From positions 1 to 48,604 of the forward strand of contig JAKPTZ010000125.1 of NCBI GenBank assembly GCA_029555025.1: DNA of 48,604 nt, given 5' to 3'. Numbering within the stretch: the stretch's first letter is position 1; every line of letters starts with the position of its first letter. The position numbers and the translations under genes are program-made. The notes beneath the pieces were generated by a model, which was given only the letters and a program-made list of their open reading frames with translations, made no database searches and was not told the origin of the DNA. Source of the stretch: Deltaproteobacteria bacterium (GTDB lineage: Bacteria > Myxococcota_A > UBA9042 > DTJE01). Shown one piece after another: positions 1 to 48,604 of the stretch.

Positions 1-66
1 ATGCTCAAGGCAAGCAGGACGGTGACGAAGGCTGTCGGCTTCGCGAAAAACATGGCAAAAGCCTAG
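1..66 (+). CDS. Possible 3' end of a gene entering from the left
   Basis: The first 66 bases read as an open frame ending in TAG, with mostly G or C at third codon positions as in the neighbouring genes. Twenty-one residues are visible, ending in KNMAKA. An ATG happens to be the first codon of the window, so it could also be a tiny complete ORF, but no ribosome site can be seen. The fragment is too short to recognise. The hairpin just after it (76-113) would fit the end of a transcription unit. Confidence 0.3.
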   Translation: MLKASRTVTKAVGFAKNMAKA

Positions 67-75
67 TTGCAAATC

Positions 76-113
76 GTTTTGCGTCAAGGGAAAAAAGCAC
101 CTTCGCGCAAAAC
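76..113. repeat. Hairpin-forming inverted repeat between genes
   Basis: GTTTTGCG at 76-83 pairs perfectly with CGCAAAAC at 106-113. Inside it, AAGG (86-89) pairs with CCTT (100-103) around an A-rich loop. It sits ten bases after the stop at 66 and upstream of the GH31 gene. It could end upstream transcription or protect an mRNA end. There is no T-run after it on the plus strand, so it is not a textbook intrinsic terminator. Confidence 0.4.
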
Positions 114-233
114 ATTTCAGGGCCGGGCGGACGCGATTGATGTTAATAATGGCGTATCTGGACAGACGGGACGCGGTTCCCGGCTGCGGACGCATTTCTT
201 GATGCAGCGCGTTACGGCATTTTGGGGGTTCAG

Positions 234-2627
234 ATGGACTTGATAACCAAGTTGAAGGGTGCCTGGTATCTTGGTGGAACCATCATCTTCGGCTCGGTCA
301 AGTACGCCTTCAGGCGTGCGTCGGTCGAACGCAGGTTTCGCAGGAACACATTCAACAAGCCGTTCCAGATCGGGGGGCTGCACAGAACGTCGGAACTGGA
401 ATCAGGGATGATGTTCGAATTTGAAAACGCCTTTCTCGAGGTGGTCTTCGTAATGCCCGGCGTGCCCCGGCTGACCTGGACCCCCGGCGAGCTTCCGCTG
501 AACTACGCGGTTTCACGCAGCGAATTTCCGCCGGTGCAGGTTCGAATGGCCAGGGAAGACGAATACCATGTGCTGGAAAGCAACGGACTCATCGTCACGG
601 TCAAGCCGGACGGAAGCATTACGTTCACGCACGACGGAACGCTGCTGCGACACGACCATCCCCCGCGGATGATGAAGGCGGGCTGGAACACCAGAACCGA
701 CATGGCGGCGGACGAGGCCTTTTTCGGCATGGGCATGAGATCGCATGGCTTCAACGTCCGTGACGGCGTCTTCAAGATGTGGAACCGTGAGCCCCAGGGC
801 GCCTACGCGCCGGGCGACGATCCTCTTTACGTGTCGTCGCCGGCCTACCTTTCGGTGTCTCCGCGGGGTTCATACCTGGCCTTCTTCGACAACACCTTCC
901 AGAGCGTCTTTTCGTTCAAGGGAAGGATTGACTGCCAGTTCACGGGCGGCGCCGTAAGGTATTTCATGTTCGCCGGAACACCCGAGGAGAACGTGATGCG
1001 CTTCTACGACCTGGTCGGCCATCCAGCGATGCCGCCGCGATGGGCTCTGGGATTCCACCAGTGCCGCTGGTCGTACATGAGCGACGCCGAAGTTCGCCAG
1101 ATAGCCAGTGGTTTTGAAAGCAACGACATGCCGGTTTCCGCAATCCACATGGATATCCATTACATGGACGGTTACCGGGTCTTCACCGTTGACAAAGCCA
1201 GGTTCCCGGATCTTGGGGCGTTGGCCGCGGAGATGGACGGAAAGGGAATCCGGCTGGTCACGATCCTTGATCCCGGGGTCAAGATTGATGACCAGTATCC
1301 GCTTTACCGCGAAGGATGCGAAAAGGATCTTTTCCTGCGGGTTCCGGACGGTTCGCATGTTGAATCGCTGGTCTGGCCGGGCTGGTGCGCATTCCCCGAC
1401 TTTTCCAGCCCCGCGGCCCGCGAATGGTGGGCCGATCAGTACAAGTTCCTGCTTGACCAGGGCATTTCCGGTTTCTGGCACGATATGAACGAGCCTGCCG
1501 GTTTTGCGGCGTGGGGCGACCACACACTTCCGACCGCAGCCGTCCATAACCTGGAAGGACGCGGTGGAAGCCACCTTGAAGCCCATAACGTCTATGCGCT
1601 TGGCGAGGCGATGGCGGGTTTCGACGCGCAGAAGAAATTCCGCCCGGAAAGGCGCCCCTGGATTCTGTCAAGATCCGGATGGCCTGGACTGGCCCGGTAC
1701 GCATGGCACTGGACCGGCGACAGCGAAAGCAACTGGTGGAGCCTGGCACAGACATTAAGGATTGCTATGAACCTGGCTGTGTCGGGAATTCCCTATACAG
1801 GCGCGGACATCGGCGGGTTCGGCGGACGACCCGACAGGGAACTGTACCTGCGATGGTTCCAGGCGTGCTCGGTGCTGCCCTTCTTCCGGGTTCACTCGGC
1901 GTTCTTCACACCGCGACGCGAACCGTGGTGCTTCGACGACGAGGTGACACGAATCACCAGGGAACACCTGCGGCGCAGGTACCTGCTGATGCCGGTGTGG
2001 TACTCGCTTGCGGCCGGCGCGACAAGAACCGGGCGCACGCCGATCCGCCCCATGTTCATGGAAGACGTCAGCATGGTCAGCGTCGATGACCAGTTCATGG
2101 TTGGCCGCGCCCTTCTGGCCGCCCCGGTCGTCGAGAAGGGTGCCAGGGACAGGTGCATCAGGTTCCCGGAAGGCAACTGGTACGACTTCGAAACGGGTGA
2201 ATTCATTGAGGGCGGGAAGAGGCGCTGCGTCAAGGCTCCGCTGGACTTCATGCCTCTGTATGCCCGCGAGGGCTCCATCGTCCCGGTTGATCCGTCCGCC
2301 GGCCCGGCAGAGGGCGACTACGCGCGGATTGAGCTTCGGGTGTTCATGCCGAACGCGGACGGCATATTCCCCGGGGGCGAACTTTTCCGCGACGCCGGGG
2401 ACGGTTACGGGCCCTGGCTGCTGGAACGGTTCGAACTTGCCAGCGAGGAAGCCACCACGACGATTTTCAGGCACGCTTCAGGCGACTTCAAACCGGCCTG
2501 CGATCACTTCGTGATCCGCACCATCGGCGACGACGAGACCGCGGAAATCAAGGTCGACGGCGTAGCGGTGGAACGCACGGACGGGGTGTTCGTGGTGCCG
2601 GCAACGTTTGAAAAAATTGAAATCTAG
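234..2627 (+). CDS. GH31 family alpha-glucosidase-type glycoside hydrolase
   Basis: A 797-residue glycoside hydrolase of family 31, whose members hydrolyse alpha-glucosides by a retaining mechanism. The nucleophile is Asp417 in FWHDMNEP, and the proton donor is Asp496 in HWTGDSESNW. GADIGGFGG follows, as is usual for maltase-type members. The start at 234 is chosen because GGGGG (224-228) lies five bases upstream; an in-frame TTG at 222 is less likely. There is no cleavable signal peptide, but the N-terminus has a short hydrophobic stretch (about residues 9-22), so membrane association is possible; otherwise it is cytoplasmic. Exact substrate is not readable. It stands alone on this strand and ends before the palindrome cluster at 2678-2796. 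A second, secreted GH31 enzyme lies at 27173. Confidence 0.9.
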   Translation: MDLITKLKGAWYLGGTIIFGSVKYAFRRASVERRFRRNTFNKPFQIGGLHRTSELESGMMFEFENAFLEVVFVMPGVPRLTWTPGELPLNYAVSRSEFPPVQVRMAREDEYHVLESNGLIVTVKPDGSITFTHDGTLLRHDHPPRMMKAGWNTRTDMAADEAFFGMGMRSHGFNVRDGVFKMWNREPQGAYAPGDDPLYVSSPAYLSVSPRGSYLAFFDNTFQSVFSFKGRIDCQFTGGAVRYFMFAGTPEENVMRFYDLVGHPAMPPRWALGFHQCRWSYMSDAEVRQIASGFESNDMPVSAIHMDIHYMDGYRVFTVDKARFPDLGALAAEMDGKGIRLVTILDPGVKIDDQYPLYREGCEKDLFLRVPDGSHVESLVWPGWCAFPDFSSPAAREWWADQYKFLLDQGISGFWHDMNEPAGFAAWGDHTLPTAAVHNLEGRGGSHLEAHNVYALGEAMAGFDAQKKFRPERRPWILSRSGWPGLARYAWHWTGDSESNWWSLAQTLRIAMNLAVSGIPYTGADIGGFGGRPDRELYLRWFQACSVLPFFRVHSAFFTPRREPWCFDDEVTRITREHLRRRYLLMPVWYSLAAGATRTGRTPIRPMFMEDVSMVSVDDQFMVGRALLAAPVVEKGARDRCIRFPEGNWYDFETGEFIEGGKRRCVKAPLDFMPLYAREGSIVPVDPSAGPAEGDYARIELRVFMPNADGIFPGGELFRDAGDGYGPWLLERFELASEEATTTIFRHASGDFKPACDHFVIRTIGDDETAEIKVDGVAVERTDGVFVVPATFEKIEI

Positions 2628-2677
2628 GCGGAATTCCGTGCGGGAGTGATCGGCTTGCACATCTTGCAGAACCGCGG

Positions 2678-2796
2678 CGGGCGGATGTAATCCATTAATC
2701 CGCCCGTACGGGCGAATGAAAATTCGCCCGGGGCAACGCACAGAATCGCCGCGGGCACATGAAATCCGCCCGTACGGGCGAATGAAAATTCGCCCG
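2678..2796. repeat. Cluster of alternating hairpins with two identical 34-bp REP-like copies
   Basis: Two identical 34-bp copies lie at 2697-2730 and 2763-2796, 66 bp apart. Each contains the palindrome CGCCCGTACGGGCG followed by the hairpin GGGCGAAT-GAAA-ATTCGCCC, an 8-bp stem with a GAAA (GNRA-type) tetraloop. The shared GGGCG arm can pair with either neighbour. Before the first copy, CGGGCGGAT (2678-2686) can also pair with ATCCGCCCG (2698-2706). The cluster fills the gap between two convergent genes (ends at 2627 and 2805). An inverted copy of the hairpin occurs at 46472. A bidirectional terminator or REP-type mRNA stabiliser is likely. Confidence 0.85.
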
Positions 2797-2804
2797 CCAG
2801 ACCG

Positions 2805-3899
2805 TCAGTTTTCCAGGACGATCGTTTCCATCAGGGCAACGCCGCTTTCGGTCTTCGCGACGCCACCTTCGGAAACCTTCATCTCGGCGGCGCCTTCCAT
2901 GCGGTAAACGACCGGGTTGCCGGCGAACAGTTTCGCGATGCCCTGCTGAACCTTCGGCAGGCCCTCAACCACGGCCTCGCGGTCGTGCAGGCGCCGTGAC
3001 TGGAAAGTTGCCGAAAAGTCGAACGATTCCTTCTTCATCCCGACGTCGAACCTGGTGTGATACTTGTGGCTTGCCTTGTTGTCCTGGGCAAACCTGCTCG
3101 GATTCAAGTCCATCACGTCCGTGACCGCCAGCGCCTTGGTCCGGCTGCCGAAAAACGCCCTGGTCACGATCTCGCCGCCGAATTTCGGGTCAAGCTGCAT
3201 CGTGATGAAGGCAAGCGTGTAGTTGGGGGTGAAGTAGCGAACCGTCCACCAGCGCCTTGTGTATTCGGACGTCAGGCGATTGCTTGTCATGTGATCCATG
3301 TAGCCGGCGCCCTTCAACTTGATGGTTCTGCCCTGCCAGGTGATTTCGGCCTCGAAATCGCCACGCGGAACGTGGAAAAAATGCGCGAAGTACTTGTCCT
3401 TTTTTTCGGTCACGAAGGTCTTGCCGTCATGAAACTTGTATCCGTTCTGGTGCCAGCCGGTCATCTTCAGTTTCAGTTCGAGACCGGCGTCCTTGATATC
3501 GACCGAAAGGTTTTTCCCCTTCAACGTCATCGTGTTCGGACCGATCCTTATCTGCCCGGCTGCCTTGTCCTCGCTGTAATCTTCAAGCGAATGCTCGACG
3601 GCCCAATGCTCGCTCGGCTTTCCCGGGGCCGTGAACGACATGTTCAGCCCGGCGCTTCCCTTCACGACGCCGATATTGGTCAGGGCGAAATTGACATAGA
3701 TGGCGTGGCCTTCGTCGGAATGAAGGATCGTTGTCCAACTCTCCGTGTAGTACTTGGCCTTGCTTGGATGCCTCATGAAGTCGGCAGGTCCGGTCGGACG
3801 CATCGCCGGCTCGTCAGGGCTGTTGTTAATAACGATCGCCGCCGCCGGAACGGAAAGCATCATCGAAACAAACGCTGCCAGGATGGCTCTTTTCTTCAT
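2805..3899 (-). CDS. Secreted lipocalin-like (AttH/CrtC/Svf1-type) protein
   Basis: A 364-residue protein beginning with a clear Sec signal peptide (MKKRAILAAFVSMM, cleavage near AAA at about residue 20) and no lipobox. The start at 3899 has AAAGGTGA just upstream. The body is beta-rich, with repeated aromatic segments (SWTTILHSDEGHAIYVNF, GRTIKLKGAGYMDHM) that recall the two-lobed lipocalin-like fold of AttH, carotenoid hydratase CrtC and yeast Svf1. The GYMDHMTSN segment resembles the GYxDHN segment of that group. Such proteins bind or modify hydrophobic ligands; its own ligand is unknown. It is probably periplasmic. It follows the 3971-4759 lipoprotein by 71 bases and could be co-transcribed. 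The fold call is from motif resemblance and is moderate. Confidence 0.7.
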   Translation of the reverse strand: MKKRAILAAFVSMMLSVPAAAIVINNSPDEPAMRPTGPADFMRHPSKAKYYTESWTTILHSDEGHAIYVNFALTNIGVVKGSAGLNMSFTAPGKPSEHWAVEHSLEDYSEDKAAGQIRIGPNTMTLKGKNLSVDIKDAGLELKLKMTGWHQNGYKFHDGKTFVTEKKDKYFAHFFHVPRGDFEAEITWQGRTIKLKGAGYMDHMTSNRLTSEYTRRWWTVRYFTPNYTLAFITMQLDPKFGGEIVTRAFFGSRTKALAVTDVMDLNPSRFAQDNKASHKYHTRFDVGMKKESFDFSATFQSRRLHDREAVVEGLPKVQQGIAKLFAGNPVVYRMEGAAEMKVSEGGVAKTESGVALMETIVLEN

Positions 3900-3970
3900 T
3901 GTCTTCACCTTTGCTAAACTGCATGAGTCCGGCAGGCCGCCCAATCAGGCACGCGCCAGGCCGGTGTCGA

Positions 3971-4759
3971 TCATTCGGCCGGCGCCTGCTCGACCGTGAC
4001 GGTGGCGGTCTTCGCAGTGAAAGTGCCGTTGAAAACCCAGGCGTCCATGGTTCCGTCCTGATCCAGGTCATAGTCCGGCTGAACCTGCTCGGCATCGATA
4101 AGAACCGAGGAAAGCTGGAACCCGGCGACGACGGTCGCATCGGCATCGGCACGGGACACCACGGCGGTGAGAGTGCCGCCCGTAATCTTGCCGCCCGCGA
4201 TATTACCGGTCAGGATGACGTTCTGCATCGGGATGGAAATGGGATCGCCCTCTTCCATTGGAACGGACAGCACGAATCTCGACACGCCGTCAACGAACGT
4301 GAAGGCGCCTGTTTCGGCCGACAGCGCGACCTCGACATCGGCAAAACCATCATCGAAAGAATAGCCTGACCCGGCCTTGGTTCCGACACCGAACCTGACG
4401 TCCATGATGCCGGAGGAACGGTCGTCCTCCAAAACGGACAGAAGCACGTTGATGGTGCCCTTGCCCATCTCGCCCGCGATAAAATCGTTGACGATGTCCT
4501 TGAAGGATACCAGGGGGGCCCCCAGCTTCAACTGATCCATCACGAAGGAAGCGCCCTTGAACGTGGTGGCCGACCCGCCCCCTTCACAGTTGCATGTGCA
4601 CTCGACAACCGGATCGTTCGCCTGGCCGCCCTCGAACAGCGGCTGACCGGCAACGGCCTTGTCCCCAATCGACGTGTAATACTCGTCAAGCCCGCACGCG
4701 GCCAGCGACAAGGCAAATATGCCGGCGAACGCGACGGCAACCACCGAAGACCTGTTCAT
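3971..4759 (-). CDS. Lipoprotein with a calcium-loop-like motif, function unknown
   Basis: A 262-residue predicted lipoprotein: the signal peptide ends in the lipobox LAAC with Cys22 as the lipid anchor. A short Cys cluster (ECTCNC) follows at about residue 53. The rest is beta-prone and rich in small residues. Near the C-terminus, DYDLDQDGTMDAW looks like a DxDxDG calcium-binding loop of EF-hand or dockerin type. I do not recognise the family. The start has GGGGG five bases upstream (4765-4769), and the gene has its own TATAAT -10 element at 4787-4792, so it is probably transcribed separately from the genes before it on this strand. Confidence 0.75.
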   Translation of the reverse strand: MNRSSVVAVAFAGIFALSLAACGLDEYYTSIGDKAVAGQPLFEGGQANDPVVECTCNCEGGGSATTFKGASFVMDQLKLGAPLVSFKDIVNDFIAGEMGKGTINVLLSVLEDDRSSGIMDVRFGVGTKAGSGYSFDDGFADVEVALSAETGAFTFVDGVSRFVLSVPMEEGDPISIPMQNVILTGNIAGGKITGGTLTAVVSRADADATVVAGFQLSSVLIDAEQVQPDYDLDQDGTMDAWVFNGTFTAKTATVTVEQAPAE

Positions 4760-4786
4760 TCATGCCCCCAAATCCGATCCTTCGGG

Positions 4787-4792
4787 ATTATA
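4787..4792 (-). promoter_or_regulatory. -10 element (TATAAT) of the 3971-4759 lipoprotein gene
   Basis: A perfect TATAAT lies on the minus strand 28 bases before the start at 4759. TTGAAG (4808-4813) is a possible -35 at a short 15-base spacing. It lies in the 96-base gap after the glycosyltransferase gene. Confidence 0.5.
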
Positions 4793-4855
4793 GGCGGAAT
4801 GGCACAACTTCAAACCAACAATTCCACGACCAAAGAAAAAATTTTACGCACCGCG

Positions 4856-6796
4856 TCAACGCGACGCATGGTTGCGCCTGCACAGGTACAGTTCGCCGTC
4901 GGGCATGCTGACTTCGGCCTTGCAGTTCGCCGACAGCCAGGCGCAGTCGTTCGGGCTGAAGAACCTGCCGGTTCCGGTAGAGCAGTTCTGGTACGACTTC
5001 GAATACCAGAGACACCCCTTTTCCCTTAACGCCTTTTCCAAATCCATCCACTGGCCCTTTTCCCACGACCACATGCGTTCGATCGGCGTCATCTTCATCC
5101 TGACCGTTCGGGAGCCGGCCTTCATGTCCATCGTGAAGGTTTCAAAATTGTTCGGCTCGATCGGCTTCATCCCGATTTCCTGCGGCGTCACCGGCCCCCA
5201 GTAGTACATGAAGCCAGACACCTGATCGACCGGGGTGACGTACAGATCGACGCACGCCGACAAATCCGGATCCTCGGCCATCATCTGTCGAACCCTGTCG
5301 GCCTTGATCCGGTACGACATCCCATGCCACATCATCGGTCGTGCCGCTTCCCAGGCCATCTGGCTGTGACTGGGCAAGGTGAACAGCAGTCCCGTGGTCA
5401 AAGCCATCCCGGCAAGCCACGGGGACACAATGAACGGCGCCAACCCAGGCTTCAACCGCACTGCCGCCGCGGCGACCATCATCGTCATCAGGGGTGCCAG
5501 CACGGCCATGTGGGTCGGCTCCCACCACACCATCCAGAGCGTCGCGACCACCACAATGACGAAACCCGTTGAAACGAAAAGCAGGAACCGGCCCGACCTC
5601 GCACGTCGCAAACCGGCAACCAGCGGAAAGGCCACCGGAATCCACCCGAGATCGAAAGGAAGGCCCGAAATCGCTGCCAGGCTGTCGGACACGAATTCCG
5701 GCGAGAAGCCGCCACCCTGCTTGTCCGTGAAATCGGAGAAGAAATATGGAACAAAAGGAAGGAAGAAAAGCGCATGAAACACGGCCGCGCCCGCCAGGTC
5801 GCGAACCCGCCGCCCGGCATTCAGGCGCCTGATGCCGACCGCCACATAGGCATACATGCACGCCAGGGCGACCAGTGTGGTGTAATGCGTCCAGATTGCC
5901 AGTCCCCCGAATACTGCAAATGCGACGACGTCGCGGCGCCTGGCGCCGGCCCCAATCCTGAAGGCGTGGGGCAGAGCCATGATGACGAAGAAAGCGGCCA
6001 GGGAGTAAGGCCGCATGACGTGGGAATTCGAAACCAGGAACGGATGGACCGCCGCCAGCGCCGACGCGAGCAGGGCCGTGGTCGGTCCGAAAATCATCCT
6101 GGACGAACGCCACACCGCGACCACAAGCATGATGCCTGTCAGGCAGGTCAGGCTCCTGGTCCACGCCAGGCTGTGGTCGTTGACCATATAGACGAAATGC
6201 TGAAGGAACGAAAAGAGCGGCGGTTCGTGACGAATCTCGCGCCCATGGAAAACCAGGTCAAGCAGGGGAAGCCTTTCAACCGCGCCCCACTCGGATTCCT
6301 CGACCACCCAGGATCCAAGCATGAAGACACGGAAAAAGACGGCCATCGACAGGATTGCGGCAAGCAGGATGCCTTCACGGCGGGTTGCGGGGCGATCGCC
6401 CGGCATCCGGAGCATGGGCTCGCGAAAGAACGCGGCGATTTCGCGCCGGCCGCGCCAGACCGCCAGACCGATCAACAACGGCATGCCGACAAGGAACATC
6501 ACCAGGAAAAGTAAGTGCCCCGCCGGCCTGTCCCCGGCCGACAGTCCGCCGGCCGGATCGACGAACGGTGGAAGGCATGCCAGCGCCGGATCCGGATCTG
6601 CCGGCGAGAACCGGACGCCTTCACAGGGATCGGACGTCACGACCGACGCCGCGTCGTCGCGGTGCGATTCGAACCGTTCCCACACGATGTAGCCAAGCCT
6701 GGAAAAGCCGATCGTGAAGTGAACCGTTATCACAAGACAAAGGAGCGCGCACAAGACCATGTCCGGGATGAACTGCCTGATACCGGAAGGCTTCAA
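4856..6796 (-). CDS. GT-C fold membrane glycosyltransferase (PMT/ArnT-like)
   Basis: A 646-residue integral membrane protein with about ten or more hydrophobic helices. The first, at residues 12-30, is followed by a periplasmic loop carrying acidic residues (EESEW). HEPPLFSFL and HVMRPYSLAAFF match positions conserved in GT-C enzymes that transfer sugars from polyprenyl-phosphate donors (PMT_2, GT39/GT83). The acceptor is unknown; lipid A-like lipids, wall polymers or proteins are all possible. The soluble C-terminal tail of about 130 residues ends in a Cys-rich stretch, unusual for the family. The start is TTG at 6796, with GAGG eight bases upstream overlapping the stop of the preceding gene; an internal ATG at 6760 is an alternative. 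It is third in a three-gene run with gaps of 14 and 10 bases. Confidence 0.8.
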   Translation of the reverse strand: MKPSGIRQFIPDMVLCALLCLVITVHFTIGFSRLGYIVWERFESHRDDAASVVTSDPCEGVRFSPADPDPALACLPPFVDPAGGLSAGDRPAGHLLFLVMFLVGMPLLIGLAVWRGRREIAAFFREPMLRMPGDRPATRREGILLAAILSMAVFFRVFMLGSWVVEESEWGAVERLPLLDLVFHGREIRHEPPLFSFLQHFVYMVNDHSLAWTRSLTCLTGIMLVVAVWRSSRMIFGPTTALLASALAAVHPFLVSNSHVMRPYSLAAFFVIMALPHAFRIGAGARRRDVVAFAVFGGLAIWTHYTTLVALACMYAYVAVGIRRLNAGRRVRDLAGAAVFHALFFLPFVPYFFSDFTDKQGGGFSPEFVSDSLAAISGLPFDLGWIPVAFPLVAGLRRARSGRFLLFVSTGFVIVVVATLWMVWWEPTHMAVLAPLMTMMVAAAAVRLKPGLAPFIVSPWLAGMALTTGLLFTLPSHSQMAWEAARPMMWHGMSYRIKADRVRQMMAEDPDLSACVDLYVTPVDQVSGFMYYWGPVTPQEIGMKPIEPNNFETFTMDMKAGSRTVRMKMTPIERMWSWEKGQWMDLEKALREKGCLWYSKSYQNCSTGTGRFFSPNDCAWLSANCKAEVSMPDGELYLCRRNHASR

Positions 6797-6806
6797 TCGG
6801 CTAACC

Positions 6807-8060
6807 TCAGTCCAGCAGTGCCGTGTTCCTGGATTCGACGCTGACCCTGGGATCCGGCGACTGCTCGAAGACGGAGCGTGCAGATTCGTCGCCCAGAAGC
6901 AGCCACGCCAGGAAGGCCGTCGTCATGGTCGCGCCAATCTGCATCGACTCGGCCTGATCTATGTATTCGAATACCTCGAAACTCTGGTCGCTCTGACGCG
7001 CGCCGGTGCCGCAACAGTCCGCGAAACTGCCGCGAACCCTGCACAGATCGTGGAAGGAAAGATGACCGGCATCGGCGACCTCGGCCTTCCAGGCGGGACC
7101 GGAAAGCCGTGAGAAGTCCTCGCGAAGCATGTCGTTCCCGACCCAGGTGATCATGCTGTCCTCGACCGCGACAATCGTGAAAACGGGCCTGGTGTTTGTT
7201 TCCGGCTGAACCAGGTAGTAATGGCCGGCAAACGGCGCGGCATGAAGCACGGCGCCACGGATCCTGGCGTCGGTGGCCGTGACCAGGCCTGACGTGACCG
7301 CGCCGAAACTGTGCCCGAACATCGCGACCCTTTCCGGGTCGAAGCGGCCGCGCACCGATTCGGGAACCGAGTCGTCCTGCGGATCAAGAAACGTGTCCAG
7401 CAGGAAAACCACGTCCGCGCCGCGAACGACCAGGAATTCTTCCGCCAGCCCGGAGCTGGTTCCGTCCCTGATCGAGTCCCACAGGGTATCGCCGACATGA
7501 TCCGCTGCGACCACGGCAAACCCATGACTGGCAAGACGCTCCACGGCCGATACGTTCGATGTACGCGTGCAGGTCGAACAATGGGAAAAAACCACCAGGG
7601 GCCACGAACCCGGTGCCGGCTCCGCGCCGGCCACCGCGTGAACCGTCGTGGTAAGGCATGGCGATGCGTTTTCAAGATATGGGGCGATCAGGGCGTTTTC
7701 GGATTCCGTCCACACGTCGGTGATCGGGCCGCCCAGGTCGAAATCGGCCTTTGCCGCCGATGTCGCCGGGTACCAGATTTCGACCGGAAGCGTCCGATCA
7801 CGGGCGGCGTCATGAAGTTCCACGTGCAGCCGTCCGACCGGATAAGGGCCGAACGCCGAGTAATCGGCGCGCGCCACCGTGACGTCATTTGAAACGTCCG
7901 ATCCCGCCGAAACGTCGGCCACGTCGGGCACGTCGCCCGCGATGGCCGCATCGGATGTCACGTCGGGCGCGACCAGGTCCGACCCGGCATCGCCGCCCGA
8001 ACATCCCGCCATGAAAAGCACTGACGCCATCATCAATGAAAACAGGACGTATTTCACCAT
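6807..8060 (-). CDS. PAF-acetylhydrolase-like alpha/beta hydrolase lipoprotein
   Basis: A 417-residue lipoprotein with lipobox MAGC (Cys20), then an Asp/Val-rich tether of about 50 residues (DVPDVADVSAGSDVSNDV). An alpha/beta hydrolase domain follows. The nucleophile elbow is GHSFG (Ser251); DAGHLSFHDLC near the C-terminus resembles the PAF-acetylhydrolase segment that carries the catalytic His. Members cleave short acyl esters of phospholipids or small esters, such as dienelactones. The protein should act at the outer or inner membrane surface. The start at 8060 is supported by the signal peptide and an upstream GGGGGG, although the spacing is short (2 bases). It lies between the Cys-rich lipoprotein and the glycosyltransferase, probably in one operon with them. 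Confidence 0.85.
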   Translation of the reverse strand: MVKYVLFSLMMASVLFMAGCSGGDAGSDLVAPDVTSDAAIAGDVPDVADVSAGSDVSNDVTVARADYSAFGPYPVGRLHVELHDAARDRTLPVEIWYPATSAAKADFDLGGPITDVWTESENALIAPYLENASPCLTTTVHAVAGAEPAPGSWPLVVFSHCSTCTRTSNVSAVERLASHGFAVVAADHVGDTLWDSIRDGTSSGLAEEFLVVRGADVVFLLDTFLDPQDDSVPESVRGRFDPERVAMFGHSFGAVTSGLVTATDARIRGAVLHAAPFAGHYYLVQPETNTRPVFTIVAVEDSMITWVGNDMLREDFSRLSGPAWKAEVADAGHLSFHDLCRVRGSFADCCGTGARQSDQSFEVFEYIDQAESMQIGATMTTAFLAWLLLGDESARSVFEQSPDPRVSVESRNTALLD

Positions 8061-8074
8061 TGCCCCCCGTGGAT

Positions 8075-8581
8075 TCATTTCACGAAGCCACATCCGCAGT
8101 CGGAAGCGGACTCACCGGTCACGCAACCGCCACCTTCGGTTCCGCAGTAATCGTTGCAGTCGACCGAGATACAGCCAAGCATGTCGTGCGTGATATTCAA
8201 CCTGTCACCGTAACAGGCGGTCTGCCCGAAATCGACGAACCGACGCATGCAGGCTTCCAGGCCGTCGGGATCACCCCACGAAAGTGGATCCTCGCTTTCC
8301 CCGCATGTGTGTGGCGTCTTGTCACACATGATGGATGTTGCACACGCGTTGACAAGCGCGGGTGGAACGGCAGCCCACCGCGCCGCCCAGCCCTCGCGAT
8401 CCTCCTGCGGATTGAAGCAACTGCAGTCCTGGATCAGGGTCAACCATGCATCCAGCGCCTGGTCAAGCGTCACGCATCCTTCGCCGGCACAGGCCGGACA
8501 CCCTTCTTCATCATCGCATCCCCATGCGGAGGACGCCGCAATTGCAACGAGCACGACAAGCAGGACTTTGTGCAGTTTCAT
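8075..8581 (-). CDS. Small Cys-rich probable lipoprotein, function unknown
   Basis: A 168-residue exported protein with a strong hydrophobic signal (KVLLVVLVAIAASSAWGC). Cys22 follows Gly and makes a weak lipobox (AWGC). The mature part carries many Cys residues, in pairs such as CPAC and CSC and ending in GCGCGFVK-like spacing, so it is probably disulfide-rich in the periplasm. No family is recognised. It is the first gene of the run ending at 4856 and has a good promoter at 8611-8639. Overlapping frames on the other strand have weaker signals and no ribosome site. Confidence 0.7.
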   Translation of the reverse strand: MKLHKVLLVVLVAIAASSAWGCDDEEGCPACAGEGCVTLDQALDAWLTLIQDCSCFNPQEDREGWAARWAAVPPALVNACATSIMCDKTPHTCGESEDPLSWGDPDGLEACMRRFVDFGQTACYGDRLNITHDMLGCISVDCNDYCGTEGGGCVTGESASDCGCGFVK

Positions 8582-8610
8582 GAATCACCGGGGAAATATG
8601 CCAGCCGTGC

Positions 8611-8639
8611 ATTATCCTTAAGGATGCCGGCGATGTAAA
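8611..8639 (-). promoter_or_regulatory. Sigma-70-type promoter for the 8581-4856 gene run
   Basis: On the minus strand TTTACA (8634-8639) and GATAAT (8611-8616) are separated by exactly 17 bases. The -10 ends 30 bases before the start at 8581. It is back to back with the plus-strand promoter at 8680-8708. Confidence 0.6.
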
Positions 8640-8679
8640 CCGACATCGGAAAGCGCACGGCGGAAGCAGGACGATCACG

Positions 8680-8708
8680 TTGAACAGGCTATAGATTTAA
8701 CCTATAAT
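8680..8708 (+). promoter_or_regulatory. Sigma-70-type promoter for the MopE-repeat lipoprotein
   Basis: TTGAAC (8680-8685) and TATAAT (8703-8708) are separated by exactly 17 bases, the best consensus promoter in the window. GAGGG precedes the ATG at 8744. The predicted leader is about 30 bases. Confidence 0.75.
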
Positions 8709-8743
8709 TGCCTGGATTTTAATCCCTGAAAGCGAGGGCCAAC

Positions 8744-11700
8744 ATGAAGACCTTTACAAGGCCATTTGCGGTTGCATGCGGCATTGTGATGACGCTTGCG
8801 GTTTCGTGCGGCGGTTCCGACCCGATATCCGACATCGAAACGCCTGATATTTCACTTCCCGACACGATCAATCCCGACGTGCCCCGGGACACCGGCACGA
8901 CGGACGACAGCGTTCGCGACCAGGCGGAGGAATCGTCCGAGCCTGACACCGGCACGGACAGCATCGCCGACAGGTTTGAGCCGGACGTTGAACCCGAATG
9001 TCCGGGCAGTTACGGATGTCCCTGCAATTCGGCGGCCGAGTGCCTGAGCGGCATGTGCGTCGATACGATGGACGAATCGGTGTGTTCCCGTCATTGCAGC
9101 GGTTCCTCGCCGTGTCCGGACGGATGGACCTGCACAAACGTGAACCAGGCGGGCGGCGACCCTGTTTATGGCTGCGTCTATAGCTTCCCGACCCTTTGCA
9201 GGCCCTGCAAGGCGGATTCTGAATGCATCCCGGCACTTGGGGCCGGCAACCGCGTCTTCAAATGCCTTACCGCGGGCGACACCGGCAGTTTCTGCGGCGC
9301 CGAGTGCCTTGAAGGCCGCAAGTGCCCGGAAGGATTCAGATGCGAAGACCAGGGAACGGGGGAAGCGGCGTTTTCCCAGTGTATTCCGGAAGGCGACGAA
9401 TGCCCGTGCACCGATCGGTTCGCGAACTCCGGCTTTGAAACCAATTGCTTTGTCACCAACGAACACGGCAGGTGCGGCGGCGTCCGCACGTGCGCGACCG
9501 AATGCAGCGCAAAGGATCCCGGGCCCGAATCCTGCAACAACATCGACGACGACTGCGACGGCAGCACCGACGAACAGGTACCTGCCGTCGAATGCGACAT
9601 CACCAACACAATCGGCACGTGCAAGGGCCTGACGAAATGCGTTGCCGGAAACACGTCTTGTGACGGCGCATACGCCACCACCGAGGACTGCAACAACCAG
9701 GACGACGACTGCGACGGAATAACCGACGACGGATTCGGCCAGCTTACCTGCGGGGTCGGCGCATGTGCCCATTCGATCGACAGGTGCCAGAACGGCCAGT
9801 TCGTCGATTGCAATCCGATGGACGGATCGATGCCCGAAGTCTGTGACGGCATCGACAACGACTGCGACGGCATCACGGACAACGGATTCATGGACACGGA
9901 CCAGGATCTGATGGCCGACTGCATCGATGACGACGACGACGACGATGGCATCCCGGATGACGTCGATAACTGCCCGACCGAGGACAACTTCGACCAGGCC
10001 AACATCGACAACGACGACATGGGGGACCTCTGCGACCCGGACAAGGACGGGGACACGATCGACAACGAAGTCGACAATTGCCCCGGGCTGTACAACCCGG
10101 AACAGACCGACCGCAATGAAAACGGCATCGGCGACGAATGCGAATCCGATCTGGACACCGACGGAATCATGAATATCGAGGACAACTGCCCGTGGGTCCC
10201 GAACCACATGCAGGAGGACTCGGACTTCGACCAGATCGGCGACGCGTGCGACTGCGACATCGACGACGACGGAATCGGGAATAACGGCGTCGATGTGGAT
10301 AACAACCTGTGCCCGGCGCCTTCGCCCGTCGATAACTGCCCGTACTACCACAACACGGATCAGGCGAACCTGGACGGCGACCAGTACGGCGACGGATGCG
10401 ACTGCGACAAGGACGGCGACGGGGCCGCGAATGCCGCGTTCGGCTGCGGGGGAACCGACGCCGACTGCGCGCCGATGGATCCGGCCGTATTCCCCGGCGC
10501 GGTCGAACGGTGCAACGACATCGACGACGACTGCGACGCCAGCACCGACGAAGGATGCGACAACGACGGCGACGACTACTGCGACAAGGACATGGTGACT
10601 GTCGGTAACCCGGCCGCGTGCCCCCTGGGCGGCTCGGACTGCAACGACGAAGACGGCGCGGTCAACCCGGGCGCGACGGAAACGTGCAACGGCATCGACG
10701 ACAATTGCGTCGGCGGTATCGACAACGGGCTCGGCTCGACAACATGCGGCGTCGGACAGTGCCGTCACACGGTGGCGAACTGCGTCGGCGGGGAAACCCA
10801 GACGTGCGACCCGATGCAGGGCCAGACCCCGGAAGTGTGCGACAACGCCGACAACGACTGCGACGGCAGCACCGACGAAGGCTGCGACGACGATGACGAT
10901 GGGTACTGCGACCGCAACATGACGATATCCGGTTCGCCTTCAACGTGTCTTCTTGGCGGAAACGACTGCAACGACGACGCCATGGCCGTCAACCCCGGCG
11001 CGACGGAAGTCTGCAATGGCGTCGATGACGACTGCGACGGCTCGAAGGACGAAGGTCTTGGAACCACGACTTGCGGCCTGGGGGCATGCAGGCACACGGT
11101 TGAGAACTGCGTCCTTGGCATTCCGGTGGATTGCGACCCGATGCAGGGCGCAACCCCCGAGGCATGCGACGGAATCGACAACGACTGCGATGGAGATACC
11201 GACGAAGGGTGCGATGACGACGGCGACGACTACTGTGACAAGGACATGGCCACGACAGGTTATCCGACGGTCTGCCCCAAGGGCGGCAACGACTGTAACG
11301 ACGGCAACGGGGCAATAAATCCCGGCGCGACAGAGACGTGCAACGACATCGACGACAACTGCAGCGGCGCGAAGGACGAAGGCCTTGGAACGACGACCTG
11401 CGGCCTGGGTGTCTGCAACCACACAATCAACAACTGCGTCGGGGGTGTCACACAGTTCTGCAACCCGTTTGAAGGCTCGGGGGTCGAGGTGTGCGACGGT
11501 CTTGACAACGACTGCGACGGCGCGGCCGATGAAGCGCTGGGAACCATCACTTGCGGTCTGGGCGTCTGCAACCACACGATCCAGGCCTGCCTGGGGGGCG
11601 CGCCGCAGGTATGCGATCCGATGCAGGGCGCGACCACGGAAATCTGTGACGGCCTGAACAACGACTGCGACAGCGAAACCGACGAGGGCTGCGACGACGA

Positions 11701-12313
11701 CAACGACGACTACTGCGACAATTCGATGGGCACCAGCGGTAACCCCTCGGTGTGTCCGAACGGCGGAAACGATTGCGACGACAACCAGTTCAACGTCAAT
11801 CCCGGCAAGGCCGAAAGCTGCAACAACGTCGATGACAACTGCAACAATATCGTGGACGACGGAATTACTTCGGCCATCGACGGTTACGAAGCGAACAATT
11901 CCTGCCAGACGGCGCTGGATCTGGGAACCTTCGAGGAAGATGCGACCGCGCGTTCGTTCACGGCGACGATTTATCCGTCCGGCGACAATGACTACTACAT
12001 CGGATATTTCGACGAGGCCGGTGGAATCGACTGCATACCGTTTACCGATCAGGATTACCGGGTCAAAATCACCCTGACCCCGCCTTCCGGTTCGAACTGC
12101 GTGAACTACCAGATCAGAATTTACGACAACTCCTGCAACGAAAAGGCAAGGACGACCCAGACCGGATGCGCCGCCAGGACCCTGACATGGGACTGGGACG
12201 GGGCGTGCGGCGGCGATGATTCGGCAACATGGCGCTTCGCCGTCATTCCGAATTCAACGAACGACTGGGAATGTGTCGGATATACCATGACGGTCGAGAT
12301 GGACGCCATCTAG
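8744..12313 (+). CDS. Giant Cys/Asp-rich lipoprotein with MopE-type and thrombospondin type 3 repeats
   Basis: A 1,189-residue lipoprotein (lipobox AVSC, Cys22) with an Asp/Thr/Pro tether to about residue 80. A Cys-rich region with CPCNSAAEC- and CRPCKADSEC-like knots follows. Next are twelve copies of the MopE-type metal-binding motif (such as CDGIDNDCDGSTDE), interrupted by thrombospondin type 3 calcium repeats (DDDDDGIPDDVDNCP and three or four more). The C-terminal 120 residues (GYEANNSCQTALDLG onward) resemble a pre-peptidase C-terminal jelly-roll. The acidic motifs imply binding of calcium or other divalent metals, probably for rigidity or adhesion at the cell surface. Part of the array repeats at about 327 bp at DNA level. 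Such proteins are typical of Myxococcota and relatives. The exact role is unknown. Confidence 0.85.
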   Translation: MKTFTRPFAVACGIVMTLAVSCGGSDPISDIETPDISLPDTINPDVPRDTGTTDDSVRDQAEESSEPDTGTDSIADRFEPDVEPECPGSYGCPCNSAAECLSGMCVDTMDESVCSRHCSGSSPCPDGWTCTNVNQAGGDPVYGCVYSFPTLCRPCKADSECIPALGAGNRVFKCLTAGDTGSFCGAECLEGRKCPEGFRCEDQGTGEAAFSQCIPEGDECPCTDRFANSGFETNCFVTNEHGRCGGVRTCATECSAKDPGPESCNNIDDDCDGSTDEQVPAVECDITNTIGTCKGLTKCVAGNTSCDGAYATTEDCNNQDDDCDGITDDGFGQLTCGVGACAHSIDRCQNGQFVDCNPMDGSMPEVCDGIDNDCDGITDNGFMDTDQDLMADCIDDDDDDDGIPDDVDNCPTEDNFDQANIDNDDMGDLCDPDKDGDTIDNEVDNCPGLYNPEQTDRNENGIGDECESDLDTDGIMNIEDNCPWVPNHMQEDSDFDQIGDACDCDIDDDGIGNNGVDVDNNLCPAPSPVDNCPYYHNTDQANLDGDQYGDGCDCDKDGDGAANAAFGCGGTDADCAPMDPAVFPGAVERCNDIDDDCDASTDEGCDNDGDDYCDKDMVTVGNPAACPLGGSDCNDEDGAVNPGATETCNGIDDNCVGGIDNGLGSTTCGVGQCRHTVANCVGGETQTCDPMQGQTPEVCDNADNDCDGSTDEGCDDDDDGYCDRNMTISGSPSTCLLGGNDCNDDAMAVNPGATEVCNGVDDDCDGSKDEGLGTTTCGLGACRHTVENCVLGIPVDCDPMQGATPEACDGIDNDCDGDTDEGCDDDGDDYCDKDMATTGYPTVCPKGGNDCNDGNGAINPGATETCNDIDDNCSGAKDEGLGTTTCGLGVCNHTINNCVGGVTQFCNPFEGSGVEVCDGLDNDCDGAADEALGTITCGLGVCNHTIQACLGGAPQVCDPMQGATTEICDGLNNDCDSETDEGCDDDNDDYCDNSMGTSGNPSVCPNGGNDCDDNQFNVNPGKAESCNNVDDNCNNIVDDGITSAIDGYEANNSCQTALDLGTFEEDATARSFTATIYPSGDNDYYIGYFDEAGGIDCIPFTDQDYRVKITLTPPSGSNCVNYQIRIYDNSCNEKARTTQTGCAARTLTWDWDGACGGDDSATWRFAVIPNSTNDWECVGYTMTVEMDAI

Positions 12314-12383
12314 GCTCCGACGGGAAACGACTTTCAATCCGAAATGTTGCGCCCGCGTTGCATGACGTACGCCGGGGCACGAT

Positions 12384-12392
12384 CTAGAATCG
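12384..12392 (+). promoter_or_regulatory. Probable -10 region CTAGAATCG before the histidine kinase gene
   Basis: TAGAAT (12385-12390) lies 36 bases before the GTG start at 12426. TTGCAT (12358-12363) is upstream, but at 21 bases it is too far for a standard -35. The same nine bases occur in two other intergenic regions of the window. Confidence 0.4.
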
Positions 12393-12425
12393 ACAACTGT
12401 CCTGACCAACGGGGAACCGCACAAC

Positions 12426-14417
12426 GTGACAGTCTGGCTGACCATCACGGGCATCGTGGCCCTTGCCGGCATAGTCTCATCGACGATACTGGGCCTTCGA
12501 CTGTCCGCTTCCCGCCGACGCGGCGATTCGTCCGAATCCGATCCCTTGCAGCCGGTTCCGGACACGCAGCCGGAAGCCGGCGCAGGGCGGGAGTCCGCCG
12601 AACTGGAACGAATCAGGAACAACCTGGTGGCTCCATTCAACGCCGGGGGCGTGATTTCATTCCTGATATCCCTGGAAAACGACCGACTTTCCAACATCAT
12701 GCTCACCGGCAGAAAGATGGATGCGCTGACCGAGGAAATGGCTCTTGGGACGGCGCTCGAACTGGTTCATCCAGACGACCGCGACATGGTTCGCGCGGCA
12801 ATCATCGAATCCCTGTCCAGGCAACGATCCCTGGAAATCGTCTTCCGGACGGAAAGGGAAAAGACCGAACGCTTCGTTCACGCAAGGGGAATAATCAGGA
12901 AGGGCGCCTCAAAGACATCGGCAACCCTCATGGGAACCCTCGTCGAAATCACCGAACTGCAAAGGGCCAGGCGAACCATGACTTCATGGATGGAAATCCT
13001 TGACGCCTTCGTGGATCTTCTGCCGCGTGGGGTGGCCGCTACCGACAGGCAGGGCGTGGTGACCGTCTGGAACGCGGAACTGGAAAGACTGTCCGGAATA
13101 CCATCCGGGAGCGTGATCGGATGCCCAAAGGAGGAAATTGAGTCACCCGAAGCCGTCAGGCTTATGAATTCCCCGGACGACCGCGTCGCCATGATTCCAT
13201 TCGGGGGACGGGAATTCTCGGTGCGAACACTCGTCGCAAGCGACCGGGACGACCGCAACGGATGTATTTTCAAGGTGCTCGAACCTGCGTTCCAGCCTTC
13301 CGCCACCGATGGTTTCGCGGAAGTGGTGGCGCTCGGAAGGCTGACCGGTGGGATCGCCCACGACTTCGCGAACCTGGCCCAGGTCATTCTCGGATACACG
13401 GAAATCCTGAAGCAGGAGGCGGTTGATGCCGGCCCCGCGTCCCAGCCTGCCATACTCGAGGACATCGCCCAGATTGAACAGGCGGCGCTTCATGCAAAAG
13501 ACATGGTTCAGCAGCTTGGAAGCTTCTGCAGCCGTGACATCCAGGCGGTCATGCCCTGCGATCCGGACAGGATAATCCAGGACTTCCTGAGCCTTGCCAA
13601 ACGGGTTCTCGGGGAATCGATCGGACTGCGTTTCCATCCATCCCAGAAGCCCCTGTGCGCCCTTGCCGATCCGGCCGCCCTGAAGCGGGCGATCCTGAAA
13701 CTGCTGCTGAAGGTCAGGGACTCCGGGGCCGATGACGAAGTCGTCGCGATTTCAACCCGTGAGGTGTTCATCGAGGCTGACTGGCCAGTCGGCGAGACCG
13801 GACTCGAGCCCGGGGCCTGGGTTAAGGTGTCCGTGTCATGTCAGACGACCGGCTGGGCCGTATCCGCTATCCAGGGTTCCCTCGATGATGGACTGGCGTT
13901 CATCATGGGGGCAATGGGCGGATGCCTGAACGTTCATGAATCGCCCGACCTTGGAACAACCGTTTCACTGTACTTCAAGACCGGCGAGGAGTTCGACGAG
14001 CACCCGGTTCGTCCAGGCAAGCCGCAGACGACAAGCCCGACGAGGACGGCGGTCAGCGCAACCATCCTGGTGGTCGAGGACGACGCGCCCGTCCGGAAGT
14101 TGACCGCCAAGGCGCTGCGGCAGGCTGGTCATTCCGTGATCGAGGCTTCCGACGGAGTGGAGGCGGTCGATGCCTTCATGAAGCAGCCGGATGCCATCGA
14201 CCTTCTTGTGACGGACGTAATCATGCCCGGAATGAACGGACGTGAAGTCTGCGAGAGGATCAACCGCGTCCGACCGGATCTTCCGGTCGTCTTCTGCAGC
14301 GGGTACAGTTCGGATCTGCTGCAAAGCGAATATATGTTAAATATACACGGTCTTGTGATTCAGAAACCTTTCAGGTCCGCCGATCTCCTGGCGACCGTTG
14401 CCAGGCTGCTTGGCTGA
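12426..14417 (+). CDS. Membrane hybrid sensor histidine kinase with a degenerate ATPase domain
   Basis: A 663-residue protein with one N-terminal membrane helix (residues 3-26), two PAS-like sensor regions (about 70-185 and 190-290), a dimerisation/phosphoacceptor domain with His312 in GGIAHDFANL, a catalytic-ATPase region (about 400-530) and a receiver domain (about 547-663) with Asp597 in VTDVIMPGMNG and the conserved Lys in QKPF. The ATPase region is eroded: N-box Asn positions read Lys425 and Lys429 (ILKLLLKVRDS), and the G1 box Asp reads Cys472 (SVSCQTTGW), while GTTVSLYF of the G2 box remains. It may not autophosphorylate. The GTG start has GGGG 11 bases upstream. It has no separate response-regulator neighbour. 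Confidence 0.85.
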   Translation: MTVWLTITGIVALAGIVSSTILGLRLSASRRRGDSSESDPLQPVPDTQPEAGAGRESAELERIRNNLVAPFNAGGVISFLISLENDRLSNIMLTGRKMDALTEEMALGTALELVHPDDRDMVRAAIIESLSRQRSLEIVFRTEREKTERFVHARGIIRKGASKTSATLMGTLVEITELQRARRTMTSWMEILDAFVDLLPRGVAATDRQGVVTVWNAELERLSGIPSGSVIGCPKEEIESPEAVRLMNSPDDRVAMIPFGGREFSVRTLVASDRDDRNGCIFKVLEPAFQPSATDGFAEVVALGRLTGGIAHDFANLAQVILGYTEILKQEAVDAGPASQPAILEDIAQIEQAALHAKDMVQQLGSFCSRDIQAVMPCDPDRIIQDFLSLAKRVLGESIGLRFHPSQKPLCALADPAALKRAILKLLLKVRDSGADDEVVAISTREVFIEADWPVGETGLEPGAWVKVSVSCQTTGWAVSAIQGSLDDGLAFIMGAMGGCLNVHESPDLGTTVSLYFKTGEEFDEHPVRPGKPQTTSPTRTAVSATILVVEDDAPVRKLTAKALRQAGHSVIEASDGVEAVDAFMKQPDAIDLLVTDVIMPGMNGREVCERINRVRPDLPVVFCSGYSSDLLQSEYMLNIHGLVIQKPFRSADLLATVARLLG

Positions 14418-14440
14418 TGCCTGTCGGTTGCCGGGTCGCA

Positions 14441-14460
14441 TGATCGGAATCCATCGATCA
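14441..14460. repeat. Short inverted repeat upstream of the alpha-2-macroglobulin gene
   Basis: TGATCG (14441-14446) and CGATCA (14455-14460) flank eight bases. It lies in the 70-base gap before the start at 14488. It could be an operator or be coincidental. Confidence 0.25.
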
Positions 14461-14487
14461 CCCGAATCGCATAACTGCGGGGAATTT

Positions 14488-17400
14488 ATGAAAAAGACAA
14501 TGATTCCGGCCATGACGCTGATGTTGATGACGACCTGTTGCGCGGGAAGCGTGGCAACCCGTCCGGATGGCGCCGACGCCGTCCTTGCAGCCGCAGTCCC
14601 GCCAATGCCCCGGGGCGGGCTGTGGGACGCGCCGGTTCCGCCGGTGTGGAAGGAAATCGACAAGCTGGTCGAGGAGCAGAAGTTTCAGGCCGCGCTTGAT
14701 CGCATTGCCGAGCTTGAACGGAATGCCGCACAAAGCGGCGACGCCGTTGAGCAGGTCAGGATCCTGGTGCGGAAGGTTTCCTATGAAACGGCATGGAACC
14801 GGTGGCAGGACGCCCTGAACCATCTCCTGGCTTCCGAGTCGTCATGGCCGACCGACATCGTTTCCCAGACCACGCTCGGCCTTTACCTTGCTTCGACCAT
14901 ACAAGGCTACCGTGCCTTTTACGGCTGGGAAATCGCGCGTCGGCCGGAACGCAGCGACCCCGATCTGACCGACGTGAAGACATGGTCGACGCGCCAGTTG
15001 AACGATCGGGCGGTGGCCACCCTGTTCAGGCTGTGGGCCTGGCGCGACACTCTGAAGGGGATTCCGGCATCCATCGCGTCCGAATTCCTTGAGATCGACA
15101 CGTTTCCCGAAGGGATCCGCGGAACCATGGCCGATGCCGTCGCGTACGGCCTTGCTTCGGCCCTGGCCGACTCCGCGACGTGGCCGGTGCGGTTCAGCGG
15201 CGAATTATGGAAGCTGAAGCCTGAAAACCTTACGGCGGATGCGGCACGAAGCTCGTTGACCACGATCCCGGAAGACAGGCACCCGCTACTTGTCATGTCC
15301 GACATCCTGAGGGACCTCGAGGCGATGAAGGCTGAGGCCGGAAACAGGCCGGCCGCGCTGGAGGCAAGGCTTGAGCTGATCCGGCTTGTTGACGGGCACT
15401 CAGGCGCCGGCAAAGGCTGGCACCGCGCCCTGACGACACATCTTGAGACCAGGCTGAAGTCGGAAAACGGACACGACTGGTGGGCAGAGGGCATGGCCCT
15501 GCTGGCCGAAATGACCATGGGCCTGGACGACAGGGACAGCTTCGTCAAGGCTCTTGAAATCACACGCCTTTGCCGGGACGGAAGACCTGAATCGAACGGG
15601 GCGGCTCGCTGCGAGGACGTTGCCGGCAGAATCCTGGCGCGCGAATTGTCCGACTTCGGGGCAAGGGCTGTTGACGGCGCTGGCAGCAAGGCGTTCGTGC
15701 TTGAATCCCGAAACGTAGACCACGCCTGGTTCCGGGCCTGGAAGATCGACTACGCGGCACTTGTCGCCACCCCCGGCATTCGCGACCCCGAAAGCGAAAT
15801 CGTCGCCAGGTACCGGGAACGCGAGAACCTGCCGAAGCCGGACATGACGTGGGACAGCGCGATCGACGACCCGAAGGACTACAAAAGCCACAAATCCAGG
15901 ATTTCTACGCCGATTTCGGATACTGGAATCTGGGTCGTGCAGATCTCCGCGGATCCGGGGTTCCGCAAGGACAACAACGTGATCCGGACTGTTATCGTGG
16001 CGGTTGGCGGCCCCATCGTTAACGTCGAGGGCTTCGACGACGAAAACAACGCGATCTTCAGGGTTTATTCGGGCGAATCGGGCGATCCGGTGCCGGACGC
16101 GGTCATCAGGATATTCAGGATGAACTGGAGCCGCGGCAAGGCGGCCAAGACATTGCTTGCAAAGGGGGTAACCGATGCCAACGGCGAATCCCGGTTCTCC
16201 AGGCCGACTGGTGGCGATGGTCGTTTCGCGGCCTATGTCGATGCCTTCGGACTGACATGGCCCGTAAGCCTGCCCTACTACTTCGACGACATGTACCGCG
16301 GATCCCCGTACGACCACGTCCAGGGCGTTATCATGACGGACAGGGCCATATACAGGCCCGGACAGCAACTTTCATTCAAGCTGATGGCCTATCGCGACGC
16401 AGACGAAGGCTCACTGCCATTCGTTCCGGACAAATCGCGAACGATGACCGTCGAACTGAAGGACACCAACAGGGAAACGGTGGCATCGACAACCGTCACC
16501 ACAAACAAATGGGGCACCGCGTCGGGAACGTTCGAGATTCCGGGCGGCAGGATGCTTGGAAACTGGACAATCCAGGCGGATCAGCTCATCCGGAACACGG
16601 TGCGGGTCGAGGAATACCGAATTCCATCATTTTCGGTGGATATTGAAACGCCGGGCGGGCTGCGCCTGAACCGGCAGGCGGAAGTCAAGGGAAGGGCCGA
16701 CTACTTCTTCGGGCTTCCGGTGACCGGCGCCAGGGTCGCGTGGCGGGTCGAACGTCAGCCGGTCTGGCCATGGTGGTGGTGGCGGTCCACGGACACATCA
16801 GCGCGAGTCATCGCAACGGGAACGGCGGTAACCGACGACGGGGGATCTTTTTCCGCATCCTTCCTTGCCGAGGCTGACGAACCGGAAGACGGCACCCCGG
16901 CACCGGACTATATCTTCAATCTCAGCGTTGACGTCACCGACGAAGCCGGGGAAACGCACTCCGGCCGCAAATCGTTCAGGCTGGGCTTCTCGACGGAACG
17001 CGCGACGGCCTCGACGCCGACAAGATTCTTCGAGCCGTCCGAAGACGTTGAAATCGACATGTCCAGAACCGACATCAACGGAAACCCGGCGCCCGGCGGG
17101 ATCAAATGGACCCTGGCACGCATCGTTTCGCCGGAAAGGACCTTGCTTCCGTCGCAATCCGCTTCGGACGACCTCGTCGATATTATGGAACAGTACGAAG
17201 GCGGTCACTTTTCGGGCGGATATGACGCGGACAGGATGATCCGTGAATGGAAGGATGGGACGGGAATCAGGGACGGCACGGTCCAGACCGATTCGAAGGG
17301 CTCGGCACGGCTCGGCCTTGGACGGCTTGACGCCGGTCTGTGGCGTGTCAGGTATTCGGTGACCGACCAGTTCGGCGCGGCATATGACGCATGGTTCGAC

Positions 17401-20400
17401 TTCAAGGTCGTCTCGAGTGAATCGACAACTCCCCTTCCGATGTTCATGGCGGCGCAGAAGCCTTCCAGCGAGGTCGGGCAGTCGGTGCGGCTGGCCGTTT
17501 CCAGCGCATTTCCGAACCAGTATGCGCTGCTTCAGGTAACAAGCCGGCAGGGCCGAATCGACACAAGACATCTGCGCCTGGACAAGGGAACGACAATAAT
17601 CGACTACCCGGTGACGCCGGCGATGCGCGGCGGACTGACATTCTCGCTGCTTGCCTACCATTCGTACGAAAGCCTGGCGGTTTCGACAACCGTCGCCGTG
17701 CCGTGGAGCGACAGACGACTCGACGTGAAGATCGCCACGTTCAGGGACAAGGTCGTGCCGGGGGGACGAGAAACCGTTTCCATCAAGGTATCCGATCCCG
17801 ATTCGAAGAAGGGAATCGGAACCGCCGAGGTCCTGACCTGGATGTACGACAAGGCGCTCGACGACATCGCCCGAGGGTACTTTCCGGATCTTTCAGGGAT
17901 CTGGCCGGGCGTCAAGTTGCCTCTGCCAAGATTCCATAACCTGGGCCGGGCAAGGGAAATCTGGTTCGACTCGGAAGGGTTCGACAACCCCCAGGTATCA
18001 TTCGAACAGTACGAGCCGCTGTCCCTGAAATACCTTGAACGGCGCTGGGGCGGACGGTACGCGCGCGGTAACCTTGGACTGGCGGCCCCGATGGCCACGT
18101 CGTCCGGCTTCGGACGCGGGGGCGGCGGCCTGATGAAGTCCAGGACGGTGTCACTTGAGATGGCCGATGGCATGGCGCAGGAGGCCGACGAGGAATCCTC
18201 TGTCGGAATGTTCGCGGCCGTGGCCCCGGCATCCGCCCCGGCCCCGGACGTGGCGGCAGCGGTCAAGGCGGAGGAAGCCGCCCAGCCCCAGCCTCGAACC
18301 AACTTCGCCGAAACCGCCTTCTTCCAGCCGCACCTGCTGACGGGAACCGACGGCTCGGTCACCTTCCAGTACGTTGTGCCGGATTCGATAACGACCTGGA
18401 AGCTGATCGCCAGGGCGCAGACCATGGATCTGCGGACCGGCGGCACAGAACAGTTGATCGTTTCTGCCAGGGACATGATGGTCAAGCCCTTCCTGCCGCG
18501 CTTCCTTCGGGAAGGCGACCGATCGGTCGTGACCGCGGTCGTGGCCAATTCAACGGACAAGCCGCTGTCCGGAAGCGTGACGCTGGAAATCACGGATCCG
18601 GCGACAGGAAGGAACATCGATGACAGCTTCAAACTGAATTCTGGAAAGGTCGCCTTCACGTGTCAGCCGAAGGCGGAAACGACGGTCAAGTTCGAAATCC
18701 AGGCACCGACGACGCCGGGACCGGCCGCCTTCAAGGTATCCGCGATGGCCGGCACGCTGTCCGACGGGGAGTTACGACCGGTACCGGTTCTTCCCGGGCG
18801 TTACCACCTGATGCAGTCAAGGTTTGCAACCCTGAACGGAACGGGCGGGGCTGACTCGCGCACCTTGGAATTTGCCGACATGAGCGTGCCGGATCCGGGA
18901 AGGATAAATGAAAAGCTGGTCGTGACGGTTGACGGCCAGTTGTTCATGTCGGTTCTGAAGGCACTGCCCTACCTGGTTGATTATCCGTACGAATGCGCGG
19001 AGCAGACCTTGAACCGGTTCGTATCGACCGGCATCATGACTGCACTTTTTGACCGCTATCCCGGCATCGCCGCCATGGCACGCAGATCCGCCGAACGTGA
19101 AACGCAGTACGCGCCATGGAACGAGAAGGATCCGAACCGGAAGCTGTCACTGGAAGAAACACCGTGGCTGCAGGAGTCTTCGGGTGAAGGGGCTTCGGCT
19201 GTCCTGAAAATCCTTGACCCGAAGGTCGCCGAATACCACCGCCGCACCTCGCTTACACGCCTGAAGAAGATGCAGCAGGCTGACGGGGCCTTCCCGTGGT
19301 TCCCGGGCGGACCGCCCTCGGCATGGATGACGATGTATGTGATTTCGGGGTTGTCCAGGGCACTCGAGTTCGGTGTCGAGGTTCCGAACGATATCATGAC
19401 CGGTGCCATCAGGTGGACCCGGAGTTGGTACCTGGACATGATCAGGCGCCATGGAAGCTGGATCAAGGATGACTGGCACACGGCGAACTTCCTGTCGTGG
19501 ATACTGTGGAACCTGCCGCCGAACCTGCGGGACATCTTCTCGGCGGACGAACGCAGGAACCTTCTGGAACTGGCGTTTACGCACTGGAAGGACATGTCGA
19601 TGGGCATGAAGTCCATGCTGGCCATGACGCTTCACCGGGCCGAAAGAAAAGACGACGCCAGGCTTGTCTGGGCATCGGTGATGGACGGAGCGAGGACGGA
19701 GCCCGATCGCGGCATGTTCTGGGCCCAGGAGGAACGTTCGTGGCTCTGGTACAACGACAGCATCGAAAACCACGCCCGGGCAATACGGACGATGATGGAA
19801 CTGGATCCGGAAGACAAGTCGATTGACGACCTGGTGCTATGGCTGCTGATCAACAAGAAGATGAATCACTGGAAATCGACCAGGGCAACGGCAGAGGTCA
19901 TATACGCCCTGGCCCGCCACATGTCGGCACGGGGCGAAATCGGTGGCCGACAGGTCATTTCGGTCAAGGCGGGACAACTTGAACGCGACTTCACGTTCGA
20001 CCCCGAAGCGTCCGCCGACACGACGGCGCAGATGGTTATCGACGGCCCCGACATGGTCGAGGAATCGATGTCCAGGGTTTCGGTTTCAACGAAGACCCCG
20101 GGATGGGCGCTTGCATCCGCAACCTGGCATTTCAGCACCGACACTCTGCCCGACAAGGGCGATGGCGACATGCTGAACATCGAACGCAGGTACTTCCTGA
20201 AGAAGAAGACCGCTTCCGGTGTGATGCTCGAGCCGCTTGCGGATGGAACCGTGGTGGTCCCGGGTGACGAGGTTCAGGTTCAGGTCTCAATCAAGTCGGG
20301 CGAGCCGCTTGAATATGTCCACCTTCGCGATCCGCGGCCGGCCGGATTCGAACCTGCGACCCAGAATTCCGGCTATCGCTGGGATCTTGGCATCGCGTGG

Positions 20401-20595
20401 TACGAAGAGGTTCGCGACAGCGGCCAGAATTTCTTCTTCGACAGGCTGCCGCGCGGCGAATACACGTTCCGTTACGGTATCCGCGCGGCCCTGGCCGGAA
20501 CCTACAAGGCCGGCCCGGCCACCATCCAGCCGATGTACGCGCCGGAGTTCGCGGCATATTCGGCCGGAAGGACGATTACCATCGGTTCACGGTGA
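14488..20595 (+). CDS. Bacterial alpha-2-macroglobulin with intact thioester motif
   Basis: A 2,035-residue exported protein, larger than E. coli YfhM (about 1,650). The signal peptide ends at CC (Cys17), a weak lipobox, so membrane anchoring is likely but unproven. A helical N-terminal region of about 430 residues is followed by macroglobulin domains; an MG2-type segment (MTDRAIYRPGQQ) lies near residue 617. A Gly/Met/Ala-rich stretch (about 1198-1270) is a candidate bait loop. NFAETAFFQPHL and PDSITTWKL follow, then the thioester motif CAEQ (Cys1503-Gln1506). Family members trap attacking proteases by covalent linkage after bait cleavage. No pbpC neighbour is present. The ATG at 14488 has GGGG five bases upstream. 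The stop overlaps engB by nine bases. Confidence 0.9.
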   Translation: MKKTMIPAMTLMLMTTCCAGSVATRPDGADAVLAAAVPPMPRGGLWDAPVPPVWKEIDKLVEEQKFQAALDRIAELERNAAQSGDAVEQVRILVRKVSYETAWNRWQDALNHLLASESSWPTDIVSQTTLGLYLASTIQGYRAFYGWEIARRPERSDPDLTDVKTWSTRQLNDRAVATLFRLWAWRDTLKGIPASIASEFLEIDTFPEGIRGTMADAVAYGLASALADSATWPVRFSGELWKLKPENLTADAARSSLTTIPEDRHPLLVMSDILRDLEAMKAEAGNRPAALEARLELIRLVDGHSGAGKGWHRALTTHLETRLKSENGHDWWAEGMALLAEMTMGLDDRDSFVKALEITRLCRDGRPESNGAARCEDVAGRILARELSDFGARAVDGAGSKAFVLESRNVDHAWFRAWKIDYAALVATPGIRDPESEIVARYRERENLPKPDMTWDSAIDDPKDYKSHKSRISTPISDTGIWVVQISADPGFRKDNNVIRTVIVAVGGPIVNVEGFDDENNAIFRVYSGESGDPVPDAVIRIFRMNWSRGKAAKTLLAKGVTDANGESRFSRPTGGDGRFAAYVDAFGLTWPVSLPYYFDDMYRGSPYDHVQGVIMTDRAIYRPGQQLSFKLMAYRDADEGSLPFVPDKSRTMTVELKDTNRETVASTTVTTNKWGTASGTFEIPGGRMLGNWTIQADQLIRNTVRVEEYRIPSFSVDIETPGGLRLNRQAEVKGRADYFFGLPVTGARVAWRVERQPVWPWWWWRSTDTSARVIATGTAVTDDGGSFSASFLAEADEPEDGTPAPDYIFNLSVDVTDEAGETHSGRKSFRLGFSTERATASTPTRFFEPSEDVEIDMSRTDINGNPAPGGIKWTLARIVSPERTLLPSQSASDDLVDIMEQYEGGHFSGGYDADRMIREWKDGTGIRDGTVQTDSKGSARLGLGRLDAGLWRVRYSVTDQFGAAYDAWFDFKVVSSESTTPLPMFMAAQKPSSEVGQSVRLAVSSAFPNQYALLQVTSRQGRIDTRHLRLDKGTTIIDYPVTPAMRGGLTFSLLAYHSYESLAVSTTVAVPWSDRRLDVKIATFRDKVVPGGRETVSIKVSDPDSKKGIGTAEVLTWMYDKALDDIARGYFPDLSGIWPGVKLPLPRFHNLGRAREIWFDSEGFDNPQVSFEQYEPLSLKYLERRWGGRYARGNLGLAAPMATSSGFGRGGGGLMKSRTVSLEMADGMAQEADEESSVGMFAAVAPASAPAPDVAAAVKAEEAAQPQPRTNFAETAFFQPHLLTGTDGSVTFQYVVPDSITTWKLIARAQTMDLRTGGTEQLIVSARDMMVKPFLPRFLREGDRSVVTAVVANSTDKPLSGSVTLEITDPATGRNIDDSFKLNSGKVAFTCQPKAETTVKFEIQAPTTPGPAAFKVSAMAGTLSDGELRPVPVLPGRYHLMQSRFATLNGTGGADSRTLEFADMSVPDPGRINEKLVVTVDGQLFMSVLKALPYLVDYPYECAEQTLNRFVSTGIMTALFDRYPGIAAMARRSAERETQYAPWNEKDPNRKLSLEETPWLQESSGEGASAVLKILDPKVAEYHRRTSLTRLKKMQQADGAFPWFPGGPPSAWMTMYVISGLSRALEFGVEVPNDIMTGAIRWTRSWYLDMIRRHGSWIKDDWHTANFLSWILWNLPPNLRDIFSADERRNLLELAFTHWKDMSMGMKSMLAMTLHRAERKDDARLVWASVMDGARTEPDRGMFWAQEERSWLWYNDSIENHARAIRTMMELDPEDKSIDDLVLWLLINKKMNHWKSTRATAEVIYALARHMSARGEIGGRQVISVKAGQLERDFTFDPEASADTTAQMVIDGPDMVEESMSRVSVSTKTPGWALASATWHFSTDTLPDKGDGDMLNIERRYFLKKKTASGVMLEPLADGTVVVPGDEVQVQVSIKSGEPLEYVHLRDPRPAGFEPATQNSGYRWDLGIAWYEEVRDSGQNFFFDRLPRGEYTFRYGIRAALAGTYKAGPATIQPMYAPEFAAYSAGRTITIGSR

Positions 20596-21231
20596 CTTGG
20601 CGGATTGCGTCTTTTTGCAATTGGCGAGAACGATCTTCCACAATTCTTCCAGGCCGTCGCCCGACGTCGCGCTTACTCCAAGAACCCGCGCCTCAAAACC
20701 GGCGGCAAGCCTGTTGGTCTCGGCAAGGCGGCGGCTGGGCCCGATCTTGTCCAGCTTTGTTGCCGCAATCAGGAACGGCCGATTCATCGTGCGCAGCCAC
20801 TGAACCATCTCCATGTCGCCTGGCTGGATGGGGATGGTTGAATCAACCAGCACCACCACAAGGACAAGCTGATCGCGGGCTGACAGGTACGGGTCGATGA
20901 ACGAGGCCCATCCCCGCGATTCCTTTCGGGACACCTGGGCGTAGCCATAGCCTGGCAGGTCGGCCAGCATCATCGGGAAAAAGGTGCCCGGCCTCGAGAC
21001 CGAAAGCCCGGGCACCGCGGCCACATCGACCTCGAAGAAGTTGATCGCCTGGGTCAGCCCGGGTCTCGAAGAAACCCTGGCCATCTTCGTTCCCACCAGC
21101 GCGTTTATCAGGCTTGACTTCCCGACGTTGGATCGTCCGACGAAGGCAACCTCGGGACGCGGGGAAGCCGGAAACGCTTCCGGCGACACCGCAGACAGGA
21201 TGAATCTGGTTTTTATCTTCATGTCTGGCAT
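20587..21231 (-). CDS. engB: Ribosome biogenesis GTP-binding protein EngB (YsxC/YihA)
   Basis: A 214-residue GTPase needed for 50S ribosomal subunit assembly in the cytoplasm. Walker A/G1 is GRSNVGKSS, followed by the G2 region SRPGLTQ, G3 DLPGYGYA and G4 TKLDK, all diagnostic of the EngB subfamily. The C-terminus reads VSATSGDGLEELW (G5 region). Two starts are possible: ATG at 21231 or ATG at 21222 (MKIKTRF). Neither has a clear ribosome site. A TAAAAT at 21230-21235 overlaps the first ATG; if it is a real -10, only the second start is usable and the message would be nearly leaderless. The gene converges on the alpha-2-macroglobulin gene with a nine-base overlap. Confidence 0.95.
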   Translation of the reverse strand: MPDMKIKTRFILSAVSPEAFPASPRPEVAFVGRSNVGKSSLINALVGTKMARVSSRPGLTQAINFFEVDVAAVPGLSVSRPGTFFPMMLADLPGYGYAQVSRKESRGWASFIDPYLSARDQLVLVVVLVDSTIPIQPGDMEMVQWLRTMNRPFLIAATKLDKIGPSRRLAETNRLAAGFEARVLGVSATSGDGLEELWKIVLANCKKTQSAKSP

Positions 21232-21277
21232 TTTACACTAATCCGGAAAGTCACGCAGGAACCGGGTCGAGGGCGTA

Positions 21278-22531
21278 TCAATCCCTGTCAAGGACTTCGA
21301 TGGGGGGCATGGCCTTCCCTTCAAGGTATTTGAGACTGGCGCCGCCACCGGTGCTGATGTGGGTCATCCGGTCGTCAAGCCCCATCTGGGCAACGGCAGC
21401 CGCGGAGTCGCCACCCCCGATGACGCTGATTGCACCCCTTGCGGTCGCATCGGCCGCCGCTTCGGCCACGGCCCTGGTGCCTGCCGCATAGTCCGGCTTC
21501 TCGAAGACGCCCATCGGACCGTTCCAGACGATGGTGCCAGCGTTGCGAAGTTCATCCCCGTAAAGACGGATTGTCGCCGGCCCGATATCCATTCCCAGCA
21601 GTTCGGCGGGAATATCGACCCCGGTGACGACCTTCGGCGAGCCGGCCGCGAAATCATCGGTCGCCACATGATCGACCGGCAGCAGGATCTTGTCCCCGGC
21701 CTTTTCAAGAAGGCCCTTCATCTCGTTGACCTGATCCTCTTCAACCAGGCTGCGCCCGACTTCAACGCCCCTGGCCTTCAGCAGCGTGTACGCCATGGCA
21801 CCGCCGATAAGAAGGCGATCAACCTTGCCAAGCAGCGTGCTGATAAGCTTGATCTTGTCCGATACCTTCGCCCCGCCCATGACCGCCACAAACGGCCGCT
21901 TCGGGTTATCGACCGCTTCGTGCAGATACCGGATTTCCTTTTCGACCAGATACCCGGCCACGGCCGCCCCGCCCTTCTTCTGGATCACCTTCGCCGCGCC
22001 GAACATCGACGCGTGCTTGCGGTGGCACGTTCCAAAGGCATCATTGACGTACACATCGCCAAGCGAACCGAGCGCAAGGACGAAGTCGTCAAGAATCTGC
22101 TGCTGTTCGGGGGTCAGCTTTCCGTCCGGATTCGCCTTGGCGTTGTCCGGCATCGTTTCCCCGGCACAGAAGCGGACGTTTTCAAGCAGCAGCACGTCCC
22201 CGGCCTTCAGGCGCCCGACCATTTCGGCCGTTTCGGGGCCGACCACGGACTCCGGACCGACAAGGACTTCGCGACCGATCAGCTCCGACAGCCTGGCGGC
22301 GATCGGCTTGACAGAATAGGCCGGCTCGAACCCGATGCCGGCCGGACGCCCGAAGTGCGTCATCAGAACCAGCTTCGCACCCTGATCAAGAGCCTTGCGG
22401 ATGCTTGGCAGCGCCTGGACGATACGGTTGTCGTCCGTGATCACGCCATTCTTCAGCGGAACGTTGAAGTCAACGCGCATGAGCACCGTCTTGCCAGCCA
22501 CATCAATATCCCCGATCGTCCTGGTCGCCAT
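21278..22531 (-). CDS. pgk: Phosphoglycerate kinase
   Basis: A 417-residue cytoplasmic enzyme of glycolysis and gluconeogenesis, transferring phosphate between 1,3-bisphosphoglycerate and ADP. The N-terminal lobe shows VLMRVDFNVPL and THFGRP. The hinge and nucleotide lobe carry VMGGAKVSDKI, WNGPMGVFE and the GGGDSAAAV and STGGGASLKYLEG motifs. The length is standard. The start at 22531 is chosen for AGGAGG (22538-22543) seven bases upstream, and it matches the family N-terminus; a longer in-frame extension to 22588 is not needed. No gapdh gene is adjacent. It may be read from its own promoter in the 123-base gap upstream, but none is clear. Confidence 0.97.
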   Translation of the reverse strand: MATRTIGDIDVAGKTVLMRVDFNVPLKNGVITDDNRIVQALPSIRKALDQGAKLVLMTHFGRPAGIGFEPAYSVKPIAARLSELIGREVLVGPESVVGPETAEMVGRLKAGDVLLLENVRFCAGETMPDNAKANPDGKLTPEQQQILDDFVLALGSLGDVYVNDAFGTCHRKHASMFGAAKVIQKKGGAAVAGYLVEKEIRYLHEAVDNPKRPFVAVMGGAKVSDKIKLISTLLGKVDRLLIGGAMAYTLLKARGVEVGRSLVEEDQVNEMKGLLEKAGDKILLPVDHVATDDFAAGSPKVVTGVDIPAELLGMDIGPATIRLYGDELRNAGTIVWNGPMGVFEKPDYAAGTRAVAEAAADATARGAISVIGGGDSAAAVAQMGLDDRMTHISTGGGASLKYLEGKAMPPIEVLDRD

Positions 22532-22654
22532 CTTCAGCCTCCTGGAAACTTCCTGTGCAACTGCCGGCCGCAAAAGGTCCGGCGCCATCGGTACAACGGC
22601 ACGGGATGCCGTCGAAACGGTATTGTGCCACTCTGTTTATTTTTTCACAACCAT
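22532..22654 (-). other. Leader/intergenic region upstream of pgk
   Basis: Contains a 6-bp inverted repeat (ACGGCA at 22596-22601, TGCCGT at 22607-22612) and an A/T-rich patch at 22637-22650 just after the preceding gene. No convincing -10/-35 pair and no terminator hairpin with a U-tract is visible. Confidence 0.35.
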
Positions 22655-24538
22655 CTAGTAGAGGTCTATCACGCGAACCTTGACCCTGACGGCGACGTTG
22701 TCGTTGGCAAATTCAAAGGTGTGTCCGGTGACAAGCGGAACCTGGCCAGACCATGTTGCAAGAACCTTGGTGTCCTGGCCGATTCCAAGAAGTTCCTCGT
22801 TGATGCCCTGGGCGGCGTAGGCGTCGGCCTCGAGCAGGCGCAGCGACATCCAGACCTCGGTCATTTCGTCAAGGACGGGGCCTTCGAACAACGTGTAGTC
22901 AGGCGTCTTGACGGTGTCCTCTTCCTGGGTGAAGAACCCGGCCACGCGATCGGCCCATGTCTCCTGGTGGACGGCAAGGTCTTCCTGGTAGTTGTCAAGG
23001 ATGTACGGATTGAACCTGACTTCGACCTCGGGAACGATCTCGGCCGGCGAGAAACCGCCTTCGGAGAAGTCGAAGGCGTTGTCCTTTTCCAGGTCGTTCT
23101 TCAGTTCAATCCTGTCGATTGACAGTACCACCCGACGCTTGCCGTGGATGCCGGCGGCGGCAAGAACAGCGGCGGCGCGGCTGGATTTTGCGGCATTGTG
23201 CTCGTTGTAAAGGAACGTTCTGGACGACGAAAGCGAGTACCCCCGCGGGGTGTGGCGCTGGACTTCCGGCGCCATCTTGTGGAAGTACATGTCCGGAGTA
23301 TAAAGGACGCCGTCGTTCGGCACGTTCGGGATAAGCCAGTTCAGGACGGGCTGATTGAAGAAGCTGACGTTGCGCGGATCCGTCGTGCAGATGTGATGGA
23401 TCAGCATTTCCTTGAAAAGCGGATTGTTGCATTCATGCAGTCTGTGATCCCAGACCAGGGCCTTGTCCTTGATGACCTCGGGCTGCAGCAGGACGAAGTC
23501 GGCGCTTGAAAGCCCGACGGCCGCGGCCAGCGTCTGCAGTTCTGGATTGTCGTAGAAGTTTGCCTCGCGGGCACCGCCGAGCGCGCCGGAAACGGTTACC
23601 CAGCGAACGAAGACGTTGTCCGCCGCAAGTTCCTCCATGTTGTGCTCGATCATGTTCATGATGATCAGGCAGCCCATCGAATGACACAGCAGGTTCACCC
23701 GCTCGGCACCTGTCGCGTTCATCTTGTGACGGATGAACTTGGCCGTTATCAGCGAATACCTGAACAGGGCCTCGACACCCTCTTCGGGATGGGCCGAAAT
23801 CTCGGCCACATCGGCGTCGGAAAGCCACGGCGCCGGAACTTGCCCATAGTATTCAAGGCTGGTGTACTGCCTTGGCGAATTTTCGCCGCCTTGGTCGGAA
23901 CAAGGACGATCCGGGCCGAACCAGCGAAGATTCTCCGCCATCTTGCATCCGGTATCCACGCCATAGGTCATCGTTTCAAGCTGGCCTTCGGTATAGAGTT
24001 CGAACCCGTGCACATAGACGGTCATCGTCTTTTCGGTGTCGTTGTAGATTTTCTGTCCCGTCGGCTTGTCCCATGGTCCGCAGTCGCTGTGACAGGGCTG
24101 CTCGCACTCTGTGCATTCACCGTCGCCGCAGGAATCCCACCGTTCGGGGTCAAGATCCGGCCCGATGCAGTATTCCGCCACGCACATTCCACCCGGACAG
24201 GTTTCGGGACGGAACTCGGAACACTTGTAGTCGAAGTCCGCATAGAATTCGCACACCGGTGGCGGCGCATCGACCACGGCGTCCGGCACCAGGGTTTCCT
24301 CGACGACGTCGTGTGGAGGCTGAACCGTGTCGGGGGTCGTATCGGGAACCACAGGCACATCGACGCCGACGTCGGGATTGCCCTCGTCGCGAAGGGTCCC
24401 CTCATCGCCACCCACGTCCGGCTGAACCGAATCGACCGGTTCGACCACGTCGCCCGAAATCAGATCCGCCTGATAGGCCGGGTCGGAACCGCACGCGACA
24501 AACGCGACGACAACAAGCATTAGCATGCATTTCTTCAT
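22655..24538 (-). CDS. Lipase-like alpha/beta hydrolase lipoprotein
   Basis: A 627-residue lipoprotein (lipobox FVAC, Cys16) with a long Asp/Val/Pro-rich tether to about residue 95. A short Cys-rich segment resembling GDGECTECEQPC follows. The hydrolase core starts near YVHGFELY, an oxyanion-hole-like HG. The nucleophile elbow is LLCHSMGCL with Ser287, typical of lipase/PGAP1-like proteins (GHSxG with Cys replacing the first Gly). The C-terminal 150 residues look beta-rich. The protein probably cleaves an ester at the cell surface; the substrate is unknown. The start at 24538 (MKKCMLM) has AGGTG upstream. It is followed by pgk 123 bases later. Confidence 0.8.
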   Translation of the reverse strand: MKKCMLMLVVVAFVACGSDPAYQADLISGDVVEPVDSVQPDVGGDEGTLRDEGNPDVGVDVPVVPDTTPDTVQPPHDVVEETLVPDAVVDAPPPVCEFYADFDYKCSEFRPETCPGGMCVAEYCIGPDLDPERWDSCGDGECTECEQPCHSDCGPWDKPTGQKIYNDTEKTMTVYVHGFELYTEGQLETMTYGVDTGCKMAENLRWFGPDRPCSDQGGENSPRQYTSLEYYGQVPAPWLSDADVAEISAHPEEGVEALFRYSLITAKFIRHKMNATGAERVNLLCHSMGCLIIMNMIEHNMEELAADNVFVRWVTVSGALGGAREANFYDNPELQTLAAAVGLSSADFVLLQPEVIKDKALVWDHRLHECNNPLFKEMLIHHICTTDPRNVSFFNQPVLNWLIPNVPNDGVLYTPDMYFHKMAPEVQRHTPRGYSLSSSRTFLYNEHNAAKSSRAAAVLAAAGIHGKRRVVLSIDRIELKNDLEKDNAFDFSEGGFSPAEIVPEVEVRFNPYILDNYQEDLAVHQETWADRVAGFFTQEEDTVKTPDYTLFEGPVLDEMTEVWMSLRLLEADAYAAQGINEELLGIGQDTKVLATWSGQVPLVTGHTFEFANDNVAVRVKVRVIDLY

Positions 24539-24582
24539 GAAGACACCTGCCCAGATTGAAAACAAAAACCGGATCGGCCGGA

Positions 24583-25077
24583 TTACTCGTCGAATTCTAT
24601 CAATTCGGCGGTCATTTCCGAAGGGGAAATCTTCAGAATCGCCACGGAACGCCGGAAACGAAAACGACGCGGGCCGGCGCTTCCGGGATTCAGGTACAGA
24701 ACCGAGCCCTTGCGCAGAATCCCGGCCTGGTGCGAATGGCCATGAATTATGGCAGAGACGCCAGTCGCCACCGGATCGATATCCAACGCGTGGACGTCGT
24801 GGATCACCGCGATAAGGCGACGCGCCAGCGTTACCAGTTCAAACTTTTGAAGACCGGGATTGATGAACGGTGAGTCACAGTTTCCGGCCACGGCGCAGAG
24901 GGGTGCGATTGCTCGCAACCCCTCAAGCACGCCATGACCGCAAATGTCACCCGCGTGGATGATAACGTCGCAGTTGCGGAACAGTCCGGCAACGGCGGGA
25001 TGTAATTGACCGTGAGTGTCGGATATTACACCGACAGTCAACGAGCCAGCCTGTGCGAGCCTGTCGTCAGGCAGCAT
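24583..25077 (-). CDS. YfcE/MJ0936-type metallophosphoesterase
   Basis: A 164-residue calcineurin-like phosphoesterase. All metal-binding motifs are visible: SDTHG (Asp20, His22), HAGDICG, GNCDS, an IHD segment and HGHSH near the C-terminus, followed by NPGS, which is typical of the YfcE group. Members hydrolyse phosphodiesters with two Mn or Ni ions; the natural substrate is generally unknown. Cytoplasmic. The ATG at 25077 has GGGG four bases upstream; a TTG at Leu13 (LTVGVISDTHG) would give the more usual short N-terminus. It follows the RRM gene by 33 bases and could share its transcript. Confidence 0.88.
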   Translation of the reverse strand: MLPDDRLAQAGSLTVGVISDTHGQLHPAVAGLFRNCDVIIHAGDICGHGVLEGLRAIAPLCAVAGNCDSPFINPGLQKFELVTLARRLIAVIHDVHALDIDPVATGVSAIIHGHSHQAGILRKGSVLYLNPGSAGPRRFRFRRSVAILKISPSEMTAELIEFDE

Positions 25078-25110
25078 CCGACCCCGTTATCCGAACCTGG
25101 AGCAAGGCGA

Positions 25111-25428
25111 TCAGAAGCGACGGAAACCGCCGCCACCGTTGAACGACCTGCCGCCACGATCCGGGCGATCCGACCTTTCGGCCCTTTCACGCGGGAAATC
25201 GACCTTGATGGCCCTGCCGTCAACCAGCATGCCGTCCATTTCGTTCTTCGCGCGTTCCGCGTCTTCGTCGTTGACGTAAGTCACGAAACCGAAACCACGG
25301 GAGCGACCGGTGTCACGGTCGGTGATCACGCGGACTTCTTCCACTTCGCCAAATTCCGCACAAGCCGCACGAAGCGACTCTTCCGTCGTAGCCCACGCCA
25401 GGCCACCAAGAAACAGCTTCTTTCCCAT
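25111..25428 (-). CDS. Small RRM RNA-binding protein
   Basis: A 105-residue protein with one RNA recognition motif. RNP2 is LFLGGL at residues 5-10 and RNP1 is RGFGFVTY at about 45-52. The basic, Gly-rich tail (RPDRGGRSFNGGGGFRRF) is like that of cold-induced bacterial Rbp proteins, which act as RNA chaperones. The start at 25428 is set by AGGAG eight bases upstream and by the domain beginning right after it. A leader of nearly 200 bases precedes it. Cold regulation is inferred from homologues, not seen here. Confidence 0.93.
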   Translation of the reverse strand: MGKKLFLGGLAWATTEESLRAACAEFGEVEEVRVITDRDTGRSRGFGFVTYVNDEDAERAKNEMDGMLVDGRAIKVDFPRERAERSDRPDRGGRSFNGGGGFRRF

Positions 25429-25636
25429 TAAGGAAACTCCTGAAATTACTGGGGCAAGCCCCAAACAACCTACGCCTGTGCCAAAACGAACGCCGCAGCC
25501 GGATCCCCGATGGATCCAATCCCGCGATGTTTTCCAATCTGCCGAATTCTGCCTTTTTGAGGGAAGTTTCCGGAAAGATGAAAGAACACTCGAAAGACGC
25601 CCTGAAGCATCCAGCACAGACAAATGGAAGGATATA
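25429..25636 (-). promoter_or_regulatory. Long structured leader and possible promoter of the RRM gene
   Basis: On the minus strand a possible -10 (TATATC, 25631-25636) has weak TTGCAA-like bases upstream. The implied 195-base leader contains two hairpins: GGATCC-ATCGG-GGATCC, and GGGG-CTTG-CCCC just before the ribosome site, the latter with a CUUG tetraloop. Long structured leaders are common for cold-shock messages. No ORF of its own is visible in this stretch. Confidence 0.4.
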
Positions 25637-25710
25637 CCACCGCAATCCTGATTGCAAGCAAAAAGTCACACAATCCCGGGACTTCGAAAAAGACTTATAC
25701 AGGACGACCG

Positions 25711-27063
25711 TCAGATGCCGAAAAGTCGGTCTATGACGGGCCTGGCTTCACGACTGCAGAAGATGATTGCGCGGGAGCCGGAACGGATTGTCGTCTGGCC
25801 GTGCGGAATGCTGAAGCGACCGCCCTCGAAAAGTCCGCACAGGACTGCCCCCGGGGGAAAGCCGGCTTCCTGCAGAATCCGCCCCTCGACCGGGCAGCCG
25901 GGCGAAGGCGCCATCTCGACGAACCCGGCCTGGCCGCCCATTACCGGGGTTTCGCTGAGCACGCCGTATGGCAGGAGTGCCCGGACGATTTCGCGGCAGA
26001 CGATCCGGTCGGGACTGCGAACCATCTCAAGACCGATGTGACGGCACACGCTTTCGTATCCCGAACGCGACACCTTGGCGATGCATCGTTCCGCCCCCAA
26101 TGCCCTTGCCAGCGTCGCTGCAATAATATTCTTCTCGTCGTCGCCGGTCACGGCGGCGAACACCTCGGCGCTTCCGACGCCTTCCTCGTTCAGCAGGTCG
26201 CCGTCGCTGCCGTCGCCGTAGATGACCGTTGTACGATCGAGTTCCCTGGAAAGGAAATCACAGCGATCCAGATCACGTTCAATCACGGTTATGTTGGAAG
26301 CCCTTCCCGAAATCTGGCGTGCCAGCGCGTGGCCGACCGTTCCGCCGCCAAGAATCACGGTCTTGTGGCCTGCGACCTTGCTGCGCCCGAAAATCCTTTC
26401 CACAAAAGGAATCTTGTCGACGCTTGAAAGAACCAGAACCTCGTCGCCGGCGCGCACCGAATCGTCACCGCGGGGAATCGTCAGGACGCCGTCTCGATTA
26501 AGAGCGACCACGAGTGTCTGTTCAGGCAGACGCAAATCACGCAGCGGTCGCCCGGTATGCTCGGTTTCCGCCTGAACCCGGAACTGAACCATCTCAAAAC
26601 CGTGTTCGACGAAGGCATCCACGGCCAGCACGCCACGGGTCCTGATGACCTTGGCGATTTCCCCGGCCACCAGGAACCTGGTATTCAGAACCAGGTCAAT
26701 CCCGAACCAGTCGCGATAAATACCGACCGGATCGTCGAAATAGTCGGCCTTTTCAATCAGGGCGACAACCCTGGCCGCCCCCATGCGCCTGGCCTTCATC
26801 GCCGAAAGCGCGTTTGCCTCGTGCTGGTTTGAAGACGCGATGAAGATATCGGCGGAGCCGGCACCAGCCCGCGCAAGAACCGAACTTGACACCAGGTTCC
26901 CGACGTACATGCGTTCACGCGGCACGGACGGGAATCGATCGAATCGATCCGAATTGACGTCGATGATTGAAACCTGATGGCCCTGGCCCGAAAACTGCGA
27001 CACCAGGTAACCGCCGATGGCCCCGGCTCCGGCAATGACGATCTTAAGGGAAGGTGGTGGCAA
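25711..27063 (-). CDS. trkA: TrkA-type potassium uptake NAD-binding protein
   Basis: A 450-residue cytoplasmic regulator of Trk/Ktr potassium channels, with two tandem RCK units. The first Rossmann motif is GAGAIGGYL (from about residue 11) and the second GGGTVGHAL (about residue 237), each followed by a C-terminal ligand-binding subdomain. The length is that of classical TrkA. The trkH/trkG membrane partner is not in the window. The start is TTG at 27063 with GGGGG exactly five bases upstream (27069-27073). The minus-strand TATAAT at 27106-27111 is the likely promoter. It is divergent from the GH31 lipoprotein gene. Confidence 0.93.
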   Translation of the reverse strand: MPPPSLKIVIAGAGAIGGYLVSQFSGQGHQVSIIDVNSDRFDRFPSVPRERMYVGNLVSSSVLARAGAGSADIFIASSNQHEANALSAMKARRMGAARVVALIEKADYFDDPVGIYRDWFGIDLVLNTRFLVAGEIAKVIRTRGVLAVDAFVEHGFEMVQFRVQAETEHTGRPLRDLRLPEQTLVVALNRDGVLTIPRGDDSVRAGDEVLVLSSVDKIPFVERIFGRSKVAGHKTVILGGGTVGHALARQISGRASNITVIERDLDRCDFLSRELDRTTVIYGDGSDGDLLNEEGVGSAEVFAAVTGDDEKNIIAATLARALGAERCIAKVSRSGYESVCRHIGLEMVRSPDRIVCREIVRALLPYGVLSETPVMGGQAGFVEMAPSPGCPVEGRILQEAGFPPGAVLCGLFEGGRFSIPHGQTTIRSGSRAIIFCSREARPVIDRLFGI

Positions 27064-27105
27064 TCGATCCCCCGGGACGACATGGCGTCATAAACAAACT
27101 GGCCG

Positions 27106-27139
27106 ATTATACAGCAACCACAAGCATTCGGAATATAAT
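27106..27139. promoter_or_regulatory. Divergent promoter pair between trkA and the GH31 lipoprotein
   Basis: The minus-strand TATAAT (27106-27111) faces trkA. The plus-strand TATAAT (27134-27139) faces the gene at 27173. The two -10 elements lie so close that each -35 region falls on or beside the opposite promoter. -35 matches are weak on both strands. Confidence 0.5.
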
Positions 27140-27172
27140 CCCGGGTCTGGCTTGCCGGGGGAACAAGGCAAA

Positions 27173-29251
27173 ATGAATGGCGTCCGCTTACTTTGTGCCG
27201 CTTCATTATTGGTAACACTGCTGGCCGGTTGCGACGGCGGAAAGAAGTTCCACATGACCGAGGAAGGCGATTCGTTCCTGATTCTCAACGGACTTGGGGA
27301 ACTTGAGCTTTCGAGGCATGGATTCAACATGGTGGCGCGCCGCGACGGCGTCGAGGTAATGGGACTTTCCGAAGACGACGGCATGCTTTCCGCGGCCGCG
27401 CTGGTCGTCGGAGCAGGTCTGGAACGAAGCGTCATCGCAATCGACGGGATATCCCCGATCGATGGAACTGGCGACACATTCGATTTTTACATGCTGTCGG
27501 ACGGCAGGCGCGTCGCGCTGCTCCAAATCGGGCCATCCGGCACGGACGGATTCACGATGACGATGCGTCCGGACTTCGACGCGATTGAACAACCGGTTCA
27601 ATCCTTTGGATTCACCTTTGACCTTGGAAGGATGGGATACGTCTATGGACAGGGAATCCTTACCGAGCAGAAGAATTACCGCGAAGGACATTTCAACAAG
27701 GGCGTGCAGCGCTTCCCGATGAACCGCGGCTCGTTTGAACGGCCGCTGTTCGTCACCGACGAAGGCACCAACATCGTATCACCACTGTGGTTCACGTCCC
27801 GGGGACTTGGACTGTTCATGGACTCGTACTCGACCCTGGATCTTTCCTTCAACAGCGATGCCGTGGTGCCGGAAGGCAACGGCCTTTTCAGGATTCACCT
27901 GGTGCCGCTGGAAGCCGAACGCGAACTGAAGATGGATCTTATCGTCGAGCGGACGACCGTCGATGCCTTCCGCGCATGGGTGGCCCGCAAGTACTCGACA
28001 AGACCGGATCTGCCGGTTGGTGCCAGGCCGGCCGACGACCTTTTCACCAGGCCGATCTGGACATCGTGGGCCGCCTTCAAATGGGAGATCGACCGGGAAA
28101 GGATTCTTTCCTTCGCACATTCCATTGTCGATAACGGATACGACCTTGGTTACCTGGAAATCGATGACAAGTGGACGCCGGCCTGGGGCGACCTGCGTTT
28201 CGATCCGGTCAAGTTTCCCGATGCGGCAGGAATGATCTCCGAAATCAGATCCCTCGGCTCGAAGGTGACTGCCTGGATTCCGCCTTTCGTCAACACCGAC
28301 GCCGCCGACTTCCAGTCCGGTGTCGATGCGCGCGCCTATGTGGCCGGAGGGCCGGATGACGAGTATCCGATGCTGGTCGGATGGTGGGACGTTCTGTTCG
28401 TGCCTTACGCCGGGACCATCGACTTCACCAGGTCGGAAGGAAGGGACTGGTGGGGTTCCAGGATCGACTCGTTGATTGACGACTACGGCCTGGACGGCTT
28501 CAAGTACGACGCCGGCGAAACCTGCTTCCTGCCGAAGCCGGTAACGCTTGGAAGCTCGGTTCCGTTCAACGCCTATCCAGACTTCTATGCCGAATGGGGA
28601 TTCGAGCACGCCGCGGCCGAGATGCGCGCCGGGTGGTTTGGCCAGCACATCCCGGTACTTTTCCGGATGTTCGACAAGAACAGTGAATGGGGCCTGGAAA
28701 ACGGCATGGCTTCGGTTCTGACTCAGTACCTGGCACTGGGAATGATCGGCTATCCGTTCGTGATGCCGGACATGCTTGGCGGCAACGAATACGTGGTCAA
28801 GTGCGACGACGAGCTGATGATCCGGTGGGCCCAGATGAATGCGCTGATGCCTTGCATCCAGTATTCAATCCTGCCGTGGAGGGACGAGTTCGCACCGACC
28901 ACGAACGAAATCGTTAAGAAGTTCCATGACCTTCGCGCGACGTTCGCTGACGAATTCATCCGCCTGGCCGACATCGCCGCCCGGACACAGATGCCAATCG
29001 TCCGCCCGCTCTTCTTCCAGTTTCCGGACGATGCCGTGACCTACGGGATCGAGGATCAGTTCATGCTGGGCGACCGGTACCTTGTGGCCCCGGTTCTGGA
29101 GAAAGGGGCAACTTCCCGCGGCGTGTATATACCGGCTGGCAAATGGGCGGCCCTTGATGACCCCGACGAAATCCACGATGGACCGAAATGGGTCGAGCAG
29201 TACCCGGCACCGATCGAACGACTTCCAGCCTTCAAGCTTGTAACCAACTGA
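27173..29251 (+). CDS. GH31 family glycoside hydrolase, lipoprotein type (MYORG-like)
   Basis: A 692-residue secreted lipoprotein (lipobox LAGC, Cys20). After a beta-sandwich N-terminus, the catalytic barrel shows LEIDDKWTPAWGD and the nucleophile Asp446 in FKYDAGE, the form seen in the MYORG branch of GH31. The probable proton donor is Asp501 in MFDKNSEW. LALGMIGYPFVMPDMLGGN also matches that branch. Members of this branch act on alpha-linked galactosides or glucosides; the substrate cannot be read here. The start is fixed by the signal peptide; upstream are GGGGG (11 bases) and AAGG (7 bases). The gene is likely transcribed from TATAAT at 27134. Confidence 0.88.
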   Translation: MNGVRLLCAASLLVTLLAGCDGGKKFHMTEEGDSFLILNGLGELELSRHGFNMVARRDGVEVMGLSEDDGMLSAAALVVGAGLERSVIAIDGISPIDGTGDTFDFYMLSDGRRVALLQIGPSGTDGFTMTMRPDFDAIEQPVQSFGFTFDLGRMGYVYGQGILTEQKNYREGHFNKGVQRFPMNRGSFERPLFVTDEGTNIVSPLWFTSRGLGLFMDSYSTLDLSFNSDAVVPEGNGLFRIHLVPLEAERELKMDLIVERTTVDAFRAWVARKYSTRPDLPVGARPADDLFTRPIWTSWAAFKWEIDRERILSFAHSIVDNGYDLGYLEIDDKWTPAWGDLRFDPVKFPDAAGMISEIRSLGSKVTAWIPPFVNTDAADFQSGVDARAYVAGGPDDEYPMLVGWWDVLFVPYAGTIDFTRSEGRDWWGSRIDSLIDDYGLDGFKYDAGETCFLPKPVTLGSSVPFNAYPDFYAEWGFEHAAAEMRAGWFGQHIPVLFRMFDKNSEWGLENGMASVLTQYLALGMIGYPFVMPDMLGGNEYVVKCDDELMIRWAQMNALMPCIQYSILPWRDEFAPTTNEIVKKFHDLRATFADEFIRLADIAARTQMPIVRPLFFQFPDDAVTYGIEDQFMLGDRYLVAPVLEKGATSRGVYIPAGKWAALDDPDEIHDGPKWVEQYPAPIERLPAFKLVTN

Positions 29252-29307
29252 AATTAGACAACGAATCCAGGGGCTTGCTTATGGGGGTTTATTACGGCGC
29301 AGACAAG

Positions 29308-29316
29308 TGCTAAAAT
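29308..29316 (+). promoter_or_regulatory. Extended -10 promoter of the 81-residue lipoprotein
   Basis: TGCTAAAAT gives an extended -10 (TG-N-TAAAAT) 34 bases before the ATG at 29350. No good -35 is visible; TTTATT (29288-29293) sits at the 17-base spacing. Confidence 0.45.
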
Positions 29317-29349
29317 CCGCTTACTCTTGAACCTGTCAGAGGTAAAAAT

Positions 29350-29595
29350 ATGCTTCGCAAGCTTCTTGTCGTCGCTTTCATCGTCACCGCCGCGCTGTCG
29401 ATCACCGGCTGCTGGGAAGAACTTTTCGGATACAGGTGTGAAGGCCTGGGCACATGCTCCGATCCCAAGATCTGCTGCGACTACGATTCGTACGCGACCG
29501 ACTGCTACTACGTCGCCGATGGACAGACCTTCTACTGCGGCTACTACAGTTGCTCAGACGCCTGGGACGACATGTACGACTACTGCTACTACTGA
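29350..29595 (+). CDS. Tiny Cys/Tyr-rich lipoprotein
   Basis: An 81-residue lipoprotein: signal peptide with lipobox ITGC (Cys21), then 60 residues holding eight Cys and twelve Tyr (CCDYDSYATDCYY, CGYYSC, and the end MYDYCYY). An even number of Cys fits four disulfides, so this is probably a small disulfide knot at the membrane surface. I do not recognise a family. AGAGG lies seven bases before the ATG, and an extended -10 promoter lies upstream. A 7-bp hairpin follows the stop. These signals make it a real, independently transcribed gene. Confidence 0.75.
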   Translation: MLRKLLVVAFIVTAALSITGCWEELFGYRCEGLGTCSDPKICCDYDSYATDCYYVADGQTFYCGYYSCSDAWDDMYDYCYY

Positions 29596-29611
29596 GATTC
29601 GCCGAACCGAT

Positions 29612-29632
29612 ATTCCGTACGACTGACGGAAT
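29612..29632 (+). terminator. Terminator-like hairpin after the small lipoprotein
   Basis: ATTCCGT (29612-29618) and ACGGAAT (29626-29632) form a 7-bp stem with a 7-base loop, 16 bases after the stop codon. No strong T-run follows, so efficiency is doubtful. A T7 run at 29670 has no hairpin before it. Confidence 0.35.
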
Positions 29633-29763
29633 TGACCGATTTCATTCACGCGAGCCAGCGTCCGACAAACTTTTTTTCACTCAACGCTTCCAACGACTTT
29701 GCTTGTGATATCCTGCCGGGGAGGGTTACAGCCCGAATCGCGCACCTTCACGAGGATTGAAAA

Positions 29764-30870
29764 ATGTCCGGTACCGCTTCGTTTTGCGTGCTTGCAGTGA
29801 ATCCAGGCTCGACTTCCACAAAAATCGCAGTATTCGAAGGCGACAGGGAAGTCTTCTGCACCGAGCTGATGCATTCGTGCGAAGAACTGGCCGAGTTTGA
29901 CGGCAAGTCGATAACTGCCCAGTTCGCGTTCAGGCGCGACGCCATCCTGAAGGCGCTTGCCGACCACTCGATGTCGATGAAGGACATCGATGCGGTCTCG
30001 GGGCGCGGCGGCCTTCTGTGGCCGATGGCACATGGAACATACGCGGTCAATCCACAAATGGTCGAGGATCTCCAGGCTGGCGTGCAGGGCGACCATGCGT
30101 CGAACCTGGGCGGCCTGATCGCGAACGAACTTGTCAGGGATTCCGGAAAACCGGCATTCATCGTCGATCCTGTCGTGGTTGACGAACTTCCGCCACGGGT
30201 CAAGATCACGGGTATAAAGGAACTTCGCCGCCGCTCGATCAGCCACGCGCTGAACCAGATTGCGTCGTGCCAGCGGTTCGCCGCCGAGACCGGGACATCG
30301 TATGAAAGCCTGAACCTGATTGTGGCGCACATGGGCGGCGGAATAAGCATCGGGGCGCATGCCCGCGGAAAATACATCGATGTGAACGACGCGCTTGACG
30401 GCGAAGGCCCGTTCAGTCCCCAGCGTTCAGGCAGCCTGCCCACCGGCGCGTGGATGCGCCTTGTGCTGTCGGGAAAGTACACCAGGGATCAACTGAAGCT
30501 TCTGAACAAGGGCCGCGGCGGCCTGATCGACCTTCTGGGCACCGCGGATCTGCGTGAAGTGGTCAGGCGGATTGAGGCCGGCGATCGGGAGGCCGCCGAC
30601 GTCTTCGAAGCGATGTGCTACCAGATTGCAAAGGCCATCACCGCCTTGCTGCCGGCATTTGACGGCGAACGCGTCGATCAGGTCATCCTGACCGGAGGAA
30701 TGGCGCGAAGCAAGCCGCTTGTCGAAAAGATTACCAGGTACATCGGCGCCATGGGTTCGCCCGTGACCGTCTATCCGGGCGAAAATGAGATGGGCGCGCT
30801 GGCGCAGGGCGCCATTCGGGTTCTTACCGGTGTTGAAAAGGCGCGTGAATACACCGGGCGACAGGCCTGA
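29764..30870 (+). CDS. buk: Butyrate kinase
   Basis: A 368-residue cytoplasmic kinase of the acetate/butyrate kinase (ASKHA) family. The N-terminal phosphate-1 loop is VLAVNPGSTSTKIAVFEG. AHMGGGISIGAH and SGRGG lie in the core, and LTGGMARS near the end is the adenosine loop. It converts butyryl (or branched-chain acyl) phosphate and ADP to the acid and ATP, or the reverse. The usual partner phosphotransbutyrylase is not adjacent. The start at 29764 follows GAGG by eight or nine bases. A role in fermentation or in uptake of short and branched fatty acids is inferred. Confidence 0.92.
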   Translation: MSGTASFCVLAVNPGSTSTKIAVFEGDREVFCTELMHSCEELAEFDGKSITAQFAFRRDAILKALADHSMSMKDIDAVSGRGGLLWPMAHGTYAVNPQMVEDLQAGVQGDHASNLGGLIANELVRDSGKPAFIVDPVVVDELPPRVKITGIKELRRRSISHALNQIASCQRFAAETGTSYESLNLIVAHMGGGISIGAHARGKYIDVNDALDGEGPFSPQRSGSLPTGAWMRLVLSGKYTRDQLKLLNKGRGGLIDLLGTADLREVVRRIEAGDREAADVFEAMCYQIAKAITALLPAFDGERVDQVILTGGMARSKPLVEKITRYIGAMGSPVTVYPGENEMGALAQGAIRVLTGVEKAREYTGRQA

Positions 30871-30897
30871 CGATCCTCCCGCCGGTGCGTGACTCCG

Positions 30898-32415
30898 TCA
30901 AAGCCGCCTGATCGAATCCATCGAATCCATCTTCACGCTGTGAACCGGCGCGAACAGATAGACCAGCGTGTTGAAAAGAAGCTTCCATTCGCGGCCTCGA
31001 CTCTGGAGCACGACATACGGAAGCCTTCTGGTCACATACCTTGCGATCCACTTCGGCCGAAGGAAGAACGATGTATAAAAGCGATCGTGAAGTCTTTCGA
31101 CGTCCTTCCTGGGCGCGGCGGACAGATTGACGCTGAAACGGTTGTAGTGCGACATGTCGGGCTCGTGACGACCCCCGACCATGTACCTGTCCCACGCGGG
31201 ACTGCCGGGATAGGGCGTGAAAAAGGCGACCTGGATCATGGCAGGGTCGATCCGGCGGGCCATTTCAACCGTCTTCTTCATCTGTTCCAGCGTCTCGCCT
31301 GGACAACCTACCATGAAGTATGCGGTAAGCTGAATTCCATGAGCGTGAATCAGCGCGACGTTCCTTTCAATATCTGAATCCGACAGCGACTGGCCCTTCA
31401 ACACTCGACGGACCGCTTCATCACCGGACTCGATGCCGACGCACAGCCCGCGACAACCAGCTTCGGCCATCGCCTGGATCACTTCCCCGTCCAGCGTGGC
31501 AAGATGCGTCTGCGCCGTCCAGAATACGCCGGGATTGCTTTCGCGAATCCTGTGACATATCTCGATGGTGCGATTGCGATCCAGGGAAAAGACATCGTCT
31601 TCGAACGCGATTGCGTTGCATCCGTGATTGACGACAAGATCGTGCACCATGCTGGACACGTATTCGGGGGAATGTGTCCTGTAGCGGGTGCCGTAAGACT
31701 TGCGCAGTGTCGGGGAACAGAAAAGGCAACCGAATGGACAACCACGGCTGGACATGATCCATCCCCAGCGGACACGCCCCCTTACCGGAACAAACGACGA
31801 CATCTTGGCGTACCGATCCAGATCGAACAGACCGAAGTCGGGAAGCGGCAAATCGTCCAGACCTGCAATCAACGGACGGTCTTCGTTGCGCACGATCCGG
31901 GAACGATCGGCAACGGACCAGGTCACGCCGGCAATCCCGGAAAAATCGGGGCCATCGCCCGGACATCCTGCTTCCTGCCAGGATCTGGCGGCGCGCGCCA
32001 CCTCGACCAGAGTCAGTTCCGGTTCGCCACGGACAGCCGCATCAAAGGGCCCGGCCGTGCCGACAAGACTTTCGGGGAACACGTCGGCGTACTGGCCGGT
32101 GGCTATCATCGGAAGCGACCGGCCGCAGTGACGCCTTACCGCCCAGGCGGTATCCATGACCACGTCGCGATTCATCGAATCGACGTGCATCACAAGCATG
32201 CCCATATCGCCGGCAAGCAGTCCGCGAAGCATGCGCGACGGGGCCTCCTCGCGGGCCCACTGATCGTTGACGCTTACCTTGAACCCGTCCTTCTTCAGGC
32301 ACGCGCCCGCATATGCAATCGGAAAGGGAACCTGGCATTCCTGTGGATGCGTGAAGAACTTTCCGAAGAAAGGCGGGAGCCGAAGGAAAACAATCTCTTT
32401 GTCGAAACTGGCCAC
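30898..32415 (-). CDS. B12-binding-domain radical SAM protein
   Basis: A 505-residue protein. The N-terminal 150 residues look like a cobalamin-binding Rossmann domain (VFLRLPPFFG, then alternating strands) but lack the DxHxxG cobalt-ligand motif, as is common in radical SAM members of this class. The radical SAM core begins with SSRGCPFGCLFC (CxxxCxxC), continues with EDDVFSLD and GLCVGIESGDE, and extends to about residue 450. Such proteins often methylate unactivated carbons or rearrange lipids, hopanoids or antibiotics; this substrate is unknown. I chose the GTG start at 32415, with GGGG five bases upstream; a longer in-frame reading to 32547 would run into the divergent gene. Confidence 0.85.
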   Translation of the reverse strand: MASFDKEIVFLRLPPFFGKFFTHPQECQVPFPIAYAGACLKKDGFKVSVNDQWAREEAPSRMLRGLLAGDMGMLVMHVDSMNRDVVMDTAWAVRRHCGRSLPMIATGQYADVFPESLVGTAGPFDAAVRGEPELTLVEVARAARSWQEAGCPGDGPDFSGIAGVTWSVADRSRIVRNEDRPLIAGLDDLPLPDFGLFDLDRYAKMSSFVPVRGRVRWGWIMSSRGCPFGCLFCSPTLRKSYGTRYRTHSPEYVSSMVHDLVVNHGCNAIAFEDDVFSLDRNRTIEICHRIRESNPGVFWTAQTHLATLDGEVIQAMAEAGCRGLCVGIESGDEAVRRVLKGQSLSDSDIERNVALIHAHGIQLTAYFMVGCPGETLEQMKKTVEMARRIDPAMIQVAFFTPYPGSPAWDRYMVGGRHEPDMSHYNRFSVNLSAAPRKDVERLHDRFYTSFFLRPKWIARYVTRRLPYVVLQSRGREWKLLFNTLVYLFAPVHSVKMDSMDSIRRL

Positions 32416-32469
32416 AGCAACCCCGAAAGCGAACCGGATTCCGTGATATCTTAACACAACGGGCCAACT

Positions 32470-32498
32470 GCCGTCAGGCCGGCCTGGAGAATGACGGC
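32470..32498. repeat. Nested inverted repeats in a divergent promoter region
   Basis: The 12-bp palindrome CAGGCCGGCCTG (32475-32486) is nested within GCCGTC (32470-32475) and GACGGC (32493-32498). It lies between divergent starts at 32415 and 32538. It may be an operator; no clear -10 elements accompany it. Confidence 0.35.
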
Positions 32499-32537
32499 CG
32501 GTATTTCCAAATTGGCATGTCGCACGGGGAAAAAGCG

Positions 32538-33734
32538 ATGATTCCAAGGCGTCGTTACAACATCGAGGCCGGCTTCTTCAACGACGCACTCACGGGCAGG
32601 CTTGCCCCATCAAGGATGAGGGCCTTCGTGCCCAGATTCGAAGCCGCCCTGGCCGCAAGCCTCGGCGGTCGCCACTCGGTCCAGGCAACCGGATCGGGAC
32701 GCAAGGCCCTGGCCACGCTGCTGGACACCCTGGGAATCCCAAAGGGCTCGACCATCATGATCCCGGCGTACACCCTGGGGGACATCGGGCCTTTCCTCGG
32801 ACGGCTGGGGTATCGCTGGATCACGTGCGACGTGGATCCCGGAAGGCCGGTGATGACGGCCGCGACCGTGCTGGATGCATGGCCGTCCGGGGGCGACGTC
32901 AAGTGCGTGCTGGCCACGCACCTTTTCGGGATTCCCGCCGACGTTCCGGCCATCGCGAAGGCAGTCGAACCGTTTCACGCGACGGTCATCGAGGACTGCG
33001 CGCAATCCATCGGGAGCACGCTGGGCGGCGCCTGGACTGGCACCCTCTCCAGGGGCGCCATTTTCAGCTTCAACTACCTGAAGCCGGTCAACTGCTTCGG
33101 CGGCGGCGCAATGGTTCTTCCCGGCCACAGGGAAATGCTGCCGCTGAAGTCTCCGCCGCGTGTCGATACGGCCGGCTCCTTCGCCCGCGGCCTGGCCGAG
33201 GATCTCGTTTCCGCGGGGCCGTGGCTGAGATTGCCAACCGCCCTTCTTGCATTTGACCAGTTCCGGCCGACGATGATGATGATTGACCGCATGATCCGGC
33301 GACCACCGGATACGGCGGAAGAGCCGTGCTCCATATCTCCACTGCAGGCCCTTCACGGAATACACTCGCTGGCCTCCCTGGAAAGGCGGCTTGCCTTGCG
33401 AAGGCTGATCGCTCGCAGGCTGTGCGAAGCGGCCGAAATCGATGACGGGCTATACCGCGAAGACTCGCCGGCGCGTTCAAATGCATACTTCTTCACGATC
33501 AGGGTTGCTGACGCACCCGCATTCAGGCGCGAACTCTGGATGCAGGGAATTGACGCCGGAATTGGCGCGGAAGTTGCGGACTACCTGGAAAGTCCCGTCT
33601 GCCCGGAAAGGCCGGCAGCAATGGGATGGTTCAGGGAGGCGGTTCAACTGCCCTGCCACGAATGGCTGACACCAAGACAGGTCGAAAGGATTGTGGCGGC
33701 CATCCGCCAGTCGCGCGACTGCTTTCGACGATGA
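32538..33734 (+). CDS. DegT/DnrJ/EryC1/StrS-family PLP aminotransferase
   Basis: A 398-residue PLP enzyme of the sugar-aminotransferase family. The active-site lysine is Lys182 in NYLKPVNCFGGGA. The cofactor-binding Asp is Asp153 in IEDCAQSIGS. The substrate loop IMIPAYTLGDI is also typical. Members transfer an amino group to nucleotide-linked keto sugars, or dehydrate them, for surface polysaccharides and natural products. No nucleotide-sugar dehydrogenase or epimerase lies nearby, so its substrate is open. The ATG at 32538 has GGGG eight bases upstream; an in-frame ATG at 32517 lies seven codons earlier. It is divergent from the radical SAM gene and ends six bases from the ABC ATPase gene. 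Confidence 0.88.
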   Translation: MIPRRRYNIEAGFFNDALTGRLAPSRMRAFVPRFEAALAASLGGRHSVQATGSGRKALATLLDTLGIPKGSTIMIPAYTLGDIGPFLGRLGYRWITCDVDPGRPVMTAATVLDAWPSGGDVKCVLATHLFGIPADVPAIAKAVEPFHATVIEDCAQSIGSTLGGAWTGTLSRGAIFSFNYLKPVNCFGGGAMVLPGHREMLPLKSPPRVDTAGSFARGLAEDLVSAGPWLRLPTALLAFDQFRPTMMMIDRMIRRPPDTAEEPCSISPLQALHGIHSLASLERRLALRRLIARRLCEAAEIDDGLYREDSPARSNAYFFTIRVADAPAFRRELWMQGIDAGIGAEVADYLESPVCPERPAAMGWFREAVQLPCHEWLTPRQVERIVAAIRQSRDCFRR

Positions 33735-33740
33735 CGAAGG

Positions 33741-35105
33741 TCACCCTTCCTCCTCGGGCGGATCTTCCAGGTAGAGCACGCCTGACTGCTCGTCATACGC
33801 GAACAGCTCGGCGTAACGTCCCCAGTCGATTGCGGTCTGAAGCTGGCGATACGCCTCGTCCTCGGTGAAGTGGTTTTCCAGCACGTCAAGAAAGTACTCC
33901 TCGTCCATGCTGTGATCCGTCGCGGTGTTCAAGGCCTGGAGAATCTGGTTGATGACCACGACCGATCCGGCGACCGCCTCGCGGAAGACGTCCTTCCTTG
34001 AAAGGATGTCGCCCTCGACGAACCTCATCCCGAGCTGGGTCAGCTTGATGTCGCCTTCCGACAGCACGGCCAGCCCGAGCACCGAGGCCGCCTCGGTCAG
34101 TTCGAGCAGGTCGTCGGCTTCCATGTTCAGTTCGCCTTCAAGCTCGTAGATATCTTCCACGCCGCCCCTTTCCTGGATCAGATCCAGCAGGCCGGAAAGC
34201 GCGCCAAGGCGGGCATGTGGAAGCTTCTGGAACTTTCGAAGGGCAAGAGGTCGCTGGCTTGCCTTGGTTTCGACCTCGGCCTGACGAACCAGGATCGTGT
34301 AGATCTGGTCGATGAGCTTCTTGAACTCGGGGCTTTTCTTTTCCCGGGGATGAGGCAGCCCGACTTTCAGCACTGCGGCGACGCGACCTGGGTTATGCCA
34401 GAAGATCACGACCTTGTCCGCCATCATGACGGCTTCCTCGATGCTGTGGGTAATGGCCAGGATGGCCTTGGTCGGGATCTTCTTTTCAAGCCACAGATCC
34501 ATCAGTTCGCTTCGCAGATTGTCGGCCGTAAGCACGTCAAGCCCGGAAAAAGGCTCGTCCATGCAAAGGACCTCCGGTTCGACCGCCAGTGCCCTGGCGA
34601 ATCCGACCCGCTGCTTCATGCCGCCGGAAAGCTCGCGCGGAAGCGCATCCTCGAAGCCGTCAAGACCGATCATGTCGATCGCCGCCGTGGCCTTTTCCAT
34701 GGCGTCCTTAAGGTTCATGCCCGCGGCTCGCAGCCCCATCGCGACGTTTTCCAGCACGCTCATCCACGGGAACAGGGCGAAGGACTGGAACACGACGGAA
34801 ACGCCCGGATTAACGCCGACAAGGCGCTGGCCGTGATAGAGCACCTCACCGGCGGAAGGTTCGGTAAGACCGGCAAGAATGCGCATGAACGTGGTCTTTC
34901 CAGACCCGGACGGACCGAGCAGGGCAACGAACTCGCCTTCGCGGATAGTGAAATCGACGCCTTCAAGAACTGTCACGCGCGGCGTATCCGACGTGCCGCC
35001 GAACCACATGCTCAACCCTTTCGTCTGGAGAATTGCCGGAACATCCTGGCGATCCTGGATCGAAAGGGCATCAATCTTTCTTTTTGCGCGATCAAGTTCC
35101 GACAT
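33741..35105 (-). CDS. ABC transporter ATPase (NitT/TauT type) with a C-terminal AAA-associated domain
   Basis: A 454-residue ATPase. Residues 1-260 are a standard ABC domain: Walker A GPSGSGKT (64-71), signature LSGGM (159-163), and Walker B LCMDEP with Asp183-Glu184. It belongs to the nitrate/sulfonate/taurine/bicarbonate group. About 150 further residues (from roughly 300) match the 'AAA-associated C-terminal' domain that recurs on such ATPases, perhaps a regulatory domain. The start at 35105 has GGGGG seven bases upstream. It follows the permease gene by 35 bases, so the two form an operon. Confidence 0.9.
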   Translation of the reverse strand: MSELDRAKRKIDALSIQDRQDVPAILQTKGLSMWFGGTSDTPRVTVLEGVDFTIREGEFVALLGPSGSGKTTFMRILAGLTEPSAGEVLYHGQRLVGVNPGVSVVFQSFALFPWMSVLENVAMGLRAAGMNLKDAMEKATAAIDMIGLDGFEDALPRELSGGMKQRVGFARALAVEPEVLCMDEPFSGLDVLTADNLRSELMDLWLEKKIPTKAILAITHSIEEAVMMADKVVIFWHNPGRVAAVLKVGLPHPREKKSPEFKKLIDQIYTILVRQAEVETKASQRPLALRKFQKLPHARLGALSGLLDLIQERGGVEDIYELEGELNMEADDLLELTEAASVLGLAVLSEGDIKLTQLGMRFVEGDILSRKDVFREAVAGSVVVINQILQALNTATDHSMDEEYFLDVLENHFTEDEAYRQLQTAIDWGRYAELFAYDEQSGVLYLEDPPEEEG

Positions 35106-35140
35106 TGCCGTTCCCCCAAGTTCCGGACGGCCCCGGGCCG

Positions 35141-36886
35141 TTAACCTTCAAGTGTGAAATGCTCCTCGGCGTATCGATAAAGCCGCCGCCAGAGGAAGCG
35201 GTTCATAAGCACGACCAGCAGACACATGACGACGATTGAAACCACGATTCCGGGCCAGTCGCCCTGCACCGTCGCCTGCGCGATATAGGCGCCAAGCCCG
35301 AACGCCTTCATCGAGTGATCCCCGAACGATGCCACCTCGGCGACAATGGACGCGTTCCACGCGCCGCCGGCGGCCGTCAAAGCCCCGGTGACCCAGAACG
35401 GAAAGACGATCGGCAGGACAAGGGTCCTGAAGCGCATGAAACCGCGCAGACGCATGACGTCCGCGGCCGCCTTCAAGTCTTCCGGAACGGTCAGCGTGCC
35501 GACAATGACGTTAAAAAGGATATACCACTGGGTCGCTATGAACATCAGCACGACCGCCCCGATTCCAAGATCGACGCCGGCCCGGACGAACAGAAGGAAT
35601 ACCAGCGGATAGACGAGATTGGCCGGGAAGGCCGCGCCGATCTGGATGACCGGGCGGATGCGCCTGGCAAGCCCCGGCCTCATGCCGATATAGGTTCCGA
35701 TCGGAACCCAGACAAGCGACGCGACCCCGACGGTCGCAAGCACCCGCGCCATCGTTGCAAGGCCGGAAAGCCCGATTACGCCAAGTTCCCCCAGGGTCAT
35801 GCTCTGGAACAGGAAGACGACGCCGTCGCCAACCATGAAGAAGACCATGCCTCCGCCAAGCACAAGAAGGATGATCCCGGTTATCGAAAGTCCACGACGC
35901 CGGCGACCGGCCAACGAACCGATTCGCGAGGCGGCAAGACGCGCTGGCAACCTGTCGATGAGGAAGGACCAGAACGGCCGGCTGACCTTTTCGACGAACG
36001 TTTCGACCAGCGTCGAACGCTGGATGGCGGTCAGGACCGCCGACTCGTACTCGGTTTCGAACACGTCGCCGGTCCGGAACTTCTGGGCCCATGCCAGCAG
36101 CGGCCGGAAGAATGCCAGGTCAAGCAGGACAACAATCAGAAGCATGACTGCAATCGCGGCGCCGATGGCCGGGAAGTCGCCCTTTTCGACGGCGGTTGCC
36201 AGGTACGAACCAAGCCCCGGGAGCCTGATATCCTTGCCAAGGACGGTGATGGCCTCGCTGGCCGCAAGGAAGAACCAGCCGCCACCGAACGACACCATGC
36301 TGTTCCAGACCAGGCCGATCATGGAAAACGGAACTTCCAGCCTGAAAAATCTCTGGATGGGAGTCAGCTTGAACACGGCGGCGCTGTCCGTCAGATCCCT
36401 TGGAATCGCCCGAACGGACTGGAAGAAGCTATAGACGATGTTCCACACCTGGGAGGTGAAGATGGCGAATATCGATGCCAGCTCGATGCCCAGCATGGAA
36501 CCGGGAAACAGGGACATGAACCCGTTGACGGTCACGGCCAGGAAGCCAAGGATTGGAACCGACTGGAGGATGTCGATGGTCGGTATGATGACCTTTTCGG
36601 CGGTTCGATTGTGCGCGGCAAGGGAACCGAAAACGAACGTGAAAAGAAGGGAAAAGAAATACGCAAGGAACATCCTCGCGACCGAACGCAGCGCGTAATA
36701 TGGCAGTCTGATGAAAGCCAGATCGAGTTCGCCCGAATCTGGAAGAACGGGGGCCGTCATGTCCCTGCCGACGGTAAGGAAGGCCCAGATCAGCGCGAAG
36801 ACCGCCAGGGCGATCGGGACATCATAGACGGAGAACGGCGCGTGTCCACGAAAGAGCGGCCGTTCGTAATTGATAATCCGCGGCAT
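35141..36886 (-). CDS. Fused double ABC permease (NitT/TauT type)
   Basis: A 581-residue membrane protein in which two permease halves are joined in one chain (about residues 30-290 and 330-581), each with about six helices. Coupling EAA-like motifs are seen in both: AIPRDLTDSAAVFKLTPIQRF in the first and VPEDLKAAADVMRLRG in the second. The fusion makes a complete channel for one ATPase dimer. No substrate-binding protein gene follows or precedes. The start at 36886 (MPRIINYE) is a choice among several Mets; AAGG lies just before it. The substrate is unknown, probably a small anion by family. Confidence 0.85.
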   Translation of the reverse strand: MPRIINYERPLFRGHAPFSVYDVPIALAVFALIWAFLTVGRDMTAPVLPDSGELDLAFIRLPYYALRSVARMFLAYFFSLLFTFVFGSLAAHNRTAEKVIIPTIDILQSVPILGFLAVTVNGFMSLFPGSMLGIELASIFAIFTSQVWNIVYSFFQSVRAIPRDLTDSAAVFKLTPIQRFFRLEVPFSMIGLVWNSMVSFGGGWFFLAASEAITVLGKDIRLPGLGSYLATAVEKGDFPAIGAAIAVMLLIVVLLDLAFFRPLLAWAQKFRTGDVFETEYESAVLTAIQRSTLVETFVEKVSRPFWSFLIDRLPARLAASRIGSLAGRRRRGLSITGIILLVLGGGMVFFMVGDGVVFLFQSMTLGELGVIGLSGLATMARVLATVGVASLVWVPIGTYIGMRPGLARRIRPVIQIGAAFPANLVYPLVFLLFVRAGVDLGIGAVVLMFIATQWYILFNVIVGTLTVPEDLKAAADVMRLRGFMRFRTLVLPIVFPFWVTGALTAAGGAWNASIVAEVASFGDHSMKAFGLGAYIAQATVQGDWPGIVVSIVVMCLLVVLMNRFLWRRLYRYAEEHFTLEG

Positions 36887-36923
36887 CCTTGTCCATCTTC
36901 GTTCAGGCTGACCCCTTGGTACC

Positions 36924-37004
36924 CTAGAATCGCGGGTATTTTCCGCCCCCCGACCCGAAGTGTCAAACCGCATTGATGCGGCCCCGACGCATAACTGATA
37001 TCAT
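36924..37004 (+). promoter_or_regulatory. Upstream region of the radical SAM gene with possible -10 elements and a hairpin
   Basis: CTAGAATCG (36924-36932) repeats the motif seen at 12384 and on the minus strand at 41014. CCGCAT-TG-ATGCGG (36968-36981) is a perfect inverted repeat. TATCAT (36999-37004) is a nearer -10 candidate for the gene starting at 37028. Which is used cannot be decided from sequence. Confidence 0.35.
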
Positions 37005-37027
37005 CCGCGGTGGTGCTGGAGAGACAC

Positions 37028-38710
37028 ATGCAGGACACGGTCGTCACCATCGAAACCGGACTCGGATGCAACAACCGGTGCGCGCACTGCCCCCAGCCGG
37101 CCATCAGGGCGGCCGGACCGGTGACCCAGCCTTCATTCCAGGAAATCAGGCAGAAAATCGACACGGCAAGGGCCCAGGGATTCACCCAGATCTCTTTTTC
37201 CGGCGGCGAGCCGACGATTCGGCGGGACATCGCCGAACTGGTCAACTACGCAAGGACAACCGGCTTTCAGAAGGTCAGCATCACGACAAACGGCAGGATG
37301 TTCTCGTACCCGAAGTTTGCCGACCTGATGCTGAAGGCCGGCCTGACCGGGGTCAGCGTGTCTCTTCACGGGCCGACCGCTGAAATCCACGAATCGTTGA
37401 CGATGGTTCCCGGGTCGTTCGAGCAGGCGCTGGCCGGAATCCGTTACCTGAAGGAAAGGACGTCGGCAACCGGGGCCGAATTCGACATCACGACCATTAC
37501 CGTGCTCGTCCCCGGAAATATCGACCTGCTGCGCGAGACCCTGCTGCTTGCGCAGGAACACGGGGCGACCGTGCACATCGTGCAGCCGTTCATCCTTTCG
37601 AAGGAGAACCTTGCAAGGGGAGCCAGGTTCCTGCTGGGTATCGACAGGATTGTCGCCGGCATTCGAACCGCGCTTGAGGGCGGGCTTCCGAACGGCCGGG
37701 TCAAGCCGTACAACATACCGCCATGCCTGCTGTCCGACATCGGGCCCGAAATTGAAGTCCAGAGTTACCACCTTCGGACGGTTCGCGAGTTCGACCCGGT
37801 TGACGGCACATCGGCCGTCGGAACCGTCGCGGGCCAGTTCTTCCGGTATTCACAATGTTCCCAGTGCGACGCAATCTGCCCCGGACTCAGGATCGAACAT
37901 GTATCCCAGACGGCCATGGTCAAGATGATCCTGGCCGACATCATGTCGTCGCGACCTTTCGTGCTGCCAAAATCATCGTCTCTCTCATCGACGGATCTTC
38001 TGGAGGCACCGGCCCTGGACAGGCTTCTTGGCGAACTGGCACGCGCCGGGGCGACATCCCCGGTCCTGTTCTGGGGAGGCATAGGGCTTTGTCCGCAGGA
38101 AGACTTCATGGAGGTCTGCCGCAGGCGCAACGTCAGCCAGGTCATCCTGGTGGCCAGGCCGCCTCAGTTGAGGCCGCCTGACGCCCGCGTTTCGATTCCA
38201 GGCAACATCGCTGAAATCAGGGAACTCCTGAAGCGCTTCAGGACGGGGCAGGTTCCGGTTCCGGCGCTTTTCATCGTTATCAACAGCGTCTACAGCGAAC
38301 AGTGCGACTTCAATCGAAAGGAACTGCTGGATCTGGTGGATGCCCTGGTCGAGGCCGGAGGCCGGCGCCTGCTGCTGTCGGCGCCGGAAGGAATGGATCC
38401 CCTTCTGCCGGCACACACGGATGAACTGAAGGACCGTGTCATTGCCGATCTTCCGGCCCTGCTCGCGGAACTTGCCGAGCGCGGCATCGAACCTTGTCTT
38501 TCGCGCACTGTCGGCGTTGATCTGGACGGGCACGACAACCTTCTGGAAGCAAGGGTTGCCGAATTCATCAGGCCGGTGAACCTTAACGACGATTTCCTTC
38601 ACCACCGCTTCGCGGCGCCGGAAAACGGCTGGATCATGTGGTCATACCCGATCTGGATACACAGGTCAGTCCGGGATGTTCCCGTTGTCGATGCCGACCT
38701 CGGGGTCTGA
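37028..38710 (+). CDS. Radical SAM protein with MoaA/SPASM-like auxiliary cysteines
   Basis: A 560-residue protein. The SAM-binding cluster is Cys14, Cys18 and Cys21 (GCNNRCAHC), followed by SGGEPT (58-63) and TTNGR, which are classic partial-barrel motifs. A second Cys group (Cys277, Cys280, Cys284; CSQCDAICPGLR) looks like an auxiliary iron-sulfur cluster of the MoaA/SPASM type. The last 260 residues are of no recognised family and contain GGIGLCPQEDF and VINSVYSEQC. It probably modifies a peptide or a cofactor-like substrate. The start at 37028 has GGAGA upstream. Its end overlaps the convergent radical SAM gene by 45 bases. Note the close resemblance of its barrel to the C-terminal region of that neighbour. 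Confidence 0.82.
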   Translation: MQDTVVTIETGLGCNNRCAHCPQPAIRAAGPVTQPSFQEIRQKIDTARAQGFTQISFSGGEPTIRRDIAELVNYARTTGFQKVSITTNGRMFSYPKFADLMLKAGLTGVSVSLHGPTAEIHESLTMVPGSFEQALAGIRYLKERTSATGAEFDITTITVLVPGNIDLLRETLLLAQEHGATVHIVQPFILSKENLARGARFLLGIDRIVAGIRTALEGGLPNGRVKPYNIPPCLLSDIGPEIEVQSYHLRTVREFDPVDGTSAVGTVAGQFFRYSQCSQCDAICPGLRIEHVSQTAMVKMILADIMSSRPFVLPKSSSLSSTDLLEAPALDRLLGELARAGATSPVLFWGGIGLCPQEDFMEVCRRRNVSQVILVARPPQLRPPDARVSIPGNIAEIRELLKRFRTGQVPVPALFIVINSVYSEQCDFNRKELLDLVDALVEAGGRRLLLSAPEGMDPLLPAHTDELKDRVIADLPALLAELAERGIEPCLSRTVGVDLDGHDNLLEARVAEFIRPVNLNDDFLHHRFAAPENGWIMWSYPIWIHRSVRDVPVVDADLGV

Positions 38711-40972
38711 GGCGGGAACGGGGCTCGAGGACTGAACCAGCCGCTCAATTTCACGCACGAAACTTTCCAGCCCCGAAACCGGCAGGCAGGACACCGGCGC
38801 CTCGAAGGAGACCTGGCGAAGACCGACCGAATCAAGCATGGAAACAACCTGCGGGATCGAATCCGGATTCACGGTTCCTATCTGCACGAGAGCGCGCCCT
38901 CCGATTGCCGCGGATGAAGACGCGACAAGGGACGCGGCGGCCAGGAACGCATCGATGCCGCCACGGCCGCCGGTCGCCCTTCTCCAGTCTTCGTCGGATG
39001 TTCCGAAGACCCTGATTTCGATATCGGTCAGCCCGGCCTTTATCGCGCGGGCCAGCGCCGCCGGCTGGGAAAACACCAGGCCGTCCGTGCGCACCGAAGC
39101 GCCCGGAACCCCCGCCTGGCGCGCAAGATAGACTGCCCGCAGGAAGATCGGGGAAAGGGTCGGTTCGCGACCAAGAACATGCAGCCTTGAGACTGCATCG
39201 GCAGCCCTGGAAATCTTCACCGCAAGCCTGGCCGGCGAGGGATCAAGTGCCGTGTCGGGAAGGTTGCGGCCATCGGGAACCCCGCGCCCGGTCAGGATCA
39301 GTTCCAGCGTGCCTGTTCGCATCGATTCCGCGCGCGGATCGGTGGCGCCAGCGGCCACGACGGATTCCGGCTTTCGCGCGGTGCCACGGCCTCTTGAGTT
39401 CAGTGCAGCCAGGGCCGCGTTGAGCCGCAGGAACACCGAAGCGGCAGATGGCGGATCAAACAGCCTGGAATCGCCCGAAACGACCGCGTTAACGCACCAT
39501 TCAAGCAGATCGACCTGCCAGCGCCGTTCAACCAGTGGATACAGAGCACGATATAGCCGGAAGACCTGCTCGACGCGACCGTCCCGGAACCGCCAGGGGA
39601 TGTCGAATGAGTAACCGAACATCCCGGCAAGGTTCTCGGCGTCGCCGGTTGCCCGTTCCCTGGCAAGCCCGTCCGAATCGGCAAGGGCCGTTATCGGAAG
39701 ATTCGGATAGAGGCGCAGCCGGGAAAGTCCCATGCCGGTCGAAAATTCCTCGATGCCGTCGCGCCTGAATCCATCGATGTTGGCCCGAAGGTCGGACACC
39801 AAGGTCCAGGGCGTGAAAAGGATGAAGCTGGACGCCCGATACCGATCGTATTCAAAGACGTCCGGGTACTGATCGGCAATGCTCCTGCAGACGGCCGCCG
39901 CCTGCGACAGGATCGGCGGCCCATATCCCTTGTTCATGCGCTCCAGTTCCGGCGCGGAATAGTTTTCGAACCCGACCAGGGTCAGCACCAGCGATATTCC
40001 GGAATCCGCGAACTGCCTGGCGCGCAGGCACGCGTCCGTGATGGTTGCCACCTGCCTGACAAGATGATCGCATCGTGCGTGGAAGCAGACCGCCATGGGG
40101 CCCATGCCCGACGACGCCAGGCGCTCGACCAGCAATCCAAGGAATCTCCAGGGCGACTCGTCCCACAGGACCACTTCCCGGCATTCGGGATGAAGGCCAA
40201 GCCACCGGACAAGTTCCAGGAGGATACGGGTGACGGTCGCTTCGGCATCGAGCCCGGAATATCGACCGTCCTGGAAACAGAACGAACAGCCCCGCCTGGC
40301 GACGCCGTCAATCGCGAACGTTACCCCGGAATAGTGCGGATTGTCCGCGACGTCGGCGGACCACGGACACCCGGGATTCACATAGACGGAAAGACGCCTT
40401 GAAGCCTGGCGGGCGCGGGCGGGAATCGACACGAAATCATAGTCGGGGTCGGCCAGAAACAGTGGCGGTCTGCCACATTCGGCATCAAGCGTTGCCGGCG
40501 GGCGTCCGTGGACGGAAACATTCGGAATCCCGTCCGGTTCGCGACCGTTCGCAAGCCGCGTCACCAGTTCGACAAGCGGCGCCGGGTTTGACTGGAAGTT
40601 GAAGACTTTGAAATCAATCAGGTGGGCCGACGCTGGATCCGCTTCAAACGGATACACGATTGATGCATCGCACGCCTTCCTGATGACATCAAAGACGCCC
40701 GGGAAGGGAACTTCTTCACAGACCACGACCTTCGGCGACTGCGCGCGAAGGAAATCCGAAAGCAGCTTAAGCGCCAGATCAGTCTCGGCCGGACTGTCCA
40801 TGTCAAGCTGGACTTCAACCACCCGGGACCGCAATCCGCGGGCAATAACCTCGCCACTGCAGCAGGCGGAAAGTGCCGGGAACCTGAACGTATCGCCGCG
40901 GGACGGGTAAAAGAACAGAAAAACCACGTCAAGTCCGGTTCCTGATTCCCTGTCTGAAGCAATGGAGTTCAT
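38666..40972 (-). CDS. Radical SAM-related protein with atypical cysteines and a degenerate second barrel
   Basis: A 768-residue protein. An N-terminal B12-binding-like Rossmann part (about 1-180; VVFLFFYPSRGDTFRFP) is followed by a radical SAM-like core. The usual CxxxCxxC is replaced by Cys202 (NPGCPW) and a distant CxxC (Cys229, Cys232; RRGCSFCFQDG). WDESPWRFLG and LVGFENYSAPELERMNKG fit the barrel. Residues about 570-768 look like a second radical SAM half-barrel: GREPT (601-605), ASVRTDG and IKAGLT align without gaps to SGGEPT, SITTNG and LKAGLT of the neighbour at 37028, but no Cys cluster is present. Function unknown. The start at 40972 has GGGG five bases upstream; a longer frame upstream is not coding-like. 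Confidence 0.75.
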   Translation of the reverse strand: MNSIASDRESGTGLDVVFLFFYPSRGDTFRFPALSACCSGEVIARGLRSRVVEVQLDMDSPAETDLALKLLSDFLRAQSPKVVVCEEVPFPGVFDVIRKACDASIVYPFEADPASAHLIDFKVFNFQSNPAPLVELVTRLANGREPDGIPNVSVHGRPPATLDAECGRPPLFLADPDYDFVSIPARARQASRRLSVYVNPGCPWSADVADNPHYSGVTFAIDGVARRGCSFCFQDGRYSGLDAEATVTRILLELVRWLGLHPECREVVLWDESPWRFLGLLVERLASSGMGPMAVCFHARCDHLVRQVATITDACLRARQFADSGISLVLTLVGFENYSAPELERMNKGYGPPILSQAAAVCRSIADQYPDVFEYDRYRASSFILFTPWTLVSDLRANIDGFRRDGIEEFSTGMGLSRLRLYPNLPITALADSDGLARERATGDAENLAGMFGYSFDIPWRFRDGRVEQVFRLYRALYPLVERRWQVDLLEWCVNAVVSGDSRLFDPPSAASVFLRLNAALAALNSRGRGTARKPESVVAAGATDPRAESMRTGTLELILTGRGVPDGRNLPDTALDPSPARLAVKISRAADAVSRLHVLGREPTLSPIFLRAVYLARQAGVPGASVRTDGLVFSQPAALARAIKAGLTDIEIRVFGTSDEDWRRATGGRGGIDAFLAAASLVASSSAAIGGRALVQIGTVNPDSIPQVVSMLDSVGLRQVSFEAPVSCLPVSGLESFVREIERLVQSSSPVPASDPEVGIDNGNIPD

Positions 40973-41013
40973 GGACACCCCGTGAGACCGGACAAAACGA
41001 CCGATCGTGCGGC

Positions 41014-41037
41014 CGATTCTAGCACGTCCGTACGGAC
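41014..41037 (-). promoter_or_regulatory. Extended -10 promoter and palindrome upstream of the atypical radical SAM gene
   Basis: On the minus strand TGCTAGAAT (extended -10; TAGAAT at 41016-41021) lies 43 bases before the start at 40972. The palindrome GTCCGTACGGAC (41026-41037) covers the -20 to -35 zone, a place where a repressor or activator would bind. Confidence 0.45.
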
Positions 41038-41083
41038 ACGGCCCGACGTCGCATTTCTTGTCGCGGCCATTCGGGGACTGGCC

Positions 41084-41089
41084 TACAAT
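41084..41089 (+). promoter_or_regulatory. -10 element (TACAAT) immediately upstream of a GTG start
   Basis: TACAAT ends seven bases before the GTG at 41097, and no ribosome-binding sequence lies between them. If it is used, transcription would start at or next to the start codon. Confidence 0.4.
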
Positions 41090-41096
41090 ACCGCCC

Positions 41097-42083
41097 GTGA
41101 CGGAAGAAACAAAAAAGGCCTTCAAGGCAAGGCTCCGGGCGGTAATCGCATGGACGGGCACAGTCGGCCTGCTTGCCTTCCTGTATTTCACGACCGACAG
41201 GGATGCGGTCGCCGCAGCGATCGGGCGTGCCGATCCGGTGCTTTTCATCGCGACGGCATTCATCGCGGTGGCCGCGACCTACATGACCGATGTTTTCACG
41301 GTGAAGTTTCTTCTGGGCCGTGTCGGGATCAAGGTCGGATTCGGGGAATTCGCCAGGATCAAGGGCGCGTCGTACCTGCTGAACATCATCAACTACAACC
41401 TTGCCCTTGTCATGATGGCCGCCGTCGTGAAGAAGCGGAGTTCCAAAGGCTGGGGCGCCGCCGGAAGCCCGTTCGTCCTGCTGAACTTCATTGACCTGAG
41501 CGTATTCAGCATCATAGTCCAGGCGGCAATCTGGACCGGGCGCTCGCCATTTGATCGCGCGCCGACCATGATTCTTGCGATACTGACTCTTGGCGGAGTG
41601 CTCGCCGCGCCCGCGCTGTGCCTTATTTCGCGGATACGCAACGCCCCGGGCTGGTTCGGACGCGTCGTCAACCACGACATCATGGCGGCGTTCAGGTATA
41701 TCGGGCCGTGGTCGCTTCTGACGATGCTCGCGTTCCGATCGATCCTGATTCTTGAATACGGCGCGATGAACCTCTTCTTCATGAGAAGCTTCGGGGTTTC
41801 GGTTCCACCGCTGACGCTGCTGTTCTTCATGGCAATCACTTCGTTCATCGCGATGGTGCCAATTTCGGTATCCGGCATCGGCTCGACCCAGGTGGCGATG
41901 CGGGGTCTTTACGGCCCCTTCGTTCCGGACGGTGTCGCCCCCACGGCCGCATCGAAGATCGCGGTGGTTGATGCTTTCTCGACAGCCGGAATCTTCGGTG
42001 TCCTGCTTATCAGGGTCGTGCTTGGAATCATCTGCATGCGGGACGTATCTCGATACATTTCCGAAGACGGGGAAAAATCTTGA
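41097..42083 (+). CDS. Flippase-like membrane protein (LPG synthase TM-region/UPF0104 family)
   Basis: A 328-residue integral membrane protein with about eight helices, matching the transmembrane region shared by lysylphosphatidylglycerol synthase (MprF) and the YbhN/UPF0104 family. Its family label is lipid flippase-like. KGASYLLNIINYNL and the VSGIGSTQVAMRGLYG segment near the end are characteristic of the group. It has no synthase domain, so a transport rather than a synthesis role is implied. The start is GTG at 41097, chosen because the protein homology begins there. The gene ends in a TTGA overlap with rsmB, so the two are translationally coupled. Confidence 0.8.
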   Translation: MTEETKKAFKARLRAVIAWTGTVGLLAFLYFTTDRDAVAAAIGRADPVLFIATAFIAVAATYMTDVFTVKFLLGRVGIKVGFGEFARIKGASYLLNIINYNLALVMMAAVVKKRSSKGWGAAGSPFVLLNFIDLSVFSIIVQAAIWTGRSPFDRAPTMILAILTLGGVLAAPALCLISRIRNAPGWFGRVVNHDIMAAFRYIGPWSLLTMLAFRSILILEYGAMNLFFMRSFGVSVPPLTLLFFMAITSFIAMVPISVSGIGSTQVAMRGLYGPFVPDGVAPTAASKIAVVDAFSTAGIFGVLLIRVVLGIICMRDVSRYISEDGEKS

Positions 42084-43402
42084 AGCGGCTGACCGGGGAT
42101 TCCAGAACCGACGCCGCCATCATCCTGGAGGCGGTGCTTCGCGAACACCAGCGCAGCACGGATCTGACCAACCAGGCCGCCGGGTCTTATCGTGACCAGC
42201 GTGACTTCGGGCTGCTGCGCGAACTGGTCGGCGGAGTCCTGCGGCGCATGCAGGCCCTGGAGGCAATCGTCGGCCCGCACGTCGGCCGCGGATTGGAAAA
42301 TACAAGGCCCCTGCTGAAAATGATCCTTCTTGGACACGCGTACCAGGCGGTGTTCCTTGATCGAATCCCGGCACATGCCAGGGTCTCGGGCGCGGTCAAC
42401 GCCGCGCGCAGGCTTGACGGGGAAAAGGGCGCGGGGTTTGTCAACGCGGTGACCAGGTCGGTGGAAAGGCTTGCTGACGGGAATCCCGGCAGGCTGCTTG
42501 ATGGATTGACGCCCTGGCAACTTCTGTCAATCCCGCCGGTTTTCATGGAACACATCCGGCTGGCCCACGGGGGCGTTCCAGGCGCCGACGACCTTGCCAG
42601 GCTGGCCAGTCCGTCACCGATTTCCGTCAGGATTCGACACCGCGGGGAATCAAGGGAACGCGCACTTGCGGCCCTGGCTGCAACGGGAACCGTCGCTACT
42701 CCGGGGGAATTCGCGCCGGACTGCATGATTCTTGATTCCGGCGCCATCCTTGCGACCGACGCGGTTCCATCGCTGGTGATTCCCCAGGATCAGGCGTCCC
42801 AGCTTGTGGCGATGGCCCTCGGTCCCCTTGACGGGGCAAACGTGCTGGACATGTGCTGCGGGGTCGGCATCAAGACATCGCAGATACTGGACATGTCTGA
42901 TCAGGCGACGGTGACGGCGGTCGATACGGACTCGGCGAAGCTGGACAGGAACAAGGAACTGTGCCGGGCCATGGGACTTGCGAAGCCTCGGGTGCTTGGT
43001 GCGGATGCGACCGCGCTTCCCGCCGCCATGGAAGGTACTTTTGACGCCGTGCTTCTTGACGCGCCGTGTACCGGGGCGGGAACCATCAGGCGTCGGCCCG
43101 AGGTGCGGTACGCCCGGTCCGCGGCGGACTTCGGGCAGGCCGCCCTTCTTCAGAAGGCACTGCTTGAAAGCGCCCTGAGAATGGTCAGGCCCGGCGGCAG
43201 GGTCGTGTTCGCCACCTGTTCGTTCAGCCCGACCGAAGGTCGCGACGTTCTTGCGGCGGTGCTGGGCGCCAGGCCGGGATACGAACTGGTCGAAACCGGA
43301 CTTCCGACGGCACTCGAATCACCGGATCACACGGTGACGATTCTTCCCTGGGCTTTCGAAATGGACGGATTCTTCATCGCGGCTATCAGACGTTGCCCGT
43401 AA
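42080..43402 (+). CDS. rsmB: 16S rRNA m5C methyltransferase RsmB (Sun)
   Basis: A 440-residue enzyme that methylates C967 of 16S rRNA in E. coli. The N-terminal 140 residues form a NusB-like RNA-binding domain. The SAM-binding motif I is VLDMCCGVGIKTSQ; LDAPCTGAGTIRRRPE holds one catalytic Cys and FATCSFSPTEG the other, and both are intact. The usual proline in the first motif of the NOL1/NOP2/Sun group (PGGK) is changed to CGVGIK, a mild variation. The start is TTG (42080-42082), overlapping the previous stop as TTGA, with GGGG seven bases upstream. The end overlaps the convergent M50 protease gene by 17 bases. Confidence 0.9.
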   Translation: MKRLTGDSRTDAAIILEAVLREHQRSTDLTNQAAGSYRDQRDFGLLRELVGGVLRRMQALEAIVGPHVGRGLENTRPLLKMILLGHAYQAVFLDRIPAHARVSGAVNAARRLDGEKGAGFVNAVTRSVERLADGNPGRLLDGLTPWQLLSIPPVFMEHIRLAHGGVPGADDLARLASPSPISVRIRHRGESRERALAALAATGTVATPGEFAPDCMILDSGAILATDAVPSLVIPQDQASQLVAMALGPLDGANVLDMCCGVGIKTSQILDMSDQATVTAVDTDSAKLDRNKELCRAMGLAKPRVLGADATALPAAMEGTFDAVLLDAPCTGAGTIRRRPEVRYARSAADFGQAALLQKALLESALRMVRPGGRVVFATCSFSPTEGRDVLAAVLGARPGYELVETGLPTALESPDHTVTILPWAFEMDGFFIAAIRRCP

Positions 43403-44102
43403 TCTTCAGCAATCCAAAAAGAATCGCGTTCACGGGACCGGAAAGGAACCTTGCCCCGCCAAAGATCAGAAGCGAAAACATGACGATGATGAAGATCGGG
43501 TTGCGCTCGAGCCAGGCGAACCTTGCGCCGATGCTGTCCGGCAGCAGCCCCACGATCACGCGGCTTCCATCCAGTGGAGGCACCGGGATGAAATTGAATA
43601 TGGCAAGAACGACGTTGATGACGAAAGTGGTTCCAATCAGACGATAAATGGCCGGGACTTCGTTGCCGGTCATTGAAACCCAGGCGTCGGCCTGGCCGGG
43701 AAGCGTCGCGATGAACGGAAAATCCACGGCCCCGGCAAGCGACATGATCTTGAAGATCACGGCAAGTACCAGCGCGAAGGCCAGGTTCGACAGAGGGCCG
43801 GCCGCGGCCGTCAGCAGCATGCCGCGCTTCATCGATATCCGGCGCGTGAAACCGGTCGGATCGACCGGAACCGGGCGGGCCCAGCCGAAAAAGAACGAAC
43901 TTCCGGAAATGACCGAAATCAGGGGAAGGATTATGGTGCCGAAAACATCGATATGAACCACCGGATTAAGGCTCATCCTGCCCATCCTGGCGGCGGTATC
44001 GTCGCCAAGCGCGAAGGCCGACCTGGCGTGGGCATACTCATGCACGGTCAGGGAAAGCAGCATTGGAACGAGAACCATCACGACACGATCGATGAAATCC
44101 AA
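43386..44102 (-). CDS. Site-2-protease-like M50 metallopeptidase
   Basis: A 238-residue membrane protein with five or six helices. The zinc motif is HEYAH (His21, Glu22, His25) in the first helix. The third ligand lies in FIPVPPLDGSRV. The compact size matches the minimal M50 (SpoIVFB/YwhC) type rather than RseP with PDZ domains. Its target is unknown; members cut membrane-anchored regulators. The start is TTG at 44102 with GGGGG exactly five bases upstream (44108-44112). It converges on rsmB. Confidence 0.9.
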   Translation of the reverse strand: MDFIDRVVMVLVPMLLSLTVHEYAHARSAFALGDDTAARMGRMSLNPVVHIDVFGTIILPLISVISGSSFFFGWARPVPVDPTGFTRRISMKRGMLLTAAAGPLSNLAFALVLAVIFKIMSLAGAVDFPFIATLPGQADAWVSMTGNEVPAIYRLIGTTFVINVVLAIFNFIPVPPLDGSRVIVGLLPDSIGARFAWLERNPIFIIVMFSLLIFGGARFLSGPVNAILFGLLKITGNV

Positions 44103-44157
44103 GTCAACCCCCGGGAATCATGTATTGAACCGGACCCGGACGCGTCAAGGCGGCAGG

Positions 44158-45753
44158 TCAGGCGGCGGCACGTCCCTGGCGGTGCCGACGCGTGGACAAT
44201 ATCTGTCTTGCAAGGCCGAAAATCAATACCACCCAGGCAATAATCAGGCCGACGGGGATTGGGCCCGAGCGCCCGCTGGCGCTGCAGGACGTTGTTGGCT
44301 GGCGATCATGGTCTTGTATCGTGTCGCCGGCATTCAGTTCAACCTGAAGCTCGAAACCTCCTGCGGCCACGTCCTTCGTGTCGTCCAGATCGGGCCGGAA
44401 ACCGGGATCGACCTTGCCGCCGTCATCCTCGGAAGGGGCGGGATCCGAACCGCCGGAATCCGGAAGCGGATCGAAATCGACGACGGCGGCGTCCTGGCTG
44501 TCGACGAACTCCGGCACTTCGGGCGGAACCGCCTCGTCCGCCCCGATCTCGACCTGATCCGGCGGATCGTCGGGGCCGCCAAGACCGAAGACATCGACGA
44601 CAGCCTGCCAGGGACCATCAAGCGAACCTTCATATCCAACAGCCCAGAATCCAATCCCGCCAAGACCGCGATCCCGCGCCGGCGCCATCTTCAGCGCGAG
44701 CGACCAGGAATCGTCGCACCAGACTTGTCGGTACTGCTGGCCGTCGTAATAGCCGTACCATGGCGAAGCCGAATCCTGATCCCAGTTCCGACCATGCTCC
44801 GACTCCCCCTGTCGGCACGCGGTGAAAAAGACGGAGTCTGCCTTGCCGGCCGATTCGGAAGGTGGCGTTTCACCGATCGCCGGCCAGTCATGGCCGTACA
44901 GCGGCAGGCCCACGATGAACTTGTGACGGTTTTCAAGCCCGCCCCACGTGTCGTAATCGTCAAGCGACCAGGTGATTGAGTACTTGCCCCATTTGGCTGA
45001 GCCTTCCAGCGGCGAAACCGGGCCGGGAGAACCGCCGGGATAATGAAATTCGTATTCCATCAGGAAAAGTCCGTCGGACTCCGTGGCCAGGCGGTCGTAG
45101 TCGTATGCCCCCTTCCAGTCGACGGCAGGCATCGCGAGTGTCAGGGACGAATCCCCGAGGGCCGCGTCCAGGGATGCCTTCAGGTCGGAAACGAACTGAA
45201 CGAAACCGTCCTTTGCGGTCTTCGGAAGGCCCTCGAAGTCCAGGTTGACGCCGTCCCCGTCACCGGCAACCACGAGGTCGGTTATCGAGGATATGGCGGC
45301 GGCTCTGTAGTCGGTCGAGTTCAGGAGCGAATCCATCGCGGTTGAATCGAAACATATGACGGTAAGGACGACCTTGACGCCGGATGCACGGGCGGCGGCA
45401 ACCAGTTCGTCCATCGCCGTGGTGTTCCAGTGCCTGGAATCCTGCAACCTGCCCTGCCCGTCAATCGATACGCCGAAGTACGCGATATGGGTAAGAAGAT
45501 CCATGTGGAGCACGGCGTCGCCGAACTCCCAGTACGGAAGATAGCCGAACACGACCGGACGGGGCCCGGTGCGATCGGAAACAAGCTCGCGAGCCGGTCT
45601 GAACGGCTGGTCCGGCGCCATCTGCCACGGAAGCTCCAGGTGGCGTTCCCAGTCGCGCCTCATCGCGGATTGCGGCTCAAAGGCCGCACTGGCGGACAGG
45701 GGGACAGAAAGGACAAGCGCGATGATCAGGAAAACGCGTCGCCGGCAGCCCAT
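44158..45753 (-). CDS. GH18-type hydrolase with acidic stalk and C-terminal sorting tail
   Basis: A 531-residue exported protein with a signal peptide (CRRRVFLIIALVLSVPLSASA). The GH18 chitinase-like barrel (about 60-380) starts with VVFGYLPYWEF. The catalytic motif is DGVNLDFEG with Glu174 as acid; the form DGVN-D-E is common in peptidoglycan- and spore-type GH18 enzymes. A low-complexity acidic stalk (Asp/Glu/Pro) follows to about residue 480. The end is a Cys plus small residues (TTSCSASGRSG), a hydrophobic helix (IPVGLIIAWVVLIFG) and a basic tail (STRRHRQGRAAA), which resembles a MYXO-CTERM-type tail. AAGGAGG lies upstream of the start at 45753, so the start is well supported. Confidence 0.85.
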   Translation of the reverse strand: MGCRRRVFLIIALVLSVPLSASAAFEPQSAMRRDWERHLELPWQMAPDQPFRPARELVSDRTGPRPVVFGYLPYWEFGDAVLHMDLLTHIAYFGVSIDGQGRLQDSRHWNTTAMDELVAAARASGVKVVLTVICFDSTAMDSLLNSTDYRAAAISSITDLVVAGDGDGVNLDFEGLPKTAKDGFVQFVSDLKASLDAALGDSSLTLAMPAVDWKGAYDYDRLATESDGLFLMEYEFHYPGGSPGPVSPLEGSAKWGKYSITWSLDDYDTWGGLENRHKFIVGLPLYGHDWPAIGETPPSESAGKADSVFFTACRQGESEHGRNWDQDSASPWYGYYDGQQYRQVWCDDSWSLALKMAPARDRGLGGIGFWAVGYEGSLDGPWQAVVDVFGLGGPDDPPDQVEIGADEAVPPEVPEFVDSQDAAVVDFDPLPDSGGSDPAPSEDDGGKVDPGFRPDLDDTKDVAAGGFELQVELNAGDTIQDHDRQPTTSCSASGRSGPIPVGLIIAWVVLIFGLARQILSTRRHRQGRAAA

Positions 45754-45779
45754 TCCGAATCCTCCTTTCGCCACCAGAT

Positions 45780-45802
45780 CCGAACCGCCCCGACAGGTTC
45801 GG
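45780..45802. repeat. Inverted repeat upstream of the GH18 gene
   Basis: CCGAACC (45780-45786) and GGTTCGG (45796-45802) form a perfect 7-bp inverted repeat with a nine-base spacer, 27 bases before the start at 45753. It may be an operator or a leader hairpin. Confidence 0.4.
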
Positions 45803-45834
45803 AATATCAAGCGTGCCATCCGAATCAAACGACT

Positions 45835-45862
45835 GCAACCCCGCGCGAAGGCGGGGTGTTGC
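45835..45862. repeat. Strong hairpin in the divergent gap before the DUF2505-like gene
   Basis: GCAACCCCGC pairs with GCGGGG and TTGC, around a GCGAAG loop, with a two-base bulge. It lies between two divergent starts (45753 and 45928), so it is a leader or operator rather than a terminator. Confidence 0.4.
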
Positions 45863-45927
45863 AAATTACGGCCAATGCGAAGGAAAATCGCAACCTGCAT
45901 GGCCGGTCGAGCCATCTTGGAGGAACC

Positions 45928-46410
45928 ATGAAGATTACACACGAACATGTTGTTTCCATTCCCAAAAGCCGCGTCCTTGAATTCTACATGGACGACGACT
46001 ACTACCGCGGACAGTTGAAGAACACTGGCGCCCTGACCGTCGAAATCCTGGAAACGGCGGCAATCCCAGGCGGCGGCAAGAAAAGGAAGGCCCAGGTCAC
46101 GGCCCCGTCACGGGTTCCACAGATGCTGCGCACGTCCGACACGGATCAGTACATCGACACGAACACGGTGGATGTTGCGGGATCTCGAATGTTTTACGAG
46201 ATCACGCCGTCGATGTTCGCGGATCAGTTCAAGCTGGCCGGTGGAATCGAGTTCATCGACAACGGGGCCGGAACAAGGCTGGTATTTTCGACCGAAGTCG
46301 AGATCAGGCTGCCGCTGATCGGCAAGAAGCTGGAAAAGCAGGCTATCGACGAGGCCGAAAAGGAAGTCGGAAAGCAGGTCGAGTTCCTGAAGTCCTGGGC
46401 CGCGAAGTAA
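45928..46410 (+). CDS. DUF2505-like START-fold protein
   Basis: A 160-residue cytoplasmic protein. MKITHEHVVSIPKSRVLEFYMDDDYY at the start and the pattern of strands with a C-terminal helix fit the DUF2505 family, a START/Bet v1-like small-molecule-binding fold. No catalytic residues are evident and no function is known. TTGGAGG lies four bases before the ATG. It is read away from the GH18 gene and converges on rseC, separated by the palindrome-containing gap at 46411-46544. Confidence 0.72.
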   Translation: MKITHEHVVSIPKSRVLEFYMDDDYYRGQLKNTGALTVEILETAAIPGGGKKRKAQVTAPSRVPQMLRTSDTDQYIDTNTVDVAGSRMFYEITPSMFADQFKLAGGIEFIDNGAGTRLVFSTEVEIRLPLIGKKLEKQAIDEAEKEVGKQVEFLKSWAAK

Positions 46411-46452
46411 CCGCAGTTACCCCGAAGGCCCCAGTCAGCACACATCGAGGGA

Positions 46453-46531
46453 CGGACGGTTGCTCCCCAGGCGGGCGAATTTTCATTCGCCCTTACGATT
46501 CGGGGAGGACCGGGGCGGACGGTTGCTCCCC
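46453..46531. repeat. REP-like palindrome flanked by two 16-bp direct repeats
   Basis: GGGCGAAT-TTTC-ATTCGCCC (46473-46492) is the reverse complement of the 2678-2796 hairpin; the surrounding 26 bases match with one change. On either side the direct repeat CGGACGGTTGCTCCCC occurs at 46453-46468 and 46516-46531. The second copy is part of a G/C-rich stem (GGGGCGG 46512-46518 with CCGCCCC 46530-46536). The whole unit lies in a convergent gap (46410 and 46545). Confidence 0.8.
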
Positions 46532-46544
46532 GCCCCCAAATTTA

Positions 46545-46994
46545 TCAATCAAGGATTCTTACAACCCGGATCGTGAATCGTTCATGGGCTTTCGTGCCTG
46601 GCCTGCGAATCCTGCCGTTGACCAGCTTCATTATCAGGAAGCCGAGCCCGGCCCCGGCCAGCCCGGCAATTCCCGCAATAATGTCTCGACTGCCTTCAAG
46701 CTCGGTTCCGGAGAGCGCGTACCAGACTGCGGAAAGCGATGCCAGAAGAAGCCCGGCCGGAACAACGTATGCCCAGAGGACGGCAAAGCGCACGGCCGAG
46801 TCCGATATGGAAATTTCGACGGTATCCCCGACCGTGCACGGCAATCCGCAGGCCGCCACGACGCGACCGGTTTTTAATCCGCCAGGATGACATGCGCCGC
46901 GTGCCGCACAGGTGCCGCAGGCCTCGTGCCGGGTAACTTCAACAGTCACCGACCCTGATGGCCCGACCTCGACGACCCTGGCGGTTTCGACCAT
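46545..46994 (-). CDS. rseC: RseC-family membrane protein (positive regulator of sigma-E type)
   Basis: A 149-residue inner-membrane protein. The cytoplasmic N-terminus holds the Cys set CGTCAARGAC (three Cys, as in RseC), followed by two membrane helices (about 70-90 and 105-122) and a short basic tail. RseC is known from the E. coli rpoE-rseABC cluster and is linked to SoxR reduction together with Rsx/Rnf. Here it immediately follows rnfB (five-base gap), supporting a shared redox role. The family name is secure; its action here is inferred. Confidence 0.88.
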   Translation of the reverse strand: MVETARVVEVGPSGSVTVEVTRHEACGTCAARGACHPGGLKTGRVVAACGLPCTVGDTVEISISDSAVRFAVLWAYVVPAGLLLASLSAVWYALSGTELEGSRDIIAGIAGLAGAGLGFLIMKLVNGRIRRPGTKAHERFTIRVVRILD

Positions 46995-46999
46995 GACTG

Positions 47000-47926
47000 C
47001 TATTCCTGGACCGGGGCGGGCTTCGCCGCCGCGGCGGCTGCCGCGGCCTTGGCCGCTGCGGCCGCGGCCTTGCGATCGGCGATGATCTTCTGGCCTTCTT
47101 CCTTCGCGGCTTCATCAATGGCACGCAGGATCACGATGCTTCCGGGCTTGCAGGAATCGACGCAAAGGCCGCAGGCATGGCACTTGTCGTAATCGATGAC
47201 AGGGATGTTGCCCTTCATCGTGATGGCTTCCCACGGGCATGCCTTGACGCACGCAAGACACGTGATGCATCCGACCTCGCAGACGTTCTTGACTTCCTTG
47301 CCCTTCCACTGGCTGTTGCAGTTGATCGCTACCGGGCCCTTGCACGCCTGCAGTTCAATGACGTCCTTCGGGCAGGCGGTCACGCACTTGCCGCAGCCGG
47401 TACACTTTTCCATATCGACAACGGGAATCCCGTCTTCGCCCATACGGATGGCGTCGAACACGCAGACATCCACGCAGTCGCCCAGGCCCTCGCATCCGTA
47501 CGGACAGGACTTGGCGCCGCCTTCGTTAAGCATGACCGCGCCTCGGCATGTCTTGAGTCCGCGGTACTCGAAACGGGGCTTGCACTTGTCGTGACCGCCG
47601 CCGCACCGGACGCGGGCAATGACCTTTTCGCGGTCGGGCACCTCGACGCCCATGATGGCGCCGATCTTTTTCGCGGCATCGGCGCCGGCAGGGGCGCACA
47701 GGGAAGGATCGACACCCTTGTTGACGATGGCCGCCGCATAGCCGGAACAGCCCGGGAAACCGCACCCGCCGCAGTTTGCCCCCGGAAGAACCGCCGCAAT
47801 CGCAGTAATCCTTTCGTCAACCTGGACCGCGAAAACACGCGAAGCGACCGCCAGCAGGGCAGCCGCGGCGGCGCCCACTCCAGCCAGCACGCCACCCGCG
47901 GTTACAAGCGCAACAAAGTCCATCAT
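47000..47926 (-). CDS. rnfB: Rnf complex electron transfer subunit RnfB
   Basis: A 308-residue subunit of the Rnf complex, which couples electron flow between ferredoxin and NAD to Na+ or H+ transport. One N-terminal membrane helix is followed by the RnfB-specific CGGCGFPGC cluster. Further Cys sets fit several 4Fe-4S clusters: CPYGCEGLGDC, CTGCGKCVTACP, CITCLACVKACP and CHACGLCVDSC. The C-terminus ends in an Ala/Lys-rich tail (about 30 residues). Two adjacent ATGs serve as start; GAGG lies four or seven bases upstream. It follows rnfA by eight bases. Confidence 0.97.
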   Translation of the reverse strand: MMDFVALVTAGGVLAGVGAAAAALLAVASRVFAVQVDERITAIAAVLPGANCGGCGFPGCSGYAAAIVNKGVDPSLCAPAGADAAKKIGAIMGVEVPDREKVIARVRCGGGHDKCKPRFEYRGLKTCRGAVMLNEGGAKSCPYGCEGLGDCVDVCVFDAIRMGEDGIPVVDMEKCTGCGKCVTACPKDVIELQACKGPVAINCNSQWKGKEVKNVCEVGCITCLACVKACPWEAITMKGNIPVIDYDKCHACGLCVDSCKPGSIVILRAIDEAAKEEGQKIIADRKAAAAAAKAAAAAAAAKPAPVQE

Positions 47927-47934
47927 TCACCTCA

Positions 47935-48516
47935 CTACATCTTGACCATGCCCGAGAACCCAAGGAACGCCAGCGACAGGATGGATGCCGTCACCAGCGC
48001 GATCGGCATGCCCTTCATGTAGCGGGGCGTGGAGGTTTCAAGGTCAAGACGTTCGCGTATGGCCGCAAACAGCAGCAGAACAAGCGCGAAGCCAAGGGAA
48101 ATGCCGACCGCGAAAACGACGGCCTGCAAAAGATTGAAGTCCTTCTGGGTCGCCATGATCGCGGTGCCGAGCACCGCGCAGTTCGTGGTAATCAGGGGCA
48201 GGAAGATGCCAAGTGCTTCAAAAAGCGCCGGGGAAACCTTCCGGATCACCATTTCAACGAACTGGACAAGCGCCGCGATAACCAGGATGAACATGATCGT
48301 CTGCAGGTACTCAAGCTTCAACGGCACAAGAACGCCGAACTGCAGCAGATAGGTAATCACGGTGGCGAGGACGATAACGAAAAGAACCGCCGCGCTCATG
48401 CCGATGGCGGAGTCGAGCTTCTTCGAAACGCCCATGAACGGACAGATTCCCAGGAACTGGGACAGGATTACGTTGTTGACGAATACCGTCCAGATAATCA
48501 GCGTAAGGAGACCCAT
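47935..48516 (-). CDS. rnfA: Rnf complex membrane subunit RnfA
   Basis: A 193-residue membrane subunit, the same length as E. coli RsxA. CPFMGVSKKLDSAIGM and LPLITTNCAVLG are the conserved paired half-channels, and AAIRERL and FLGFSGMVKM at the end match the family. It is thought to bind an iron-sulfur cluster in the membrane with RnfE. The ATG at 48516 follows the rnfE stop by one base, and AAGGAGG (within the rnfE end) is its ribosome site. Confidence 0.98.
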   Translation of the reverse strand: MGLLTLIIWTVFVNNVILSQFLGICPFMGVSKKLDSAIGMSAAVLFVIVLATVITYLLQFGVLVPLKLEYLQTIMFILVIAALVQFVEMVIRKVSPALFEALGIFLPLITTNCAVLGTAIMATQKDFNLLQAVVFAVGISLGFALVLLLFAAIRERLDLETSTPRYMKGMPIALVTASILSLAFLGFSGMVKM

Positions 48517-48517
48517 G

Positions 48518-48604
48518 TCAAACCCTCCTTATCCGGTTCATGAAGCCGACGATCAGCCCGAGCGTCAGGAAGGCCCCTGGCGGAAGAATCATGACCAGCA
48601 CCGA
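48518..48604 (-). CDS. rnfE: Rnf complex subunit RnfE, C-terminal end (partial)
   Basis: The last 28 codons of a gene continuing beyond the right edge. The ILPPGAFLTLGLIVGFMN segment matches the C-terminal helix of RnfE/RsxE. The order rnfE-rnfA-rnfB fits known Rnf operons. The frame is short, but position and motif agree. Confidence 0.88.
   Translation of the reverse strand, partial: SVLVMILPPGAFLTLGLIVGFMNRIRRV

Follow-up and report, generated by a model that had tools for sequence, protein, structure and literature searches.

A tandem radical SAM protein of the Myxococcota with a cysteine-less second barrel

The window, that is, the whole stretch of 48,604 nucleotides that was analysed, carries two convergent genes for radical SAM (rSAM) proteins. 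The minus-strand ORF at 38666..40972 has an ATG start at 40972 and encodes a tandem radical SAM protein of 768 residues, P0001. Its relatives align with it from about residue 14 in a 23-row alignment (A1), and this start was therefore preferred over that of a longer ORF of 865 residues. The idea that the ORF is an artefact was discarded, as the second genus genome (G001) has a full-length ortholog that is 51% identical. P0002, on the plus strand at 37010..38710, starts at GTG 37010 or ATG 37028; its ORF and the Pfam and NCBIfam searches identify it as a canonical radical SAM protein, with the motif CNNRCAHC. The stop of P0002 is at 38710 and that of P0001 at 38666, giving the tail-to-tail overlap of 45 bases (38666..38710) reported in an initial, sequence-only reading of the locus. 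The overlap is 26 bases in the G001 counterpart. Because the two genes are convergent, they are not co-transcribed and form no operon.

We modeled P0001 with AlphaFold using A1 as input (mean pLDDT, 83.4; pTM, 0.85), and the model contains two barrels. Along the minus strand, the protein starts with a predicted Rossmann-like domain of the cobalamin-dependent rSAM type (residues 12 to 184; 40421..40939), followed by barrel 1, a radical SAM barrel (residues 185 to 500; 39473..40420) delineated from the alignment, the model, fold matches, and the 49 of 63 family-conserved residues that the genus keeps there. A variable, poorly predicted linker (residues 501 to 550; 39323..39472) leads to barrel 2, a cysteine-less or pseudo-radical SAM partial barrel (residues 551 to 750; 38723..39322) recognized from the model, structure matches, and Pfam. 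Residues 501 to 560 are only 25% identical between the two congeners, and pLDDT falls below 50 at residues 531 to 552.

The first barrel was characterized by searching with the predicted structure (Foldseek was also run). Residues 12 to 500 matched OxsB (Z 21.1), AprD4 (19.8), MgmA (19.3), CysS (19.2), and TsrM (18.0), i.e., cobalamin-dependent rSAM enzymes (AprD4 by its fold) that combine a Rossmann domain with an rSAM barrel as P0001 does, at Z values of 17 to 21. The unusual spacing of the first-barrel cysteines picked up by the sequence-only reading proved to be a family trait, as C202-x26-C229-x2-C232 (40277..40369, minus strand), the presumed [4Fe-4S] loop, is conserved without exception across the 23 rows of A1. 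Pfam is silent on this part of P0001 and reports at most the second barrel, and barrel 1 is thus assigned as rSAM from its predicted fold and its cysteines. It is most likely the radical SAM site. A long loop within an otherwise canonical cluster motif is also found in QueE, whose motif is CX14CX2C (PMC4389238), although P0001 has a loop of 26 residues and belongs to another subfamily with a different domain context. The CX26 spacing of the P0001 family exceeds the QueE, HmdB, and PhnJ variants quoted in the same paper.

The Rossmann fold lies ahead of the barrel in the model, as in cobalamin-dependent rSAM enzymes, with the OxsB and TsrM matches beginning at residues 12 to 13. We know of no cobalamin role for AprD4, which has the same fold. 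In OxsB and TsrM the domain binds cobalamin (PMC13331322), and by analogy that of P0001 may do so as well or be vestigial. P0001 differs from these enzymes by its CX26CX2C motif in place of CX3CX2C, its additional C-terminal rSAM barrel, and the absence of a Pfam B12-binding match; PF02310 was sought in 23 family members at an E value of 0.01 and found in none. Cobalamin riboswitches occur in the genome and indicate no more than that the cell has a use for cobalamin.

The C-terminal part of P0001 had been proposed to share motifs with P0002, in the same order and spacing, while being devoid of CxxxCxxC, and both observations held. GREPT from G601 (residues 601 to 605; 39158..39172, minus strand), whose GREP is invariant in A1, RTDG with D630, FSQP from F634, and KAGLT with G647 correspond to G65, N94, F98, and G111 of P0002 (numbered from 37010); the offset is 536 residues for each of the four motifs. 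The C-terminal part of P0001 contains no CxxxCxxC. The three-cysteine [4Fe-4S] motif CX3CX2C is replaced in barrel 2 by G564/G568/L571, within a former cysteine loop (residues 561 to 571; 39260..39292, minus strand) located with A1 and a comparison of conserved columns. Pfam Radical_SAM aligned with residues 582 to 683 at an E value of 2.6e-4, below its curated cutoff, and the match begins at profile position 32, i.e., past the cysteine segment. In a tblastn search within the genome, P0002 was the top other match to P0001 (4.1e-6).

To gauge this resemblance, the C-terminal halves of the two genus members were compared by hhalign with the P0002 barrel family, yielding a probability of 97.7 and an E value of 2e-12. 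The best of 40 column shuffles of the same comparison reached 0.05, four unrelated protein clusters gave 0.13 or worse against the P0002 barrel profile, and a control TIM-barrel family, apparently ribulose-phosphate epimerase, gave 0.36. Given these controls and the Pfam match, the resemblance is real. The genus barrel 2 also aligned with the intact second barrels of tandem relatives (E 3e-14). The fold agrees with the profiles rather than being an unrelated one, as residues 551 to 768 of the model alone matched the rSAM cores of NifB (Z 15.8), BlsE (15.3), PFL-AE (14.4), viperin (14.2), and MoaA (13.6). Six beta-alpha units form a partial (beta-alpha)6 barrel, with pLDDT mostly at 90 or above, and the only barrel-2 stretch below 50 is the former cysteine loop (residues 565 to 570). 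Barrel 2 is thus homologous to rSAM barrels but, with its cysteine motif replaced, does not count as a domain of an rSAM enzyme. A phmmer search of P0001 against the PDB returned chance matches only. HxsC4/HxsC, MoaA, AhbD, and BlsE are the nearest named relatives of this barrel; none comes near its curated cutoff in P0001 or P0002, and, unlike these, the tandem architecture is covered by no named family.

Relatives were collected from a search covering 52 relatives and 282 genomes of the phylum, supplemented by an alignment-based scan of named genomes, which found members where a contig scan with the P0001 sequence alone had given no matches. Many of the loci derive from metagenome bins, and the named records are mostly Myxococcota, with one Candidatus Binatia and several metagenome-assembled genomes with vague or doubtful labels. 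The 23 rows of A1 share an N-terminal Rossmann-like domain, a CX26CX2C barrel 1, and then a barrel 2 with CNNxCxxC, GREPTL, TNGR, and KRHR or KVFG. P0001, with a CX26-type barrel followed by a GREP-type barrel in one chain, belongs to this unnamed single-chain tandem rSAM family of Myxococcota, which also has Binatota members. Barrel 1 in the tandem family is probably of the cobalamin-dependent rSAM type and barrel 2 MoaA/HxsC/BlsE-like. No family in Pfam or NCBIfam spans the tandem architecture, and the gene neighborhoods of the tandem relatives revealed no conserved partner. By eye, clusters of neighbors encoding a ribulose-phosphate epimerase-like or a DedA-like protein recur at some tandem loci only.

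Our search of the literature for radical SAM domains of a tandem, degenerate, or pseudo kind yielded no more than a mention of the FbiC type. In FbiC, the F0 synthase with CofH and CofG in one chain, both domains are active. P0001 likewise has two rSAM domains in one polypeptide, but its barrels are from different subfamilies than those of FbiC, and the cluster site of its second barrel is gone. FbiC is described as having two domains, with homology to CofH and CofG (PMC6450877). Two cluster motifs per chain, as in FbiC, were seen in 36 of the 40 relatives found but not in P0001, and most tandem relatives, having kept both motifs, are probably two-cluster enzymes.

The cysteines C564, C568, and C571 are kept in 21 of the 23 rows of A1, and the remaining two are the genus pair, with G/G/L in P0001 and G/A/P in G001, so that the cysteine-less form within the genus rests on two sequences. 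A column-trimmed alignment had hinted that the cysteine loop was simply deleted, a reading that we rejected, as A1 shows substitutions. Among 40 distinct tandem members (counted by hand after duplicate removal, and including L028, whose barrel 2 is partly masked and shows CNNGCLEC), 36 keep CxxxCxxC in barrel 2. In L116, both this motif and GREP are missing; in L119, the segment is altered to CACGRPWC. According to the well-supported branches in the tree of barrel 1, the barrel 2 motif must have been lost or altered independently at least three times, L116 being sister to an intact member (99/93). The barrel 1 cysteines are retained in all members with a lost or altered barrel 2 motif.

These distributions bear on where barrel 2 came from. 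The sequence-only reading had proposed an ancestral duplication shared with the neighboring gene followed by loss of the cluster, and one could imagine that the cysteine-less barrel was duplicated from the rSAM barrel of P0002 and is now its dedicated partner. The constant motif offset, the rank of P0002 as the top other match in the genome, and the adjoining, overlapping genes in both genus genomes speak for this. In a tree of 63 rSAM barrels, however, barrel 2 of P0001 sits on a long branch among the second barrels of the tandem family (92/94). P0002 groups with its orthologs and one paralog in a separate clade (100/98); the divergent or decayed second barrels L116 and L031 fall elsewhere. 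Tandem relatives already carry an intact second barrel. On these sequence comparisons, barrel 2 of P0001 is very probably no copy of the neighbor's barrel but a descendant of the family's own second barrel. The loss of cluster ligands from a second rSAM barrel was thus borne out by A1 and the model, but the origin from, or special kinship with, the neighbor was not.

The distribution of P0002 points the same way. Full-length orthologs are present in 11 of 13 same-family genomes, its own included, and they are approximately 40 to 46% identical, or 72% in G001. The gene order in G001, across two contigs, is that of the window. The predicted co-occurrence of the two genes holds within the genus, in both genomes, but not beyond, as 9 of the 11 genomes have the P0002 ortholog without the tandem gene. 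In G003 and G009 that ortholog adjoins an LPG_synthase_TM-family gene, which flanks P0001 here, with no P0001 in between. P0002 is the older and more widespread gene, and P0001 looks like a genus-level insertion beside it, since orthologous loci of P0002 are without it. With the convergent orientation added, we regard a duplication from the neighbor as very unlikely.

We then asked what constrains the barrel after the cysteines were lost. Barrel 2 has 21 columns that 90% or more of the 21 intact rows conserve. Both genus members have lost 11 of these, including the three cysteines, N630, R632, K654, D664, and Q675, and both keep G601, R602, E603, P604, G647, and G717. Barrel 1 is 61% identical between the congeners and barrel 2 is 49% identical; the resulting ratio, 0.81, falls within the 0.58 to 0.94 of the other closest pairs listed. 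NG86 dN/dS was approximately 0.29 for barrel 2 and 0.25 for barrel 1, values that are indicative only because dS is near saturation. The stem leading to the genus measures 3.8 for barrel 2 and 1.5 for barrel 1, but that of the intact f6 clade is likewise longer for barrel 2 (2.4 versus 0.8). These data fit a barrel that has lost catalysis but not its use and is still constrained. A decaying remnant with no role would explain the loss of the cysteines and most SAM-site positions, over half of the conserved columns, and the independent losses elsewhere, with L116 short of GREP as well. It seems unlikely, given that identity and dN/dS in barrel 2 are near those of barrel 1 and of intact relatives, that GREP, G647, and G717 are kept, and that a high-confidence barrel is predicted. 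Even with no cluster, the barrel might instead still bind SAM or a similar molecule and regulate or feed barrel 1, as suggested by the intact predicted fold and by the retained E603 of the GxE position, a SAM contact in canonical rSAM enzymes. The loss of the positions N630, R632, K654, D664, and Q675 makes such binding improbable.

P0002 probably carries a second pseudo-barrel of its own. Its C-terminal half, a probable cysteine-less rSAM-like barrel (37937..38629, plus strand), was delimited by hhalign against intact second barrels and by its beta-alpha units, which repeat past residue 320 in the AlphaFold model (pLDDT 85.2). An alignment of this half from 15 homologs matched the intact tandem second barrels with a probability of 84, an E value of 7e-6, and a score of 44.2, compared with 20.3 for the best of 40 shuffles and 16.7 for the epimerase against the same barrels. 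It did not align with the genus's own barrel 2 (0.2%), a sequence profile search of the PDB gave chance matches only, and whole-model fold searches of P0002 returned matches that all came from its first barrel. The NCBIfam family TIGR04347, pseudo-SAM/SPASM, is titled as pseudo-rSAM and is akin to the idea of a cysteine-less barrel; it has no match in P0001 and only subthreshold ones in P0002 and seven tandem relatives.

Altogether, we consider it probable that P0001 is a tandem rSAM protein in which barrel 1 is catalytic and the cysteine-less barrel 2 is kept as a nonradical module. In the genus lineage, barrel 2 has had its three cysteines and the majority of its SAM-site residues substituted, with the fold (by prediction), GREP, and overall conservation kept. 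Radical chemistry would take place in barrel 1, which would bind SAM, one [4Fe-4S] cluster, and perhaps cobalamin. Barrel 2 would make no radical and would have a structural role, hold a substrate, or dock a partner. Homology, cysteine loss, constraint, and, by prediction, a retained fold are established for barrel 2; a role in holding a partner or substrate is possible. More tentatively, the family may represent an undescribed class of double rSAM proteins of Myxococcota and Binatota, joining a cobalamin-type CX26CX2C barrel to a MoaA/HxsC-like radical barrel, in which the second cluster was lost repeatedly and the barrel kept as a working noncatalytic module. With the probable cluster-less second barrel of the adjacent enzyme, pseudo-rSAM barrels might then be a recurrent substrate-holding or docking module.

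Two rSAM barrels per chain are uncommon, and the family exposed here is unnamed in Pfam and NCBIfam. Repeated loss of the cluster site with the fold kept provides natural variants with which to probe an rSAM barrel without radical chemistry, and P0001 offers a natural "switched-off half" to set against relatives in which both halves look active.

The C-terminal half of P0002, the radical SAM protein encoded convergently to the tandem protein P0001, also looks, from its sequence profile, like a Cys-less radical SAM barrel (positions 37937-38629, plus strand). Analysis of this half with hhalign, as a family of 15 homologs, gave a probability of 84% with an E value of 7e-6. Another radical SAM gene lies nearby at 30898-32547 on the minus strand, and its product has a weak B12-binding match in addition to the Radical_SAM match; HpnJ is the nearest family, with a score far under the HpnJ cut-off. 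Radical_SAM matches numbered 60 in the whole 3.5-Mb genome, which seems a high count.

In the tandem family, the second cluster motif was lost or altered in two further members, at L116 (5347-7635) and L119 (5116-7659, with CACGRPWC and GGDAT in the second-barrel motifs), independently of the window's genus. A tandem protein of myxobacterial type is also encoded by a record titled Klebsiella pneumoniae (L097, CAMDBH010000029.1), a label that looks wrong because the identical protein, on a contig of equal length, is found at the locus of genome G041.

The same kind of first barrel occurs in other fusions. The larger proteins at L080 (the same as L031; 7353-10763) and L081 (13485-18470) join a similar first barrel to different CxxxCxxC barrels, with CNQRCLGC and CNQDCGFC, respectively. 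P0001 had 14 matches in genome G046 and 8 in G014, mostly through barrel 1; these represent a multi-copy first-barrel family, apparently without the tandem-type second barrel.
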